Below, one piece after another: positions 1-64,000 of a stretch of 64,000 nucleotides of DNA; position 1 is the first letter of the stretch, and every line of letters begins with the position of its first letter. The translations under genes and the position numbers were made by a program. The DNA comes from an uncultured Clostridia bacterium (lineage in GTDB: Bacteria; Bacillota; Clostridia; UBA1381): positions 186,001 to 250,000 of the forward strand of contig CANRJY010000001.1 of the NCBI GenBank assembly GCA_947631085.1. The letters are read 5' to 3'. The notes under the pieces are model-generated. The model saw only the letters and a program-made list of their open reading frames with translations, was not told the DNA's origin and did no database searches.

Positions 1-118
1 TGAGGGCGATATCGACAGCGAGGAAGCCGAGCTTGTAATGGTTGAGGACGAGGACCGGCTCCAGGCGGCGTTCAACGAGTTTCTCCGCCGTGACGAGGAA
101 GCGTTAAATCAGGAATAA
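1..118 (+). CDS. DUF1292-like protein, C-terminal fragment
   Basis: The window opens inside a plus-strand reading frame (first full codon at position 2) that ends at the TAA at 116-118. The 38 visible residues are very acidic and end in EEALNQE. The pattern of an acidic stretch, a VMVEDED-like segment and an amphipathic AFNEFLRR helix resembles the C-terminus of the DUF1292 family, small acidic proteins of unknown function. In clostridia these often lie near ruvX and fur-type genes, but that neighbourhood is outside the window. The assignment rests on a short piece and is tentative. Confidence 0.5.
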   Translation, partial: EGDIDSEEAELVMVEDEDRLQAAFNEFLRRDEEALNQE

Positions 119-179
119 TTAAAATATTGCGGTAATATGCCTGTAAAGATATTTTAATGAAAAAACATAAAATTTCCTA

Positions 180-208
180 TTGTAATTTTGCCGCGTTTGT
201 GGTATTAT
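180..208 (+). promoter_or_regulatory. Promoter of the structured RNA
   Basis: The -35 box is TTGTAA (180-185). The -10 box is TATTAT (203-208), preceded by an extended -10 TGG, with a 17-base spacer. It points at the gene-free structured region. Confidence 0.6.
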
Positions 209-214
209 AATTAC

Positions 215-525
215 AGAAACAAAACTTAATAAAAATCCCTGAGATTTCGCGTATTTAGGTCTTTTTTTTACCAACACATCTTATAAGGGATGCCGGCTCC
301 GGCTGCGGCGTATACGCCTCCGTTTCTTCGGAAATGCCAGTGGACATATAATGCACTCGGGCGGCGACCCACCTGCAATAGCAGGTAGAAACTCGACCTG
401 TTATAACGGTTATCTTGGGGTTTTGTTTTGCAAAAAGCGGTCAAGCCCGTACATAACCGTTATTTTATGATATTCCACTTACAAAAGAGCGTATCAGTGA
501 AAATGATACGCTCTTTTGTTGTTTG
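215..525 (+). ncRNA. Structured non-coding RNA (6S- or raiA-class candidate)
   Basis: This 440-base gap holds no convincing ORF. It has a promoter (TTGTAA at 180-185, 17-base spacer, TATTAT at 203-208 with extended TGG), GC-rich stem-forming stretches between 285 and 420, and a long closing pair (ATAACGGTTAT near 403-413 with ATAACCGTTAT near 453-463). It ends in a perfect 16-bp hairpin with a T-rich tail. A separate transcript of roughly 250-310 nt, dense in GC hairpins, fits an abundant housekeeping RNA. I considered 6S RNA (ssrS) and the raiA-motif RNA and cannot decide between them by eye. The TSS near 215 and the 3' end are inferred. Confidence 0.55.
481..519 (+). terminator. Intrinsic terminator after the structured RNA
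   Basis: A perfect 16-bp stem (481-496 with 504-519) around a 7-nt loop is followed by a T-rich GTTGTTTGTTT tract. It closes the RNA transcript and also separates it from the convergent gene that ends at 561. Confidence 0.85.
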
Positions 526-560
526 TTTACTTTTTATATTCCAAGCTTTAACGAATTTAA

Positions 561-2978
561 TCAATCCGGATAATATATATAATTGGGCTGCGCATAGATT
601 ATAACATCCAATTCGCTTAATTTCCTTATCGCGTCAATTACCCTTTTGCGGCTGCCGTTATTAAGCGTCAGAAGACATGTCCTGTATTTTCGCCCATTGT
701 CATACTGCGGGTTTCCGCTGCTGAACAAGAAACGGCATTCGCGCAAATTAAGCTCCGGCAGCGTTTTATTGAAATAATCGAGGTAATAGCCGCAAAAATC
801 CTCCGTAACAGAATCGTCGTCATATATACCGACAATTATTTCGTCCGTTTCAAATTCGTCTCCCTCGTATGGGTCATCGTATGTAAATATCCGATTTTCG
901 GCGAGCGGTGTCATTGTGCCGAGAGCGTCCCATACGAACGCTTTTATACTTGCTATCGGCGTATCGGACTTTTGAATATTCACGCCGCAGGAAAAACTCG
1001 TGCCTGTCGGTAAATCGGCTTTTATGTAATTCATGCTCGCAAGCGCGTTGTTTTCGTCATATGCCGCGACGATAAAATGATCCTGCCCGCTGCGTTCTGC
1101 AATTTTTGTAACGTCCATATCCACTATAAAGCTCGTACTGATCGGGATTTCGTCGTATTCCTCACCGCTTGCTGAAACGAGCCTTAATGAATTTATCGTG
1201 TACGGATATGTTTTTGGATTTACCTCCGTAAGCTGTACGACATTGTTTTCGCCGTTCACAATTATGTAATTGTAGTTGTCGCTGTGGAAATACTCACTGT
1301 AATCTTCGCCGTTTGCGCCCGTCACGCTTATCGGGTTGCCTATTGTCGGCACAGCCTCGGTGCTTACGCAGATATACGAGCCTTCCCAAATCGGCTCGGC
1401 TATCGTAACGGTTCGCCCTTCCCTCAGTTCGAGATTGCAGCTTTTTCCGTCCGCATTCATATTAGCGCCTATAGTCATTCTGCCGCCGATTTTAAATTCG
1501 CTTGACACGCGTACGGCGCTGTCACATCTGTTTGCGGATATAATGCAGTTGCGCAGCTCCACCGGAGATATGGCGTTAAGCGCGTGTGAGCCGTTATTGC
1601 CGGCAAGCATACAGTTTTCCAAAAGGACGTTTCCTCTGCTGTACAGAAAGATCCCGTTGCCGTCGTCGCCGACCGCGTTTATGTTATACATTTCAAACAT
1701 ATTGTCCGACGCGATAAGCATACTGCCTATTATCGTTCCGCCCTCAATCGGTATGTCGCCGTTTTCCTCGTCGAGCGTCCATAACCCGTCCTCGCGGGCG
1801 CTGAAGTTGTGGACGGTATCGGTACAATCGGTAAGTCCGCAGTTGTCACAGGCGGGCGTCGCGGTCAACGCTACGGTGCCTGTGCCGATGTTTTGTATAA
1901 TATGACCGTTCAGACAAATATACACTCCGTCAATAATATTCAGACTGGTTGACGTTACAATGTCATTCGTGAGATAATAATATCCCGCCTCTTCCGGCAG
2001 CGCGTCCGAGCTGTCCCACGCCGTCCACGTTTTGACCTCGTGGTTGTCGGTACAGTCCGCATCGGCGCATATTCTATGTATATGCGGCATGTCGTCATAT
2101 TCAAGCAAAAACTCCCTATTCGCCAAATAGTAATGCACCTTCAGCACCGCGCAATGCGCGGTCGGCTTATAAACGTCGGTTCCCCCGCTCGGTACGCTCG
2201 GCACAAGCTTTATCGTAACCGGACTTTCCTCGTCAATATAATAATAAGCCGATTCGATCTCATGCGCACGCTGCGTAGTAGGTTCAACCCACTGAATAAA
2301 CAGCAGATAGCCGGTCGAAGTGTTTTCGAAAAAAGCTTTACAGCCGGAAATGATTTGATCCAAATCATCACCTGTATATCGTTCCTTTAGTTCTTCTATG
2401 GAATTACATTTTACAATATACGGCTCGCTTTGAGGATTTAGCGTGTTTTCGTCTATATCAAGTCCGCCCGTATAATATTTAGTTGTTTTATAATTCTCTG
2501 ACTCGAGCAGCCTTGACATATCCGACAGCGCATGCACGGATATTTCCTTTCCAAGCTGAGAGTTATCCGCTTCAAGCAATATTGTTTGGGATCGCCAGTC
2601 TGCCGGATACCATGTGTAATCGCCGAACATTTCAAGGTCAATATCAAAAGTGCTTTCACCCTCTTTGACGGAAAGAACTCTGTACCGCCATGCGCCGCTG
2701 CCGGACACGTCCAAAAATATAAGAAACTTATCCTTAAAAAATTCATCATTGTATTTTTCCGGCTCTGTCATATCCGAGGGCAGCGCATCGACGGATTGGA
2801 CGACTGTAACAGTTTCTTCCAAATCCGTTTCCGAGCACGGGTCATATTCGACATTATACTTTACTTCCGCCGCGTTCGGCTCGTCGTAGGTGTACGCTCC
2901 CGCGCTCATCGGCGCGATATATACCGCGCAGATTAGCATTACTGCCGCCGTAATCAAACTAACCAACCTTTTTTTCAT
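561..2978 (-). CDS. Large secreted protein with beta-helix-like middle and I9-like C-terminal domain
   Basis: This is an 805-residue exported protein of unknown function. I chose the ATG at 2978 because an AAGGGA site precedes it and it opens directly into a signal peptide (MKKRLVSL, hydrophobic core, AGA cleavage region). A longer frame reaches 3089 but would run through the leader RNA. The middle (about residues 350-490) has short repeating hydrophobic/Asn-Gly rungs typical of a right-handed beta-helix. Two Cys/His/Asp-rich stretches may bind metal. The last ~95 residues, ending AQPNYIYYPD, resemble the inhibitor-I9/propeptide-like domain that ends many clostridial secreted proteins. Expression is probably controlled by the structured leader at 3012-3156. 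No catalytic motif is recognisable. Confidence 0.75.
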   Translation of the reverse strand: MKKRLVSLITAAVMLICAVYIAPMSAGAYTYDEPNAAEVKYNVEYDPCSETDLEETVTVVQSVDALPSDMTEPEKYNDEFFKDKFLIFLDVSGSGAWRYRVLSVKEGESTFDIDLEMFGDYTWYPADWRSQTILLEADNSQLGKEISVHALSDMSRLLESENYKTTKYYTGGLDIDENTLNPQSEPYIVKCNSIEELKERYTGDDLDQIISGCKAFFENTSTGYLLFIQWVEPTTQRAHEIESAYYYIDEESPVTIKLVPSVPSGGTDVYKPTAHCAVLKVHYYLANREFLLEYDDMPHIHRICADADCTDNHEVKTWTAWDSSDALPEEAGYYYLTNDIVTSTSLNIIDGVYICLNGHIIQNIGTGTVALTATPACDNCGLTDCTDTVHNFSAREDGLWTLDEENGDIPIEGGTIIGSMLIASDNMFEMYNINAVGDDGNGIFLYSRGNVLLENCMLAGNNGSHALNAISPVELRNCIISANRCDSAVRVSSEFKIGGRMTIGANMNADGKSCNLELREGRTVTIAEPIWEGSYICVSTEAVPTIGNPISVTGANGEDYSEYFHSDNYNYIIVNGENNVVQLTEVNPKTYPYTINSLRLVSASGEEYDEIPISTSFIVDMDVTKIAERSGQDHFIVAAYDENNALASMNYIKADLPTGTSFSCGVNIQKSDTPIASIKAFVWDALGTMTPLAENRIFTYDDPYEGDEFETDEIIVGIYDDDSVTEDFCGYYLDYFNKTLPELNLRECRFLFSSGNPQYDNGRKYRTCLLTLNNGSRKRVIDAIRKLSELDVIIYAQPNYIYYPD

Positions 2979-3011
2979 AAAAACATTCCCTTCTCTGAAA
3001 AATTGTAAATT

Positions 3012-3156
3012 AAAAAGTGCGCCGCATAAATTCTCAGCGGCGCACCCAAAAACGCCACTTTGATTTAATGCTGCGACACACTTTATCATACAAACACTTC
3101 ATATAGGTATGAAAACCAAAGCGTGCGCTTTTTACTAGCGCAAGCCTATATGAAGT
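3012..3156 (-). promoter_or_regulatory. Riboswitch-like leader RNA, copy A, with antiterminator/terminator
   Basis: Reading the minus strand, P1 is a perfect 12-bp helix (3156-3145 with 3107-3096). Inside it is P2 (TGCGCT 3142-3137 with AGCGCA 3129-3124, loop AGTAAAA), then CTTTG at 3121-3117. Downstream is P3 (AGTG 3082-3079 with CATT 3070-3067, loop TGTCGCAG), then CAAAG at 3062-3058, able to form a pseudoknot with CTTTG. AGTGGCG (3059-3053) can pair with CGCCGCT (3042-3036). That pairing excludes the terminator GTGCGCCGC/GCGGCGCAC (3045-3037 with 3025-3017), which is followed by TTTTTA. The same architecture recurs at 30248-30412. It sits 34 nt before the start codon of the secreted protein. 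Confidence 0.75.
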
Positions 3157-3180
3157 ATTAAGTAGTATGCCGCATTCATA

Positions 3181-3209
3181 ATATTATCATACATATTTAA
3201 ATTTGTAAA
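3181..3209 (-). promoter_or_regulatory. Promoter of the secreted protein and its leader
   Basis: On the minus strand: -35 TTTACA (3209-3204), 17-base spacer, -10 TAATAT (3186-3181) with an extended TGA just upstream. It predicts a leader of about 195 nt before the ATG at 2978. Confidence 0.65.
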
Positions 3210-3263
3210 GATGCAAATCCGATAATTTTTCCCGTTTGACTGTCTGCTCCTCGCAGAAATGAG

Positions 3264-3291
3264 AAATGGCGCAGCCTGAGCTGCGCCATTT
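3264..3291 (-). terminator. Hairpin terminator of the sigma/anti-sigma operon
   Basis: A perfect 12-bp stem (3264-3275 with 3280-3291) with a 4-nt loop lies 48 bases past the anti-sigma stop codon. The following minus-strand tract is T-rich but interrupted. Confidence 0.6.
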
Positions 3292-3338
3292 TGCATAATT
3301 AAATGTTGTTTTTCTCAAATACCCCGTTTACCGCCGTT

Positions 3339-4928
3339 TTAATACACAAGCGTTACGCTTATTATATTTCCTGTGCTGTAAACATTCACGCTGCAGCTGT
3401 CTGCGACGCTTAGTATTTCCGACTCGAGATCGTTAATGCTGTCTCCGTCTATCATGTAAGCGTCCCGCTCTGTATACAGTGCATATCCGTTGAGAATTTC
3501 TTTTATCTCTGAAAGCTGTTCTTCATCGGTATAGCTGATTTCTATAATTGCCTCGCCGATCTCATCGGATGAATCGCCCTCAGTCGGAGGCGCAGCGCCG
3601 CCCGAGCTGCCCCCTGATGAACCGCCTCCGCCGCTGCCGGAAGCTGCGCCACCGGAACCACTGGGGCCCCCGCCGCCGCTGCTGCCGGGCGGTTCGGGAT
3701 GCGTCACATCCTCATCGGAGCCGCTGTGTGAACCCGAACTTCCCGAGCTCGTGTCCGGTCTTTTTGTGGGCTCGGGATGATCTTCAACGTCATCGTTATC
3801 GGGCTTGACAGTCGGATTCGGCTTGACAGTGGGTTTGGACGGTGCGATTCCTCCCGAACTCGTAGAACCGCCGGCAGTGGCGCTGCCATGACTGTGGCTC
3901 ACACCGCCCTGACTTTCGGAAATATTCTCCTTTTCGTCCATCGGATCTATTTTTACCTGGGCTATGCCGTCGTCGCTGTCGTCTGTTTCGCCGTTTGAAA
4001 CATTTTGGCGAAGCGGCGATGATTCCTGCTGTACCGGCGCGCGCGTTGCGGACGGTTTTAAAACATTTGACGGCACCGCTGCGGGCGCTGTCGGTTTTAC
4101 AGCCGTTCCGCCGCCCTGGTCATTTGACGGCCCGTATACGGGTTCGTTTGCGGTCTCAGGCATTCCCTGAGAAGTCTGAATGTTGTCGTTTGACGGAATA
4201 CTGTCGTTTAATGTAATATTGCTCTTTCCGGTATCCGTGCCGCCCGAAACGGACGGATATGTATATGACGGTCTGCTGTAGCTTCCGGCGGAGCCCGACG
4301 TTCCAGAAGATTTCGGCGCGCCTGCGGACGTTCTGCCGGTACCGCCTGATATTCTCGCAGTATTTCCCGAGTTCTCCGCCGTATTGTCCGATGTTCCCGA
4401 AGCGCTGCCGAATGTCTTTTTCACGCCGTTTGAAGGCGCTGCCGTCGGTTGTGACGTTCGCGGCTGTATTTCGGAAAATCCTGTCTGCGGCGCGGCTGTC
4501 GGCAAAAGCATCGCAGCGAAATCAATCTCCGGCGCGTTCTTGCCCTCCGATATTTCAAATGATGAAACAGCAGCTCCGTCATTATTGTACGTTACCCTTT
4601 CCGAGAGCGTTTCTCCGTTATTGCCTATCACCGCCGCAAGAAGCAGACAAGCGGCGATCGACGAATAATCGCGGCTATATTTCTTGACCGCGCGCCATAT
4701 TCTTCCTTTGTTTTCCTCCGCGTCAATTCGGCTGTTCACCTTTTCAAGGAAATCAGCCGGCGGCTCTATTTTAGGGAGAGTATTCAAATAATTGATAACG
4801 GACATCAAAAAATCGAGCTCTGACCGACATTTCGGGCATTGTTCCGCGTGTTCGGACAGGGCGGCTTTCTCGTCGTCCGTCAAATTTGCATAATTGTCAA
4901 GCATTAAACGAAAATCATCGCAGTTCAT
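3339..4928 (-). CDS. Zinc-finger anti-sigma factor with long low-complexity extracellular region
   Basis: This is a 529-residue membrane anti-sigma factor that should hold the upstream ECF sigma factor inactive at the membrane. The start ATG at 4928 (MNCDDF) has a strong GGGGGAG site; an in-frame upstream ATG overlaps that site. The N-terminus has the His-x3-Cys-x2-Cys zinc-binding signature (HAEQCPKC), followed by one transmembrane helix (around residues 92-105). About 320 residues rich in Ser, Gly, Thr, Pro and Asn follow, outside the membrane, then a compact ~75-residue C-terminal domain with an alternating beta/alpha pattern. Such a long wall-spanning linker suggests the C-terminal domain senses something at or beyond the cell wall. 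That role is inference. Confidence 0.8.
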   Translation of the reverse strand: MNCDDFRLMLDNYANLTDDEKAALSEHAEQCPKCRSELDFLMSVINYLNTLPKIEPPADFLEKVNSRIDAEENKGRIWRAVKKYSRDYSSIAACLLLAAVIGNNGETLSERVTYNNDGAAVSSFEISEGKNAPEIDFAAMLLPTAAPQTGFSEIQPRTSQPTAAPSNGVKKTFGSASGTSDNTAENSGNTARISGGTGRTSAGAPKSSGTSGSAGSYSRPSYTYPSVSGGTDTGKSNITLNDSIPSNDNIQTSQGMPETANEPVYGPSNDQGGGTAVKPTAPAAVPSNVLKPSATRAPVQQESSPLRQNVSNGETDDSDDGIAQVKIDPMDEKENISESQGGVSHSHGSATAGGSTSSGGIAPSKPTVKPNPTVKPDNDDVEDHPEPTKRPDTSSGSSGSHSGSDEDVTHPEPPGSSGGGGPSGSGGAASGSGGGGSSGGSSGGAAPPTEGDSSDEIGEAIIEISYTDEEQLSEIKEILNGYALYTERDAYMIDGDSINDLESEILSVADSCSVNVYSTGNIISVTLVY

Positions 4929-4998
4929 ATATACTCCCCCTTTCTTTATCATTTTTCATATTATTAGACGTTATTTTCACAAAAAAGTTCCCGTTTTT

Positions 4999-5565
4999 TT
5001 AAAAAATATTCTTATTTTTTATCAATATTTTTCTAAGCCCGTTTCTTGCTCTGTTAAGCCTCGATTTCACTGTCCCAACGGGACATCGCAGCACCTCTGC
5101 CGCCTCATCGTAGCTCATCATCTCGATATCGCACAGAGTGATAACCTCACGATATTCTGCCTTCAAGGACGCAATCGCGTCCCTCACCGCTCTTTGCCGC
5201 TCATTTTGCTCTATCTGTTCTTCCGGTTCCGGAGCCGTGTCCTTTATTTCCCTCTCCGCTCCGTCATCCGGAGGAGCGTTTATGCTGATAACTCCGCCCG
5301 CGCGCTGACGTTTTCTTAATATATCGGCGCACACGTTGGACGTTATGCGGTAGATCCATGTTGTGAGCGAGGAATTTCCCTTAAACGAGCCAATACTCTT
5401 ATACACACGCACAAAAACCTCTTGCGCCGCATCGTTTGCATCCTCATAATCGGAGAGCATATTGTATGCCATATTTATGACAGGCGACTGAAATTTAAGC
5501 ACAAGCTCATTAAACGCGTCTCTGTCGGCGCGCTTACAGCGTTTTATTAAATCTGCTTCGCTCAA
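4999..5565 (-). CDS. ECF RNA polymerase sigma factor
   Basis: This 188-residue protein has sigma region 2 (about residues 20-90, with the DAAQEVFVRVYKSIGSF core that binds the -10 element and core polymerase) and region 4 helix-turn-helix (about 125-180, DEAAEVLRCPVGTVKSRLNRAR). It starts with TTG at 5565, supported by a GGGGGTGAG site 6 bases upstream; there is no nearby ATG in frame. It lies 70 bases upstream of the anti-sigma gene, forming a classic sigma/anti-sigma operon, and 38 bases after aroC, so it may also be reached by read-through. I found no convincing autoregulatory -35 AAC motif. Confidence 0.88.
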   Translation of the reverse strand: MSEADLIKRCKRADRDAFNELVLKFQSPVINMAYNMLSDYEDANDAAQEVFVRVYKSIGSFKGNSSLTTWIYRITSNVCADILRKRQRAGGVISINAPPDDGAEREIKDTAPEPEEQIEQNERQRAVRDAIASLKAEYREVITLCDIEMMSYDEAAEVLRCPVGTVKSRLNRARNGLRKILIKNKNIF

Positions 5566-5603
5566 TCCCCGCTCACCCCCTATATGCGGAATTTCAGAGT
5601 ATT

Positions 5604-6749
5604 TTAGTATTTTTCCGTTCTTGAAATATACTCGTTATAGTAGGTTCTCACGTCCTCCGCGCAATCACCGCTGAATTTATCGAGGAACGCCTTCGCAAGC
5701 TCAAAAGCGACAGCCGCTTTTACCACCACCGAGCAGGCGGGAACCGCGCACACATCGGAGCGTTCCACCGTCGCTTCGCGCGGGGTCTTATCGTTTATAT
5801 CCACGGTTTTAAGCGGATTATAGAGCGTAGGGATAGGTTTCATGGCGGCGCGTACCACGATCGGTTCTCCGTTTGACATTCCGCCCTCGATGCCGCCGGC
5901 ATTATTTGTAAGACGCTTAAAGCCGCCGTCATAAATAATCTCGTCATGCACCTTTGAACCGACGTTGGCGCTGCATTCGAAGCCCATACCGATTTCCACT
6001 CCCTTGATCGCCTGCACGCTCATTACCGAAAATGCGATATTTGCATCAAGCTTGCGATCGTAATGAACATAGCTGCCGAGCCCCGCAGGAACACCCTCGG
6101 CTATGACCTCGACAACGCCGCCGCACGACTCGCCCGCAGCCTTCACGCCGTCAATATATTCCATAGCCTTTTTTTCGGACTGTTCGTCGGCAAAACCTAC
6201 GGGAGACTGAGCCGCGCGCTCGAAAAAGCCCGCGTCGGTAACTTTTCCCGCGTCCTTGACGGAACCTATACTTACCACATGTCTTGACAGCTTAATTCCA
6301 AATTCGTCCAAAAGCTGCTCGCATACCGCTCCGACGGCGACTCTCGCCGCGGTTTCACGCGCGCTGGCGCGCTCGAGAACATTACGCATATCGCGGTGAG
6401 CGTATTTCATTCCGCCGGTCAGATCCGCGTGACCCGGGCGTGGACAGTCAACGCAGCGCTTGCCGTTTGAGCTTTCGGCGCCCATGATTTCTTCCCAGTT
6501 TTTCCAGTCCTTGTTTTCGATTTTAATCGCGATAGGGCTGCCGAGCGTAAGTCCGCCGCGCACGCCGGACAGAATTTCAGCCGTATCCTTTTCAATCAGC
6601 ATTCTGCCGCCGCGTCCGTAACCCTTTTGGCGGCTCGCCAATGCGGAGTTTATTTTATCAACATCGATTTTCACATTTGACGGCATACCCTCTATTATAA
6701 CCGTCAGACATTTGCCGTGTGTTTCTCCGGCTGTAAGATATCTTAACAT
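5604..6749 (-). CDS. aroC: Chorismate synthase
   Basis: The product makes chorismate from 5-enolpyruvylshikimate-3-phosphate using reduced FMN, the last shared step of aromatic biosynthesis. The 381 residues fit the family. Signatures are the N-terminal GETHGKCLTVIIEGMP, the Arg-rich RQKGYGRGGRM loop, the central RASARETAARVAVGA segment and the C-terminal DVCAVPACSVV. No other shikimate-pathway gene lies nearby; the next gene downstream is the ECF sigma factor, 38 bases away. A sigma-A promoter stands upstream at 6786-6814. Confidence 0.96.
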   Translation of the reverse strand: MLRYLTAGETHGKCLTVIIEGMPSNVKIDVDKINSALASRQKGYGRGGRMLIEKDTAEILSGVRGGLTLGSPIAIKIENKDWKNWEEIMGAESSNGKRCVDCPRPGHADLTGGMKYAHRDMRNVLERASARETAARVAVGAVCEQLLDEFGIKLSRHVVSIGSVKDAGKVTDAGFFERAAQSPVGFADEQSEKKAMEYIDGVKAAGESCGGVVEVIAEGVPAGLGSYVHYDRKLDANIAFSVMSVQAIKGVEIGMGFECSANVGSKVHDEIIYDGGFKRLTNNAGGIEGGMSNGEPIVVRAAMKPIPTLYNPLKTVDINDKTPREATVERSDVCAVPACSVVVKAAVAFELAKAFLDKFSGDCAEDVRTYYNEYISRTEKY

Positions 6750-6785
6750 AATAATTCCCCTTCTTAAAAACTGATAATTTTTTTT

Positions 6786-6814
6786 ATTTTATCACTTTTT
6801 AATATCTTTTTCAA
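6786..6814 (-). promoter_or_regulatory. Promoter of aroC
   Basis: On the minus strand: -35 TTGAAA (6814-6809), 17-base spacer, -10 TAAAAT (6791-6786). Confidence 0.7.
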
Positions 6815-6840
6815 CCCATATATAAAATATTTAAGAAGCA

Positions 6841-6876
6841 AAAAATCACCTCGAAAATTTTCGAGGTGATTTTTTT
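6841..6876 (-). terminator. Intrinsic terminator of the PrsA-like gene
   Basis: A palindrome with core TCACCTCG/CGAGGTGA (6846-6853 with 6862-6869) is flanked by A and T runs on both sides. It lies 3 bases past the stop of the minus-strand foldase gene and reads as a terminator in either direction. Confidence 0.85.
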
Positions 6877-6879
6877 GGT

Positions 6880-7860
6880 TTATTCTGTTTCCGTTTCCGT
6901 TTCGGATTCCGTATCGGTTTCCGCATTGTCTTCCGCGTCAAGTGCATCGATGACGTCTTGGTTCATTTCCACCTTTATGCCGAACTCCTCAGCCTTCGCC
7001 TCAAGAGCCGCGTCATATTTCGCCGATTCCATCACGCTTTCTATTGTCGACAAATTATCATTATAGAACTTATCGAACAGCTCCGGAGTTTCATCAAGAG
7101 CAAGTCTCTTTATAATATGATAACCAAAGCTTGTCTCGCACATTCCTATTTCACCCGGCTGCAGCGATTTTGTCATGTCCTCAAATTCCTGCACCATATC
7201 GCCTTCGGTGAAAATATATCCGTCCGCGTTCGACGCCATTCCCGGATCTTCGTTATACTGAGTGATAAGCGCGTCAAAATCCTCGCCCGCCTGAGCTTTT
7301 GCGAGAACCTCGTCCGCCTTCGTCTTTGCCTCGGCAAGCTTTGCATCGTCCAAAGACGCGCCTGTAGCCTGATCGGTCGTCATTATAAGAACATGCTTTG
7401 CGCGCATGAAATTATCCTTAAAATACTGTTTTTTCTCATCATCCGTGGGATCAGCGGTTTCAAGCTGTTCCATCAGCTGCTGCGCGTTTGCGCTCGCTCT
7501 GAATATCTGCTCGAGAACATCGTCGCCGATACCGTAATCCTTTAATGTTTCCTCGGCAGCCTTATATCCGCCGAAAATCTGCGCTTTTATATTAGCCACC
7601 TGATCCGAAATTGTCTGCTCGTCCTCCTCGCTCATCTCAATGTTCATAGCCTCGGAAACCGCGTTGACAAGATATGACTGCTTCAACGAATCGGCCGCAT
7701 CCTGAGCGCTGCCCGCGCCGCCGTAATCGCACATAAATTTAACCGCGCCCTCCGATACAGCGCTGTTGCCGACCGTAAGCGCTGTTTTGCCGCTTGAAGA
7801 ACATCCACCCAAAAGCAGCGCCGCAGCAATAACAGCCGTTAGTAATCCTTTAATTTTCAT
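6880..7860 (-). CDS. prsA: PrsA-like peptidyl-prolyl cis-trans isomerase lipoprotein
   Basis: This 326-residue lipoprotein foldase should act outside the membrane on newly exported proteins. The N-terminus is a lipoprotein signal with lipobox LLGGC (Cys at about residue 20). A SurA-like helical segment follows, then a parvulin-type isomerase domain (about residues 150-245) with the hallmarks AKHVLI, DFDALITQYNEDPG and SFGYHIIKR. The C-terminus is a simple Thr/Glu tail (ETETETE). It is monocistronic: its own promoter lies at 7897-7925 and a terminator at 6841-6876. The symbol denotes family membership; several parvulin lipoproteins can coexist in clostridia. Confidence 0.88.
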   Translation of the reverse strand: MKIKGLLTAVIAAALLLGGCSSSGKTALTVGNSAVSEGAVKFMCDYGGAGSAQDAADSLKQSYLVNAVSEAMNIEMSEEDEQTISDQVANIKAQIFGGYKAAEETLKDYGIGDDVLEQIFRASANAQQLMEQLETADPTDDEKKQYFKDNFMRAKHVLIMTTDQATGASLDDAKLAEAKTKADEVLAKAQAGEDFDALITQYNEDPGMASNADGYIFTEGDMVQEFEDMTKSLQPGEIGMCETSFGYHIIKRLALDETPELFDKFYNDNLSTIESVMESAKYDAALEAKAEEFGIKVEMNQDVIDALDAEDNAETDTESETETETE

Positions 7861-7896
7861 GTTTTTGTATCTCCTTTTGTAAATAAATATAGATAT

Positions 7897-7925
7897 AGTA
7901 TATGCTCATTTGATATTTTTGTCAA
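7897..7925 (-). promoter_or_regulatory. Promoter of the PrsA-like gene
   Basis: On the minus strand: consensus -35 TTGACA (7925-7920), 17-base spacer, -10 TATACT (7902-7897). Confidence 0.85.
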
Positions 7926-7975
7926 TAATATTAATAAAAATTTAATATTTTGTACGATATTTATAATTATTTTCC

Positions 7976-8004
7976 TTTACTTTTGATGTAAAAAATTATA
8001 TAAT
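7976..8004 (+). promoter_or_regulatory. Promoter of the site-2 protease/scpAB operon
   Basis: -35 TTTACT (7976-7981), 17-base spacer, -10 TATAAT (7999-8004), 34 bases before the first start codon. It is divergent from the PrsA promoter. Confidence 0.75.
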
Positions 8005-8038
8005 ATAAATATATGCAATCTATTTTCGGAGGATAACA

Positions 8039-8695
8039 ATGTTTGGATTTGACTGGAAAACAATTTTAATAAACGTGCCGATCACGCTTATCGCGCTGAC
8101 CGGTCACGAGTTAGGTCACGCATGGGTCTCCACAAAGCTGGGCGACCCCACTCCGCGTATGCAGGGGCGGCTTTCGTGGAACCCGCTGCAGCATCTCGAT
8201 TTGTTCGGTACGCTCATGATGATCCTCACGGGCTTCGGCTGGGCGAGGGCGGTCGAGATAAATCCTATGTACTACAAAGACCGCAAAAAAGGCACGGCGC
8301 TCGTTTCGTTCGCCGGACCGTTCGCGAATTTTCTTATGGCGTTCGCGGCTATGCTGATTTATGCTATTCTGTTTATAATCGGCGAAAAAACAGGCATCGG
8401 CGGAGGCTTTATAGGCATTGCGGGCAGCTTGCTTTACATTTTCGCGTTCCGCAATCTCTGTCTTATGGTATTTAACCTTATACCCATTCCGCCTCTCGAC
8501 GGGTCGAAAATACTCGGTATGTTCCTGCCGAACCGCCAGTATTACGCTATGATGCGGTATCAGAATATATTTATGGTCATACTTATGGTACTGTGCCTTA
8601 CCGGCATTTTCTCAAGCGTGATAGGCACGGGCGTTAATTTCGTATTCGGCGGCATTATGAGAGTTATAAACGGGCTTGTCAATGTCGTTCTTTAA
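8039..8695 (+). CDS. Site-2 protease family membrane metalloprotease
   Basis: This 218-residue polytopic protein of peptidase family M50 (non-sporulation subgroup) should cut substrates within the membrane. Zinc ligands are visible as HELGH (His23, Glu24, His27) in the first helix and the third ligand in PIPPLDGSK (Asp near 154). Four to five hydrophobic helices are present. The start ATG has a GGAGGATAACA site. It leads the operon with scpA, whose start is 11 bases past its stop, an arrangement I recall as common in Firmicutes. The substrate is unknown; an N-terminal PDZ domain, as in RseP, is absent. Confidence 0.9.
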   Translation: MFGFDWKTILINVPITLIALTGHELGHAWVSTKLGDPTPRMQGRLSWNPLQHLDLFGTLMMILTGFGWARAVEINPMYYKDRKKGTALVSFAGPFANFLMAFAAMLIYAILFIIGEKTGIGGGFIGIAGSLLYIFAFRNLCLMVFNLIPIPPLDGSKILGMFLPNRQYYAMMRYQNIFMVILMVLCLTGIFSSVIGTGVNFVFGGIMRVINGLVNVVL

Positions 8696-8706
8696 GGCGG
8701 TGCGGT

Positions 8707-9429
8707 ATGGAGGAAGTGAAATATAAGCTGGAAAACTTTGAAGGTCCGCTCGATTTGCTGCTGACGCTTATTCAGAAAAATAAGGTGAACATCTACGACA
8801 TACCTATCGTCGAGATAACCGAGCAGTACCTTGAAGCGATAGACGGCATAGAGGAAAGCAATCTCGAGAATACAAGCGAATTTCTCGTAATGGCGGCGCA
8901 GCTTTTGTATATAAAGTCGCGTATGCTGCTCCCGAAGCCCGAGGAGGACGAGGAGGAGGAAGATCCCCGCGAAGCGCTTGCACAGAGGCTCGCGGAATAT
9001 CAGGCGTTCAAGGAGGCGGCGGCGGAGCTGAGAAAGAGCGAGTTTTCGTCGCGGCATATGGTGTTCAGAGACGAGGAGGAAATAAAATTCCCGATCCCCG
9101 AATATTCGCGTCATCACGATATCGCGGAGCTTACGGAGGCGTTTCGCAACATACTCGCGCGTCAGCTTCGTTTGCAGAAGCCCGAAAAGCGCGCGTTCTC
9201 GGGTATAGTCGGGCGCGAAAAGGTATCGGTTGACGATATGGTTGAAAAAATATGCAAGGTGCTCCGCCGAAGCCGCAAAGTGCGTTTTTCGGAGCTTTTC
9301 CGCGCCGGAGAGTCAAAGCCCGAGATGATAGCGACATTTCTGGCGGTGCTCGAAATGATAAAGCTGAACCGCATAAGAGCGGATTATAACGAAGAAACAA
9401 ATGATTTTGACATACAATCAATGAAATAG
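8707..9429 (+). CDS. scpA: Segregation and condensation protein A
   Basis: ScpA is the kleisin subunit of the SMC condensin and bridges the two SMC heads. The 240 residues start with the hallmark YKLENFEGPLDLLLTLI, continue through a helical region with an acidic linker (EEDEEEEDP near 80-90), and end in a winged-helix domain (about 165-235, FSELFRAGESKPEMIATFLAVLEMIKL). Its partners are ScpB immediately downstream (8 bases) and SMC at 57507-61073, so all condensin genes are in this window though not together. Confidence 0.96.
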   Translation: MEEVKYKLENFEGPLDLLLTLIQKNKVNIYDIPIVEITEQYLEAIDGIEESNLENTSEFLVMAAQLLYIKSRMLLPKPEEDEEEEDPREALAQRLAEYQAFKEAAAELRKSEFSSRHMVFRDEEEIKFPIPEYSRHHDIAELTEAFRNILARQLRLQKPEKRAFSGIVGREKVSVDDMVEKICKVLRRSRKVRFSELFRAGESKPEMIATFLAVLEMIKLNRIRADYNEETNDFDIQSMK

Positions 9430-9437
9430 GTGGACTG

Positions 9438-9965
9438 ATGGAAAATATAGAATACGCAATAGAAGCGATACTTTTCGCCGCGGGCGAGCCTGTAAAAACG
9501 GCGTATATCGCCGCCGCGCTCGGAAAGACGGAGGATGAGATCATCGCCGAAACGGACAAGCTGAAAGAGGAATATGAAACGGAAAAGCGCGGATTTCATA
9601 TTATCGAAATAAAGGACGGGTATCAGATTTGCTCCAATCCCGAATACTATCCGTACATACAGGAAATATTAGGAGAGCAGCGCAATCAGCCCCTGTCGAA
9701 CGCCGCTATGGAGGCGCTCACGATAATAGCGTACCGACAGCCGGTAACGCGCGGTCAGATAGAGCGCATACGCGGAGTAAACTCGGACGGCTGTGTGAAC
9801 CGTTTGTATGAGCGCGGCTTGATTGAAGAAGCGGGAAGGCTCGACGCGCCCGGCAAGCCGGTATTGTACCGCACGACGGACAATTTTCTGCGCTGTTTCG
9901 GCATAAAATCCCCGCAGGATCTGCCGCCGATTGATTTCGGGAAAATTCGGGCGGAAGAGGAATAA
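9438..9965 (+). CDS. scpB: Segregation and condensation protein B
   Basis: ScpB dimerises through winged-helix domains and binds the kleisin ScpA. The 175 residues begin MENIEYAIEAILFAAGEPV, with a first winged helix to about residue 80 and a second with the family core LSNAAMEALTIIAYRQPVTRG and the INGVNSD-like RGVNSDGCVNRLYERGLI. It ends in the usual disordered tail. It sits between scpA and the DUF2953 gene with very short spacers, so translation is probably coupled. Confidence 0.96.
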   Translation: MENIEYAIEAILFAAGEPVKTAYIAAALGKTEDEIIAETDKLKEEYETEKRGFHIIEIKDGYQICSNPEYYPYIQEILGEQRNQPLSNAAMEALTIIAYRQPVTRGQIERIRGVNSDGCVNRLYERGLIEEAGRLDAPGKPVLYRTTDNFLRCFGIKSPQDLPPIDFGKIRAEEE

Positions 9966-9979
9966 AGGAAGTGAACTCA

Positions 9980-10600
9980 ATGACGGCGCTGATAATTGTT
10001 TTAATTGTTCTCGCGGTATTCGCGTTTCTTTTCGCTATGCCTATTAGCGCCGCGCTTGATTTTCATTTTAACGCCGATGAAAAGGGCGGCGATATATCCG
10101 TTCGCTATTTGTTTCTCAATTTAAAGGTGTTCCCAAAAGAGAAAAAAATTGAGGAGGAAGCGGAGAAAACGGAAAAGGACGTAAAAAAGAAAGAGAAAAA
10201 AAAGAAGAAAAGCGATAAAAAAACTGATTATATAAAGCTCGCGAAAGCTGTATACGAGCCCGGTATCGACGGGATAAAGCGTCTTTTAAGATATGTTTCG
10301 CGCCATGCGGTGACATTTCGGGAACTTAATGTGTCAGCCGATTTGGGGCTTCAAGACCCCGCCGCGACCGGTATGGCGATAGGCGCGGCAAACGCGGCGG
10401 CTTACGGGATGTTGAATTTTATGGACGATCATATGCGGCTCAAAAGCAGTAATGTGAGCCTCGTTCCGAATTTCAGCGAAAACCGTATCGCGGCGGGCGC
10501 GCATTGCGTGATAAGCACTAACATTTTCCATGTGCTCGCGCTCGCGGGAATAGTTATACGGACATTTATAAAAATACAGAAAAATATGAAAAATATTTAG
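9980..10600 (+). CDS. DUF2953 membrane-anchored protein
   Basis: This 206-residue protein has an N-terminal membrane helix (residues 1-22), a beta-rich segment (FNADEKGGDISVRYLF), a Lys/Glu-rich linker (about 55-85, KKKEKKKKKSDKK) and a C-terminal part matching DUF2953 (LNVSADLGLQDPAATGMAIGAANAA). I chose ATG at 9980 because AGGAAGTGA lies at correct spacing; the GTG at 9971 sits too close to that site. In clostridia this gene commonly lies just upstream of ytfJ/gerW, as here, which suggests a role around sporulation. The molecular function is unknown. Confidence 0.82.
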   Translation: MTALIIVLIVLAVFAFLFAMPISAALDFHFNADEKGGDISVRYLFLNLKVFPKEKKIEEEAEKTEKDVKKKEKKKKKSDKKTDYIKLAKAVYEPGIDGIKRLLRYVSRHAVTFRELNVSADLGLQDPAATGMAIGAANAAAYGMLNFMDDHMRLKSSNVSLVPNFSENRIAAGAHCVISTNIFHVLALAGIVIRTFIKIQKNMKNI

Positions 10601-10612
10601 GAGGATAAAATC

Positions 10613-11005
10613 ATGGACGAAAACAACGGAAATATCAAGGAAATGCTTAATTCCGTGCTCAGCGGTTTGAAGGGTATGGCGGGCGTGGAATCTATTATAG
10701 GCGAGCCGATAACCGCGCCCGACGGAACGGTCATTATCCCCGTTTCAAAGCTGACCTTCGGCTTCGGCGGCGGCGGAAACGACGCGAAGGAAGCGTCCAA
10801 AAAACCGACAAACAGCTTTGGCGGAGGTTTCGGCGGAGGCGCGGCTGTTACGCCGATTACGTTTCTCGTAATAAGCAACGGCAATGTGCGTCTGATGCCC
10901 ATAGGCGGTAACCAGTCGTCGGCGGACAAAATCATAGATATGGTTCCGGGCATCATGGATAAGGTAAACGGATTTATGGCGGACAGGAAAGCGAATAAAC
11001 AGTAA
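10613..11005 (+). CDS. gerW: GerW (YtfJ) family sporulation protein
   Basis: This 130-residue protein belongs to the YtfJ/GerW spore protein family, needed in Bacillus for normal germination. It carries the family features VESIIGEPITAPDGTVIIPVSKLTFGF (in parts), a Gly-rich loop (NSFGGGFGGG, about 64-74), ITFLVISNGNVRLMPI and a C-terminal amphipathic helix. An AGGAGGATAAAATC ribosome site precedes the ATG. The stop overlaps the next start by one base. Confidence 0.93.
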   Translation: MDENNGNIKEMLNSVLSGLKGMAGVESIIGEPITAPDGTVIIPVSKLTFGFGGGGNDAKEASKKPTNSFGGGFGGGAAVTPITFLVISNGNVRLMPIGGNQSSADKIIDMVPGIMDKVNGFMADRKANKQ

Positions 11006-12849
11006 TGACAATAGCATTAAAGGACAAAATTTTATCGAAAGTTACAAAACCGACGCGGTACACAGGCGGCGAGCTGAACGCCGTCATAAAGGATCCCGCG
11101 TCCGTTGACGTGCGCTTCGGCTTTTGCTTCGCGGACACATACGAGATCGCTATGTCGCATTTGGGGCTTAAAATACTGTATCATACTCTCAACGACCGTC
11201 CCGACACATACTGCGAGCGCGTTTTCGCTCCGTGGACGGATATGGAGGAGCAGATGAAGGAGCGCGGCATGAAGCTGTTCGCGCTCGAATCGGGCGACGA
11301 GGTGACGCGTTTTGACATACTCGGCTTCACAATGCAGTACGAGCTGAGCTACTCAAATATCGTGAATATGCTAATGCTCGCGGATATTCCCGTCCGCGCG
11401 AGGGATAGGGATGAAAGCTATCCCATAGTCTGCGGCGGCGGTCCGTGCGCGTACAACGCCGAACCTGTCGCGGATATTTTCGATTTCTTCATGCTCGGCG
11501 AGGGTGAGGAACTGATTCACGAGGTCACGGACGAGTATATTAAATGGAAGAAAAGCGGTAAGAAAAACAAAAAGGACTATCTCGAAGCGATTGCGAAAAT
11601 CGAAGGCGTATACGTGCCGTCGTTCTATGACGTGGAATATAACGCGGACGGCACGATAAAGAGCATAACGCCGAATAATCCCAACTCGCCCGCGAAAATC
11701 CGCAAGCGGATAATGAAGGATTTCGATAAAACCTACGCGCCCGAAACAATTATCGTGCCGTTCGGCGAGGTCGTCCACGACAGAGTGATGCTGGAGCTTA
11801 TGCGCGGCTGTCTGCGCGGGTGCAGGTTCTGTCAGGCGGGGTATATTTACCGACCGCTCAGAGAGCGCAAAAGCGATACGCTGCTTTCTCTCGCGGACAA
11901 GCTGCTCTCTTGCAGCGGCTATGACGAAATTTCGCTCTCCTCCCTATCGACAAGCGATTTCAGCGGTCTGCGTGATTTGACCGACGGGCTTCTCGACATA
12001 ACGGAAAAGAAAAAAATCGGGCTTTCGCTACCATCGCTGAGAATAGACAACTTCTCTCTCGAACTGATGGAAAAGGTTCAGAAGGTACGTAAAAGCGGAA
12101 TAACCTTCGCCCCCGAAGCGGGTACGCAGCGGCTCAGGGACGTTATAAACAAGAACATAACAGAGGAAAATATAGTGCGATCCACAGCCCTGCTTTTCAG
12201 CGGCGGCTGGACAAATGTTAAATTATACTTTATGATAGGTCTGCCGACCGAAACGGCGGAGGACGTGGAGGGCATAGCGGATTTGGCGCATAAGGTGCTC
12301 GATACCTACTACGCGATACCGAAGGAGGAGCGCGCGAAGCAGGTAAATATTACCGTCAGCACGTCGAGCTTCGTTCCGAAGCCGTTCACGGCGTTCCAGT
12401 GGGAGCCTATGAATACGCGCGATATGCTTATCGAAAAACAAAATATGCTAAAGGGCGCTATACGTTCGAAAAAAATTAAATATAACTGGCACGATAACAA
12501 AACGAGCTACCTCGAGGGCGTTTTCGCTCGCGGCGACAGGCGGCTCTGCGAGGTTATAATACGCGCGGTCGAAAAGGGCTGCAAGTTTGACGGCTGGGAC
12601 GAGCATTTCAAGTTTGACACATGGCTCGAGGCGTTTGACGAGCTCGGCGTCGACCCCGATTTCTACTGCACCCGCGCGAGAGACTATGACGAAATTTTGC
12701 CGTGGGAGCACATCGACGTAGGAGTTACGAAGAAATTTTTAATACGCGAGAGCGAGAAGGCGCGCGCGGGCGAAACCACGCCCAACTGCCGCGAAAAATG
12801 CGCGGGCTGCGGCGCCAATTCGTTCGGGACGGGAGTTTGCTATGAGTAA
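11005..12849 (+). CDS. TIGR03960-family B12-binding-like/radical SAM protein
   Basis: This 614-residue protein has an N-terminal cobalamin-binding-like Rossmann domain (about 1-200) and a radical SAM domain (about 250-470) with the cluster motif Cys-x3-Cys-x2-Cys in RGCLRGCRFCQAG. A third region ends in a Cys-rich tail (CREKCAGCGANSFGTGVC) that could hold another cluster or a zinc. The first codon overlaps the gerW stop and its end overlaps the next gene by 8 bases, so the two radical SAM-linked genes are coupled. The reaction is not known to me; rRNA or ribosomal-protein modification has been the usual guess because the pair often lies by RNase G and rplU. Confidence 0.9.
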   Translation: MTIALKDKILSKVTKPTRYTGGELNAVIKDPASVDVRFGFCFADTYEIAMSHLGLKILYHTLNDRPDTYCERVFAPWTDMEEQMKERGMKLFALESGDEVTRFDILGFTMQYELSYSNIVNMLMLADIPVRARDRDESYPIVCGGGPCAYNAEPVADIFDFFMLGEGEELIHEVTDEYIKWKKSGKKNKKDYLEAIAKIEGVYVPSFYDVEYNADGTIKSITPNNPNSPAKIRKRIMKDFDKTYAPETIIVPFGEVVHDRVMLELMRGCLRGCRFCQAGYIYRPLRERKSDTLLSLADKLLSCSGYDEISLSSLSTSDFSGLRDLTDGLLDITEKKKIGLSLPSLRIDNFSLELMEKVQKVRKSGITFAPEAGTQRLRDVINKNITEENIVRSTALLFSGGWTNVKLYFMIGLPTETAEDVEGIADLAHKVLDTYYAIPKEERAKQVNITVSTSSFVPKPFTAFQWEPMNTRDMLIEKQNMLKGAIRSKKIKYNWHDNKTSYLEGVFARGDRRLCEVIIRAVEKGCKFDGWDEHFKFDTWLEAFDELGVDPDFYCTRARDYDEILPWEHIDVGVTKKFLIRESEKARAGETTPNCREKCAGCGANSFGTGVCYE

Positions 12850-13504
12850 TTATATATTGAAATATTCGCGCGACGACAGAGTAAAATACATATCGCACCT
12901 CGATTTTGTGCGTATGTTCCATCGCGCCGCAAGGCGGGCGGAACTGCCGTTCGTGTTCTCGCAGGGCTTCAATCCGCACCCTGTTATGACGGTTGCGCAG
13001 CCGCTTTCGGTCGGAGTTACCTCGGACGGAGAATATATGAAGGTAGGCTTCGACGGCGAGTTTTCACCGCAGGATCTGACCGACAGATTGAACGCCGCGC
13101 TTCCGCCGGGATTTAAAATTTTGTCGGCAAGAAAGGTCGAAGGCAAGGAAATAGATTTGACGAAAATCGACAGAGCCGAGTATTGGGTCAAGGTCGAATA
13201 CGAAGGCTCGATCGACGCTCAGGATATAGCCGATTTTTTGAACGAGCCGCGGCTTATCGTGATGAAAAAATCAAAGAGCGGCGTGAAGGAATCGGACATC
13301 AGACCGTATATTTATAAGCTTGATTTGACCGGTTCCGATGAAAAAACGGCGGCATTTTCGATGACACTCGCCGTTGGCAGTGTGTACAACCTAAAGCCCG
13401 AGAGCGTGATTGACGCGATGGAAAAGTATATAGACGGCTTCAAGCCTGAATTTTTCGCCGTGCATCGCAAAAGCCTGCTCTGCGGTGATGTGGACTATTT
13501 ATAA
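12842..13504 (+). CDS. TIGR03936/DUF2344-family protein
   Basis: This 220-residue protein begins YILKYSRDDRVKYISHLDFVRMFHRAARRA and continues with LPFVFSQGFNPHPVMTVAQPL and related blocks diagnostic of DUF2344. In some bacteria this domain is fused to the C-terminus of the TIGR03960 protein, so the two probably work as one unit. It ends the operon with a terminator 7 bases later. The RNase E/G and rplU-rpmA genes that often follow are absent here. Confidence 0.88.
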   Translation: MSNYILKYSRDDRVKYISHLDFVRMFHRAARRAELPFVFSQGFNPHPVMTVAQPLSVGVTSDGEYMKVGFDGEFSPQDLTDRLNAALPPGFKILSARKVEGKEIDLTKIDRAEYWVKVEYEGSIDAQDIADFLNEPRLIVMKKSKSGVKESDIRPYIYKLDLTGSDEKTAAFSMTLAVGSVYNLKPESVIDAMEKYIDGFKPEFFAVHRKSLLCGDVDYL

Positions 13505-13510
13505 AATACA

Positions 13511-13542
13511 AAACCGCCGTTTGCAAACGGCGGTTGATTTTT
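13511..13542 (+). terminator. Bidirectional intrinsic terminator
   Basis: An 11-bp stem AACCGCCGTTT/AAACGGCGGTT (13512-13522 with 13525-13535) is followed by GATTTTT on the plus strand and TTTTGTATTTTA on the minus strand. It serves the radical SAM operon and the convergent hypothetical gene. Confidence 0.85.
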
Positions 13543-13955
13543 ACGGATTATTTTTGCGTTCGTTGGCTTCGGGAAACATCTCCCATATACGATTCATGCT
13601 TTCTTTATCGATCGAATAATAAGCCGCGCTTCCGAATATCGCCAAATTGCAGCCGTCCTGCGGTGATATCCGTATACGGATTTAGCAGAAAACAATATTT
13701 ATTTTCATTAATTTTTACTCCAATACCTTCATATTCATCAAAAAAATCATACTCATTTACAGAATAGGTAAATTCATCATTTTCAATATCGTATTTCGTA
13801 TATGTGAAATCGGTATTGCCTATATAAACCGAGCTGCCGTCTTTCGAAGCTCTCACTGACCCATTAGCCGAGCCCAACAATCCCGCTTTTTTTGCCTGTT
13901 TACCGTTCTGCGACAAATGCGTCGATAAATACGGCGGCTTAATGTATTTTGCCAT
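13541..13955 (-). pseudogene. Hypothetical protein gene with a frameshift near its 3' end
   Basis: From ATG 13955 (ribosome site GGAGATAGGG) the frame encodes 116 residues to a stop at 13605. From about 13672 onwards the neighbouring frame reads on naturally: ISPQDGCNLAIFGSAAYYS, then an MNRIWEMFPEANERKNNP-like ending and TAA at 13541, right at the terminator. The in-frame tail instead becomes a basic string (GDIRKRGLLFDR). The junction is a TA-rich spot (GATATC), so a one-base gain or two-base loss would explain it. The intact protein would be about 137 residues. No family is recognised. It could be a real mutation or a sequencing/assembly error. Confidence 0.6.
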
Positions 13956-14054
13956 TGTCCCTATCTCCTATCGTCTTTAAAATTACAAGCGAATATTCTT
14001 TACTAAATTCCGCGCCGCGGCCGCGCGTTAATGCATCATCGCAAAGATATTATA

Positions 14055-14420
14055 TCAATCATTTTCTTTTTCCTCAATAAATTTTCTCAGTTCATTCAAA
14101 TCTTCTTTGGAAATTCCGTTTCCGTCGTAGAGCGACGCGACCAGCTTCGTGAGTGAATTTTTATAAACACGCTTTAAAAAGCTGCTGCTTTCTTCCTTCA
14201 AATACTCGTCTTTATCGATAAGCGGCGTATAAACGTTGTGCCTTCCGTCTTTTTCACAGCCGAGAAATCTGCGCGCGCACAGCCGCGACAAAAGATTTAA
14301 CAGTGTGGTTTTAGTCCAGTCCCGCTCAATTCGTTCAAGAATATAATCGGATGTAACGCTTTCGGAAGCATCCCATATAATCAGAATTATTTCAAGTTCG
14401 CTGTCGGGTAATCGTTTCAT
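14055..14420 (-). CDS. BlaI/MecI/CopY-family transcriptional repressor
   Basis: This 121-residue protein has the winged-helix fold of BlaI repressors: LPDSELEIILIIWDASESVTSDYILERI, then TKTTLLNLLSRLCARRFLGCEKDGRHNVYTPL, then a C-terminal dimerisation helix region (KNSLTKLVASLYDGNGISKEDL). Such repressors control beta-lactam or copper responses and are usually next to a BlaR1/M56 sensor. None is present here, so it is an orphan in this window. It has an AAAGGAGC ribosome site and no gene partner within 100 bases. Confidence 0.85.
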   Translation of the reverse strand: MKRLPDSELEIILIIWDASESVTSDYILERIERDWTKTTLLNLLSRLCARRFLGCEKDGRHNVYTPLIDKDEYLKEESSSFLKRVYKNSLTKLVASLYDGNGISKEDLNELRKFIEEKEND

Positions 14421-14523
14421 TTTTATTTGCTCCTTTAATTTAACAACTGTCGAATCGATTTGTCAATAATATTACAAAAAATTCCCAAAAAATTTTTGAT
14501 TTTATGAATAGTATAATTTTTTC

Positions 14524-14552
14524 TTGACTTTTAAAGTGAGACATGTTATACT
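14524..14552 (+). promoter_or_regulatory. Promoter of tRNA-Leu
   Basis: -35 TTGACT (14524-14529), 17-base spacer, -10 TATACT (14547-14552), 25 bases before the tRNA. Confidence 0.88.
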
Positions 14553-14577
14553 GTTTAAGTAATTTCAATAAATCCGT

Positions 14578-14664
14578 GCCGACGTGGTGGAACTGGCAGA
14601 CGCGCCGGACTCAAAATCCGGTGGTAGTGATACCATGCGGGTTCGACCCCCGCCGTCGGCACCA
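14578..14664 (+). tRNA. tRNA-Leu (anticodon CAA)
   Basis: An 87-nt class II tRNA. The acceptor stem GCCGACG pairs with CGTCGGC, the discriminator is A and CCA is encoded. The anticodon stem is CCGGA/TCCGG around the loop CTCAAAA, giving CAA for leucine codon UUG. A long variable arm (TGGTAGTGATACCA) fits leucine. The T arm is GCGGGTTCGACCCCCGC. Confidence 0.97.
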
Positions 14665-14673
14665 TTAAAAAAT

Positions 14674-14706
14674 GACTTGAAACCTTGTGTTTCAAGCCGT
14701 TTTTTG
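14674..14706 (+). terminator. Terminator after tRNA-Leu
   Basis: Stem CTTGAAAC/GTTTCAAG (14676-14683 with 14689-14696) followed closely by a run of T (14700-14705). Confidence 0.8.
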
Positions 14707-14750
14707 TTAATCGTTTTGCGCAAGATCCAAAACCCCGATGTTACCGAAAA

Positions 14751-14780
14751 GGAAGCCGCAGGGATTTTCCCGCGGCTTCC
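14751..14780 (-). terminator. Terminator of lepA
   Basis: GGAAGCCGC/GCGGCTTCC plus GGG/CCC (14751-14763 with 14769-14780), with a minus-strand TTTT tail, 10 bases after the lepA stop. Confidence 0.8.
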
Positions 14781-14790
14781 CAATATAATT

Positions 14791-16590
14791 TTAATCAAGC
14801 TTAAGCACCGACATAAATGCCTCCTGCGGTACTTCCACGTTTCCTACCTGGCGCATACGCTTCTTTCCTTCCTTCTGCTTTTCTAACAGCTTCTTCTTAC
14901 GCGTAATATCGCCTCCGTAGCACTTCGCTAAAACGTCCTTTCTCATCGCTCTTACCGTCTCGCGCGCGATTATCTTCGAGCCTATCGCCGCTTGGATGGG
15001 GACTTCGAAAAGCTGGCGCGGGATCGCTTCCTTGAGCTTTTCCGCCATGCGCCTGCCGCGCTTGTAGGCGTTGTCGCGGAAAACAATAAACGAAAGCGCG
15101 TCCACAAGCTCGCCGTTTAAGAGCATATCGAGCTTTACCAAATCGCTCTTTACATATCCGCAAAGCTCGTAATCGAACGACGCGTAGCCCTTCGTGCGCG
15201 ATTTGAGCGCGTCGAAAAAGTCGTAGATTATTTCGTTGAGCGGCAGCTCGTAGAAAATTTCGGCTCTGCTCTCGTCCATGTACGTCATGTCCTTGTAAAT
15301 GCCGCGCCGCTCCTGGCACAGCTCCATGACGCTTCCGACGTAGTCCTTCGGCGACATTATCGTCGCTTTTACCATCGGCTCTTCCATATAGTCTATCTCC
15401 GACGGGTCGGGAAGATTGGCGGGGTTATCGCACCAAATCATCTCGCCGTCGGTTTTGTGTACCTTATATATAACGCTCGGAGCGGTCGTCACGAGATCCA
15501 AGTCGTATTCACGTTCAAGACGCTCCTGTATTATTTCGAGATGCAGTAGTCCCAAAAATCCGCAGCGGAAGCCGAAGCCGAGCGCGACAGACGTTTCAGG
15601 CTCGAACATAAGCGCCGCGTCGTTAAGCTGCAGCTTCGCGAGCGCGTCCTTCAAATCCTCGTAATGCGCTCCGTCGGCGGGATAAATACCGCAGTAAACC
15701 ATCGGATTTACCTTTTTATAGCCCGGGAGCGGTTCTTTGGCGGGATTATTGACCGTCGTTACCGTGTCTCCTACCTGCGTATCGTGGATATTTTTGATGC
15801 TCGCCGCGATATAGCCTACCTCGCCCGCCGACAGGCTCTTGTGCGGAATAAGTCCGGACGGATGCATAACGCCTACCTCGACTACCTCGAACTCCGCGCC
15901 GGTAGCCATCATTTTTATCTTATCGCCCGCCTTCAGCGTTCCCTCCTTGACGCGCACATACACGATAACGCCTCTGTAGCTGTCGTAATACGAGTCGAAA
16001 ATCAGCGCTTTTAACGGCGCGTTCACATCGCCCTGCGGCGCGGGGATTTTTTCAACTATCTCGTCGAGCACCGACGCAACGTTAAGCCCAGTCTTAGCCG
16101 AAATCTGCGGCGCGTCCTCGGCGGGTATGCCGATCACGTCCTCGATTTCGCGTATCACCATATCGGGCTGTGCGGACGGCAAATCTATCTTATTTATAAC
16201 CGGAACTACTTCCAAATCATGGTCTATCGCGAGATATGTGTTCGCCAGCGTCTGCGCCTCTATCCCCTGCGACGCGTCCACGATAAGAATAGCGCCCTCA
16301 CAAGCCGCGAGCGAACGCGAGACTTCGTAATTGAAATCGACGTGTCCCGGAGTATCTATAAGATTGAGAGTATATTCCTCACCGTTGTCCTTCTTATATT
16401 TGAGCGTGACCGCGTGAGCCTTGATCGTAATACCGCGCTCGCGTTCCAAATCCATATTATCCAAAAGCTGCTCCTCCATATCGCGCTCCTGAACCTCGCC
16501 GGTAAGCTCGAGCAGCCTGTCGGCAAGCGTGGATTTACCGTGGTCGATATGCGCGATAATGCAGAAATTCCTGATTTTACTCTGATCCAT
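14791..16590 (-). CDS. lepA: Elongation factor 4 (LepA GTPase)
   Basis: A 599-residue translational GTPase that acts on stalled or mis-translocated ribosomes. It shows the G1 motif [17 protein letters not shown] (G3), NKIDLP (G4), domains II and III resembling EF-G, and the LepA-specific C-terminal domain ending [10 protein letters not shown]. Start: ATG at 16590 with GGGAG 7 bases upstream; an in-frame TTG just before it is less likely. mtaB lies 45 bases upstream in the same direction. Confidence 0.97.
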
Positions 16591-16635
16591 CAAAATTCTC
16601 CCTTTTCATTTTCCTTCTATATATTATACACAATC

Positions 16636-17934
16636 TCACTCGAATTGTAAAGCCCCTTTCATCACTCCGTTTTCGGCGTTTTCCAAAATTACATCGCGTA
16701 TCTGCCCGCCGAGCTCGTCCGCGCTTTGTACGCGCACGGTTATATAATTGTCGGTTTTGCCCTCGTATTCGCCGTTTTTTGCGCGTTTTTCGAACAAAAC
16801 GGGCATGGTTTTGCCTATAAATCCCGATAAAAATTCGTCGCGGTGATTTTTGGTTCGCTCTATTACCTCGCGGCTTCGTTTCTCCTTTACCTCGGGCGCG
16901 ATTTGGTCGGGACGCTTCGCGGCGGGTGTGCCGCGTCGGCGGGAATACTGAAATACATGCGCGTCGGCGAATTTTATCTCGTCAATGAATTTCAGCGTTT
17001 CGTTAAATTCCTCGTCCGTTTCGCCCGGAAAACCCACCATGATATCCGTCGTGATTGCCGCGTCGTCGAACGCCTCGCGCAAGCCTTTAACGATTTGTGC
17101 AAACTCCGCCGTCGTGTATTTTCTGTTCATTCGCCTGAGCGTCGCGTCGCAGCCCGATTGGAGCGATATATGAAAATGACGGCACAGCTTTTTCGATCGG
17201 CTGATTTTTTCTATAAACTCATGATCAAGCGTCATAGGCTCGATCGACGACAGCCTGATACGCTTCACTCCCTCGATTTTGTCAACCTTTAAAATCAAAT
17301 CCGCGAGCGAAGTGTTCCCCAAATCCGCGCCGTACGACGCGACGTGTATGCCGACGAGGATCATTTCGGAAAAACCGTTTTTCACAAGCTCCCCGATCTC
17401 GTCAAGCACGCTCTCCTCGCGGCGGCTCCTCACAGGTCCGCGCGCGTAGGGAATTATGCAGTACGAACAGAACTGATTGCAGCCCTCCTGAATTTTGATA
17501 TACGCCCTCGTGCGTCCCTCATAGCTGTTTATGCGAAGCTCCTCAAATTCATGATTTGTCATAATATCGCCCACGCCGTTGACGCTCGATTTGACCGTAA
17601 GATCTTCAACGCGCTCGACTATCGACGCGCGCTCCTTCGTGCCGATAACGAGATTTACTCCATCTATCGACAGCACCTCGTCGGGCGCGGTCTGCGCGTA
17701 GCAGCCCGTTACCGCGATTATTGCGTTCGGATTGGTTTTTTTCGCTCTGCGTATCATCTGACGCGATTTCCTGTCGCCGATATTCGTAACCGAGCAGGTG
17801 TTTATCACATAAACGTCCGCCTTTTCGGAAAAATCCACTATTTCGTAATTTTTTTTCTTAAAAATCTCCGTCATAGCTTCCGTTTCGTACTGATTTACCT
17901 TGCATCCGAGTGTGTAAAATGCCGCTTTTTTCAT
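16636..17934 (-). CDS. mtaB: tRNA t6A37 methylthiotransferase MtaB
   Basis: A 432-residue enzyme that converts t6A to ms2t6A at position 37 of ANN-decoding tRNAs. It carries the methylthiotransferase N-terminal domain with three cluster cysteines (TLGCKVNQYE, NTCSVTN, VTGCYAQ), the radical SAM motif EGCNQFCSYCIIPYARG, and a C-terminal TRAM-like region (about 375-430). The GCKVNQYE signature favours MtaB over MiaB or RimO. It starts at ATG 17934 with a GGAG site and lies 45 bases ahead of lepA. Confidence 0.94.
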   Translation of the reverse strand: MKKAAFYTLGCKVNQYETEAMTEIFKKKNYEIVDFSEKADVYVINTCSVTNIGDRKSRQMIRRAKKTNPNAIIAVTGCYAQTAPDEVLSIDGVNLVIGTKERASIVERVEDLTVKSSVNGVGDIMTNHEFEELRINSYEGRTRAYIKIQEGCNQFCSYCIIPYARGPVRSRREESVLDEIGELVKNGFSEMILVGIHVASYGADLGNTSLADLILKVDKIEGVKRIRLSSIEPMTLDHEFIEKISRSKKLCRHFHISLQSGCDATLRRMNRKYTTAEFAQIVKGLREAFDDAAITTDIMVGFPGETDEEFNETLKFIDEIKFADAHVFQYSRRRGTPAAKRPDQIAPEVKEKRSREVIERTKNHRDEFLSGFIGKTMPVLFEKRAKNGEYEGKTDNYITVRVQSADELGGQIRDVILENAENGVMKGALQFE

Positions 17935-18024
17935 TTATTGCTCCTTATTTTATGTAAATTTGCCTTGTTTTTACGGTTTAACAAAATTATTATATCTAAT
18001 TTTCACAAAAATTTCAATACCCCC

Positions 18025-18053
18025 TTGACTTCTAAAAGAAAAAAGTGTATTAT
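18025..18053 (+). promoter_or_regulatory. Promoter of the HPr-like gene
   Basis: -35 TTGACT (18025-18030), 17-base spacer, -10 TATTAT (18048-18053). A short hairpin GTACTT/AGTAC follows in the leader. Confidence 0.85.
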
Positions 18054-18111
18054 GCCCTTGTACTTGAGAGAGAGTACATAAAATTTACAGAAAATAAGGA
18101 GGAGAAAAACC

Positions 18112-18342
18112 ATGAAAACAATCAACTTACTTTTAAGCTCGATTAACGACGTAAAGGATTTCGTTAACACGGTTAGCAAGTACGACTTTGACGTTGATTT
18201 AACATCAGGCAGATATGTCGTAGACGCTAAGTCAATCATGGGAATATTCAGTCTTGATTTATCAAAGCCGATTAAGGTTGAGATTCATTCAGATGACTGC
18301 GATAAGTTCCTTGCTGAGGTTGACAAGTTCATCGTTAAATAA
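18112..18342 (+). CDS. HPr-like protein lacking the phosphorylatable histidine
   Basis: This 76-residue protein has the HPr fold pattern. The regulatory-serine segment is well kept: VDAKSIMGIFSLDL, with Ser41 at the place of HPr Ser46. The catalytic loop is not: where HPr has G-x-H-A-R-P there is LSSINDVKDF, so the PTS phosphoryl-accepting His15 is gone. It cannot pass phosphate in sugar transport, but like Bacillus Crh it might be phosphorylated on serine and act in carbon regulation. That is inference. It is a single-gene unit with a strong promoter, an AAGGAGGAG site and a strong terminator, suggesting high expression. Confidence 0.85.
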   Translation: MKTINLLLSSINDVKDFVNTVSKYDFDVDLTSGRYVVDAKSIMGIFSLDLSKPIKVEIHSDDCDKFLAEVDKFIVK

Positions 18343-18373
18343 TTTACGATTGTTATAATTGAGAAAAAACAGA

Positions 18374-18408
18374 AAATGCATACCGCAGAATGCGGTATGC
18401 ATTTTTTC
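18374..18408 (+). terminator. Terminator of the HPr-like gene
   Basis: Perfect stem ATGCATACCGCA/TGCGGTATGCAT (18376-18402 overall) followed by TTTTTT. Confidence 0.9.
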
Positions 18409-18542
18409 TGCGGCAATATTACATTCAAGCTTGCAATATTACCTTTTTAAATATGTTCTTCATCATATCATCCGTCAAAATTTAATATCTTTCTGTCCCT
18501 CTCATATCATATAAACGGATAACGATATGATTTTTGTCATAT

Positions 18543-19325
18543 TTAATAATGAAATTCCTTTATAATTTCCTCCAAAACCGCTCTGTCAATGTTGGAGCTT
18601 ATCTCATAAAGCGCAGTGCCGTCATTCCATTCCGCGGTCGTCCAATCTTCCGCATTGTCACGCGTGTAATAATACAGCCGCACCTGTTTGTCACCTATCG
18701 CTTTGTCCGAAGCTTCGCCGTTTTCGGTGTGTATTGTCATGCCCGAAGCCTCGTTCTCGTCGATTAGCGTTATATCAATTTTGATAATATCGTTCCCGTC
18801 TTTGTAATCTGCCCTGATTTGTTTATTTGAATAAATTTGTATCTTGTCGAGAATCATGTTATCCGGCATATAATTAGGTTTTTGAAGCTTTATTCCTAAT
18901 TGATTTTCGGCATTGTGAAAGGCTTCGCCGTTATTTGCGTCATCCCGCTCCAAATCAGTTTCGTTTCCTCTTTTTATTTTGATTGTGTCGGACGTTATCT
19001 GATTAATTGTGTTAAACACAAAGTTTTTAACCGCGCCGACACAGAGCGATATCGCGAGCAAGGCAGATATAATCGCCGCTATGAGCAGTACTTTCTTCCA
19101 TGTCTTTTTCACGCGCACGGGTTTTTCACGGGCGGCGCTGTCCTTGCAGGCGCTCATGATTCTTTTATACATATCCTCGGGCGGCAGTGAATATCCTTTT
19201 TCTCTCATTTCATCATCGCTGAGAACCGGAGTGTCGTCCTCGCTTTCCATATATAGCGCGGCGCTTTCTTTTATGATTTCATCAAAGGCATTTCTGACCC
19301 TTTCATACCTCTCATTATTTTTCAC
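18543..19325 (-). CDS. DUF4367 membrane protein, likely anti-sigma partner
   Basis: About 260 residues: a cytoplasmic N-terminus (1-80), one transmembrane helix (KVLLIAAIISALLAISLCVGAV) and an extracytoplasmic domain resembling DUF4367 (KPNYMPDNMILDKIQIYS, IKIDITLID, GDKQVRLYYYTRDNAEDWTTAEW). It overlaps the end of the upstream ECF sigma gene, so it is most likely the membrane regulator of that sigma factor. I chose GTG at 19325, which has GGAGG 8 bases upstream; another GTG at 19334 overlaps that site. No zinc finger is present, unlike the first anti-sigma gene. Confidence 0.78.
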   Translation of the reverse strand: MKNNERYERVRNAFDEIIKESAALYMESEDDTPVLSDDEMREKGYSLPPEDMYKRIMSACKDSAAREKPVRVKKTWKKVLLIAAIISALLAISLCVGAVKNFVFNTINQITSDTIKIKRGNETDLERDDANNGEAFHNAENQLGIKLQKPNYMPDNMILDKIQIYSNKQIRADYKDGNDIIKIDITLIDENEASGMTIHTENGEASDKAIGDKQVRLYYYTRDNAEDWTTAEWNDGTALYEISSNIDRAVLEEIIKEFHY

Positions 19326-19908
19326 CGGACTCACCTCCGCCCAAAAAATATTCCTTTACAGATTCGCTTACAGCTTCATATAATATAGACCTCGCTCTGC
19401 TCAATCTCGAATATACCGTATTTTCGGATAAGTGCAGACACTCTGCTATCTCCTTTACCGAAAAGCCCATGTAATAGTGCAGGACGATGACCTCGGAATG
19501 TATCGGCTTCAGAGCACGCAGCTCGTCCATAAGCTCCTTCGCCGCTTCCTTTCTTACAAGTTCGTTAAGAGGCGCGTTTTCGAAAATATCCGCGCACTCG
19601 TCAAATACCGCGTCATCATCCAAAACAATATTTATATGCTTTTTATAAGTGGAGTCCTTCTTGTTCGAATCTATAACGGTACTCTTGGTAACCAATCTGA
19701 TCCACCTTTTAATTGCTCTTTCATTCTGAAATTTTCCTAAAGTGCCGTATAATTTCACAAATACATCCTGCATGATTTCTTCTTTTAAAGACTCGTCAGT
19801 CACTGTGGAATTATTAATTTGAGCCCATACCATATTCTTGTATTTTAAGTACAGATACTCAAAATCAAAATTGCCGTCCTCAAAAGGCGCAGCCATAAAT
19901 ATTATCAA
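19315..19908 (-). CDS. ECF RNA polymerase sigma factor (second)
   Basis: This ~197-residue protein has sigma region 2 (about 20-85: YLYLKYKNMVWAQI, EIMQDVFVKLYGTLGKF) and region 4 (about 125-180: HSEVIVLHYYMGFSVKEIAECLHLSENTVYSRLSRARSIL, in parts). The start is uncertain. A GAGGTG site sits 6 bases before a TTG at 19908, which I prefer; a GTG at 19917 overlaps that site, and the ATG at 19896 is 18 bases away. It overlaps the DUF4367 gene, giving a second sigma/membrane-regulator pair. Confidence 0.83.
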   Translation of the reverse strand: MIIFMAAPFEDGNFDFEYLYLKYKNMVWAQINNSTVTDESLKEEIMQDVFVKLYGTLGKFQNERAIKRWIRLVTKSTVIDSNKKDSTYKKHINIVLDDDAVFDECADIFENAPLNELVRKEAAKELMDELRALKPIHSEVIVLHYYMGFSVKEIAECLHLSENTVYSRLSRARSILYEAVSESVKEYFLGGGESGEK

Positions 19909-19953
19909 TATAAACACCTCAGCATTCGTTTACATAAATCATATTTCGTTTCT

Positions 19954-20799
19954 TTACGGCTTTTCCAGGGTTATTCTTCCTATTTTTGCGCTTCTCAGTT
20001 CATCGAGAACCATATTCGCGGCGCGCTCCATATCGATTTCTCCCCCCGATATTACAAAACCGCGCTTTTTGCCTATTCTTTCGAGTATTTCATACCCCTC
20101 GAACCCGTCAACGCTTTCAAGCTTATACCTCGCGCATAACAAATCGGCATAGTTGTCCCTCAAATATTCGCAAAGGGAATACGCCAAAAGCTCGGTATTG
20201 ATTATTTCATCCTTGATCGCACCAGTATATGCAAGACGTTTCGCGACCTCCTGATCCTCAAATTTCGGCGCGAGTATGCCCGGGGTGTCCAAAAGTTCAA
20301 CGTCGCCCTTCAGCCGTATCCACTGCTTGCCGCGCGTAACGCCCGGTCTGTCGCCGGTTTTCGTGCTCGCCTTGCCGGCGAGACGGTTTATAAGACTTGA
20401 TTTGCCCACATTCGGTATTCCCACCATCATAATTTTGAGCGTCCTGTTGCGCCCTTTTTCTCTTTCGCGGTCGATTTTATCCTGTATCAGCCCTCTCGCC
20501 TCAGCGGTTATTTTATTTACACCTGCGCCTGTGGCGCAACTTATCGGAATAACCTTTATTCCCTCGCCACCGTATCGGTTTATCCACGCGTCGGTGAGAG
20601 ATTGGTCGGCCAAATCGGACTTATTCAAGACAATAAGTCGCGGCTTGTTTTTTATTATATCATTAAAATACGGATTTCTGCCGGAATATGGTATGCGCGC
20701 ATCGAGAATTTCAACGACCACGTCAATCATTTTCAGATTTTCCTCGATCAGGCGCCGCGTTTTCGCCATATGCCCGGGAAACCATTGTAAATTCTGCAT
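19954..20799 (-). CDS. ylqF: Ribosome biogenesis GTPase YlqF/RbgA
   Basis: A 281-residue circularly permuted GTPase needed for late 50S assembly. The order of motifs is NKSDLAD (G4) first, then GIPNVGKSSLINRLAGK (G1) and DTPGI (G3), the signature of the permuted family. It opens with the family start NLQWFPGHMAKTRR. It follows lepB by 107 bases, within the common order rplS-lepB-ylqF. Confidence 0.95.
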   Translation of the reverse strand: MQNLQWFPGHMAKTRRLIEENLKMIDVVVEILDARIPYSGRNPYFNDIIKNKPRLIVLNKSDLADQSLTDAWINRYGGEGIKVIPISCATGAGVNKITAEARGLIQDKIDREREKGRNRTLKIMMVGIPNVGKSSLINRLAGKASTKTGDRPGVTRGKQWIRLKGDVELLDTPGILAPKFEDQEVAKRLAYTGAIKDEIINTELLAYSLCEYLRDNYADLLCARYKLESVDGFEGYEILERIGKKRGFVISGGEIDMERAANMVLDELRSAKIGRITLEKP

Positions 20800-20821
20800 A
20801 ATTTTTCCTTTCCTATAAGCA

Positions 20822-20885
20822 GAGGCGAACCGTGTTGACCCGTCCGTGATTATCTCACGAACATCGAGCGCGGTTCGCCCCTATA
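20822..20885. repeat. Palindromic intergenic element sharing GTTCGCCCCTATA with 36965-36977
   Basis: GGCGAACCG near 20824-20832 pairs with CGGTTCGCC at 20871-20879, enclosing about 38 bases. The right arm continues into CCTATA. The same right arm, GTTCGCCCCTATA, occurs at 36965-36977 in the last hairpin of the thrC-galK array. It may also act as a terminator or processing hairpin between lepB and ylqF. Confidence 0.5.
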
Positions 20886-20906
20886 ATATACTCAACTGTT
20901 TTATTT

Positions 20907-21590
20907 TTACCGCGTTATACCCATTTTGTTAAGCGGCCAAATGCGTATCTGCGATTTACCCAGTATGGCCTCCATAGGCACCTGTCCGAGCTCAGCGGTT
21001 CGGCTGTCTTTGCTTCGCGGACGGTTATCGCCCATTACAAACACCATTCCGTCATCAACCGTAAGCGGGTACTGTACCGTCGGGTCAAGCGGCGTCGTCT
21101 CGCCGTCGTAATACGGCTCCTCCAGTTCGGCTCCGTCGACGTATACCTTGCCGTCGCGCAAATCTATCGTCTGTCCCGGGAGTCCGATCACGCGCTTTAC
21201 ATAGTATTTCTTTTCCAGCTCGTTCGGCTTGTGGAACGGCAGATTCGCGAAGAATGAAAGTCTCATCTTGGTAAATGACGACAGCTCCTCTTTGTCCTGC
21301 GCAAGAGCCATTTCGTCAAATATTTCCTCGCGCGCCTTATATCGGCTGTCGAGAATTATTATGTCGCCCTGATGCGGCTTATATCCGAGCTTTGTCACGA
21401 TCAATCTGTCGTTGTTTACAAGCGTCGGGAACATACTGGAGCCGTCCACACGCACCACGTCAAATACGAATGCTCTTATCAAAAGCGCGATAATAACCGC
21501 GATCGCAATCGTGTACACCCATTCCCATATTTCTTTTCCTAAATTAAATTCCTTTTCCTGATTTTGAGAATTTTCATTCTGCTCGCTCAT
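20907..21590 (-). CDS. lepB: Signal peptidase I
   Basis: A 227-residue membrane serine protease that removes signal peptides from exported proteins. One N-terminal transmembrane helix (about 22-45) is followed by box B GSSMFPTL with catalytic Ser52, box D YVKRVIGLPG with catalytic Lys132, and box E MGDNRPRSKDSR. An acidic Gln-rich N-tail is cytoplasmic. It lies between rplS and ylqF. Its clients in this window include the secreted beta-helix protein, the SLH protein and the GH2 protein. Confidence 0.95.
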   Translation of the reverse strand: MSEQNENSQNQEKEFNLGKEIWEWVYTIAIAVIIALLIRAFVFDVVRVDGSSMFPTLVNNDRLIVTKLGYKPHQGDIIILDSRYKAREEIFDEMALAQDKEELSSFTKMRLSFFANLPFHKPNELEKKYYVKRVIGLPGQTIDLRDGKVYVDGAELEEPYYDGETTPLDPTVQYPLTVDDGMVFVMGDNRPRSKDSRTAELGQVPMEAILGKSQIRIWPLNKMGITR

Positions 21591-21700
21591 TTTTGGACCT
21601 CCCTGTTTTTAATATGTTCACATTTTATCATGTAAATATTACAATATAATGAACATGAGATAAACATTCTATAAATTTATCCCAAAATAATCAAGACAAA

Positions 21701-21724
21701 AACGGGACACAAACATGTCCCGTT
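21701..21724 (-). terminator. Terminator of rplS
   Basis: Stem AACGGGACA/TGTCCCGTT (21701-21709 with 21716-21724), followed on the minus strand by TTTTTG. It partly separates rplS from lepB. Confidence 0.8.
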
Positions 21725-21740
21725 CGCATATGTCAAGGAG

Positions 21741-22097
21741 TTATATTCTTTCCTTAACCTTAGCCGCCTTACCTACTCTGTCACGCAGATAGTAAAGCTT
21801 CGCCCTTCTTACTTTACCCTTTCTCGAAACTTCGATTCTCTCGATGTTGGGTGAGTTTACAGGCCATGTTTTTTCAACGCCTACGCCGTAAGAAAGACGT
21901 CTTACAGTGAAGGTCTCCGCGATGCCGCCGCCCTGCTTTTTGATGATTGTTCCTTCAAACATCTGAGTTCTTGTGCGGCTGCCCTCTACGATTCTCTGAT
22001 ATACCTTTACATTGTTGCCGACAACAAGCTCGGGTAAATCTGTTCTGATTTGGTCTTTTGTCAAAGCGTTAATGATTTCTGTTGCGTTTGCCATCAT
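21741..22097 (-). CDS. rplS: 50S ribosomal protein L19
   Basis: This 118-residue protein at the 30S-50S interface is recognisable by [49 protein letters not shown] (in parts) and [22 protein letters not shown]. Two adjacent ATG codons (22097 and 22094) both suit the GGAGG site. Its promoter is at 22166-22194, leaving a leader of about 60 nt with a short GC-rich stem that may allow autogenous control; I cannot confirm that it matches the known L19 leader. Confidence 0.97.
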
Positions 22098-22165
22098 TAA
22101 TTCCTCCTTAAATTCTTAGACTTTCGTGCCGACCGAGGCAGAGGACTGTCCGTAATAACTATAGG

Positions 22166-22194
22166 ATTATAACACACTGTAACGGAAAATGCAA
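22166..22194 (-). promoter_or_regulatory. Promoter of rplS
   Basis: On the minus strand: -35 TTGCAT (22194-22189), 17-base spacer, -10 TATAAT (22171-22166). Confidence 0.85.
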
Positions 22195-22280
22195 GTGTTT
22201 TTTGAAAAAAATACTTAAAATTTTTTAAACATAAATCCGCGCACACGCTCGTAGGATAGTATTACAACGGAGGATTAATC

Positions 22281-23438
22281 ATGAAATTCAAAACTATCGT
22301 CATTACGAAAAAGAAATTAACCGGATTTGCAGCCGTTCTCGCAGCCGCCGGCGTTCTTGCGGGAACGGCGGCTTATTTTAAAGCGCGCGGCGCCGAGGTC
22401 CTTCCCGTCTTTAACGCGGACAAACCTAACTACGAGGAAATTTTGGACGAGGGGCTCTCAAACGGCGGCGAATTTAATATAAAATCGTTTATAACCAAGC
22501 TTTTGGGCTTTGACCCTCGGGAGCCGGAAACAATACTAAAGGAGTTCTCGCCCGTTATGGACGATTCGACGGCGGCGGAATATCCGCAGGATACCGCTCA
22601 GGCTGCCGAAGTAACCGCTGAACCTGCCGAAAATACCGAAGTGGAGGAACCCGTATCGCCGGAAAACACGTCCGAAAGCATATCCGATCCGCCCCTACCC
22701 ATGCCGGAGCAAATCCGCACATCAACGGGACTGTCCGTCAACAATGCGAGCAGCTATTCGGTAGACGTTGACCGCATGTGCGCCGAAAATCTGACGTTTT
22801 CCAACACAGCCGGAGAACCGCTTGTGCTGATAGTCCACACGCATACCACCGAATGCTATGACGGCGACCAAATGGCAGGCGAAACGGAACGCACCACAGA
22901 CGACACAAAGAACGTGATTGAAATAGGGAATGTGATTCAAAGCGTACTTGAGGAAAACGGCATAGGCTGCGTACACGATATCACCTATCACGACTACCCG
23001 TCATACCAGGGCTCATATACGCGCGCCCTTTCAACAATTCAAAGCAATCTCGGGCAATATCCGTCGATAAAAATTGTGCTTGACGTACACCGCGACGCGT
23101 TCATTTACGAGGACGGCACCAAGCTGAAAGTCGACCGCGCCGGCTGCGACCCGCCCGCCTCGCAGGTTATGCTCGTCGCCGGTACCGACAGCATGGGGCT
23201 CTCACACGACAACTGGCGCGAGAATCTTAAATTTGCGGCAAAAATACAAAATGCCGCGCAAATAATGTACCCCGGGCTGATGCGTCCGATAAATCTGCGG
23301 ACAGAGCGCTTTAACATGCACATGACGCCCGGCAGTCTGATTATGGAGGTAGGCTCGAACGGCAACACGCTCGCCGAGGCGAAGGAGGGAGCGCGCGAAG
23401 CCGCAAGAGCAGTCGCGGCGGCTGTATTATCGGGATAA
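22281..23438 (+). CDS. spoIIP: Stage II sporulation protein P
   Basis: A 385-residue membrane-anchored peptidoglycan hydrolase (amidase and endopeptidase) that, with SpoIID and SpoIIM, drives engulfment of the forespore. It has an N-terminal membrane helix (about 12-33), a disordered Pro/Glu/Thr-rich linker (about 95-150), and the SpoIIP catalytic domain with VLIVHTHTTECY, VLDVHRDAF, QVMLVAGTDS and LIMEVGSNGNTLAEA. The GGAGG site and ATG are clear. It is a single-gene unit between divergent rplS and convergent corC. A sporulation sigma promoter is expected, but I could not define one. Confidence 0.95.
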   Translation: MKFKTIVITKKKLTGFAAVLAAAGVLAGTAAYFKARGAEVLPVFNADKPNYEEILDEGLSNGGEFNIKSFITKLLGFDPREPETILKEFSPVMDDSTAAEYPQDTAQAAEVTAEPAENTEVEEPVSPENTSESISDPPLPMPEQIRTSTGLSVNNASSYSVDVDRMCAENLTFSNTAGEPLVLIVHTHTTECYDGDQMAGETERTTDDTKNVIEIGNVIQSVLEENGIGCVHDITYHDYPSYQGSYTRALSTIQSNLGQYPSIKIVLDVHRDAFIYEDGTKLKVDRAGCDPPASQVMLVAGTDSMGLSHDNWRENLKFAAKIQNAAQIMYPGLMRPINLRTERFNMHMTPGSLIMEVGSNGNTLAEAKEGAREAARAVAAAVLSG

Positions 23439-23440
23439 AA

Positions 23441-23464
23441 AAGGAGCGGATATTTCCGCTCCTT
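23441..23464. terminator. Bidirectional terminator between spoIIP and the CorC-type gene
   Basis: Perfect stem AAGGAGCGGA/TCCGCTCCTT, with a minus-strand T run (TTTTTT) just outside. It lies between two convergent stop codons. Confidence 0.85.
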
Positions 23465-23467
23465 CAA

Positions 23468-24730
23468 TTATTCGTCTTTTTTCGATTCCGGCTCCGCGTC
23501 CATATGTACTCTTATTTCAAGAACATGTCGGGAATCGCGTTTCGTTACCGTTACGGTAATATTTTTGTATTTGAACGTGTCGTTTATCTCCGGAATTTTG
23601 CCGAGCGCGTCAGTCACCCAGCCGCCGACGGTTTGGATATCCTCATTTTCGTCCTCGCTCATACCAAGGTACTCGAACATATCCTCCAAATCCGCTCCGC
23701 ATTTTACGATATAGTCGTTTCTGCCCACTTTACGGAAATTCTCGACCACCTTATCGTGTTCGTCCCAAATTTCCCCGACAAGCTCCTCGATTATATCCTC
23801 AAGCGTGACGATACCGACCGTGCCGCCGTATTCGTCTATGATCACCGCCAAATGTGATTTTTTTCGCTGCAGCTCGCGCATAAGCTCGGATATTTTCATT
23901 GACGGGATTATAAAAACCGGCTCGGATATTACCTTTCGTATCGAAATTCCCGCATCTTCTATGCGGCGGAAATCCTTTTCGTTGAGCACACCGATAATAT
24001 TGTCAATCGTGTCGCTGTAAACAGGCAGACGCGAGAAGCCGCTTTCGCGGAATTTTCTGTTGATTTCTTCATTATCCTCGGTAATATCCACCGCCACCAC
24101 GTCAACGCGGCTTGTGTGAATATCTATCGCCTCGATGTCATTAAACTCGATAGCGTTTCGGATAAGCTCGCTTTCCTCATTGTCAATCTCGCCGTCATTT
24201 TGAGCCTCCTCAACCATAGTGAGAAGCTCCTCCTCAGTAACGCCGCGCGAATCGTCGCTTTTGAACACCTTTGAAATCATATTCTGCCACAATCCGAACA
24301 GCGCAATTAAAGGCTTCAGCACGGTTACGACAGCTTTCATAAACGGCGCTGAAACAATCGCGAATTTCTCAGGCGAGTTTTTTGCCATTGTTTTCGGCGA
24401 AATCTCACCGAAAATCAGCACCAGCACGGTCATAACTATAGTAGAGATCGTAGGGCCTATCTCGCCGAAATGGCTTATAAAGATCACAGTAGCGAGAGAA
24501 GTCGCGGCTATGTTTACTATATTGTTTCCGATAAGTATTCCGGCAATCAGCTTATCGTAATCCTCCGCGAGCTTCAACGCTGCATTTGCGCGTCGGTTCC
24601 CGTTATTCGCCATACTTTTCACGCGAATCTTATTCATCGACGTAAACGCCGTTTCGCTCGCGGAAAAATACGCGGATCCGAGAATTAACAATACCAATAT
24701 TAAAATTTGTACAATAGTGTCACTGTCCAA
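23468..24730 (-). CDS. CNNM/CorC-type hemolysin-family transporter
   Basis: This 420-residue membrane protein has a DUF21/CNNM transmembrane domain (about 1-180: YFSASETAFTSMNKIRVKSM, IGNNIVNIAATSLATVIF, VLIFGEISPKTMAKNSPE), a CBS pair (about 200-320, ending LAVIIDEYGGTVGIVTLEDIIEELVGEI in parts) and a C-terminal CorC_HlyC domain (about 335-410). The family exports or balances Mg2+ or other divalent cations. The start is TTG at 24730, the only usable codon in frame after a stop; its ribosome site is unusually distant (AGGAG about 15 bases upstream), so translation may be weak. A promoter lies at 24836-24864. Confidence 0.9.
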   Translation of the reverse strand: MDSDTIVQILILVLLILGSAYFSASETAFTSMNKIRVKSMANNGNRRANAALKLAEDYDKLIAGILIGNNIVNIAATSLATVIFISHFGEIGPTISTIVMTVLVLIFGEISPKTMAKNSPEKFAIVSAPFMKAVVTVLKPLIALFGLWQNMISKVFKSDDSRGVTEEELLTMVEEAQNDGEIDNEESELIRNAIEFNDIEAIDIHTSRVDVVAVDITEDNEEINRKFRESGFSRLPVYSDTIDNIIGVLNEKDFRRIEDAGISIRKVISEPVFIIPSMKISELMRELQRKKSHLAVIIDEYGGTVGIVTLEDIIEELVGEIWDEHDKVVENFRKVGRNDYIVKCGADLEDMFEYLGMSEDENEDIQTVGGWVTDALGKIPEINDTFKYKNITVTVTKRDSRHVLEIRVHMDAEPESKKDE

Positions 24731-24835
24731 TTCTTCTTTTTCACTCTCCTAAGAATTTTTATAGCTGCGTCGCCGCAGCATTATGTTTCAATATTTTCTC
24801 GAGTATCAAAAACACTTTTATCGATACTTGGAGCT

Positions 24836-24864
24836 ATTATACCATAGTATTTCGTCAAAGTCAA
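24836..24864 (-). promoter_or_regulatory. Promoter of the CorC-type gene
   Basis: On the minus strand: -35 TTGACT (24864-24859), 17-base spacer ending in extended TGG, -10 TATAAT (24841-24836). The leader is about 100 nt and contains two small hairpins, including GCTGCG/CGCAGC near 24763-24778. Confidence 0.8.
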
Positions 24865-24900
24865 ATCGTTATCGTGAAAAGCCGTATTTTTAACGAAAAT

Positions 24901-25992
24901 TTAACATAAAACCTCCGCCGTAAACTCCGCCGCGCGCTCTTTGGCATTTTTAATTTCCTCGTCCGACGGGCGGAAACAGCAGCTTATCGGCTTTATCGGC
25001 ATACGCATTTTTATCGCCGACAGATGTGTTTGCAGAAGATTCAGCGCTTCGCCGCTCCATCCGTAAGCGCCGAATACAAGACACGGCGTTCCCTTTTTCA
25101 ATACCGGATTTATTGACGCGATAACGTCCCAAACCGGTTTTAACGCGTTTTTATTGACCGTCGGCGAACCGAAAGCGAGCGCGTCAGCAGATTTTACGGC
25201 TTCTATCGCTCTCTCCGTCCCCTCGGACACGTCAAAGACTTCGGTTTTTATCCCTCTGTTCGTAAACGCTTCCGCGATCACCTCCGCCAAACGCCGCGTA
25301 CATCCGTCCGTTGACGCGTAAACTACCGCCGCAGTTTTTATTCCCTCAGCCTTCTCTTTGCTCCATTTTGCGTAGCTTTCCAAAGCGGATTTAACGTCGG
25401 AAACCACTCCCCGCGACGGATATATTATGTCAACCTCTAAATCTTTAATTCTGTTCAATGCGTTCCTGACGTAATCGGAAAATGGAGACAGAAATTTTTC
25501 GTAATACTCCCCCGCTCCGCGCGCATAATCACAGCCTTCGGACGAAAACGCGTTGCCCGTGAAAAGCGTCTTTTGAGACGCAAAATATGCGAACATACTG
25601 TCCTGCCACGGAAGATTAGGGACTATCATAAATTTCAGCAACGCGCCGCCCAAATCAAGCGTTCCTCCATCCTTGACAAGATACTCGTTAAACTTCAAAT
25701 TCGTGATTTCCTTTAAATTGCGAAGTCCCGCCGTTGTCGCCGCGATTTTAATTTCGGGATATGTTTCAATCATCCGCGCAACGGTTCCCGCATAGCACGT
25801 CTGCGTATTCGGAAGAATGAGATAATCGGGTTTGTTCCGTTTTGTTATTGATTTTATATTATCTATGTATTCATCCGCCGCGCTCTCCGGCACGCAGCCC
25901 ACTATCGCCTTGCATACTCCGTCATTTTCTATCAAATATGAGTTATACGCGGCGGAACCGCCGCGTATACCGACATTAAATATATTGCTCAT
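24901..25992 (-). CDS. A-type flavoprotein (FprA-like) lacking the diiron ligands
   Basis: This 363-residue protein has the two-domain layout of flavodiiron proteins: a metallo-beta-lactamase-like domain (about 1-235) and a C-terminal flavodoxin domain (about 240-363) with VVYASTDGCTRRLAEVIAEAF and SADALAFGSPTVNKNALKPVWD. Normal members reduce O2 or NO at a diiron site made by H-x-E-x-D-H and later His/Asp residues. Here that motif reads NTQTCY (Asn62, Gln64, Cys66, Tyr67). The later ligands are also changed: PNLPWQDS has Pro128 for His, TGNAF has Asn147 for Asp, and YPSRG has Arg for His. It should bind FMN but not two irons, so it is not expected to be a classical oxygen reductase. It is the last gene of the dnaG-rpoD-prmA operon (9-base gap). 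Confidence 0.85.
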   Translation of the reverse strand: MSNIFNVGIRGGSAAYNSYLIENDGVCKAIVGCVPESAADEYIDNIKSITKRNKPDYLILPNTQTCYAGTVARMIETYPEIKIAATTAGLRNLKEITNLKFNEYLVKDGGTLDLGGALLKFMIVPNLPWQDSMFAYFASQKTLFTGNAFSSEGCDYARGAGEYYEKFLSPFSDYVRNALNRIKDLEVDIIYPSRGVVSDVKSALESYAKWSKEKAEGIKTAAVVYASTDGCTRRLAEVIAEAFTNRGIKTEVFDVSEGTERAIEAVKSADALAFGSPTVNKNALKPVWDVIASINPVLKKGTPCLVFGAYGWSGEALNLLQTHLSAIKMRMPIKPISCCFRPSDEEIKNAKERAAEFTAEVLC

Positions 25993-26001
25993 TTTTTCTC
26001 C

Positions 26002-26967
26002 TTACCTGCAAATTATCGACAACCAATCCTTGCGGCGGCGTATATCCTCTATCTTAAATCCGCATTCTTCCAAAGCGGAGCGAACGTCGTCCTCTCTGTC
26101 CTCGATTATTCCGGACGTGATAAACACGCCTCCGTCCTTCAGATATTCCTTCGCCTTCGGCGCGAGACCTATTATAACGTCCGCGACTATATTCGCCGCA
26201 ATAATATCATATTTGTGTTCACCGAGCGTATTTTGCAGGTTTTCGTCTGTAAGTATATTACCGCTCATAACGTGGTATCGGCTGCGGCTCACGTTATTTC
26301 TGTCCGCGTTCTCATACGCTACAGTGACTGCGTTAGGGTCGATATCCACCGCGTACGCCTCTTTAGCTCCGAGCATCAGCGCAATTACCGACAAAATGCC
26401 GCTTCCGCAGCCCAAATCAAGCATCATATCGTCCGGCTTTATATATTCCTCTATCGCCTCGATACATAATTGAGTTGTATAGTGCGAGCCGGTGCCGAAG
26501 CTCATGCCGGGGTTTATGCTGAACACGACCTTACCGGCAGGCTCCTCCAAATCCTCCCATTCCGGCTTTATAATCAGTTTTTTCCCGATTTCGAGCGCAT
26601 GGAAATATTTTTTCCAGTTATTCGCCCAATCCTCCTCGCTTGTATTGTCAAGCTCGATTTCAAGCCTGCCGAACTCTCCGTTTTCGTTAAGCTCGCTCAT
26701 CTCAAGCAGCGACGAGCGTATTTCCGAGAGCATCTCGCGCCCCGCGGCATTGTCGCTCACATATGCTATAACGCGCGTTTCGCCCTGCTTTTGCTTTATT
26801 AAGTCATCGTCCACATAATCCCAGTATTGATGATTGTTTTCAAGAAAATCCTTAAAATCCTGCTCATCCTCGATTTCGATACCGGTTATACCGAGCTGAT
26901 ACAGTCTGCCGCTGACCGGCTCTATACCCGCCGACGTCGTGTATATTGAAACCTTTATCCAGTCCAT
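26002..26967 (-). CDS. prmA: Ribosomal protein L11 methyltransferase
   Basis: This 321-residue SAM-dependent enzyme methylates L11. It has an N-terminal substrate-recognition domain (about 1-110) starting WIKVSIYTTSAGIEPVSGRLYQLGI and a class I methyltransferase domain with NPGMSFGTGSHYTTQLCIEAIE and motif I LDLGCGSGILSVIALMLGA, then NIVADVIIGLAP. Its ATG follows a GGAGGAAAC site, 19 bases after rpoD and 9 bases before the flavoprotein gene, so it sits inside the dnaG operon. Confidence 0.95.
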   Translation of the reverse strand: MDWIKVSIYTTSAGIEPVSGRLYQLGITGIEIEDEQDFKDFLENNHQYWDYVDDDLIKQKQGETRVIAYVSDNAAGREMLSEIRSSLLEMSELNENGEFGRLEIELDNTSEEDWANNWKKYFHALEIGKKLIIKPEWEDLEEPAGKVVFSINPGMSFGTGSHYTTQLCIEAIEEYIKPDDMMLDLGCGSGILSVIALMLGAKEAYAVDIDPNAVTVAYENADRNNVSRSRYHVMSGNILTDENLQNTLGEHKYDIIAANIVADVIIGLAPKAKEYLKDGGVFITSGIIEDREDDVRSALEECGFKIEDIRRRKDWLSIICR

Positions 26968-26986
26968 GTTTCCTCCGTTTGGTAAA

Positions 26987-28063
26987 TCAATAATCCAAAA
27001 AGTCCTTCAATTTCTTCGAACGGCTCGGATGGCGGAGCTTCCTTAACGCCTTTGCTTCTATTTGACGTATACGCTCCCTCGTCACTTCAAACTCCTTGCC
27101 TACTTCTTCAAGCGTGCGCTGTCTGCCGTCGTCCAAACCGAAACGCAGCCGCAGCACCTTTGCCTCCCGCGGTGTTAGGGTTTTTAAAACATCCACGAGC
27201 TGCTCCTTTAAGAGCACGAAGCTTGCCGCCTCGCTCGGAGCGGGAGCGTCGTCGTCGGGGATGAAATCGCCCAAATGGCTGTCCTCCTCCTCGCCTATCG
27301 GAGTTTCCAAAGATACGGGTTCCTGTGAAATTTTTGATATTTCCATTACCTTCTCAATAGGCATGTTGAGCTCCTTCGCAAGCTCGTCCGGAGTGGGCTC
27401 GCGTCCCAATTCCTGCACGAGCTGTCGCGAAACTCTGACGAGCTTGTTGATCGTCTCGACCATATGAACCGGTATCCTTATTGTTCTTGCCTGGTCCGCT
27501 ATTGCCCTTGTTATCGCCTGTCTTATCCACCATGTAGCGTAGGTTGAAAACTTGTATCCCTTTGTGTAATCAAATTTATCGACAGCCTTTATCAGACCGA
27601 GATTACCCTCCTGAATAAGATCGAGAAACATCATGCCGCGTCCTACATAGCGCTTGGCAATCGAAACGACAAGGCGCAGATTCGCCTCCGCCAAATGCTT
27701 CTTCGCTTCCTCGTCACCCTGCGCCATACGCTCCGCAAGCGCCAATTCCTCCTCGGGACTGAGCAAGTCGACCTTTCCTATTTCCTTAAGATACATCTTG
27801 ACGTGGTCGTCAATACTTATTCCCTCGGGTACGGACAAATCCTCGAGCTCCTCCTTGGAAACCTCGATTTCCTCAAGCTCTTTATCCATATCCTCAACTA
27901 ATTCTATGCCTTCCTTTTCGAAGCGGTCGTATAGAAGCTCAAGCTCTTCCGGACTTATTTCCAGTTCTTCAAAGGCTTCGGCAATTTCCTTATAGGCAAG
28001 AACGCCTTTTTTCTTGCCGCGCTCTATCAACGCCCTTCTTATCGCCTTTTTTTTCTCCTGCAT
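26987..28063 (-). CDS. rpoD: Primary sigma factor RpoD (sigma A)
   Basis: A 358-residue housekeeping sigma factor. Regions: a short 1.1-like N-terminus (to about 80), region 1.2 ([22 protein letters not shown]), region 2 ([44 protein letters not shown], in parts), region 3, and region 4 ending [33 protein letters not shown] (in parts). I chose ATG at 28063 (9 bases after GGGAGG); an upstream in-frame ATG overlaps that site and the dnaG stop. It directly follows dnaG, the standard macromolecular synthesis operon. Confidence 0.97.
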
Positions 28064-28067
28064 AAAA

Positions 28068-29876
28068 TCATTCCTCCCAAGTATTTTTTCCTTCAAGAAG
28101 CTCTTGTTTTTGTTTGAACAGCTCGCCGAGTCTTGCCGGATCGTTTTCGCCGTTGATCATCATTTGCAGCTTTTCGAGCCGGATAGTGTAAATTAAGTCC
28201 TTCAGCGTGCTTTCGTCATTTGAGTAAACCTCCATGTTGTAAAAAACAGCCGACGCCTCGTCAGTTTCCGTTTCGGCGGAACTGAACTCATTTAAAATCA
28301 TCGCTTCGTCCGGCTGTACGCCGTTTTCGTAGCAATCATAAATCTTCCGCGCGAGCCGCCTGTACACGTCCGTCGAGAAATCGTCGGGAGCAAGCTGCTC
28401 CTTTGCGAGCCTGTACAGCTTTTTACTTGTTGAAATCAAGCCCAAAAGCCGCTTTTCCGCTTCAAGCAGCGTATTGGGGACAGTGATTTTCTTTTCCGCA
28501 CCCGCGTTTGCGCGCATTACCTCGCGCCGCTTATATTCCTGCTTTGCGGGCAGTCTTTGATATCGGTTTTTAGCTGTTTTTTCTTTGTATTTGCTCAGAA
28601 TAGCCTCTTTGTTGATATCTGTTTCCTCCGCCACTCTGCTCATGTACGCGTCTATCTCAACCATATCGGAAAGACCGGAAAATACATTTACGACCTCATC
28701 GATAAAGCGTACCTTTCCGTCTGTTGTAGTCGTGTCATATTTGCCCTTTATAAGAGATATTTTAAACTCGGTTGACGGCATGGCCGACGCCGCTGCCGCC
28801 TTGAAGCCCTCGATACCGTTTTTGTTTATGTATTCATCGGGATCCTTCGCGCCTTTTAGCCGTATAACTCTTGATTTGCCGCCCGCGGCGCCGATTATAT
28901 CAATCGCGCGGAGCGCCGCTTTTACGCCCGCCTCGTCGCTGTCGTAACAGATGAGTATCTCGCCGGCGTAGCGCAGCATCAGCTTCGCCTGATTTTCCGT
29001 TATCGCCGTGCCGAGCGTCGCGACTATATTTTTTATTCCGGCTTGATACACGCTTATAACGTCCATATAACCCTCGCACAAAATAAGATCGTCCGCCTTC
29101 GCGTTTTTGGCAAGGTTAAGCGAGAACAAATTCCTTCCCTTATCAAACGCGGCGGTTTCGGAGCTGTTTAAATATTTCGGCGGTTTGAAGCCGTTTATTT
29201 CCCCGTCGTGCATAATGCGCCCGCCAAATCCTATGACGTTCCCGCGCACGTCTATTATCGGGAACATGACCCTTGCGCGGAATTTATCATATATTTTCCC
29301 GTCACGGTTTACCGCCAAAGACGCGTCCACTATCTGTTCCGCCGTATAGCCCTTGCTTTTCAAATAATTCAAAAGCGCGTCGCGCTCGTCCAAAGCGTAG
29401 CCCAGCCCGTAAACCGTCACCGTTTTCCATGAGATTCTGCGGCGGCCGAAATACTCTCTCGCGGCCCTGCCGCGTTCCTCATGCTTTAAGTTGTTGAAAA
29501 AAAATCTTGCGGCGATTTTATTCATCTCGAGAATACGCTTCTTGCGCTCGTGAGCGGCGCTGCTCATATTCGCGCTGCCCTCGGGAATTATTATCCCCGC
29601 CCTGTCCGCCAAAAGCTTCACCGCCTCGACAAAATCGAGGTTTTCCGTCCGCATCACAAACTGAACCAAATTCCCGCTCGCGCCGCATCCGAAACAATGA
29701 AAAAGCTGCTTGTCCTGACTTACATGAAACGAGGGTGTTTTTTCGTTGTGGAACGGACACAGACCGCTGTAATCGCGTCCCGATTTCTTAAGCCGCACAT
29801 ATTTGGACACATAATCTATTATATCGTTTCCGCTGCAGATCTCGCTCAAAAGATCGTCGGATATAAACTGCGGCAC
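28068..29876 (-). CDS. dnaG: DNA primase
   Basis: A 602-residue primase. It has the N-terminal CHC2 zinc domain (about 38-70: [21 protein letters not shown]), a TOPRIM catalytic core (about 255-345: [36 protein letters not shown]) and a C-terminal helicase-binding domain (from about 455). The start is GTG at 29876 with GGAGGTGAGA at good spacing. A TATAAT-like -10 lies on the minus strand at 29949-29944, but I see no good -35. Confidence 0.96.
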
Positions 29877-30184
29877 ACTCTCACCTCCAACAGCGCTGCT
29901 GTCTCATTGTTTCGTATATTTAAGTTTGCACAACATCAAGAAAATTATACCTGTACGCCGTCTGCGCGCAGACGCCGCTATAGTATATTTACCCCGTAAT
30001 TTAAATTAATAACACTTTTTTCGGGAATCAAGGTCGTTTTCCGTCCGTTTTGCGTTTCTCTCTTTTTAATAATACGACGCTTGACGCCGAAAACCCTTTT
30101 TTATGTCAAAAAAACATAAATTCCCGATCCGCCGGCACAAACGGCACTGTGCGGAAACCGGCGGCAGGTTTTGTGATTTGCCCC
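29877..30184. other. Gene-free stretch between dnaG and the SLH promoter
   Basis: About 300 bases without a convincing ORF. It holds the dnaG leader, a perfect 16-base palindrome CGTCTGCGCGCAGACG at 29958-29973, an AT-rich stretch, a small hairpin TTTATGT/ACATAAA near 30101-30119 and a GC hairpin CCGCCGG/CCGGCGG near 30132-30165. None could be assigned to a known element. Confidence 0.4.
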
Positions 30185-30213
30185 TTTACAAATTTCCCGA
30201 AAAGTGTTATAAT
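30185..30213 (+). promoter_or_regulatory. Promoter of the SLH gene and its leader
   Basis: -35 TTTACA (30185-30190), 17-base spacer, -10 TATAAT (30208-30213). It predicts a 5' leader of about 240 nt. Confidence 0.85.
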
Positions 30214-30247
30214 GTAAAATGTCACATATTTACTTAAATTTTAATAT

Positions 30248-30412
30248 TTTACCGATAACGGCTTACGCTATGAAAAAAGCGTAGGTTACTTTGACTATAT
30301 TCCGTTATTGGTAAATTTATATTTTTTGAGGGTAAATGTGTGACAACATTTAATGTCAAAGACCGCGTTTTTTTAATGCGTGGCTTTGCGTTAAGTGAGG
30401 TCACGCCTTTTT
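30248..30412 (+). promoter_or_regulatory. Riboswitch-like leader RNA, copy B, with antiterminator/terminator
   Basis: P1 is a 14-bp helix (30248-30261 with 30302-30315, one G-U). Inside is P2 (TACGCT 30264-30269 with AGCGTA 30278-30283, loop ATGAAAAA), then CTTTG at 30289-30293. P3 follows (AAATG 30334-30338 with CATTT 30347-30351, loop TGTGACAA), then CAAAG at 30357-30361, able to pair with the CTTTG. CAAAGACCGCG (30357-30367) can instead pair with CGTGGCTTTG (30379-30388). That helix overlaps the left arm of a terminator-like hairpin (GCGTG 30378-30382 with CACGC 30402-30406) followed by TTTTT. All parts match copy A at 3012-3156, with a compensatory G-C to A-U change in P2. Confidence 0.75.
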
Positions 30413-30463
30413 ATTTGCGCTAAATCCTCAAAAAAAACAAAACGGAAAGGAAGGTTCTACACA

Positions 30464-31600
30464 ATGAAAAGAATCAAAAAAATCTTATCGCTCGCAATAG
30501 CGGCGATAACGGCAGCGGCGGCAATAACAGCGCAAGCCGCACAGTTCACCGACCTCGGTCCCGACCATTGGGCGTATAACAGCGTTACAAAAATGGCGGA
30601 GCGCGGTGTTTTCTCCGGCTATGAGGACGGCACGTTCCGTCCCGAGCAATCAATTACACACGAAGAGTTCATAAAGACGATCGTTGAATACGTCGCTCCG
30701 GGCAGCGTTACGCCGAAGGACGCGGATTACCGGCAGGTTATAACGAACGATCCGTCAAATCCGCAGTATTGGACAAATCACTGGGAAGCATGGGCACAGC
30801 CCTACCTTGACAAGGCACTTGAGCTCGGTCTTATCGGCGACGGCAGCGACGCAAGCAATAAGAAAATCGCGACACTTCTCGACGACTACGATGAAATCAT
30901 AAACGGCACGACTGTTGAGCCGTGGCACGGTGAATTCCTCAATACCGAAAACGGCGTAACAGGCAAATTCACCTATGATTTTATCCCCGTATCGCTTGAA
31001 ATCGACCTCGATGATACCGACAATATTGCGCCCAATACGCCTATCACGCGTGAAGAGGCGGCAAGACTTGTCACAAGAGCATTGTATCTGACGCACGATA
31101 ATGATCATTTGTATGAAAGCGTTAATAATACGTCTTTCAAATATGAATTTCCTTATACATTGAGTTATAAGTATGCAAGTACGGCAATTTGCTATAAATG
31201 GCCTGAAAGCTGGGTTAATTTTCATGGATATAGCTACAGTGATAACCTACCTTTAGCCGGTGTAATCTGCAATATAGACATTGACACCGGTTTAACAGAA
31301 GGTAACGGCGTATGGGGTGTTACACCCAATTACAGACGTGATGTACTTGTCGCTCTGTTAAACGGCATTATCGGCACAGATGAAAACGGTATGTATAATC
31401 CTCAGCAGTCTTTGACAAGAGCCGAGGCGGCGGCTATTGCGCTCAGACTTTCAGATAAAAATGAAAGATTTGTAAATGATGATAATAATTCTTACTATTT
31501 GCGGCACGCAGTCAACTCGGCTTATGAAAGTTCGCAGAATAAATACTATATACAAATATCTAATCGCATATACGAACAAAACCTCTACACAAATTATTAA
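30464..31600 (+). CDS. SLH-domain surface protein
   Basis: This 378-residue exported protein starts at ATG 30464 (GGAAGG site), which opens a signal peptide (MKRIKKILSLAIAAITAAAAITAQA). At least two S-layer homology domains are visible: one right after the signal (FTDLGPDHWAYNSVTKMAERGVFSGYEDGTFRPEQSITHEEF, in parts) and another in the last third (LLNGIIGTDENGMYNPQQSLTRAEAAAIALRL, in parts), with a degenerate third between (PNTPITREEAARLVTRAL). SLH domains bind secondary wall polymers, so it should sit on the cell wall. There is no clear non-SLH cargo domain. The last ~180 codons are noticeably more AT-rich than the first half. Confidence 0.88.
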   Translation: MKRIKKILSLAIAAITAAAAITAQAAQFTDLGPDHWAYNSVTKMAERGVFSGYEDGTFRPEQSITHEEFIKTIVEYVAPGSVTPKDADYRQVITNDPSNPQYWTNHWEAWAQPYLDKALELGLIGDGSDASNKKIATLLDDYDEIINGTTVEPWHGEFLNTENGVTGKFTYDFIPVSLEIDLDDTDNIAPNTPITREEAARLVTRALYLTHDNDHLYESVNNTSFKYEFPYTLSYKYASTAICYKWPESWVNFHGYSYSDNLPLAGVICNIDIDTGLTEGNGVWGVTPNYRRDVLVALLNGIIGTDENGMYNPQQSLTRAEAAAIALRLSDKNERFVNDDNNSYYLRHAVNSAYESSQNKYYIQISNRIYEQNLYTNY

Positions 31601-31742
31601 TTCGCCGCTAAGCGTAATTCACATTTTCAAAATCTCACGCTCCGCATACATTCGCGGAGGCAAAACATTACGGAAAGCGCGATGATGAAGACACTGACAA
31701 CGATGACGAAAACCCTGATAAGAGCGAGCTTTCGGATATAAA

Positions 31743-31774
31743 AAAACCATGCGGACGAGTGTTCGCATGGTTTT
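31743..31774. terminator. Bidirectional terminator between the SLH gene and tmRNA
   Basis: Stem AAAACCATGCG/CGCATGGTTTT with a T run on both strands. It lies 5 bases beyond the tmRNA 3' end. The 140 bases before it, after the SLH stop, hold no convincing gene. Confidence 0.85.
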
Positions 31775-31778
31775 AGTT

Positions 31779-32129
31779 TGGTGGAGCTGACGAGAATCGA
31801 ACTCGTGTCCGAAAACAAATCCGCCTGAGTTTCTCCGAGCGCAGGTTACGATTTATATTCCCTTCGCTAAATCTCCGTAACCGAAGCTATAGCGTCGGTA
31901 GTCCCTTGTTCATGGCGCGGGGCGGAACAATCCCGCACTCACGTTCACCGCTGGTATGCGCCTCAGTCCGCGCCGCGGTACTCGCGGAGGAGACGAAAGC
32001 TGCTTAGGCAGCTAAAGCTAAATCGTAATCGTTAGCGTTTATTTTTAAAGTGAGCCTTTTTAACGCGGCTGACCCGTCCGCGGCTCGCTTCTCAGGTTTC
32101 CCTGTCCCCGTCGAAGCCATTGCAGCCCC
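31779..32129 (-). tRNA. ssrA: tmRNA (transfer-messenger RNA)
   Basis: A 351-nt RNA on the minus strand. The 5' end starts GGGGCTGCAATGGCTTCGAC. The 3' end has the tRNA-like T arm with TTCGATTC and the encoded CCA (GCTCCACCA). The tag reading frame, near 32037-32008, encodes ANDYDLALAA followed by TAA; ending in ALAA makes it a ClpXP degradation signal. smpB lies next in the same direction (upstream on the minus strand), and clpX/clpP are elsewhere in the window. Confidence 0.97.
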
Positions 32130-32142
32130 ATGAGATTAATAT

Positions 32143-32171
32143 AGTATAGCATATTTTTTTCGGTTTTGCAA
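32143..32171 (-). promoter_or_regulatory. Promoter of tmRNA
   Basis: On the minus strand: -35 TTGCAA (32171-32166), 17-base spacer, -10 TATACT (32148-32143), 13 bases before the mature 5' end. It is placed between smpB and ssrA. Confidence 0.85.
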
Positions 32172-32178
32172 GTATTTT

Positions 32179-32646
32179 TTATCTGTTCCGTGATTTTATC
32201 GCTCTGTCTATATTTCTCTGCGCGTCGCGCTTTGCCATGTCCTCGCGCTTGTCGTAGAGCTTTTTGCCCTTAGCGAGAGCCAGCGATACCTTCACGAGCG
32301 AGCCTTTGAGATACACGGACAAGGGTATCAGCGAATAGCCCTGCTGCTGCAGTGCGCCCGCGAGCTTTCGGATTTCCTTTTTATGGAGCAGCAGCCTGCG
32401 TTCTCTGAGCGGATCGCGGTTAAAAATATTTCCCTTCTCGAACGGGCTTATGTTCATCTGCTTTACATAAACCTCGCCGCCCGTAATTGAAGCGTACGCG
32501 TCGGTCAGGTTTACTTTGCCCTGCCTTACGGATTTCACTTCTGTGCCGCAAAGCTCGATTCCCGCTTCAAGCGTTTCTTCTATAAAATAATCGTGACGCG
32601 CTTTTTTGTTCTGCGCGAGAATTTTTATGTTTTCCTTTTCCGCCAT
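32179..32646 (-). CDS. smpB: SsrA-binding protein SmpB
   Basis: A 155-residue protein that binds the tRNA-like part of tmRNA and places it in stalled ribosomes. It shows the family landmarks [32 protein letters not shown] (in parts), [41 protein letters not shown] (in parts) and the basic C-terminal tail AIKSRNR. It lies just upstream of ssrA. Confidence 0.97.
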
Positions 32647-32703
32647 AGCGGTTATCGCTCCTTTCCCGTATAATTTTTGCCGCGAAACGCCGCTTTCATA
32701 CCG

Positions 32704-33174
32704 TCAGCGCTGACGTTTTTTCCGACGTGTCTCATAGCGTTTCTGTCCCTCGAGATACAGCTTCCTCCAGTACGCATCCTCCGAGAGAGCCACGGGCGGC
32801 ACCTCCGACGGTCTGCCGTTTCCGTCGAGCGATACCATTGTGAAAAAAGCGGTAAGCGCGATTTGCTTCCCTTCGCTTCTCAGGTTTTCGGACTCAACGG
32901 TTACGAAAACCTCCATAGACGAAAATCCCGCGTAGATAACGTTCGCGCGGCACGTTACAAGGTCGCCCACAAGCACGGGCTGTTTAAAGTTTATTTCCTC
33001 CACCCTCGCCGTAACGACGTTTGTGCGCGCGTGCTTCTGCGCCGCGACTCCCGCGGTGGAGTCCATCATTTTCATTATCTCGCCGCCGTGTACGTTTCCC
33101 GCCGGATTAGCCTGATACGGCAAAACCAGCTCCGCGAGCACGGCCGACGATTCGGTTGGTAATTTGGGCTTCAT
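32704..33174 (-). CDS. Acyl-CoA thioesterase, hotdog fold
   Basis: A 156-residue protein of the YciA/BACH-type acyl-CoA hydrolase family, which splits acyl-CoA into free acid and CoA. Visible features are LPYQANPAGNVHGGEIMKMMDSTAGVAAQKHA (in parts, with the catalytic N-x-x-G-x-x-x-G-G and Asp), NFKQPVLVGDLVTCRANV and a basic C-terminal tail (ETRRKKRQR). It lies 57 bases upstream of smpB on the same strand. Substrate chain length cannot be read from sequence. Confidence 0.9.
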   Translation of the reverse strand: MKPKLPTESSAVLAELVLPYQANPAGNVHGGEIMKMMDSTAGVAAQKHARTNVVTARVEEINFKQPVLVGDLVTCRANVIYAGFSSMEVFVTVESENLRSEGKQIALTAFFTMVSLDGNGRPSEVPPVALSEDAYWRKLYLEGQKRYETRRKKRQR

Positions 33175-33339
33175 ATTGCTCTCCTTAACATTTTTAATAT
33201 CGAAATAAATCCGAATGTGTGCCTGTGCGTATCACGCTTCTATTATACATGATTTCCTTCTAAATATCAATAGTTTAATATTTTTTATCCCTCGATTTTA
33301 AATTCTTACGGGATTTTTATATAAAAATACAAAATCTAC

Positions 33340-33368
33340 TTGCAAAATTGCCCGAAATGTATTAGAAT
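33340..33368 (+). promoter_or_regulatory. Promoter of pgi
   Basis: -35 TTGCAA (33340-33345), 17-base spacer, -10 TAGAAT (33363-33368), 37 bases before the pgi ATG. Confidence 0.75.
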
Positions 33369-33405
33369 TAATATATATAGTATTTTCACATAAGGAGGAC
33401 ATACA

Positions 33406-34758
33406 ATGAGTAATATAACTTTTGACTATTCAAAGGCTCTGCCGTTTGTCGGACAGCACGAGGTAGATAATCTCGCGCCTTTCGTTGCGGCGGCGCATGA
33501 GACGCTCCATAACAAAACCGGCGCGGGCAGCGACTATCTCGGCTGGGTGGAGCTTCCGACCAACTACGACAAGGACGAATTTGCGCGAATTAAAAAGGCG
33601 GCGGAGAAAATCCGTTCCGATTCGGACGCGCTTATCGTTATCGGCATAGGCGGCTCGTATCTCGGTGCGAGAGCGGCTGTCGAGATGCTTCAGCACTCGT
33701 TCTACAACGCTCTTGACGCGGACAAGAGAAAGGGTCCCGCCGTATTTTTCGCAGGCAACAACATAAGCTCTACATACATGAGCGATTTGCTTGAAACGAT
33801 AGAGGGCAAGGACATTTCCGTAAACGTTATCTCTAAGTCCGGCACTACCACCGAGCCGGCTATAGCGTTCAGAATTTTCAAGGATCTGCTTGAAAAGAAG
33901 TACGGCAAGGAGGAAGCAGCAAAGAGAATTTACGCGACTACCGACAAGGCGCGCGGCGCATTAAAAACTCTTGCGGACGCGGAGGGCTACGAAACATTCG
34001 TCGTTCCCGATGACGTAGGCGGACGCTATTCCGTTCTCACAGCCGTGGGACTTCTCCCTATCGCGGCTGCGGGCATAGACATAGACGCTATGATGAAGGG
34101 CGCGAAGGAAGCTCAGGACGAATACAATAATCCGAATTTAGCCGAAAATCAGTGCTATCAGTACGCGGCTGTAAGAAACGCTCTCGCGAGAAAGGGCAAG
34201 ACCGTTGAAATGGTAGTAAACTACGAGCCGGCGCTCCACTATTTCGGCGAATGGTGGAAGCAGCTCTACGGCGAGAGCGAGGGCAAGGACAACAAGGGTA
34301 TATTCCCCGCCGCGGCGGATTTCTCGTCGGATCTTCACTCAATGGGACAGTACATTCAGCAGGGACAGAGGATTTTATTCGAAACGGCTCTGCTCGTTGA
34401 AAATCCGCGCAAGGATAAGACGATCGAGTCGTCCGAGGAAAATATCGACGGTTTGAACTTCTTAGCCGGCAGAACTATAGATTATGTAAACCAAAAGGCT
34501 TCACAGGGTACGGCTTTGGCTCACACCGACGGTGGAGTACCCAACCTCGCGGTAAAAATCCCCGCGCTCGACGCGTACAACTTCGGCAAGCTGGTATACT
34601 TCTTCGAGAAGGCTTGCGGCATTTCGGGATATCTCTTAGGCGTTAATCCGTTCGACCAGCCCGGCGTCGAGGCGTACAAGAAGAATATGTTCGCGCTTCT
34701 CGGCAAGCCCGGCTACGAGGATCAGAAAGCCGCTCTCGAAGCGAGACTCGCCGAATAA
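33406..34758 (+). CDS. pgi: Glucose-6-phosphate isomerase
   Basis: This 450-residue enzyme interconverts glucose-6-phosphate and fructose-6-phosphate. It has the short bacterial (Firmicutes) length, with [38 protein letters not shown], the [20 protein letters not shown] signature and the catalytic [11 protein letters not shown] region. AAGGAGGA precedes the ATG. It leads a run of three plus-strand genes. Confidence 0.97.
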
Positions 34759-34820
34759 ATGCAGGTAATCAAAGGGATTAGTAATCCCGTAAAATAAATA
34801 ATTTAAAGGAGGAAGTTACT

Positions 34821-35237
34821 ATGGTAGAACTTCTTATAGGCAAAAAAGGCACAGGCAAAACGAAGCAGCTTATCGACCACGTCAACAACGCGGTAAAGGT
34901 TGCGAAGGGCAACGTTGTTTTCATCAGCAACGACACCGGAAGAAATATGTATGACGTCAGCTCCAAAGCGAGAATGGCTGACACGACTGATTTTGATATC
35001 GAAAGCTACAACGAGCTTTTCGGCTTTATCTGCGGTATCGTAAGCCGCGACTTCGATATTACGAACGTCTTTATCGACGGTATATTTAAGATCGTAGGCA
35101 CAGATTCTCTCGAAGGCTTTGAGGAATTTTCAACAAGACTCGAAAAAATGAGCAGACAGTTCAATATCGCGTTCGTAATTTCTATGAGCATCGACGCTGA
35201 GACGGCTCCGGACTATATAAAGGCGCTGGCCCAGTAA
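34821..35237 (+). CDS. Small P-loop protein of unknown function
   Basis: A 138-residue protein built around a Walker A motif near its start (IGKKGTGKTKQLIDHVN, residues 6-22) and a Walker B-like strand (NVFIDGIFKI, about 92-101). The C-terminus (FNIAFVISMSIDAETAPDYIKAL) resembles the sensor part of small AAA-like or kinase-like folds. It is too short for a full AAA ATPase. I know similar short clostridial proteins only as hypotheticals. It lies between pgi and thrC with an AAAGGAGGAAG site and 40-60 base gaps. Confidence 0.75.
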   Translation: MVELLIGKKGTGKTKQLIDHVNNAVKVAKGNVVFISNDTGRNMYDVSSKARMADTTDFDIESYNELFGFICGIVSRDFDITNVFIDGIFKIVGTDSLEGFEEFSTRLEKMSRQFNIAFVISMSIDAETAPDYIKALAQ

Positions 35238-35274
35238 ACTTAATCAGGCAAAGGAACATTGGAGGTTTTAACAT

Positions 35275-36777
35275 ATGAATTATCAGAGTACGAGGAATAA
35301 AAGCATATCGGTAAGCTCGGCGGAGGCGATAAAAACGGGCTTAAGCGCCGAGGGCGGATTGTTTGTGCCGGAAAGCTTTCCTTCGGTAAGTCTCGGCGAT
35401 ATAGAAAGTCTCGCGCAGAAATCGTACGGCGAGCGCGCGTACTTCATATTGAGCAAATTTCTGACAGACTTCACCGATGAGGAGCTTTGGCAGTGCATAA
35501 ACGGCGCTTACACAAAGGAAAAGTTCGAAACGGACAGTATCGCGCCGGTATATAAGCTAAATTCCTCGACATATTTTCTTGAGCTTTGGCACGGTCCGAC
35601 TTGCGCATTTAAGGATATGGCTTTGCAAATTCTTCCGCATTTTCTCATCGTGTCGATGAAAAAGACGAATGAGGACAAGGAAATAGTAATACTTGTCGCG
35701 ACCTCGGGCGATACCGGAAAGGCGGCTCTCGAGGGCTTTAAGGACGTGGCGGGAACGCGCATTATCGTGTTCTATCCCGACAACGGCGTAAGCGAGATAC
35801 AGAAGCTGCAAATGGTAACACAGGAGGGCGACAACGTAAGCGTAGCCGCCGTTAAAGGCAATTTTGACGACGCACAGAACGGCGTTAAGAGGATTTTCAC
35901 CGACGACGCCTATAAGGAGCTTTTGGCGAGAAACAAGTTTAAGCTTTCGAGCGCAAACTCCATAAACTGGGGCAGACTCGTTCCGCAGATCGTGTATTAC
36001 TTTTCCGCATATGCCGATCTTGTCAAAAACGGCGAAATAACCGTCGGCGACACAATCAACGTGGTTGTTCCGACCGGCAATTTCGGCAACATACTGGCGT
36101 CCTATTACGCGAAGAAAATGGGGCTTCCTATCGCGAAATTCATATGCGCCTCGAACGAGAACAATGTTCTTACGGACTTCATAAAAACGGGAATTTACGA
36201 TAAAAACAGAGAGTTCCACACGACTATTTCACCGTCAATGGACATTCTTATTTCGTCAAATCTCGAAAGATTTCTGTTTGACCTCACCGGCGGGAATGAC
36301 AATATCGTTTCCGAATGGATGGCGGCGCTCGCGAGCGAGGGAAAATACGCCGTGTCGGACGAAGTGAAGGAGAAGCTCCAATCAATGTTCTGGGGCGGCT
36401 GCTCGGATGACGCGGAGACTATGGCGGCGATAAAGAAATGCGCGGAGGAATACGATTATGTAATCGACACGCACACAGCCGTTGCGAAATCGGTATACGA
36501 CAAGTACGCCGCCGAGACGGGCGACACCACAAAGACGGTTATCGCGTCAACGGCAAGTCCGTTCAAATTCAATCAGAGCGTACTTATCGCTCTCGGCGAC
36601 CACAGCGCGGTTATCGGCAGGAACGAGTTTGAGCTTCTTGACGAGCTTTCGAAAAAAAGTGGTATGGACGTACCTAGATCGCTCGGAGAGCTCAAAAACA
36701 AGCAGAAAATATTCAATCTCGTATGTGATAAAGACGAAATGCAGAATATCGTAAGCGATTTTCTGATGATAGAATGA
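35275..36777 (+). CDS. thrC: Threonine synthase
   Basis: A 500-residue PLP enzyme that makes threonine from O-phosphohomoserine. It starts with the family N-terminus MNYQSTRNKS, has the PLP-lysine segment GPTCAFKDMALQ, VATSGDTGKAALEGF, SSANSINWGRLVPQIVYY and PTGNFGNILASYYAKKMGLP. The length and N-terminal domain match the longer class II threonine synthases (E. coli/yeast type). It is followed by the hairpin array, not by homoserine pathway genes. Confidence 0.96.
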   Translation: MNYQSTRNKSISVSSAEAIKTGLSAEGGLFVPESFPSVSLGDIESLAQKSYGERAYFILSKFLTDFTDEELWQCINGAYTKEKFETDSIAPVYKLNSSTYFLELWHGPTCAFKDMALQILPHFLIVSMKKTNEDKEIVILVATSGDTGKAALEGFKDVAGTRIIVFYPDNGVSEIQKLQMVTQEGDNVSVAAVKGNFDDAQNGVKRIFTDDAYKELLARNKFKLSSANSINWGRLVPQIVYYFSAYADLVKNGEITVGDTINVVVPTGNFGNILASYYAKKMGLPIAKFICASNENNVLTDFIKTGIYDKNREFHTTISPSMDILISSNLERFLFDLTGGNDNIVSEWMAALASEGKYAVSDEVKEKLQSMFWGGCSDDAETMAAIKKCAEEYDYVIDTHTAVAKSVYDKYAAETGDTTKTVIASTASPFKFNQSVLIALGDHSAVIGRNEFELLDELSKKSGMDVPRSLGELKNKQKIFNLVCDKDEMQNIVSDFLMIE

Positions 36778-36778
36778 C

Positions 36779-36973
36779 GTGCGTGCGCGTCCGCACGCAC
36801 CAAATGAAAACTGCGTTTTCATTTGATTGCGGAATTGAGTAATTAAAAAAGTTCCCGAGGAAACTTTTTTAATCCTGATTTATCCGACGCGCATGTCGTC
36901 GGATAACAATACGGAACGTCAAAATGACGTTCCGTAAAAACCGTGTAAACATGGGGCGAACGACGTTCGCCCC
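36779..36973. repeat. Array of six consecutive hairpins between thrC and galK
   Basis: Within 195 bases there are six separate inverted repeats: GTGCGTGCG/CGCACGCAC (36779-36800), CAAATGAAAAC/GTTTTCATTTG (36801-36825), TTAAAAAAGTT..CC/GG..AACTTTTTTAA (36843-36872), TTATCCGACG/CGTCGGATAA (36880-36906), TACGGAACGTCA/TGACGTTCCGTA (36910-36936) and GGGGCGAAC/GTTCGCCCC (36953-36973). Stems are 9-12 bp and loops 3-7 nt. The arms differ in sequence from one hairpin to the next. Only the third has a T-rich arm, and no classic terminator tail is present. Confidence 0.85.
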
Positions 36974-36996
36974 TATATTATATTAGGAGGATTACA

Positions 36997-38289
36997 ATGC
37001 GTTCAACAGCTGACATAAAAGCCGGATTGAAAAACGGCGAATATGATGAAAAATTAAAGTATCTTTATTCCTGCGGCGGCGATAAAACCAGCTATTACGC
37101 AGACAGATACATAGACGTTATAAACGAATTTGAAAAAACATACGGCGAAGCGGACGAGCTTGCTCTGTTCAGCGCGCCCGGCAGAACCGAAATCGGCGGC
37201 AACCATACCGACCACCAGCACGGCTGTGTGCTCGCGGGAAGCGTTGATCTCGACGTAATCGCGGCGGCGCGCCCGAACGGCACAAACACGATAAGGGTGC
37301 AGTCGAGAAACTATAAAATGGACATAATCGAGCTTGACGATCTCGGCATTCACGAGGAGCAGTTCGACAAGGCGATCGCGCTCATACGCGGCGTTGTAAA
37401 AAAATTTGTGGATTTGGGCTATCCCGTAAAGGGCTTTGACGCGTACACTATTTCGAATGTACTCAAAGGCTCGGGACTTTCGTCATCTGCGGCGTTCGAG
37501 GTGCTTATCGGCACGATTATAAACGGTCTTTTCTGCAATAACGAGGTTTCACCTGTTGAGATCGCAAAGTTCGGTCAGTACGCGGAAAACGTGTATTTCG
37601 CGAAGCCGTCGGGACTTATGGACCAGATGGCGTCGTCGGTAGGCTCGGTCGTCGCGATTGACTTCGAGAGCACGGAAAATCCGAAAATCGAGAAGGTGGA
37701 GCTTGACCTGCAAAGACAAGGTTACGCTCTTTGCATAATAGATTCCGGCGCGGACCACGCGGATCTGACCGACGAATACGCGACCATTCCGGCTGATATG
37801 AAAGCGGTCGCGGCGTATTTTGGCAAGGAATATCTGCGTCAGGTCGACGAGGCTGATTTCACGGCGAATATAAAAAGCATCCGCGAAAGTCTCAAAAACG
37901 ACCGCGCGGTGCTTAGGGCGTTCCACTTCTTCCGCGACAACAAAGCCGCGCAGGACGAGGTAAAAGCGCTCAAAAATAACGATTTTGACGAATTTCTCCG
38001 TCTCAACAGAGAGTCGGGACGCTCGTCGTATATGTATCTGCAAAACGTTTACGCAAGCAGTATGCCGAAGGCGCAGGCTATGTCGATTACGCTTGCGATG
38101 TGCGACGAAATACTCGGCAGCCGCGGCTCGTACCGCGTTCACGGCGGCGGCTTCGCCGGAACGGTACAGGCGTTTGTACCGCTCGATATGCTGGACGAGT
38201 TTAAAACGAGGATAGAAGCCGTATTGGGCGAAGGAATGTGCCATGTGCTGTCGGTAAGACCGGTAGGCGGGTATGAATTAAAAATATGA
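36997..38289 (+). CDS. galK: Galactokinase
   Basis: A 430-residue GHMP kinase that phosphorylates galactose at C1. It has the galactokinase signature SAPGRTEIGGNHTDHQHG, the ATP-binding GSGLSSSAAFEVLIG, and the C-terminal GHMP motif YRVHGGGFAGTVQAF. A strong AGGAGGATT site lies 23 bases downstream of the last hairpin in the array. No galT or galE is adjacent. The downstream AraC/GH2 pair could supply galactose, which is inference. Confidence 0.94.
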   Translation: MRSTADIKAGLKNGEYDEKLKYLYSCGGDKTSYYADRYIDVINEFEKTYGEADELALFSAPGRTEIGGNHTDHQHGCVLAGSVDLDVIAAARPNGTNTIRVQSRNYKMDIIELDDLGIHEEQFDKAIALIRGVVKKFVDLGYPVKGFDAYTISNVLKGSGLSSSAAFEVLIGTIINGLFCNNEVSPVEIAKFGQYAENVYFAKPSGLMDQMASSVGSVVAIDFESTENPKIEKVELDLQRQGYALCIIDSGADHADLTDEYATIPADMKAVAAYFGKEYLRQVDEADFTANIKSIRESLKNDRAVLRAFHFFRDNKAAQDEVKALKNNDFDEFLRLNRESGRSSYMYLQNVYASSMPKAQAMSITLAMCDEILGSRGSYRVHGGGFAGTVQAFVPLDMLDEFKTRIEAVLGEGMCHVLSVRPVGGYELKI

Positions 38290-38290
38290 T

Positions 38291-38320
38291 AAAACGGGGC
38301 GGCAGCAGCCGTCCCGTTTT
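38291..38320. terminator. Bidirectional terminator between galK and the AraC gene
   Basis: Stem AAAACGGG-CGGC/GCCG-CCCGTTTT with loop AGCA and a T-rich tail on both strands. It lies between convergent genes; its right end overlaps the last bases of the AraC gene. Confidence 0.85.
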
Positions 38321-39149
38321 ATTCCAAAACATCGTCGCTGTTATTCATCATAAAAAATTCCTTTGGCGACATTCCGCCGCTGTATTTGGTGAAATTCTTA
38401 TAAAACAGCGAATAGTCGCTGTAACCGCACAGCGACGCTATTTCCGACATCTTCTTTCCCTGAAAATGCAGCTTCCTCGCGTACATAAACCGCGAAAGCT
38501 CAATATATTCCTTTACCGTCATTCCCGTTTCAGCCTTGAAAACATGGCACATATGATATTTATTGAAAAAAACATGCTCGGCAATTTCATCCAGCGTCAG
38601 ATTACGCGTGAAATTTCCGTCTATGTAACGCTTTATTTCCATAGTTTTTTTGCTCGGCGTTGCCGGCGGCTCAAAAATCTTGCCGGCGCAGCCGCATATC
38701 GCTGCAAGCATCTGAATTATATACGTCTGCATAAGCGCCTCGAACTCTATTGGTTTTCCCAGCACACATTCTCTTATTTTCGTAAAATATGTGTCTATTC
38801 CGTATTTTTTTACATCCGGAGCTGCTATCTTTTTCCTTCTCGCCGCATTGTCAAAGCGTTCCGGAAGCGTCGGCGAAAGCGCCGCGGCAAATTCGCGGTC
38901 GAACTGAACAAAATGACGCTCGTATTCCTCGTCGCCGGTAAAAACGATTGAATGAAGCTCCTCTGGCCGCGTTATGAACACATCTCCCGAATTTGCCTCA
39001 TATTCCTTTCCGTCAATTATGTATTTCGCCTGTCCCGACGCAAAAAATAAAATCTCATAATAATGATGCATCTGAAAAGTCAGGTTCTGCGGCTCAAATT
39101 TATTGTAACTGTACATAAAATGCTCGCGCCTTATGGAAAGCTTTCCCAT
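38319..39149 (-). CDS. AraC-family transcriptional regulator
   Basis: A 276-residue regulator with an N-terminal cupin-type ligand domain (about 15-120: MHHYYEILFFASGQAKYIIDGKEYEANSGDVFITRPEELH, in parts) and a C-terminal double helix-turn-helix (about 175-272: LTLDEIAEHVFFNKYHMCHVFKAETGMTVKEYIELSR and ASLCGYSDYSLFYKNFTKYSGGMSPKEF, in parts). I chose ATG at 39149, 9 bases after GGAG. It is divergent from the GH2 gene and is its likely regulator, with a carbohydrate as the expected ligand. Confidence 0.92.
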   Translation of the reverse strand: MGKLSIRREHFMYSYNKFEPQNLTFQMHHYYEILFFASGQAKYIIDGKEYEANSGDVFITRPEELHSIVFTGDEEYERHFVQFDREFAAALSPTLPERFDNAARRKKIAAPDVKKYGIDTYFTKIRECVLGKPIEFEALMQTYIIQMLAAICGCAGKIFEPPATPSKKTMEIKRYIDGNFTRNLTLDEIAEHVFFNKYHMCHVFKAETGMTVKEYIELSRFMYARKLHFQGKKMSEIASLCGYSDYSLFYKNFTKYSGGMSPKEFFMMNNSDDVLE

Positions 39150-39240
39150 TAATATCATCTCCGTGAGGTTATTATATCATACAATCGCAAGATTTGCAAT
39201 ATAAATCGCAATAAAAAGAATATTAACCATTTCAAATTTA

Positions 39241-39350
39241 TGGTATAATTGATACAAGAACAAGTATGCGCGCGGCAGTAAATTTATTAAAGTTATATGA
39301 AATCTCCCTCATTACAGCATTTACACTGCCGCGCGAATGTTTTTATATCT
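39241..39350 (+). promoter_or_regulatory. Extended -10 promoter and attenuator-like inverted repeat before the GH2 gene
   Basis: TGG-TATAAT (39241-39249) is an extended -10; the -35 (TATTAA, 39221-39226) is poor, as expected where an activator such as the divergent AraC protein helps. In the leader CGCGCGGCAGT (39269-39279) pairs perfectly with ACTGCCGCGCG (39325-39335), and AAAT/ATTT extends the stem. It is followed by AATGTTTTTATAT, a terminator-like tail, 40 bases before the gene. Confidence 0.6.
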
Positions 39351-39389
39351 ATTGCTGTTATTGCGGGAAAAAAGTAAGGAGGAAAAAGC

Positions 39390-42300
39390 ATGAAAAAACT
39401 AATTTCGGTTCTTCTGTCGCTTGCTATGCTCAGCTCTTGTCTTATGGCTGCGCCTGTAATGGCAGAAGAGGAAACAGGCGGCGAACAGTATGCCGCTCCG
39501 GAAAGTCCGGCGGTTACTTATAACATGAACGTCGACTGGAAGTTCAAGAAGGCTTCGGGAACGGTTTATCCGCTCGCGTCGGCTTTACCGAGCGTAGAAA
39601 AAGACGGAAAACAGTTCTACGAGGTCGATTACGACGACAGCGACTGGGAAAACGTATCCGTACCGCATCCTATCAACGCCGAGGACACCTTCGACGGCGC
39701 GGCGATGGACTCGGGTGAACAGAATTATTACCGCGGCTTTATGTTCTACAGAAAGCATGTGACAATTCCGTCATCGGACGAGGGAAAGAAAATGTTCCTC
39801 GAATTCGAGGCTGTAAGACAGTCAGTATATCTTTATGTAAATGGTGAAATGGTCGGCTATTATGAAGCCGGTATCGCGCCGATAGGCTTTGATATCACCG
39901 ATTATGTAAACCCCGGAGAGGACAACGTTATCGCGGTCGCGACGGATAACAGTGCGTCACGCGGCAACAACAACGATACAAGAGAAACCAAGCCCGGCAG
40001 CGCTCCAGGCGCGGCTGACGGCAACGGTTATCAGTGGAACACAGCGGACTTTAACGAAGTCCAAGGCGGTATTACGGGTAACGTAAATCTGTACGCAAAG
40101 GGCATGGTTTACCAAACTCTTCCGCTTTACAACAACCTAAAAACGACAGGTAACTATATCTACGGTTCGGACTACGACATAGACGCGAAATCCGCGACAA
40201 TCAACGTCAAGGCGGAGCTTCGTAATGAGAGCGGCGAAGATAAGGACGTAACTCTTCAGGTTGACGTTGTCGGAATGGACGGTAAGCTCGCTTACAGCTT
40301 CAGTCAGGACGGCAAGGCTGAAGTTCCGTCAACCAAGAGCGTAACGGCTAACGAGGCGCTCAATGACGCGCAGGTTATTTACGCCGCATATGACGGAGAT
40401 AAGCTCACAAGCGTCGCGCTTGGCGAAAAGCTCACGCTTGCGGCAGGGGATTCAAAAACTCTTGATATACCCGCCTCTGTAGCTTCTGCATCTGGAACGA
40501 CAAAGATAATGGTATGGGATTCGGTTAAGGATATGAAGCCGATGAACGTATCGTTTACATCAAACACAGCGGAAATTAAGCATCATATGAATATGGTTCC
40601 CGAGGACGCATACGCGGAAGAGCCCGCTGCAACGGATATTTCTCCTGAGGCGGTATCGTATCTGACAGCTTCCTCGAAGATGACAAATATGCGCTTCTGG
40701 AGCGATAAAGACCCGTATCTTTACACTGTTTACACAATCCTTAAGGACAAGGACGGCAAGGCTATTGACGTTCAAAAGACGGTTACTGGCTTCAGAAAGG
40801 TTGACTACGATATAAACAACGGCGGTCTGCTCATAAACGACAAGAGCGTTTACCTAAAAGGCTACGCTCAGAGAGCGACAAACGAGTGGGCTGTTATCGG
40901 TACGGCTAACGATTGGCTCACCGATATTGATATGCAGCTTCTTAAGGAATCAAACGGCAACCACATCCGCTGGATGCACGTTGCTCCGAAGCCTGTTGAA
41001 GTAAGAAGTACGGATAAATACGGAATACTTGTAACCTGCCCCGCGGGCGATAAGGAAGGCGACGTTGAGGGAAGATCATGGGATCAGCGTGTCGAGGCTA
41101 TGCGCGACGCTATGATTTACTTCAGAAATAATCCTTCCGTGCTCTTCTGGGAAGCGGGCAACAACTCGATAACTCCCGCTCATATGCAGGAAATGACCGA
41201 CTTAAAGGCGGCTCTTGACCCGTACGGCGGACGTTTTGCCGGAAGCCGTACAATTTCGAGCGTTGCCGATATTCAGGCGGCGGAATATGTAGGCACAATG
41301 CTTAACAGAAACGCCGCGACGGCAAAGGCTTCAATGACGTCGGCGGACGGAAAGTATATGCCTATCATGGAAACTGAGTACGCGCGTGACGAGGCTCCCA
41401 GACGCGTTTGGGACGACTTCTCGCCGCCCGATTACGATTATAAGAACTGGTGGCTAAACGGTGCGAACAAGAATGACGGCTATGATATGTGGGACGAAAC
41501 ATCTGAGGATTTCGCGAGAATAAACGCATCTGCATATAACGAATTTTGGTCGGGCAGAGTAGGCGGCGGCGGAAGCGAATTATACGCCGGCGCGGCTATA
41601 ATGGTATGGTCAGATTCGAACATGCACAACAGAAACACACATTCGGAAAACTGCCGTACCTCGGGTAAGGTTGACCCCGTAAGACAGAAAAAAGAAGCGT
41701 TTTACGCGCTGCAGGCTGTTCAGTCCGACACTCCGGCGATTCATATCGTAGGTCACTGGAGCTATCCCGAGTATATAAAGGATGACAGAGAAAACGGAAA
41801 CTACTGGTACGAAGACAGGACACTTAAGACCAGCGATCCCGCTCACTTCGAACCGAACGGTACCTTCCTGCAAAGAGATCCTACCAAGAAGGACGTATAT
41901 GTGATAGGCTCGCCCGATATAGTTAAGGTAGAGCTTTACATAGACGGAGAGCTTGCAAAGACAAACGTAAAACCCGAAAACAATTTCGTATACAAGTTTA
42001 CGGAAATAGACGTAACAAAGGGCGACGAGATCAGCGCAAAGGCATATAACGACAGCGATATTATGGTTGCCGAGGACGCTATAAAGAGAACAGGCGACGC
42101 GGACAGCATTCGTCTTACTCCTGTTATGGGACCCGACGGACTTATCGCGGACGGTTCTGACGTAATGTATTTCGATGTTGAAGTAGTCGATAAGGACGGC
42201 AACGTATGTCCGATCAATTATGACAGACTCGATCTTGAGCTGAGCGGTGACGGCGTGCTCTTAGGCGGCTACACGAGCGGCGTAGGCGAGCTGAACACAA

Positions 42301-45300
42301 CGCATAAGGATTACACATACGCTGAGTGCGGAACAAACAGAATATTCGTACGCTCAACGAGAAACGCGGGTAAGATAACATTGAAGGTTACTCACGCGAC
42401 ACTCGGAAGCTTTGAGGCAAGCGTTGATTCCGTTGCGTTCGATAACAGCGTTGATAATGCGGAAGGTCTTTCAACTACCATGCAGCGCGCGTATAAGGCT
42501 GACGAAAAGCCTCCTGTTGTAGAGCAGAAGGTTGAAGCATTCAAGCCGCTGGCTGCTCCTTTGAAGGCTGACTTCGGCGTAAACGGCAACACAGAGGTTG
42601 TTAAGGACGTAGATACAAATGTTTATTACACCGTAAGCGTAAACGGCGAGGCACTTAATCTTGAAGGCGATTTACGGGCGGTTGAAGGCTCAATGAATAC
42701 AGGCGTATTCGGACCTGTAAGTCCGCTGTTTGAAAAGCTTAAAGCTCTCGGCGCGGTTGAAAGCTATAGCGTTGACGGAACTCCGAAGGTACTGACTTTC
42801 CGCGCGGGCGGACACAAGTATACAGTTAAGGAAAACGAAAACGCGATTTACACAGACGACAGTACAAACGGCACGGAAATCATAGAAAACACTATGGTAA
42901 AGGGCGGCGACCTGTTCGCGAACTATCAGGCGCTTCTCACATATATTCCTGGCACAAACGGTTCAAAGAATGATACCGAGCACACATACGCTATAACCTA
43001 CAGCGCGGCTTCGCAAGCTTCTCTCGACAGCATCGAGCTTATGAGTGAGGACGATATTGAGCCGGCTGCTATCGAACCGTTAGATCCCGCAGACTGTGAG
43101 ACTAATGTTCTTAATCTTACATATGACGACCAGCCGAACGGCTGTCTGACTCCGACGGAAACTGTAGGCAACATATTCGGCATTGATGTGGGTAATACGC
43201 TCAACAAGGAAAGCCGTATTTCGTTCGACTTCAATTTTGACGAGGGATCGACGGCTACAATAAGATTTACAAACAGCCACAACAAGACAGGTCCGCTGTT
43301 CTCGTTAAACGGTACCAATTTCAGAACGCAGACGGGCGGCAGCTCATGGCAAAATCTCGGCAATGTTGAAACGGGCAAGTGGTACAGACTTGTTATCGAG
43401 GGTACAATGGCTATTGATAACGCGTATGCCGACTGCTGGCTGTACAGTCTTGACGGAGATACTCCTACGGAAATTCAAGCGACAAAAGGCATGAACCTTA
43501 GAAACTTCGGTAATTCCAGCAACTACCTTGCGGACAGACTGGAGGTTACAAACGGTGTAAGCATTGACAATGTTTCGGTTACATCGCTTTACGCAAACGC
43601 GGTTGAGGTTTCGGCGGTAAAGACCGACATAAAAGCCAATGAAAACGTAATGCTGTCGGCAACGGCAAAGAGAAACGGCAACGCTGTAACAATACCCGAA
43701 TTTGAATGGTCAATCTACGACGCGGATGGTAATCCTCTTAACGACGATACGATAAAGGTAGAGAACAATATGCTTATCACTACCGCGCAGACACAGACGC
43801 AGACAATCAAGGTAAGAGCGACAGCTCAGACTGAGGGCAATCCGTACGGTGAAGTTGAAATCAAAATAACCGCTATAGATACTTCGCACGATACATTTAA
43901 CAGCATTGAGATTACAAGCGAGCAGGATTATGTTCGTCTTGATGAACCGGCTGAAATCACAGTATCGGCGAAGATGGACGATGAGGCTGTCACACCGTCG
44001 AATGACGATATAGTATGGACGGTTCTTAATGAAGCCGGCATACGCGCAACAGGCAATACGGGCATTAAGGTTGCAAACGGCAAGGTGGAGGTAACCGAGG
44101 ATGTAATTCCGCAGACAATAACCATAAGAGCGTCCAACATATCCGGCAGCGCTTCTGCGGATATTAAGCTCACTGTTAAGCCCGGAACAATGATTCTCGA
44201 CGGCGAGGAAGGAAACGAGGACGTATTCGTATCCGGCGACGCGTGCGAAGAGGTTATGACAGGACGCGAAATTGCTGACGGTTCATGGGACGGTTCAGGT
44301 TATTATAAAGTAACCGCTGCCACAGACTTTGTCGGCTTCCCCGGAGATACCGGTGAAAATGTTCTCTACAGCGCAGATCTCAAGTTCGGCGGCGAAGGAG
44401 CAGGCTGGACTATTTGGAACAATAACAAGGGCAAGCAGGGCTTACAGGTTACCGTTAAGGGCGGCAAGCTCGGTATAGTAAGAGACAGCAGCAACACAAA
44501 CACATATTGCGATGTTGATACTGAATCGTGGTACAATGTTCAAATTATGTGCGCGACAGGCGTAACCCCGAACTCATACGCTAACCTTATTGTTTACAAA
44601 TACGTTGACGGCAAACGCGTCAATCCCGAAACAGGTGAAGAAGGCGTGCCGTATGTGGCGGAGGGTATTCCGATGAGAAATCTCTCCGAGAGCACGGCGA
44701 ACCATATAGGAGTCAATCCGAATACTTGTGTTGATAACGTATACTGTGCGAAAATTGTTCCCGACGAGCTTAAGGCAAGTGTTGATAAGGACACAATGTT
44801 CGCGGGTCAGTCAATCCAGGGTACGGCTACGGCATTGAGAAACGGCATTCCGTTCGGAAACACGCTCGCCGGTCTTATCAGATGGGTTGTATACAATGCC
44901 GATAACACCGCTCCTCTCGGTTCGGAGCTTATCACGGTTGACGCGTCTGGCAAGATGACGGTTGACGCAATGACCGAACCGCAGACCGTTTATCTGAGAG
45001 CGCAGACTCTTGGCGGAGAACTCAGCGATGCGGTTAAGATTACGATTCAGTCCGGCGACATATTCGCAATAAACAAAATCGGCTTCAATGACGATTACTC
45101 AAAGGTAACGCAGCTCAAGGTTACGAAGAACTTCGCGTATTCCGATACGGTAACATTTATCGTAGCTGTATATGACAGCACTGAAACGACTCTTAAGAGT
45201 GTTACGACAAGGAAGATGTCGGCGAAGGGCATAGCGCGTGAAGAGGTTTCGGCGATACCCATGGATGCTCCCATGCCCGCAGGCTTCAATAAGGACAGTG

Positions 45301-45644
45301 ATGTTCTCTACATCTATGCGATGACCTCGAACAGCGAGAACGAAGCGGTAACGGAAGCTGACGGCACGATTGAGGCGGCGTTCAGCGGCGATGCACTGAC
45401 GTTTACGAAAGCTCCTACGTTCGACGCTTCTAAGCCCGTCATCGTAATGGTTGTAAAGCCCGATACGGTAACGACGAGCGTCAAGGACAGCGACGTTGTT
45501 TACATCAAACAAGTAAACGGCGCAGACCTTGAAAAGCTTACAGCGGTTAATATTCCGAATGCCGCATCAGGCAGCTACATCATCAAGATGGCAGGCAAGA
45601 TAAACGGCGTATCGGAAATCAAAACGGGAATAGCCGTTAAATAA
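39390..45644 (+). CDS. Giant secreted GH2-type glycoside hydrolase with Ig-like and LamG-like domains
   Basis: This 2,084-residue exported protein has a signal peptide (about 1-25, ending PVMAEE). Next come a galactose-binding-like sandwich (about 45-240), an Ig-like domain (about 250-480) and a TIM barrel (about 485-800) of the GH2 type. The expected nucleophile is Glu663 in METEYARDEAPRR. At the acid/base position, where GH2 enzymes have GNE, the sequence is FWEAGNNS with Asn592. Further on are two beta-sandwich/LamG-like regions (about 1230-1400 and 1600-1790), three bacterial Ig-like repeats (about 1405-1500, 1500-1597, 1792-1888) and a C-terminal domain. No SLH or sortase signal is seen. 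It probably acts on plant or host beta-glycans after binding them. The substrate is unknown. Confidence 0.85.
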   Translation: MKKLISVLLSLAMLSSCLMAAPVMAEEETGGEQYAAPESPAVTYNMNVDWKFKKASGTVYPLASALPSVEKDGKQFYEVDYDDSDWENVSVPHPINAEDTFDGAAMDSGEQNYYRGFMFYRKHVTIPSSDEGKKMFLEFEAVRQSVYLYVNGEMVGYYEAGIAPIGFDITDYVNPGEDNVIAVATDNSASRGNNNDTRETKPGSAPGAADGNGYQWNTADFNEVQGGITGNVNLYAKGMVYQTLPLYNNLKTTGNYIYGSDYDIDAKSATINVKAELRNESGEDKDVTLQVDVVGMDGKLAYSFSQDGKAEVPSTKSVTANEALNDAQVIYAAYDGDKLTSVALGEKLTLAAGDSKTLDIPASVASASGTTKIMVWDSVKDMKPMNVSFTSNTAEIKHHMNMVPEDAYAEEPAATDISPEAVSYLTASSKMTNMRFWSDKDPYLYTVYTILKDKDGKAIDVQKTVTGFRKVDYDINNGGLLINDKSVYLKGYAQRATNEWAVIGTANDWLTDIDMQLLKESNGNHIRWMHVAPKPVEVRSTDKYGILVTCPAGDKEGDVEGRSWDQRVEAMRDAMIYFRNNPSVLFWEAGNNSITPAHMQEMTDLKAALDPYGGRFAGSRTISSVADIQAAEYVGTMLNRNAATAKASMTSADGKYMPIMETEYARDEAPRRVWDDFSPPDYDYKNWWLNGANKNDGYDMWDETSEDFARINASAYNEFWSGRVGGGGSELYAGAAIMVWSDSNMHNRNTHSENCRTSGKVDPVRQKKEAFYALQAVQSDTPAIHIVGHWSYPEYIKDDRENGNYWYEDRTLKTSDPAHFEPNGTFLQRDPTKKDVYVIGSPDIVKVELYIDGELAKTNVKPENNFVYKFTEIDVTKGDEISAKAYNDSDIMVAEDAIKRTGDADSIRLTPVMGPDGLIADGSDVMYFDVEVVDKDGNVCPINYDRLDLELSGDGVLLGGYTSGVGELNTTHKDYTYAECGTNRIFVRSTRNAGKITLKVTHATLGSFEASVDSVAFDNSVDNAEGLSTTMQRAYKADEKPPVVEQKVEAFKPLAAPLKADFGVNGNTEVVKDVDTNVYYTVSVNGEALNLEGDLRAVEGSMNTGVFGPVSPLFEKLKALGAVESYSVDGTPKVLTFRAGGHKYTVKENENAIYTDDSTNGTEIIENTMVKGGDLFANYQALLTYIPGTNGSKNDTEHTYAITYSAASQASLDSIELMSEDDIEPAAIEPLDPADCETNVLNLTYDDQPNGCLTPTETVGNIFGIDVGNTLNKESRISFDFNFDEGSTATIRFTNSHNKTGPLFSLNGTNFRTQTGGSSWQNLGNVETGKWYRLVIEGTMAIDNAYADCWLYSLDGDTPTEIQATKGMNLRNFGNSSNYLADRLEVTNGVSIDNVSVTSLYANAVEVSAVKTDIKANENVMLSATAKRNGNAVTIPEFEWSIYDADGNPLNDDTIKVENNMLITTAQTQTQTIKVRATAQTEGNPYGEVEIKITAIDTSHDTFNSIEITSEQDYVRLDEPAEITVSAKMDDEAVTPSNDDIVWTVLNEAGIRATGNTGIKVANGKVEVTEDVIPQTITIRASNISGSASADIKLTVKPGTMILDGEEGNEDVFVSGDACEEVMTGREIADGSWDGSGYYKVTAATDFVGFPGDTGENVLYSADLKFGGEGAGWTIWNNNKGKQGLQVTVKGGKLGIVRDSSNTNTYCDVDTESWYNVQIMCATGVTPNSYANLIVYKYVDGKRVNPETGEEGVPYVAEGIPMRNLSESTANHIGVNPNTCVDNVYCAKIVPDELKASVDKDTMFAGQSIQGTATALRNGIPFGNTLAGLIRWVVYNADNTAPLGSELITVDASGKMTVDAMTEPQTVYLRAQTLGGELSDAVKITIQSGDIFAINKIGFNDDYSKVTQLKVTKNFAYSDTVTFIVAVYDSTETTLKSVTTRKMSAKGIAREEVSAIPMDAPMPAGFNKDSDVLYIYAMTSNSENEAVTEADGTIEAAFSGDALTFTKAPTFDASKPVIVMVVKPDTVTTSVKDSDVVYIKQVNGADLEKLTAVNIPNAASGSYIIKMAGKINGVSEIKTGIAVK

Positions 45645-45674
45645 TCAGGATTTAATACACAAAAGCATAAACCG

Positions 45675-45708
45675 AATAATCCCGCGGAGCAATCCGCGGG
45701 ATTATTTT
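45675..45708 (+). terminator. Terminator of the GH2 gene
   Basis: Perfect 14-bp stem AATAATCCCGCGGA/TCCGCGGGATTATT with loop GCAA and a T tail. Confidence 0.9.
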
Positions 45709-45730
45709 ATGAAAAAGAATTTTATGTCAC

Positions 45731-45760
45731 AAAAAAAGCTTCGGGATTAAATCCCGAAGC
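45731..45760 (-). terminator. Terminator of lysA
   Basis: Stem GCTTCGGGAT/ATCCCGAAGC (45738-45747 with 45751-45760). On the minus strand it is followed by TTTTTTT. Confidence 0.88.
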
Positions 45761-45776
45761 CTTTTTATTTTCCTTC

Positions 45777-47075
45777 TTACAGGTCGTTGCTGATCAAATC
45801 CTCGTACGTTTCGCGCTTTACGACTACTTTCGCGTTCCCGTCAGCCACCGCAACTACAGCTGGACGCGGGATTCTGTTATAATTGCTCGCCATTGAATAG
45901 TTATACGCTCCCGTGGCCAATACCGCGAGCGTGTCGCCGACGTGAATTTCCGGCATCATAGCGTCTTTCAACAGTATGTCGCCGGACTCGCAGCACTTGC
46001 CCGCTATCGTCACCTTTTCGGTGCGCTCGGCTCTCGCCTTGTTCGCGATAACCGCCTCGTATTCCGACTGATACATAATATATCTCGGATTGTCGCCCAT
46101 ACCTCCATCAACGGAAACGTACTTGCGCACATTCTTTATATCCTTTACTCCGCCGACAGTGTAAAGCGTCACTCCCGCGGGAGCAACTATCGAACGTCCA
46201 GGCTCCATCAAAATAAACGGAACCTTTACTCCCCTTTTCTCTGCGGTTTCCTTAACGATTCCGCTTATATGACGTATATACTCGTCATACGGAACGGGAT
46301 CGTCGCTTTCGGTATACATTATACCGTAGCCGCCGCCTAAGTTTAACATATCAATTTCAAGACCGAGCTTGTCCTTCAAATCGCCTATGAAATTCATCAT
46401 AATTTCCGCGGCCTTGCAGAACGGCTCGATATCGAAAATCTGCGAGCCTATATGACAATGAATACCGTCAACCTTAACATTTGACATTTCGCTTGCCTTT
46501 TTTATGATTTCAAACGCCTCGCCGTTCTCGAGCGCCACGCCGAACTTTGAATCGATCTGACCCGTCTGAATGAAGCTGTGAGTATGAGCGTCCACGCCTG
46601 GCTTGATCCTGAACATGATTTTCTGTACAATGCCGGCTTTTTTAGCGGTCTCGTTAAGCGTTTCAAGCTCGTAGATATTGTCCACGATAAAATGTCCCAC
46701 TCCGTTTTTAACCGCGAGCTCTATCTCATCAACGGTTTTATTATTACCGTGGAAATAGACCTTATCCATAGGAAAATCTGCCTTCAGCGCCGTGTACAGC
46801 TCTCCGCCCGAAACGACGTCAAGTCCCAATCCTTCCTCTTTCGCGACCCTACAGATATACATTGAGCAAAAAGCCTTGCTGGCGTAAAGCACAAGTCCGT
46901 TGCCGCCGTAATACTTTTCCATAGCTTCTCTGTATACACGGCAGTGCTTCCTTATCAAATCCTCGTCAAGAACATACAGAGGCGTGCCGAATTGCTTTGC
47001 AAGCTCTACGGCGTCATTCTTACCGATTACAAGATGTCCCTTTTCGTTGACTGATAAATTTTCTGATACAAACAT
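45777..47075 (-). CDS. lysA: Diaminopimelate decarboxylase
   Basis: A 432-residue PLP enzyme that makes L-lysine from meso-diaminopimelate. It has the PLP-lysine motif LVLYASKAF, IHCHIGSQIFD, LNLGGGYGI, EPGRSIVA and the CCESGDIL active-site loop contributed across the dimer. I chose ATG at 47075 (MFVSEN) with an AAGGGGGA site; the longer frame has no good site. It stands alone next to clpX, with no lysine riboswitch in the short upstream gap. Confidence 0.95.
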   Translation of the reverse strand: MFVSENLSVNEKGHLVIGKNDAVELAKQFGTPLYVLDEDLIRKHCRVYREAMEKYYGGNGLVLYASKAFCSMYICRVAKEEGLGLDVVSGGELYTALKADFPMDKVYFHGNNKTVDEIELAVKNGVGHFIVDNIYELETLNETAKKAGIVQKIMFRIKPGVDAHTHSFIQTGQIDSKFGVALENGEAFEIIKKASEMSNVKVDGIHCHIGSQIFDIEPFCKAAEIMMNFIGDLKDKLGLEIDMLNLGGGYGIMYTESDDPVPYDEYIRHISGIVKETAEKRGVKVPFILMEPGRSIVAPAGVTLYTVGGVKDIKNVRKYVSVDGGMGDNPRYIMYQSEYEAVIANKARAERTEKVTIAGKCCESGDILLKDAMMPEIHVGDTLAVLATGAYNYSMASNYNRIPRPAVVAVADGNAKVVVKRETYEDLISNDL

Positions 47076-47124
47076 ATGATTTTCCCCCTTGTGCAATATT
47101 TATTCCAACCTCACCGCGCCGGAT

Positions 47125-48408
47125 TTATCCGTGAGTTCCGTCCTTCACCGGCGTTTCGATTTCAAGCTGCTCATGCAGCGACACGCGTTTTTTACGCTTG
47201 ATTTCCGGCTCAGCGCCGTCGGTTATACATTCTTTTGTAATTCTGACCTCTTTTATTTCTTCGTCTGACGGCACGTCAAACATAATATCGGACATGGTTT
47301 CCTCTATAATCGAACGCAAGCCTCTCGCGCCGGTGTTTCTCTCGATTGCCTTGTCGGCGATCGCGGCAATAGCGTCGTCGTCAAACGTAAGCTCCACGCC
47401 GTCAAATTCCATAAGAGCCTTGTATTGCTTCACGAGCGCGTTTTTCGGTTCTGTGAGGATCGTTATAAGCGTATCGCGGTCAAGCTGATCGAGCTTCGCA
47501 AATACGGGAAGTCTGCCGATAAATTCGGGAATTAAACCGAATTTCAGTAAATCCTGCGGCAAAAGCTGCTCTAAAATTTCGGTCAAATTCATCTCTTTCC
47601 TGCTTTCGATTTTCGCGCCGAAACCGAGCGACTGTTTGCCTATCCTGTCGCTGATTATTTTCTCGATCCCGTCAAACGCGCCGCCGCATATAAACAGGAT
47701 ATTTGCCGTATCTATCTGAATAAGCTCCTGATGAGGATGCTTGCGTCCGCCCTGCGGCGGAACAGACGCGACGGTTCCCTCAAGCACCTTCAATAAAGCC
47801 TGCTGAACTCCCTCGCCGCTGACATCGCGCGTGATTGACGGATTTTCCGTTTTGCGCGCTATTTTATCGATCTCATCAATATAAACTATGCCTCTCTCGG
47901 CGGCGTCTATATCATAATCAGCCGCCTGGATCAACTTCAGAAGAATATTTTCCACATCCTCGCCGACGTAACCGGCTTCCGTAAGAGAAGTAGCATCGGC
48001 AATCGCAAACGGTACGTTTAAAATTCTCGCAAGGTTTTGAACGAGAAACGTCTTTCCCGAGCCTGTCGGACCTACCATAAGAATATTGCTCTTTTGCAGC
48101 TCCACCTTGCTTGCCGACTGCATATGGTCTATGCGCTTATAATGATTGTATACCGCCACAGACAAAATCTTCTTTGCCTTATCCTGACCTATAACATACT
48201 CGTCAAGAAACTCCTTTATTTCTTTCGGCTTCGGGAGCTCCATCTCGGCGGTAACGCCGCTGTCAAGCGCTCCTTCAAGAATATAATTGCATGTGGCAAC
48301 GCAGGCGTCGCATATATATACGTTCCCGGGGCCCGACAAAAGCTTACTGACCTCATTTTCCGGTCTCCCGCAAAACGAGCATCTGCGCGTTGGTTTTTTA
48401 TCCTCCAT
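47125..48408 (-). CDS. clpX: ATP-dependent Clp protease ATP-binding subunit ClpX
   Basis: A 427-residue AAA+ unfoldase. It has an N-terminal C4 zinc domain ([19 protein letters not shown]), Walker [16 protein letters not shown], Walker [11 protein letters not shown], the [15 protein letters not shown]-type sensor region ([15 protein letters not shown]), the IGF loop for ClpP docking ([12 protein letters not shown]) and C-terminal sensor 2 GARGLRS. It directly follows clpP on the minus strand (19 bases). Together they degrade tmRNA-tagged proteins. Confidence 0.97.
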
Positions 48409-48427
48409 ATCCTACACCTCTCGCAAA

Positions 48428-49018
48428 TTACTTTCTCGACACGATAACATCATCAATAAGACCGTATGCCTTTGCCTCCTCGGCTGTCATAAAGTTGTCT
48501 CTTTCCGTATCGGCGCATACCTTTTCATACGGCTGACCGGTGCGCTCGGCAAGTATTCTGTTCATCTTCTCCTTTGTCGCTACAAGATGATCCGTATAAA
48601 TCTTAACATCCGTCGCCTGACCGCTGAGTCCTCCCGAAATCAACGGCTGATGAATCATAACCTCGCTGTTGGGGAGCGCGAAGCGCTTGCCCTTAGTTCC
48701 GGCTGTGAGCAGGAACGCGCCCATGCTTGCCGCCATACCGATACAAATCGTCGATACATCGCACTTAATGTACTGCATAGTGTCATAAATAGCCATTCCC
48801 GCGGTGATCGAGCCGCCCGGGCTGTCTATATAAAACTGAATGTCCTTATCGGGATCCTTCGCCTCGAGGAACAGCATCTGCGCAACGACAAGGCTCGCCG
48901 TAGCGTCGTCAACCTGATCCGCAAGGAAAATTATTCTATCCTCCAAAAGTCTTGAATAAATATCATACGAGCGTTCGCCGCGGTTTGTCTGTTCCACGAC
49001 CATAGGTACTAATGCCAT
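48428..49018 (-). CDS. clpP: ATP-dependent Clp protease proteolytic subunit
   Basis: A 196-residue serine protease that forms the tetradecameric chamber. The catalytic triad sites are visible: Ser in [11 protein letters not shown], His in SEVMIHQPL, and an Asp further on. It begins [24 protein letters not shown]. It lies between tig and clpX in the standard order tig-clpP-clpX. Confidence 0.97.
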
Positions 49019-49050
49019 AATTCACATTCCTTTCAGAAATTTTAATGAAA

Positions 49051-50337
49051 TTATTTAATAACAGCGTTGTTGACAAGCATCTCTATAGTCTTGTTCATCG
49101 CCATATCTCTCTTTATACCCTCAATTTCTCTGTCGCTCATAAGCTCTTTGAGCTTGTCAAGCTCCATATTATACTTCTTCGCCATATCGACAAGGTTGAG
49201 CTCCAGCTCCTCCGGACCTGTTTCAATGCCTTCCTTCTTCATGATAGCTTCGATAACCAGCGAGCCTTCTATCTGCTTTCTCGCACGGTCTCTGAACTGC
49301 TCGCGGAACTGCTCCATCGTCTGACCGGTATACTGCATATATAAGTCAATATTCATGCCCTGATATGCCATTCTCTGTTCAAAATCCCTTACGTTGTTAT
49401 CGATCTGAGCCTCAACCATAGCGTCGGGAACCTCAAATTCAGCGTTCTTTACAGCCACTTCGACAACCTTATCCTCGGTTTCGGCCTTAGCCTTATTTTC
49501 AGCGGCAGCTTCGAGCTTCTTTCTTACGTCGGCTCTGAACTCGTTCATCGTGTCAAACTCGCTTACCTCGCTTGCAAAATCGTCGTCAAGCTCAGGCAGC
49601 TCACGAATCTTCACTTCCTTTACGGTCACCTTAAAGAGCGCGTCCTCTCCGGCAAGCTCTTTTGCGTGATAGTCCTCGGGGAAGGTTACGTTTACGTCAA
49701 CGAGATCTCCCGCTTTCGCGCCTATAAGCTGGTCTTCAAATCCGGGGATAAATGTTCCCGAGCCTATTTCAAGCTCGTGGTTTTCACCCTTGCCGCCGTC
49801 GAACGGTTTTCCGTCAACGAAGCCTTCAAAATCAATAACGGCTATATCGCCCGTAGCGACAGCCTTATCGTCCACAGTGATAAGTCTCGCGTTCTTTTTG
49901 CGCGTAGCCTCTATGTCCTTATCTACATCTTCCTCCGTTACAGTATAGTCAATCTTTTCTATCTCTATACCCTTATATTCGCCCAAAACAACCTCGGGCT
50001 TCGTTGTAACAAGGGCGGTAAATACAACCGGCTCGCCCTTTTTGATTTCCTCAACGTCGATTTCGGGTCTTGCAACAACATCCAGTCCCGACTCCTCTAT
50101 AGCCGCGTCGTACGCAGCGGGAAGAACATCGTTAACGGCGTCATCATAAAACACAGCCGGTGTATAATACTTTTCAATTATAGCTCTCGGAGCCTTTCCC
50201 TTTCTAAATCCCGGGATATTGAATTTCTTGGCATTTTTTGCGTAAGCCTTATTTATTGCCTTGTTGAAATCCTCAACGCTCACCTCGAAGGTAAGCTTCA
50301 CGAGATTTTTCTCGATTTGTTCCTGTTTCACTGCCAT
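49051..50337 (-). CDS. tig: Trigger factor
   Basis: A 428-residue ribosome-bound chaperone. The N-terminal ribosome-docking domain carries NIPGFRKGKAPRAIIEKYY, which includes the GFRKGKAP signature. The FKBP-type isomerase domain (about 160-245) has GDIAVIDFEGFVDGKPFDGG and FIPGFEDQLIGAKAGD. A helical C-terminal domain makes the chaperone arms. Promoter at 50388-50416; leader about 45 nt. Confidence 0.97.
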   Translation of the reverse strand: MAVKQEQIEKNLVKLTFEVSVEDFNKAINKAYAKNAKKFNIPGFRKGKAPRAIIEKYYTPAVFYDDAVNDVLPAAYDAAIEESGLDVVARPEIDVEEIKKGEPVVFTALVTTKPEVVLGEYKGIEIEKIDYTVTEEDVDKDIEATRKKNARLITVDDKAVATGDIAVIDFEGFVDGKPFDGGKGENHELEIGSGTFIPGFEDQLIGAKAGDLVDVNVTFPEDYHAKELAGEDALFKVTVKEVKIRELPELDDDFASEVSEFDTMNEFRADVRKKLEAAAENKAKAETEDKVVEVAVKNAEFEVPDAMVEAQIDNNVRDFEQRMAYQGMNIDLYMQYTGQTMEQFREQFRDRARKQIEGSLVIEAIMKKEGIETGPEELELNLVDMAKKYNMELDKLKELMSDREIEGIKRDMAMNKTIEMLVNNAVIK

Positions 50338-50387
50338 AGTGATTAAATTCCTCCTTATTGTCTTTTAGACATATTTACATACGCTAC

Positions 50388-50416
50388 ATTATAACACAAC
50401 ATTATCCTTTTTTCAA
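50388..50416 (-). promoter_or_regulatory. Promoter of tig-clpP-clpX
   Basis: On the minus strand: -35 TTGAAA (50416-50411), 17-base spacer, -10 TATAAT (50393-50388). Confidence 0.88.
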
Positions 50417-50500
50417 TCATTTTTTGGAATTTTTACAATTTTTTAATATTTCGTGCAAAGGCGCGCCGCCGGAGGGTGAAAATCTGTCACTATCATATGA

Positions 50501-50533
50501 AAATGTCAGGAAACCGTCTGTTCCCTGACATTT
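50501..50533 (-). terminator. Hairpin after the rubrerythrin gene
   Basis: Stem AAATGTCAGG/CCTGACATTT (50501-50510 with 50524-50533) with a 13-nt loop. There is no strong T run, so termination is only probable. Confidence 0.55.
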
Positions 50534-50540
50534 GTACGAT

Positions 50541-51083
50541 TCAATAATTTTCCGCCTTGATTTGAAAATATGCCTGTGGATGACGGCATATCGGGCATGC
50601 TCTAGGAGCGCTCTGTCCTATATGAATATGACCGCACTTGCGGCAAATCCATACCGCATCGCCATCGCGCGAAAATACGCGTCCGTTTTCTATGCTTCCT
50701 ATCAGCTGACGGAAACGCGCTTCATGGTCGCGCTCGATCCTCGCTATTCCCTTGAAAAGCGCGGCAATATCGTTATACCCCTCCTCGCGCGCCGTATCTT
50801 CAAACTCGGAGTACATCTCCTCCCATTCGAAATGCTCGCCGCCCGCCGCGTCGCGGAGATTTCCCTGCGTCATACCGATACATCCGCTGTGAATCAGAGT
50901 GAACCAAATTTTCGCATGCTGACGCTCGTTTTTTGCCGTTTCTTCAAATATGTCCGCAATCTGTTCATATCCGTCCTTGCGCGCTTTATCGGCGTAAAAG
51001 CTATACTTCATCCATGCCTGCGCCTCTCCCGCAAACGCCGCCATGAGATTTGCCTTAGTACGCGAATTTTCAAAATTAACCAT
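50541..51083 (-). CDS. Rubrerythrin
   Basis: A 180-residue peroxide-reducing non-haem iron protein. The N-terminal four-helix bundle carries two diiron-binding helices (FAGEAQAWMKYSFYADKAR, ETAKNERQHAKIWF, and later GIARIERDHEARFRQL). The C-terminal rubredoxin domain has both knuckles, CRKCG and CPIC. The start ATG at 51083 has an AAGTGAT site. It lies in an unrelated cluster with the GNAT gene upstream. It defends against H2O2 in anaerobes. Confidence 0.94.
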   Translation of the reverse strand: MVNFENSRTKANLMAAFAGEAQAWMKYSFYADKARKDGYEQIADIFEETAKNERQHAKIWFTLIHSGCIGMTQGNLRDAAGGEHFEWEEMYSEFEDTAREEGYNDIAALFKGIARIERDHEARFRQLIGSIENGRVFSRDGDAVWICRKCGHIHIGQSAPRACPICRHPQAYFQIKAENY

Positions 51084-51140
51084 AAATATCACTTCTTTCA
51101 ATTAAGCTGTTTATGGTAGCGTTTCCAAAAGAAGGCTGTT

Positions 51141-51563
51141 TTATGCGAAAATAGTTTTCTCCATTCGGATATGCTCGCAGCACTCGTCAAGATAAATATC
51201 GCCCACCGCGCAGAATCCGAGCTTTTCATAAAATCCCCTTGCGCGCAGCTGCGCCGAAAGAGCGAGCTGTTGCACTCCGCGCCTCTTCAGCTTTTCCTCG
51301 ACAGCAAAATAGAGCTTAGCGCCCAGTCCCGTTCCTCTGTATTTCTTCACAGTCGCGAAACGCCCTATCATATATACTCCGTCCTTCTCAAAGAAACGGC
51401 AGCATACGGCAGCATTCCCGTCCGCGTAAAGTACGGCGTGTTCCGCACGAATATCCTCGTCGTCAAACTCGTCAACAAATCCCTGTTCGTCCATAAAAAC
51501 CACGGTTCTGATATTGCGCTCCGCGTCCGTGAGATAATCAGTAAATTCAATTTTGATATCCAT
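51141..51563 (-). CDS. GNAT-family N-acetyltransferase (YjcF/ElaA-like)
   Basis: A 140-residue acetyltransferase. Motif A for acetyl-CoA is IGRFATVKKYRGTGLGAKLYFAVEEKLKRRG (in parts), followed by QLALSAQLRARGFYEKLGFCAVGDIYLDECCEHIRMEK (in parts), typical of the ElaA/YjcF subgroup. The substrate is unknown. It has an AGAAAGGATT site. Confidence 0.88.
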   Translation of the reverse strand: MDIKIEFTDYLTDAERNIRTVVFMDEQGFVDEFDDEDIRAEHAVLYADGNAAVCCRFFEKDGVYMIGRFATVKKYRGTGLGAKLYFAVEEKLKRRGVQQLALSAQLRARGFYEKLGFCAVGDIYLDECCEHIRMEKTIFA

Positions 51564-51590
51564 ATGTACAAATCCTTTCTTAAAACAAAA

Positions 51591-51614
51591 ATCCGCCGTA
51601 TCAAACGACGGAGT
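51591..51614 (-). terminator. Terminator of the PadR/membrane-protein operon
   Basis: On the minus strand TCCGTCG pairs with CGGCGGA (one G-U) around a 7-nt loop, then TTTTTG. It separates this operon from the GNAT gene. Confidence 0.75.
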
Positions 51615-51703
51615 TTTTGCCGCGATCTATTATCGCCGCTGTAATAAGGGGGTAAACCTGCCGGTAATTCCGGCGGCTTTTAATGTATTTTGTGAGGTCA
51701 TTA

Positions 51704-52513
51704 TTAATTATCCCCTTTTTCCTCCGTTTTATACTTCCCTTTTAAAAATTTTTCGCAGAACGGATCAAAAAAAATCATTCTCGTTTTCTTGTTAATGAAG
51801 CTGTCCAAATCGGGTATAATAATGCCGCTCTGAAAATTCCATACCGCGAAAAATTGCGTCTTAGTATTATTAATCTTTACCGATATCATATAAATAATAA
51901 CCTCGTAAAAAATAATCAATAACTCATCTCCGGGTGCTCTGAGCGGCTGACCGAAAAATTCGACCGAGTTCATAAAAAGTATTTTCATATTTGTATAGTA
52001 CGGATAAAACCCGAAGCAGCCGTCTGTGTACGAAGCGGCGTACAGCATACCGAGTGACGCGCCCGCGCCCGCGAGAAAACCGAGCAATATATCGCGCACG
52101 TCGCGTCCCGACATTATCATGTGCGCCCGACGCAAAAACATATAATTAAGCGCTCCGAACAGGAACAACAGACCGAGTATCATCGCGGGCGCGTTTTTCG
52201 GCTGATTTATCAATATTTTAAACACCGGCGCGGAGACATAGAAAACAGCCGTGACAAGCGCCGCCCATATGATAAGCCCGTACCGCGAGCCGAACGGCAT
52301 TTTATGGTATCTGTTGTATGCATGCGCCACATCGTCAGCGCTGCCTATATAGTGAATTGCCTGAATTTCCGCGTTTTGCTCACTCGTGAAACGCTCAAGC
52401 TCCTCCGTACTCTCCTCTATATGCAATTTAAGCTCCGACCGCACCGTTTTATGAATAGATCTATACTTGATTTTACGGCAGACCTCGTCAAGATAAATTT
52501 CCGTTCTCGTCAT
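51704..52513 (-). CDS. HAAS-type membrane protein paired with PadR
   Basis: A 269-residue protein: an N-terminal cytoplasmic helical domain (MTRTEIYLDEVCRKIKYRSIHKTVRSELKLHIEE in parts, about 1-75) of the kind linked to PadR regulators (HAAS/DUF1700-like), followed by about four transmembrane helices. The start ATG at 52513 has GGAGG 7 bases upstream and overlaps the PadR stop (ATGA), so the genes are translationally coupled. Members of this arrangement are thought to sense membrane or envelope state; the function here is unknown. Confidence 0.78.
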   Translation of the reverse strand: MTRTEIYLDEVCRKIKYRSIHKTVRSELKLHIEESTEELERFTSEQNAEIQAIHYIGSADDVAHAYNRYHKMPFGSRYGLIIWAALVTAVFYVSAPVFKILINQPKNAPAMILGLLFLFGALNYMFLRRAHMIMSGRDVRDILLGFLAGAGASLGMLYAASYTDGCFGFYPYYTNMKILFMNSVEFFGQPLRAPGDELLIIFYEVIIYMISVKINNTKTQFFAVWNFQSGIIIPDLDSFINKKTRMIFFDPFCEKFLKGKYKTEEKGDN

Positions 52514-52854
52514 GATAAAGCCTCCTCGGGACCGTCGATAAGCACGTTCATAAGCTTTGAAAACTCCTTCCACTCGCGCCGCTTTTCGCACAGCATTTCC
52601 CTGCCTGTGTCGGTTATTTTGTAGTATTTGCGTCTGCGTCCCTCGTCGGTGTCATACCAGTACCATTCCACCGCGCCTACCTCGGTGAGCGAATGAAGCA
52701 TCGGATAGAGTGTTCCCTCCTTCAGCTGCAGCTCGTTATCCGAGCGAGTTTTAAGTTCCTGCGTTATCTGATAGCCGTACATATCCCGTTCAGCGAGCAG
52801 CTTTAAAATCAATATTGACGTACTGCCCTTGATAAGCTCTCTGTTTATGCCCAT
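52510..52854 (-). CDS. PadR-family transcriptional regulator
   Basis: A 114-residue winged-helix repressor: LIKGSTSILILKLLAERDMYGYQITQELKTRSDNELQLKEGTLYPMLHSL (in parts), EWYWYDTDEGRRRKYYKITDTG and a C-terminal dimer helix. ATG at 52854 has GAGAGG 8 bases upstream. It probably represses its own operon; the AT-rich palindromic region 52880-52925 is the likely operator. Confidence 0.92.
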   Translation of the reverse strand: MGINRELIKGSTSILILKLLAERDMYGYQITQELKTRSDNELQLKEGTLYPMLHSLTEVGAVEWYWYDTDEGRRRKYYKITDTGREMLCEKRREWKEFSKLMNVLIDGPEEALS

Positions 52855-52909
52855 ATTATTCACCTCTCATATAGACTTCTTATATGCATAGATTTACTAT
52901 GTATATAGT

Positions 52910-52923
52910 ATATCATATGATAT
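52910..52923. promoter_or_regulatory. Palindromic operator candidate upstream of padR
   Basis: A perfect 14-base palindrome ATATCATATGATAT lies about 56-69 bases upstream of the padR start, in a stretch with several further TATA/ATGCAT-like half sites. This suits PadR-family autoregulation. Confidence 0.45.
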
Positions 52924-53039
52924 GTGTTTTGTCAAGGGTGTTCAATAAAAAATTTCCCCTGAAAGGCGCATGAGATAAAATCAGAGCAGATTTTTCTATA
53001 TTGCAAAAAATGTGTTTGCCGCTTCTTAAAAATTTGCTA

Positions 53040-53068
53040 TTGTACCAATACATCATTTGTGATATAAT
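53040..53068 (+). promoter_or_regulatory. Promoter of the 53245-54264 gene
   Basis: -35 TTGTAC (53040-53045), 17-base spacer, -10 TATAAT (53063-53068). It predicts a leader of about 170 nt. Confidence 0.8.
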
Positions 53069-53076
53069 AACCTCAC

Positions 53077-53162
53077 GGCGTTACCAAAATCAAAGATTTT
53101 GACGCCTGAGAGAACATTGTATCATAACGCTGCGGCGACGGTGCCGCCTTGCAGTTATGATA
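53077..53162 (+). promoter_or_regulatory. Two-hairpin leader of the possible nuclease gene
   Basis: Hairpin 1: GGCGT and AAAATC pair with GATTTT and ACGCC (53077-53106). Hairpin 2: TATCATAAC pairs with GTTATGATA (53120-53128 with 53154-53162) and encloses a GC-rich core. The right end of hairpin 2 runs into GATATAAT (53159-53166), which could also act as a second -10. No known riboswitch was recognised. Confidence 0.5.
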
Positions 53163-53244
53163 TAATGAAATAAGTCATATAAAAGAAGTAATTATTGTGC
53201 AGATATGATTTTGTAAACTAAATAAGCAATAGGAGAATTAACAA

Positions 53245-54264
53245 ATGAATAAGCAAAAATTAAGAGCTGCCATATCGGATTTTTCCGATAATAAAAAAGC
53301 CAATACGGCATATTATGAAGAAAATTGGTCAGAGAGAAAAGAGCGCAAGGGGTACTATCAATCTTTCACCAAGCTCATTTGGGGAAATAAACAGTATATT
53401 GTGGACAAGCTTATTGCAGATAACGGTTTTGATACGCTTAAAAAGCAGTTATCCGAATTGCTTTACGGTACAAGCCCCATTGAAAAACGCTGGGACGTAT
53501 TTTTAAAAGCCGTTAAAGGTATGGGTCCCGCCACAATGAGCGAGCTGCTTACATATGCAAATCCTGAAGAATATGTTATTTTTAATAAAACAACGATCCT
53601 TTGTTTTACTTATTTCGATATACCTGATATGCCTAAATATAATTATCAGTATACCGGAAAAAAGTATGCCGAAGTGTGCAGAATCGCAAAAGAAATTTCA
53701 AAAGAGTTAAAAGAAGCGGGCGAGGAAAATTATGACCTCTTGGCGGTTGACTATTTCATGTGGGATGAAATTCTTCCCCTCGCGGAGAAAAAAGGGACAA
53801 ATACAGATGAATTGTCACCGAAGAAAGACAAACCTGTAAGCGACAAGGAATCAAAATCCTTGCATGATGAGATCAAGGATAAACTGGTTGAAATCGGGGC
53901 GCTTCTCGGTTTTGAAAGCCGTTCCGAAGTCAAAATTGCAACAGGCGCGATTGTAGACGCTGTTTGGGAAGCCAAAATCGGCAATATGGGCAAAGCTATA
54001 TATGTTTTTGAGGTGCAGTCTAAAGGTTCGATTGACAGCCTTATTCTGAATTTGAAAAAAGCGCAAAGTAACGCGGCGGTGCAAGCAGTCGTTGCTGTTG
54101 CCGACGAAGAACAGCTTGCAAAAATAATAAGCGAAAGCGCCGGCGTAATCGATGAAAAGTCTTTGAGAACGTGGGAGTCGGATGATGTTTTGGCTGTGTA
54201 TGATGCGCTTGTACGAGCGCATGAGTCTATCAATAAGCTTGCACTTGTGCCGGAAAGTTTTTAA
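53245..54264 (+). CDS. Uncharacterised protein with HhH-like and PD-(D/E)XK-like segments
   Basis: This 339-residue protein belongs to no family I can name. The N-terminal half contains a helix-hairpin-helix-like stretch (KAVKGMGPATMSELLTYANPEEYVIFNK in parts, about 88-118) similar to segments seen in front of some restriction-type proteins. The C-terminal half (about 210-330) has TGAIVDAVWEAKIG followed by AIYVFEVQSKGSIDSLILNL, an Asp ... Glu-x-Gln-x-Lys arrangement matching the PD-(D/E)XK nuclease core. It may be a DNA-binding endonuclease acting alone in defence or repair, which is inference. It has its own promoter, a structured leader and a GGAGAATT site. No methylase or ATPase partner is adjacent. 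Confidence 0.7.
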   Translation: MNKQKLRAAISDFSDNKKANTAYYEENWSERKERKGYYQSFTKLIWGNKQYIVDKLIADNGFDTLKKQLSELLYGTSPIEKRWDVFLKAVKGMGPATMSELLTYANPEEYVIFNKTTILCFTYFDIPDMPKYNYQYTGKKYAEVCRIAKEISKELKEAGEENYDLLAVDYFMWDEILPLAEKKGTNTDELSPKKDKPVSDKESKSLHDEIKDKLVEIGALLGFESRSEVKIATGAIVDAVWEAKIGNMGKAIYVFEVQSKGSIDSLILNLKKAQSNAAVQAVVAVADEEQLAKIISESAGVIDEKSLRTWESDDVLAVYDALVRAHESINKLALVPESF

Positions 54265-54296
54265 ATTGCCGAATGAAAAAAGAAACATATAGAAAA

Positions 54297-54329
54297 AACG
54301 GCATATCGCAGTTAAACCGATATGCCGTT
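54297..54329. terminator. Bidirectional terminator between the possible nuclease gene and rhaM
   Basis: Perfect 12-bp stem AACGGCATATCG/CGATATGCCGTT, followed on the minus strand by TTTTTTC. Confidence 0.85.
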
Positions 54330-54393
54330 TCCAACACCTAATCCGGCAGTCTAATATACTGCTAATGTTATGCCTCCCGAATCGGGGACAAAA

Positions 54394-54708
54394 TCAATCG
54401 AGATGGAACACCAAATCGAGATCGGTCGAAACGGGGCTGTTATCGGGATTTGTTTCCATGATATCAGCCATGAAATCCCACCATTTTCTGTTGATAGCCG
54501 TGTCCGCGCCCTTTGCCCACAGCTCCTCGTCCTCAATCTCTATGTAGCCGTAGAGAACCATTGTCTCCTTGTCGAGATAGATCGAGTAATTTTTTCCGCC
54601 GTGCTCGTGGATCATGTCGCGCATTTCGGGCCAAAGCTCGTTGTGGCGTTTTTCGTACTCGGCGGCCATACCGTCGTAGAGTTTCATTTTAAAACCTTTG
54701 TGAATCAT
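54394..54708 (-). CDS. rhaM: L-rhamnose mutarotase
   Basis: A 104-residue protein, exactly the usual length. It interconverts alpha and beta anomers of L-rhamnose. It shows AAEYEKRHNELWPEMRDMIHEHGGKNYSIYLDKE (in parts), the Trp pair RKWWDFMADIM and the C-terminal NPDNSPVSTDL signature close to E. coli RhaM. No rhaA, rhaB or rhaD is nearby, so it is isolated from the pathway; it lies 140 bases downstream of scfB. Confidence 0.93.
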   Translation of the reverse strand: MIHKGFKMKLYDGMAAEYEKRHNELWPEMRDMIHEHGGKNYSIYLDKETMVLYGYIEIEDEELWAKGADTAINRKWWDFMADIMETNPDNSPVSTDLDLVFHLD

Positions 54709-54850
54709 TTTATTAATCTCCTTTCTTTAATATATCCGCATTTTCATAAATCCGCCGAATATTTCGTTAAACAGGGCTTGAAGTATCGCATACGTCTGCG
54801 CCTTGTTTGCCTCATCTCGACGAATTTCTGAAAATGTTTTATATTTTCCG

Positions 54851-56224
54851 TTACATTAATTTTTTGTGAGCCTCTATCGCGATCGCGCATTCTACGCGCT
54901 TCTTCTCCATTTCGCACGCCAATTCGTACGGCTTGTTTATGTCGCCGTTGAAGTTGTACGCGTTCGCGCTGCAGCCGCCGCTGCAATAGAATTTCGCAAA
55001 GCAATCGCGGCATTTTTCCTTTGTGTAAATGTTCGATTTTTCAAACGCCTTGCTTATGCTCTCGTCAATTTTCCCGTCGTCGAGACTGCCCATTTTGAAG
55101 TCCTCATTACCTACAAACTGATGGCACGGATAAATATCGCCCTCGGGCGAAATTGCGAGATACTCATGTCCTGCGCCGCAGCCGGACAAACGCTTTATCG
55201 CGCACGGTCCCTGGTCGAGATCTATCATAAAATGGAAGAAATTGAACCAATTTCCCTCTTTGTATCGCTTTACATACTCCTTCGCAAGCGTCTCGTATTC
55301 CTCGAAAATACGCGGCAAATGCTCTGGCTTTAATGCGTATTCCTCTCCTTCCTCGGCAACGACCGGCTCAACGCTCGTCTGCTTGAAGCCCAAATCCGCC
55401 AAATGCAGAACGTCCTTAGAGAAGTCGAGGTTATACGCGGTAAACGTGCCGCGGACATAGTAATCGGTCTGATTGCGGCTCTCAGCCATGTCGATAAATT
55501 TCGGCAGAATGGAATCGTACGAGCCGCTTCCGTCAACGCGCGGGCGCATTCTGTCGTTGACCTCTTTGCGTCCGTCGATGCTCAGAACGATATTTGACAT
55601 ATTTTCGTTTATGTACTTTTTCTTTTTTTCGTCGAGCAGAATACCGTTCGTCGTAACGGTAAAGCGGAAATTCTTGCCGTGCTTCTTGCCCTCGGCTTTC
55701 GCGTAGTCGGTAATTTCCTTAACAACGTCAAAATTCATCAGCGGTTCGCCGCCGAAATAGTCTATCTCGATATTCCTCCGCGAGCCGCTGTTGGCGATTA
55801 CGAAATCTATCGCCTTCTTCCCGACCTCGGCGCTCATAAGGCAGCGCTTGCCGCCCTTGTACTCGCCCGTGTCGGCAAAGCAATATTTGCAGCGCAGGTT
55901 GCAGTCGTGCGCGATATGAAGGCAGAGCGCCTTGACGACCGACCGCTTGTTCCAGTTCGCGGCGATCTCGGCGTAGCTGTCCTCCGAAAAGAGCTGACCG
56001 CTCCTGTAAAGCTCGCATATTTCCGAATAGCTCTCGCGTATCTCCGCCTCGTCATACTTATCCTTCATGCACTCGATTATGTAATCGAGGCACGAGCTTT
56101 CCGGCATAAACGGCTCGAGCGTGCAGTCGAGCATATCGTACATGATATCGTCCACAACGTGCACCGCGCCGGAATAAATATCGAGCACGATATTCAAATC
56201 CAGTAATTTATATTTATGTATCAC
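54851..56224 (-). CDS. scfB: SCIFF peptide maturase, radical SAM/SPASM (ScfB)
   Basis: A 457-residue enzyme that forms thioether (sactionine-type) links in the SCIFF peptide encoded next door. An N-terminal peptide-recognition (RRE-like) domain (about 1-90) is followed by the radical SAM core with CNLRCKYC (Cys108, 112, 115), FGGEPLMNF, and a SPASM domain with extra cluster cysteines (GCGAGHEYLAISPEGDIYPCHQF and CRDCFAKFYCSGGC, in parts). The start is GTG at 56224 with a GGAGAG site. It lies 76 bases after scfA; a hairpin in that gap may set the ratio of peptide to enzyme. Confidence 0.95.
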   Translation of the reverse strand: MIHKYKLLDLNIVLDIYSGAVHVVDDIMYDMLDCTLEPFMPESSCLDYIIECMKDKYDEAEIRESYSEICELYRSGQLFSEDSYAEIAANWNKRSVVKALCLHIAHDCNLRCKYCFADTGEYKGGKRCLMSAEVGKKAIDFVIANSGSRRNIEIDYFGGEPLMNFDVVKEITDYAKAEGKKHGKNFRFTVTTNGILLDEKKKKYINENMSNIVLSIDGRKEVNDRMRPRVDGSGSYDSILPKFIDMAESRNQTDYYVRGTFTAYNLDFSKDVLHLADLGFKQTSVEPVVAEEGEEYALKPEHLPRIFEEYETLAKEYVKRYKEGNWFNFFHFMIDLDQGPCAIKRLSGCGAGHEYLAISPEGDIYPCHQFVGNEDFKMGSLDDGKIDESISKAFEKSNIYTKEKCRDCFAKFYCSGGCSANAYNFNGDINKPYELACEMEKKRVECAIAIEAHKKLM

Positions 56225-56250
56225 TTAAAATCTCTCCGTAATTAAGATAT

Positions 56251-56282
56251 AAGGAGCCGCCGCAAAACCGCGCCGACTCCTT
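56251..56282 (-). promoter_or_regulatory. Hairpin between scfA and scfB
   Basis: On the minus strand AAGGAG pairs with CTCCTT and an inner CGC with GCG, enclosing a GC-rich loop. No T run follows, so it is not a full terminator. It could act as a partial attenuator or an mRNA-processing site giving more peptide than enzyme. Confidence 0.45.
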
Positions 56283-56300
56283 CGAATCGTTTCTTTTTAA

Positions 56301-56444
56301 TCAGTCGTTATTCTCGCACTTCTGGTTAGCAACCGTGCAAGAAGTCTTGCAAGCCGACTGGCACGAGGTCTGGCACTCGCCGCAGCCGCCATGCTTAGCC
56401 GTTTCCTTTAAATTAGCCTTGTTTAATGTCTGTACATGTTTCAT
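56301..56444 (-). CDS. scfA: SCIFF peptide precursor (six cysteines in forty-five)
   Basis: A 47-residue ribosomal peptide. The leader is MKHVQTLNKANLKETAKHGG. The core carries six cysteines at residues 21, 24, 28, 32, 36 and 43, the defining pattern of SCIFF peptides. ATAGGAGGG precedes the ATG at 56444. It directly precedes the maturase scfB. The family is nearly universal in Clostridia, which supports the taxonomic reading; its biological role is not established. Confidence 0.96.
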   Translation of the reverse strand: MKHVQTLNKANLKETAKHGGCGECQTSCQSACKTSCTVANQKCENND

Positions 56445-56485
56445 ATTATTACCCTCCTATGATTTCTTAATTTACATACATCATA

Positions 56486-56513
56486 ATTATATCATAGATT
56501 TTCCCTTTTGAAA
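56486..56513 (-). promoter_or_regulatory. Promoter of scfA-scfB
   Basis: On the minus strand: -35 TTTCAA (56513-56508), 16-base spacer, -10 TATAAT (56491-56486). Confidence 0.7.
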
Positions 56514-56578
56514 AGGGGTTTTTGAAAAATTATTGAAAATATTTCATCTTGCTGTTACCGCCGAAATACAAAACCCCG

Positions 56579-57493
56579 TTATTCCTCGTCAAACAGAGCC
56601 TTTGCGAAATCATCCGGATTAAACAGCTGTAAATCGTCAACGCCCTCGCCCACTCCGATAAATTTTACCGGCATCGACTGCTCGCGCGAGATTGCTATTA
56701 CTATTCCGCCTTTCGCCGTACCGTCGAGCTTGGTGAGCACTATTCCCGTAATGTCCGCCGCCTCGGAGAACAGCTTCGCCTGGCTTACCGCGTTCTGTCC
56801 CGTCGTGGCGTCGAGTACGAGCAGCGTTTCACGGGAGCTGTCCGGCAGTTCTCGGTTGATTACGCGGCTTATCTTTTCAAGCTCCGCCATCAGGTTTTTC
56901 TTGTTGTGAAGCCTTCCCGCCGTGTCGCATATCAGCACGTCAACGCCGCGCGCCTTCGTAGCCGCGCACGCGTCGAACACAACCGCCGCCGGATCGCTGT
57001 TTTCTTGGTGCTTTATTATGTCGCAGCCCGCTCTCTGCGCCCATATATCGAGCTGATCGATCGCAGCCGCGCGGAACGTGTCCGCCGCCGCAAGCAATAC
57101 CGATTTTCCCTGTGATTTATAGTATGACGCGATTTTACCTATGCTTGTCGTTTTGCCCACACCGTTAACCCCTATAACGAGTATCACTGACGGGACGGTA
57201 TCAAGATGCATCTCGCAGTCCTGCTCGCGCAGAATATCGCTTATCACAGCCTGCAGCTCAACCTTTACCTCGTTGCCGTCGGTTATATGCTTGAGCTTCA
57301 CGCGCTCCCTCAGCCTTTCTATAATGTCCTCCGCCGTTTCAACGCCTATATCCGCCATTATCAGCGCTTCCTCAAGGCTTTCGAAAAGCTCGTCGTCAAC
57401 CTTTACAAACACGCTGAAAACGCTGTTTACCTGGTTTGATATAGCGTCGCTCGTTTTTTTCAGTCCCGCTTTTAATTTTTCAAATAATCCCAT
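56579..57493 (-). CDS. ftsY: Signal recognition particle receptor FtsY
   Basis: A 304-residue SRP GTPase that docks ribosome-SRP complexes at the membrane. The N domain is about 1-95. The G domain has GVNGVGKTTSIGKIA, DTFRAAAIDQL, CDTAGRLHNKKNLM and LTKLDGTAKGG. The acidic A domain is almost absent, as in many Firmicutes. It follows smc by 13 bases. Confidence 0.97.
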   Translation of the reverse strand: MGLFEKLKAGLKKTSDAISNQVNSVFSVFVKVDDELFESLEEALIMADIGVETAEDIIERLRERVKLKHITDGNEVKVELQAVISDILREQDCEMHLDTVPSVILVIGVNGVGKTTSIGKIASYYKSQGKSVLLAAADTFRAAAIDQLDIWAQRAGCDIIKHQENSDPAAVVFDACAATKARGVDVLICDTAGRLHNKKNLMAELEKISRVINRELPDSSRETLLVLDATTGQNAVSQAKLFSEAADITGIVLTKLDGTAKGGIVIAISREQSMPVKFIGVGEGVDDLQLFNPDDFAKALFDEE

Positions 57494-57506
57494 ATATACC
57501 TCATTC

Positions 57507-60500
57507 CTAACTTACCATTTCTCCGTCAACATCATCGATTTGCAGTGAAAGCAGCTTCGAGATCCCCTTTTCCTGCATTGTTACTCCATAGAGTATAGTC
57601 GCCGCCTCCATCGTGCCTCGGCGGTGCGTTATCACTATAAACTGCGTGTCCTCTATGTAATTTTTAAGATATGTGGCAAACCTCGCCACGTTTACGTCGT
57701 CAAGAGCCGCGTCGATCTCGTCAAGGATACAGAACGGCGTGGGTTTTACCCTGAGTATCGCGAACAGCAGCGCGATCGCAATAAACGATTTTTCTCCGCC
57801 CGAATAAAGGTTCAAATTCTGTCGGCTTTTACCCGGCAGCTGTATCTCGATTTCGATTCCGCTCTCCAGCACGTTATCGGGCTCCGACAGATACAGCCTG
57901 CCCTGTCCGCCGCCGAAAAGCTCTCTGAATACTTTTCCGAAACTGTCGTTTATTACTTCGAGCTGATCCGTAAACTTATCGCGCATTATATCCTCCGTCG
58001 AGGCTACAAGCTTTGTCAGATTCTCTTTCGCCTTTTCAAGGTCGGATTTTTGGGCACTGAGAAATTCAAAACGCTCCTTGACCTCTTTAAATTCCTCTAT
58101 CGCGTCCATATTTACGCTTCCGAGAGCCTTTAACTTCGCCTTTAACTCCGCGGCTCGCCGAACGGCTTCTTTTTCATCTTCCAACTCGCCGCGCAGCTCC
58201 TCCGCACCGCTCGGGGACAATTCATAATCCTCCCACAAATGATTGATTACGTTTTCGCGCTCCGTTTCAAGTTTTTCTCTGCGATTTTCAAGCCTTGACA
58301 ATTCCTGCTGCAAAGCGAGCAGCGTGTCCGTCAAATCCTTGTTCGAGGACTGCATTTTCTGAATATTCTCATTTACGCGCTGTTTACGCTCGTCCAAAGC
58401 TGATATTTCACTCTTTATATTTTCGGACTGACCGCGAAGCTTCTCTATCGAAGCCCTTTTGTTCACGATTTCCTCGCGGTAATCCTGTGTTTCGCGGTTT
58501 ATCCGTTCCTTTTCAAGCTCTTTTTGCGAAATTTCCTCGCCGCTTTGTTCTATTTCCCGCTTTGCCGTTTCTATGCCTGCCCGCAAAGCCTCTATATCCT
58601 TTTCTACGGAATTGAGCAGCAGCGTCCTGTCAACTATGCTCTGCGTTTTTTCCTCTTTTTCGGCGGATATTTCCGCGTATCTGCTCTCTTTTTCCTCAAT
58701 ACCCGCGTTGAGCGCCTCGGTGCGCTTTTCATCGTCGCGTATCGACTGCAAAATCGCGGCTATTTCATCGGATGATTCCGACAAATTCGATTCGATCTGC
58801 TCCAGCTCCGCTTTTAGTCCGGCTTCAGTATTTTCGCCCGTTTCGAGCGATTCCTTCAAATACACGGCGTTGTTTTTAAGCGTGAGTATTTCATCCTCGT
58901 AGCCGCGCATAATCGGCTCATACGCGGACAGCTGATCGTTTACCAGCGAAAGGTCGCGTTCCAGACTTTCCTTTTTTGCTTTCATCTCCCGTACATCGGC
59001 TGCCAATCGCGTCAAATCGCGGGAAAGCTCTTTTATTTCAGCGGCTCTCGATAAAAATCCGCTCTGCTTGTTCACGCTTCCGCCCGACATCGAGCCTCCG
59101 GCATTTAAAATATCGCCCTCGAGCGTCACAACTCTGAATTTATACCCAAACGCGCGGCTCATCGCTATGGCGTTGTCCATATTATCAACCACGACCGTGC
59201 GTCCCAGCAGGCTTTTCATAATTCCGTCGTACTTCTTATCATACGATATCAGCTCGCTTGCTATTCCGATAAATCCCGCGTATCTGCTTATCTCTCTGAC
59301 ATTATCGAGCGTTCTCCCGTTTACGGACGTGACCGGTAAAAACGTCGCGCGTCCCGCGTTTGTCCGCCTCAGATATTCAATCGCCTTTTTCGCATCGTTC
59401 TCCGACTCGACTATAATGTTTTGCATAGCGCCGCCGAGAGCTTGCTCTATGGCGGTCACATATTCGCGTTTTACATCTATAAGCCCTGAAACCGCGCCGT
59501 ATATCGCGAGCCTTTTAAGCTCGTCGGCTTTCAGCACCGCTTTTACGCTTTTCGCGTATCCCGCATAATCGTTTTCCATGCTCTCAAGCATTGTCTTTTT
59601 TGATGATTTTGAGCTTTGCTCAAGCTGCGCGGAGTTAAGCTTAACTGTTATATCGCTTATGTCGGCGCCGAGCCTGTCCGCGTTATCGCGGTGCTTTTCA
59701 ACGGATGCGCGCATTTTTTCAAGCTTCTGCGTTTTTTCAGACAGCTTTTCTTCGGTCTCTTTTATTTCATTCAGCTTGTTCTCAACTCCCGCGCGGAAGC
59801 TGCCGATTTCCGTTTCTACCGCCGCGCGCCGATCGAGAAAATTTTTGCGAAGGCTTTCCATACCGCTCATTTTCGCTTTTTTTGCCGCCGCGCTGTTCAT
59901 AAGCTCTATAATATCGCCTTTAAGAGAGTCTATTTCCGCGCGCAGCGCGTCCTGCATTTGAGCTATTTTTTCCGTTTCGGATTTCTCCGCGTCAAATTCA
60001 CCGTGTATACGCTTGCCCTCGTCTTGCTTTTCACTGATTTCTGCGTTCAGTCCGTCAATTTGGTTTTCGCGCTCAGCTATGCGTTTTTGCATAGCTTCTA
60101 TTTCATTATCTACACGTTCCGACAACGTGAAATTGTTTTCTATGTTATTTTCGGAAAGCGATATTTCCCGTTCCGCCTCGGAGATGAGACCTTCGTTTTC
60201 CATCAGCTTCATGCTCTTTTCGTCGCGCTCGCTGTCAATTTTTCTGTTTTCCGAATACAGCTCCGACATTTTCTTTTCTGCTTCGGATGACTTTGCCTTG
60301 CGCTCGGCAAGCTCCGCTGCAGCTCCGTCATAAAGCATGTCCGCCTTTTCGGACTCCGCCCTGTTCTTTTCAAGCGTAAGCATACTGAGATTTATATCGA
60401 GCCGCTTATATTCTCCGTACAGATCAAGATATTTGCGCGCCTTTTCCGACTGCCTTTTCAGCGGCCCTATCTGAGTTTCAAGCTCCGTTGTGATATCGCC

Positions 60501-61073
60501 TATTCTTATAAGATTTTCTTCGGTCGAGGCAAGCTTTCTCGCTGTTTCATCTCTTCTGTATTTATATTTCGCGACTCCCGCCGCCTCCTCGAACAGGCTT
60601 CTTCTGTCCTCAGCCTTTGTGGACAATATCTGTGCGACGTTGCCCTGACCGATTATCGAATATCCGTCGCGTCCGAGACCCGTATCCATGAAAAGCTCGT
60701 GAATATCCTTTAAACGACAATTAGCGCCGTTGATTCTGTATGCGCTCTCGCCGGAGCGGAACAGACGGCGCGTTACCGTGATTTCCTCGAAATCTATATT
60801 AAAAATATGCGTGCTGTTGTCAAGCACGAGGCTTACCTCGGCAAAATTAAGCGGTCTGCGCGCTTCGGTTCCCGCGAATATAACGTCCTGCATATTCGAA
60901 CCGCGTAAGGATTTCGCGCTCTTTTCGCCTATCACCCAGCGTATAGCGTCGGAAATATTGCTCTTTCCGCTGCCGTTCGGACCGACTACCGCCGTCGCGC
61001 CGTCGGTAAAATCAAGCACGGTCTTGTCCGCGAAGGACTTAAAGCCCTGCAATTCAAGTCTTTTTAAAAACAA
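57507..61073 (-). CDS. smc: Chromosome segregation protein SMC
   Basis: A 1,188-residue condensin ATPase. The head has Walker A GPNGSGKSNISDAIRWV (about 32-48), coiled coils run from about 170 to 500 and 660 to 1,000, and the hinge lies between (about 510-640, with AIYGAVSGLIDVKREYVTAIEQALGGAMQNIIV in parts). The C-terminal head has the signature LYSGGEKSFIAIALLFAIL and Walker B FCILDEIDAALDD. The start is TTG at 61073 with GAGGTG 8 bases upstream, overlapping the radical SAM gene by 10 bases. ScpA and ScpB are encoded at 8707-9965. Confidence 0.97.
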   Translation of the reverse strand: MFLKRLELQGFKSFADKTVLDFTDGATAVVGPNGSGKSNISDAIRWVIGEKSAKSLRGSNMQDVIFAGTEARRPLNFAEVSLVLDNSTHIFNIDFEEITVTRRLFRSGESAYRINGANCRLKDIHELFMDTGLGRDGYSIIGQGNVAQILSTKAEDRRSLFEEAAGVAKYKYRRDETARKLASTEENLIRIGDITTELETQIGPLKRQSEKARKYLDLYGEYKRLDINLSMLTLEKNRAESEKADMLYDGAAAELAERKAKSSEAEKKMSELYSENRKIDSERDEKSMKLMENEGLISEAEREISLSENNIENNFTLSERVDNEIEAMQKRIAERENQIDGLNAEISEKQDEGKRIHGEFDAEKSETEKIAQMQDALRAEIDSLKGDIIELMNSAAAKKAKMSGMESLRKNFLDRRAAVETEIGSFRAGVENKLNEIKETEEKLSEKTQKLEKMRASVEKHRDNADRLGADISDITVKLNSAQLEQSSKSSKKTMLESMENDYAGYAKSVKAVLKADELKRLAIYGAVSGLIDVKREYVTAIEQALGGAMQNIIVESENDAKKAIEYLRRTNAGRATFLPVTSVNGRTLDNVREISRYAGFIGIASELISYDKKYDGIMKSLLGRTVVVDNMDNAIAMSRAFGYKFRVVTLEGDILNAGGSMSGGSVNKQSGFLSRAAEIKELSRDLTRLAADVREMKAKKESLERDLSLVNDQLSAYEPIMRGYEDEILTLKNNAVYLKESLETGENTEAGLKAELEQIESNLSESSDEIAAILQSIRDDEKRTEALNAGIEEKESRYAEISAEKEEKTQSIVDRTLLLNSVEKDIEALRAGIETAKREIEQSGEEISQKELEKERINRETQDYREEIVNKRASIEKLRGQSENIKSEISALDERKQRVNENIQKMQSSNKDLTDTLLALQQELSRLENRREKLETERENVINHLWEDYELSPSGAEELRGELEDEKEAVRRAAELKAKLKALGSVNMDAIEEFKEVKERFEFLSAQKSDLEKAKENLTKLVASTEDIMRDKFTDQLEVINDSFGKVFRELFGGGQGRLYLSEPDNVLESGIEIEIQLPGKSRQNLNLYSGGEKSFIAIALLFAILRVKPTPFCILDEIDAALDDVNVARFATYLKNYIEDTQFIVITHRRGTMEAATILYGVTMQEKGISKLLSLQIDDVDGEMVS

Positions 61074-62068
61074 ACAAGTTTCACCTCGCCCTTTGACAGG
61101 CTCTCGTCGCCCGTCACTTTCAGGTCTATATTTTTTTCTGATTTTATCTTAATTACATTCGCTCTGCGGTTTCCGACCGCCTTTGAAATTTCGCGCGGAT
61201 TTACCGCGATAAGAGCGTTTCTTTCACAATTTTGTGTTGCATTTACAATTTTATCGTAATAAACCGCGCTCTCGACAAGCTCCCGAAACGCGCTGTGTAC
61301 AGGCCCCGCGACCACCGAGCCGTTTTCACATATCTCGTCCGTCGCCTGCAGTCCTATTCGTATAACGTTTATCCCGTTTTCCTCGAACATTATGAGAAGG
61401 CGTTTACATAATTCTACCGCTTCGTCTATGGTCTGCGGCTTGTATTTGCCCGAAAGGTACAGCTTTTCGAGGTATGTGTCCTTTATGGTGAGCGTCGGGT
61501 AGATCCGCACGATCGCGGGCTTAAGCGCGATAATTTGCTTCGCCGTTTCTGTCGAGCGTTCGGGTGTGTCGAGCGGCAAGCCCGTCATCATCTGAAGTCC
61601 GAGCGTGAACGGATAGCGCTTTATAAGCTCGACCGCTTTTATTACATCGGCGCGTGTATGACCGCGGTTCGACGCTTTTAAAACCTCGTCGTCCATCGAC
61701 TGCACGCCGAGTTCGATCGTTGTTACGCCGTATTTTTGCAGATTGTCGAGTATTTTCTCGGAAATATAATCGGGGCGCGTGGAAAGACGTATTCCGTCTA
61801 TCTCGCCGCGTTCGAGAAACTCATGCGCCGCCGATAACAACGCGCTCTGCTCGTCGATCGGTATTCCCGTGAAGCTGCCGCCGAAAAAAGCCGCTTCTAT
61901 GTATCTGTCGGTTTTCGGGAGCGTTTTTAGGTGCTGTGGGATTATCTCCGTCACGTCCGTCGGCGTGACCTCGCGGATCTCGCCCGTTATGCGCTTTTGG
62001 TTGCAGAAAACGCAGTCGAACGGACAGCCCTTGTGCGGCACGAAAATCGGGATATTGTACGTCCTCAT
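61064..62068 (-). CDS. Elp3-like radical SAM protein
   Basis: A 334-residue radical SAM enzyme with HKGCPFDCVFCNQKRITG (Cys-x3-Cys-x2-Cys), FGGSFTGI, GIRLSTRPDYI, ELGVQSMDDEVLKASNRGHT and LQMMTGLP, all typical of the Elp3-like subgroup but without the acetyltransferase domain. In clostridia it is regularly found between rnc and smc, as here. ATG overlaps the rnc stop (ATGA) and the end overlaps smc, so the three genes are coupled. The substrate is unknown; tRNA modification is a guess from the Elp3 relation. Confidence 0.9.
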   Translation of the reverse strand: MRTYNIPIFVPHKGCPFDCVFCNQKRITGEIREVTPTDVTEIIPQHLKTLPKTDRYIEAAFFGGSFTGIPIDEQSALLSAAHEFLERGEIDGIRLSTRPDYISEKILDNLQKYGVTTIELGVQSMDDEVLKASNRGHTRADVIKAVELIKRYPFTLGLQMMTGLPLDTPERSTETAKQIIALKPAIVRIYPTLTIKDTYLEKLYLSGKYKPQTIDEAVELCKRLLIMFEENGINVIRIGLQATDEICENGSVVAGPVHSAFRELVESAVYYDKIVNATQNCERNALIAVNPREISKAVGNRRANVIKIKSEKNIDLKVTGDESLSKGEVKLVCF

Positions 62069-62736
62069 CGCTTTATAAACCGAAGCGCGTCATGCGCGGC
62101 GCGCTGTTCGGCTTCCTTTTTACTGTGTCCCTCTCCCCTGCCGCGTATTTTTCCGTCGATAACGGCGGCAACCTCGAAGCGTTTTTCGTGGTCAAGCCCC
62201 GTTTCGGCTGTGATTTTATATTCGATCGTGCTGTTTCTGCGCCTTTGTATGAGCTCCTGGAGCATGGTTTTATAATCGTCGTACATATTGCCGTTTATTG
62301 CGTCCTCGATAGCGTCGCCCATAAGGTTCAAAAGCCACTTTCTTGCCGCTTCGAAGCCGCCGTCGAGGTAAATCGAAGCGAGCACCGCCTCGAACGCGTC
62401 CGCGATAATTGACGCGCGCTTTCTGCCGCCGGTCATTTCCTCGCCGCGTCCGAGCAGCATGATTTCGCCAAGCGAGATTTTTTTTGAAATCTCCGCGAGC
62501 GACTGCTCGCAAACGAGCGAGGCACGGATTCTTGTAAGCGCGCCTTCTCTTTTGCCTTTGAGATTATTGAAAATATAATCGCTTACTATTATACTGAGAA
62601 CCGAGTCGCCCAAAAACTCAAGACGCTCGTTGCTTTCGGTATTCTTTTCGTTGGCGTACGAGCTATGCGTGAGCGCAGTTTTGAGAAGCGCGGGATTTTT
62701 ATATGCATAGCCTATTTTTTTTTCTCTGTCAGTCAT
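62065..62736 (-). CDS. rnc: Ribonuclease III
   Basis: A 223-residue double-strand RNA endonuclease for rRNA and mRNA processing. The catalytic signature is NERLEFLGDSVLSIIVSDYIF, followed by a C-terminal dsRNA-binding domain (about 152-222: YKTMLQELIQRRR, FEVAAVIDGKIRGRGEGHSKKEAEQRAAHDAL in parts). I prefer ATG 62736 because AAGGGAG is 9 bases upstream; ATG 62742 is only 3 bases from it. A 15-bp perfect hairpin lies in its leader at 62766-62804. Confidence 0.95.
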   Translation of the reverse strand: MTDREKKIGYAYKNPALLKTALTHSSYANEKNTESNERLEFLGDSVLSIIVSDYIFNNLKGKREGALTRIRASLVCEQSLAEISKKISLGEIMLLGRGEEMTGGRKRASIIADAFEAVLASIYLDGGFEAARKWLLNLMGDAIEDAINGNMYDDYKTMLQELIQRRRNSTIEYKITAETGLDHEKRFEVAAVIDGKIRGRGEGHSKKEAEQRAAHDALRFIKR

Positions 62737-62765
62737 GGGCATTTTCTCCCTTCCCGATATACCCT

Positions 62766-62804
62766 GCGGCTGTTATATTAATTACGCACTAATATAACAG
62801 CCGC
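62766..62804 (-). promoter_or_regulatory. Long perfect hairpin upstream of rnc
   Basis: A 15-bp perfect stem (62766-62780 with 62790-62804) and 9-nt loop, without T run on either side, end 29 bases before the rnc start. It could be the end of the upstream fabF transcript or an RNase III target in the rnc leader. Confidence 0.6.
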
Positions 62805-62819
62805 AAAATATATTCCGTG

Positions 62820-63011
62820 TAAATTATGATTTATCTGCGAAAGGCTTCCCCTAGTAGGGGAAGCTGTCAGCGTAGCTGACTGATGAGGTTGTGTGCGGCG
62901 CATTGAAGATTTACACTGCTTTCAGGTCAGCGCGTTTCACCTCATCCACCGCTTCGCGGTCCCCCTTCCCCTGAAAGGGGAAGGCTATTGGGTGCGCTAA
63001 ATCATAATTTA
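62820..63011. mobile_element. MITE-like palindromic intergenic element
   Basis: A 192-bp element with 14-bp terminal inverted repeats: TAAATTATGATTTA at 62820-62833 and its reverse complement at 62998-63011. Subterminal copies of AAGGCTTCCCC / GGGGAAGGCT and of GATGAGG / CCTCATC are also inverted. It has no ORF. Similar AAGGCTTCCCCT ... GGGGAAGG palindromes are, as far as I recall, widespread between genes in gut clostridia. The right repeat contains the fabF stop codon. Confidence 0.7.
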
Positions 63012-64000
63012 TCCTTCATATTTTTTCATTACAATAGTAGCATTATGTCCGCCGAAGCCGAGGGAGTTGGATAGGGCGTATTTTACTTCTTGATGCCTTC
63101 CCTCGTTCGGTACTATGTCCAAATCGCAGTCGGGGTCGGGGGTTTTGTAGTTTATTGTCGCAGGGATATATCCGTCTCTTATCGCGAGGGCGCATACGAT
63201 CGCCTCCGCGCCGCCCGCCGCGCCGAGAAGGTGTCCCGTCATTGACTTTGTCGAGCTTACCGCTACCTTGTACGCCGCTTCGCCGAATACCGACTTTATC
63301 GCTTCGGTCTCAAATTGGTCGTTGTACTTCGTGGACGTGCCGTGCGCGTTGATATACGTTATATCCTCCGGCTTTACTCCCGCGTCCTTGATCGCGAGCT
63401 CCATAGCCTTCGCGCCGCCCGCGCCGCCGGGGACGGGGCTTGTGATGTGGTACGCGTCGTCCGTCGCGCCGTAGCCCGCCATTTCGCATATTATATTCGC
63501 GTCGCGCGCCTTCGCGTGTTCAAGCTCCTCAAGCACCACAAAGCACGCACCTTCGCCTAAAACAAAGCCGTCGCGCTCCGCATCGAACGGTCTTGACGCG
63601 GTTTTCGGGTCGTCGTTGCGCGTTGACATCGCCTTCATGTTACAGAAGCCCGCGAATGCAAGCGGACTTACAGCCGCCTCCGCGCCGCCTACCACGATTA
63701 TATCGTTCGAGCCGTACTGGATATGCCGAAACGCATCGCCTATGGCGTTAGTGCTCGAAGCGCACGCGGTCGTTACGTTTTCGTTTATGCCCTTCGCGCC
63801 GAACTTTATCGCGATCTGAGCCGCGCCCATGTTGCTTATCATCATCGGGATAAAGAACGGACTTACTCTGTTTGGACCTTTTTCCAGGAGAACGCAGTGC
63901 TGATCCTCGAACGTGCCTATGCCGCCGATACCCGAGCCCGTGATAACGCCCACGCGCCACGGATCCTCCTTCTCCATGTCAATACCCGCGCTCTTGAACG
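63009..64000 (-). CDS. fabF: 3-oxoacyl-[acyl-carrier-protein] synthase II, N-terminus outside the window
   Basis: At least 330 C-terminal residues of a beta-ketoacyl-ACP synthase, which extends acyl-ACP with malonyl-ACP in fatty-acid synthesis. The catalytic Cys lies in [15 protein letters not shown]. The two catalytic His residues lie in [13 protein letters not shown] and [15 protein letters not shown], and [14 protein letters not shown] closes the fold. The frame stays open to the window edge (codons before the internal Met read FKSAGID). The stop lies inside the right repeat of the MITE-like element. Other fab genes are expected upstream, beyond 64000. Confidence 0.95.

Follow-up and report, generated by a model that had tools for sequence, protein, structure and literature searches.

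The window considered here, a 64,000-nucleotide stretch of a contig from an uncultured Clostridia bacterium, carries two copies of a structured leader RNA whose class, by comparative sequence analysis, is real, well supported and riboswitch-like in its anatomy, one on the minus strand (copy A, 3174-3007) and one on the plus strand (copy B, 30220-30412). We estimate a probability of about 0.68 that the two belong to an orphan riboswitch class, with a predicted ligand, that acts by transcription attenuation ahead of many genes for secreted and surface proteins. Two attributes of riboswitches were found in them, namely a conserved, structured 5'-leader domain backed by covariation and an expression platform, in the form of a terminator and an antiterminator, that overlaps this domain. 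The central claim of the original prediction, a riboswitch- or attenuator-like class in which a pseudoknot competes with an antiterminator, is supported as far as sequence comparison goes, and the same evidence supports the predicted helices, pseudoknot, promoter position, terminator and antiterminator.

The fold shared by the family begins at the 5' end of the RNA with an outer helix, P1, which encloses a long helix P2, an A-rich hairpin P3 and a CUUUG segment; a 3' tail with CAAAG closes a pseudoknot, which joins the strand 3' of P3 to the tail that follows P1. In copy A, whose elements were verified base by base, the entire aptamer-like domain (3058-3175, minus strand) is matched by our first covariance model, R1. 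P1 is formed by 3174-3164 and 3082-3072, both strands being backed by pairing and covariation, and pairs at 11/11 positions, as against 14/14 in copy B. P2 corresponds to the perfect 12-bp helix that had been proposed as the outermost stem, and all 12 pairs are indeed formed between 3156-3145 (pairing and covariation) and 3107-3096 (base-by-base pairing). The A-rich hairpin predicted within it is P3 (3143-3123), in which six of the seven pairs of 3143-3137/3129-3123 are formed, again with covariation. The proposed interaction of CTTTG (from 3121) with CAAAG (to 3058) extends to nine of nine pairs, including one G-U, between the strands CTTTGGTTT (3121-3113) and AAATCAAAG (3066-3058). The antiterminator hairpin (3059-3036) pairs at 7/7 positions between 3059-3053 and 3042-3036 (-12.5 kcal/mol) and overlaps both the pseudoknot strand (at 3059-3058) and the terminator (at 3042-3037). 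The latter (3045-3012), with its 9-bp hairpin (3045-3037/3025-3017; -18.1 kcal/mol) followed by TTTTT (3016-3012), lies where it had been placed. The one element that fell away is a small third stem with loop TGTCGCAG, which is not part of the conserved fold: 3082-3072, which had been drawn as belonging to it, is the 3' strand of the outer helix, whose 5' strand lies beyond the originally delimited element, so that the latter was too short at its 5' side. Upstream lie a -10-like box TAATAT (3186-3181), 5 nt ahead of the start of the model match at 3175, and, 17 nt ahead of that box, a -35-like box TTTACA (3209-3204), recognized from the sequence and in a family-wide promoter scan. The gene that follows on the minus strand (2978-561) codes for an 805-aa protein with a signal-peptide-like N-terminus, for which Pfam returned only a sub-threshold beta-helix match.

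The recurrence of the element on the plus strand, which had been placed at 30248-30412, holds in that copy B contains the same set of elements; its outer helix, though, begins upstream, at 30220. Here R1 matches the whole aptamer-like domain at 30219-30361. P1 (30220-30233/30332-30345) was established by base-by-base pairing, P2 (30248-30261/30302-30315) pairs at 14/14 positions, and the P3 hairpin with its A-rich loop (30262-30285) at 8/8. The pseudoknot joins CTTTGAC (30289-30295) to GTCAAAG (30355-30361) through seven of seven pairs. The first 5 nt of the antiterminator hairpin (30357-30388; 5 + 6 pairs; -12.3 kcal/mol for 30355-30388) belong to the pseudoknot strand, and the intrinsic terminator (30378-30412) comprises a hairpin with 12/12 pairs (30378-30406; -16.9 kcal/mol) and a T-tract (30408-30412). 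A -35-like box TTTACA (30185-30190) and a -10 box TATAAT (30208-30213) are separated by a 17-nt spacer, with the -10 box lying 5 nt ahead of the model match. Downstream is a gene (30464-31600, plus strand) for a 378-aa protein that has SLH domains (PF00395, E 5.6e-30) and an N-terminus resembling a signal peptide. Just past this gene the Rfam scan detects a tmRNA (31779-32129, minus strand, 168 bits), and elsewhere in the window a 6S RNA (233-425, plus strand, 65 bits).

Several lines of comparative evidence uphold this fold. The folds of copies A and B are far more stable than those of shuffled sequences (z = -6.2 and -7.9, respectively), with none of 200 shuffles being as good in either case. 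Across 80 copies (77 distinct), changes on both sides are seen at 41 of the 43 pairs, including all 14 of P1, while 92.8% of the cells remain paired; the covariation score is 0.596, compared with 0.207 for shuffled and 0.077-0.111 for slid alignments. Forty further copies outside model building (22 rows belonging to other families within the class, and 18, of unstated family, taken from named records), each at most 0.86 similar to any copy used for the models, give much the same picture, with compensatory changes at 35/43 pairs, 91.8% paired cells and a score of 0.593. Both alignments were fitted to the nested helices without fitting to the pseudoknot, the strands of which pair with their own partners over 7.2 bp on average as against 6.36 bp when swapped between copies (sd 0.10, maximum 6.63); the swapped control is already high because the strands are conserved, and part of this signal is therefore sequence conservation. 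In one locus (L047) the pseudoknot is wholly rewired and still pairs over 8 bp, and in 13/80 copies its longest uninterrupted run is at most 5 bp. Among the unpaired positions, three in a loop are invariantly AAA in 40/40 copies and others are strongly conserved, as expected for a binding pocket. Strong copies also produced antisense matches, because the helices are palindromic; these (6/101 rows) were excluded from the alignment designated A6 by the E-value cut.

Scans against Rfam 15 (4227 families, with the gathering score of each family as the cut-off), which the original prediction had called for, found no family reaching that score at either copy; permissive scans of both gave sub-threshold matches only (best E 0.046), and on eleven related loci only one tRNA was matched. 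With copy B as query, blastn gave matches in 13/61 genomes, several of them being further copies in its own genome. Since automatic alignments of A with B alone misplaced P2, R1 was built from five of these other matches, keeping A and B as tests, and it recovered them at 70.4 and 79.3 bits, respectively. At E <=0.1, R1 finds the element in 40/70 genomes and 15/17 genera of the family. With a second model, R2, for which 80 matches (A and B among them) were used, the element is found at E 0.01 in 66/90 genomes and 21/26 genera of the order, and at E 0.001 in at least 70/392 genomes and at least 40/220 genera of the class, where 8 candidates per genome were scored; the E-values of these models are rough by the tool's own statement. 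In a phylum-wide draw, which includes members of the class, 2/398 genomes match: the genome of the window and one other of the same class. The former alone has 15 matches below 1e-5. The expectation of further copies is borne out: many more were found, with covarying helices and pseudoknot and with conserved terminators and antiterminators. A strict motif search of the same genome gave four matches, none at A or B, because its pattern fitted neither. Named records yielded 31 loci by a DNA pattern, 30 of which were confirmed by the model, all titled as metagenome-assembled genomes (MAGs) of Clostridia, Bacillota, Eubacteriales, Oscillospiraceae or Monoglobus, many of them with goat, sheep, deer or buffalo gut sites, or 'Lapin', in the title. 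The remaining locus (L148, Rhodospirillaceae) fails the model and was taken as a chance match. A plasmid or phage origin was rejected: one copy, that of L031, had no blastn match among plasmids and phages, and a pattern scan of viral contigs gave four contigs, on which the model makes two weak matches (29.8 and 22.7 bits), neither of them at the pattern. The L183 stretch, seen in the same check, is A+T-rich with a repeated motif.

In the expression platform, the tail is followed by a U-rich stretch and then by a strong hairpin with a U-tract, and terminators stand behind 110 of 115 copies (71/76 and 39/39 in two sets), as against 1.2% in shuffles that preserve letter content only; the other five have no recognisable terminator. 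The tail and the bases following it can pair with the 5' half of the terminator over 7.08 bp in their own context compared with 5.97 bp when swapped (sd 0.16), and in 71/79 cases the longest such antiterminator run extends into the final five bases of the pseudoknot strand. Loss of bases to the pseudoknot weakens the antiterminator of copy A from -12.5 to -8.5 kcal/mol and that of copy B from -12.3 to -7.7 kcal/mol; set beside the stability of the respective terminators, this implies that the pseudoknot should favour termination. As the overlap of pseudoknot and antiterminator in copy A amounts to just two bases, their mutual exclusion would be partial there. When the platforms are folded by themselves, that of A favours the terminator (-22.0 kcal/mol) and that of B an extended antiterminator (-25.1 kcal/mol), pointing to a default state that differs between the two. 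Throughout the family the loop of the antiterminator hairpin contains a recurring T run, about 5 nt 3' of the pseudoknot strand; the polymerase might pause there, leaving the domain time to fold. Two copies that stand ahead of SLH-type genes but have no terminator lie on contig C2 of the same genome (L051:4001-4127, minus strand; L054:401-527, plus strand); in these the first T-tract runs straight into the sequence normally found 3' of the terminator, and they may be constitutively open.

Sigma-70-like promoters with at least 10 of the 12 consensus bases precede 86/116 copies, as against 0.7% in shuffles preserving letter content alone; at a threshold of at least 9 of 12 they precede 102 copies (10% in shuffles), with the -10 box lying 4 or 5 nt before the domain in 99 of these 102. 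This spacing places the predicted 5' end of the RNA at, or inside, the first few bases of P1. On the other side, an open reading frame (ORF) with a Shine-Dalgarno (SD)-like site starts within 330 nt of 63/77 and 33/39 distinct copies in the two sets, with median gaps of 84 and 74 nt. One locus (L072) displays three tandem units (1666-1776, 1896-2010 and 2129-2263, plus strand), each with promoter-like boxes, domain and terminator, preceding a very short ORF; a single contig region, covered by L050 and L156, contains two complete copies plus a third one that is truncated where the contig ends.

One conserved domain precedes many unrelated genes. For the Pfam analysis 81 ORFs were chosen automatically, ten doubtful or short ones were dropped, and the remaining 71 were scanned, those over 700 aa being cut to that length and many being cut at locus ends. 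This recovered 26 proteins with BspA-type leucine-rich repeats (LRR), 11 with SLH domains, 6 with copper-amine-oxidase N-terminal domains and 3 each with CHAP and HTH_3 domains; SLOG-family, LytTR and MazE/AbrB-like proteins are among the exceptions to the surface-protein theme. Judged simply by hydrophobicity, 48/63 and 22/33 downstream ORFs have signal-peptide or membrane-like N-termini, as against 6/41 ORFs of the window, the latter being a rough mechanical set from both strands that may include spurious ORFs. For 18/116 distinct copies no downstream ORF was found by our rule, and 2 more lie too close to the end of a contig. The nature of the regulated genes suggests that the signal reports on the envelope or the surroundings and that the ligand may be a second messenger.

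Taken together, these features suggest the following mechanism. With transcription predicted to start at the foot of P1, the domain would fold while emerging from the polymerase as the first 110-140 nt of the mRNA: P2 with its A-rich P3 hairpin would form first, P1 would then close, and the 3' tail (AAAUCAAAG in copy A) would finally pair with CUUUGGUUU in the internal loop between P2 and P3 as the pseudoknot. The last bases of this tail are also the 5' end of the predicted antiterminator, which would otherwise sequester the 5' half of the strong terminator. We infer that a small ligand binds and stabilises the pseudoknotted domain, whereby the antiterminator would be weakened, the terminator would form and the gene would be switched off; without the ligand the antiterminator would form and RNA polymerase would read through.

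The effector could also be a protein or another RNA. That a regulatory protein binds the domain of P1, P3 and pseudoknot in place of a small molecule would equally explain why one conserved domain stands before many surface genes, and HTH_3 regulators do make up 3/71 downstream proteins; yet protein-bound leaders usually need less than a three-helix pseudoknotted domain of this size with invariant loop bases, so that we consider such a protein-controlled attenuator improbable. Far less probable is that the units act chiefly in trans as small RNAs with promoter, structured body and terminator, the control of genes in cis being secondary: the copies do possess their own promoter and terminator, to the point of standing three in a row in the L072 locus, but the conserved overlap of antiterminator with terminator and the ORF with its SD-like site close on the 3' side constitute a cis layout. 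If the effector is a small molecule, cyclic di-GMP has to be weighed, with the family as a further class beside c-di-GMP-I and -II. Surface-protein regulons are typical of c-di-GMP control, and the set of genes found here fits it; moreover, the genome of the window has 7 GGDEF hits, and across 67 genomes the counts of the motif and of GGDEF domains correlate weakly (Spearman 0.29, p 0.018; presence/absence p 0.068). Against this, 14/52 motif-bearing genomes of the family, and 6/30 further ones of the class (30 chosen from 53, mainly for completeness), are without a GGDEF hit, the latter six including G107 (97% complete, 5 copies), G314 (96%, 8) and G331 (94%, 8). Furthermore, a canonical c-di-GMP-I riboswitch coexists with the motif in the genome of the window (contig C14:33784-33882, minus strand), one copy beside 15. 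As 3/15 genomes with c-di-GMP-I (one of the 15, G018, below the family cut-off) also have no GGDEF hit, such absence is no proof; c-di-GMP is accordingly disfavoured as the ligand, and a further c-di-GMP class appears slightly less probable still than control by a protein. A c-di-GMP-I riboswitch with no GGDEF hit is seen in G030, G080 and G093, for which an incomplete genome, or another ligand or cyclase, may account.

It is also possible, if unlikely, though less so than any of the foregoing alternatives, that the family is the published ligand-less riboswitch candidate termed the SLH motif, absent from or unrecognised by Rfam (Stav et al., 2019; PMC6429828). That motif, with 80 unique examples in Clostridia, Negativicutes and Synergistaceae, is described as lying upstream of S-layer-homology genes and of genes of unknown function, and SLH domains are found here in the product of the gene after copy B and among the scanned downstream proteins. 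Nevertheless, SLH-domain genes are reported to follow about 60% of its examples (PMC6429828), as opposed to 11/71 in the present set, whose taxonomic make-up differs and in which BspA-type LRR proteins are the largest group (26/71); the two matches in the phylum-wide draw of 398 genomes both belong to the class; further, the whole word 'pseudoknot' does not occur in the main text of that report (PMC6429828). The two share Clostridia among their hosts and the status of ligand-less candidate, and they may be set apart by genes and taxa. For the ligand of the SLH motif c-di-GMP was proposed as a guess (Stav et al., 2019; PMC6429828). In the titles and abstracts searched, and in portions of the texts of PMC8632094, PMC11109978, PMC10043782 and PMC8040213, nothing is nearer to the present family than the SLH motif, which is near by its genes only. 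Relative to Rfam 15 and this literature, then, the class is apparently new, although it could be the same as the SLH motif.

Returning to the riboswitch reading, we tentatively propose, with less assurance than attaches to that reading itself, that the class is an undescribed one which, with up to about 15 copies per genome, responds to a signal other than c-di-GMP and acts globally as an OFF switch for a large part of the proteins that are secreted or carried on the surface (BspA-type LRR and SLH proteins and related ones) by gut Clostridia such as Monoglobus and its relatives. If these RNAs are riboswitches, they form an abundant class whose ligand would govern many surface proteins of gut bacteria that are poorly cultured, and the identity of that ligand would show how such bacteria choose what to display on their surface. 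The analysis also provides a covariance model, many test sequences and a clear two-state prediction open to testing in vitro.

Among known systems, c-di-GMP-I riboswitches (RF01051) are likewise leader RNAs present in the same genomes, with multi-copy control of surface genes in Clostridia, but the Rfam scans gave no match to them at either copy. T-box leaders also operate through competition between antiterminator and terminator, and the antiterminator of copy B contains a stretch, ACCGCG, reminiscent of them; they differ in having no Rfam match at A or B, and the families downstream of the present RNAs are not aminoacylation genes. A mechanical likeness also exists to pseudoknotted attenuating riboswitches such as those for fluoride and ZTP, in which the 3' strand of the pseudoknot is, as here, also part of the expression platform. 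These, too, have no Rfam 15 match at A or B, and in the RNAs described here, in contrast, this 3' strand follows an outer helix that starts at the predicted transcription start itself.
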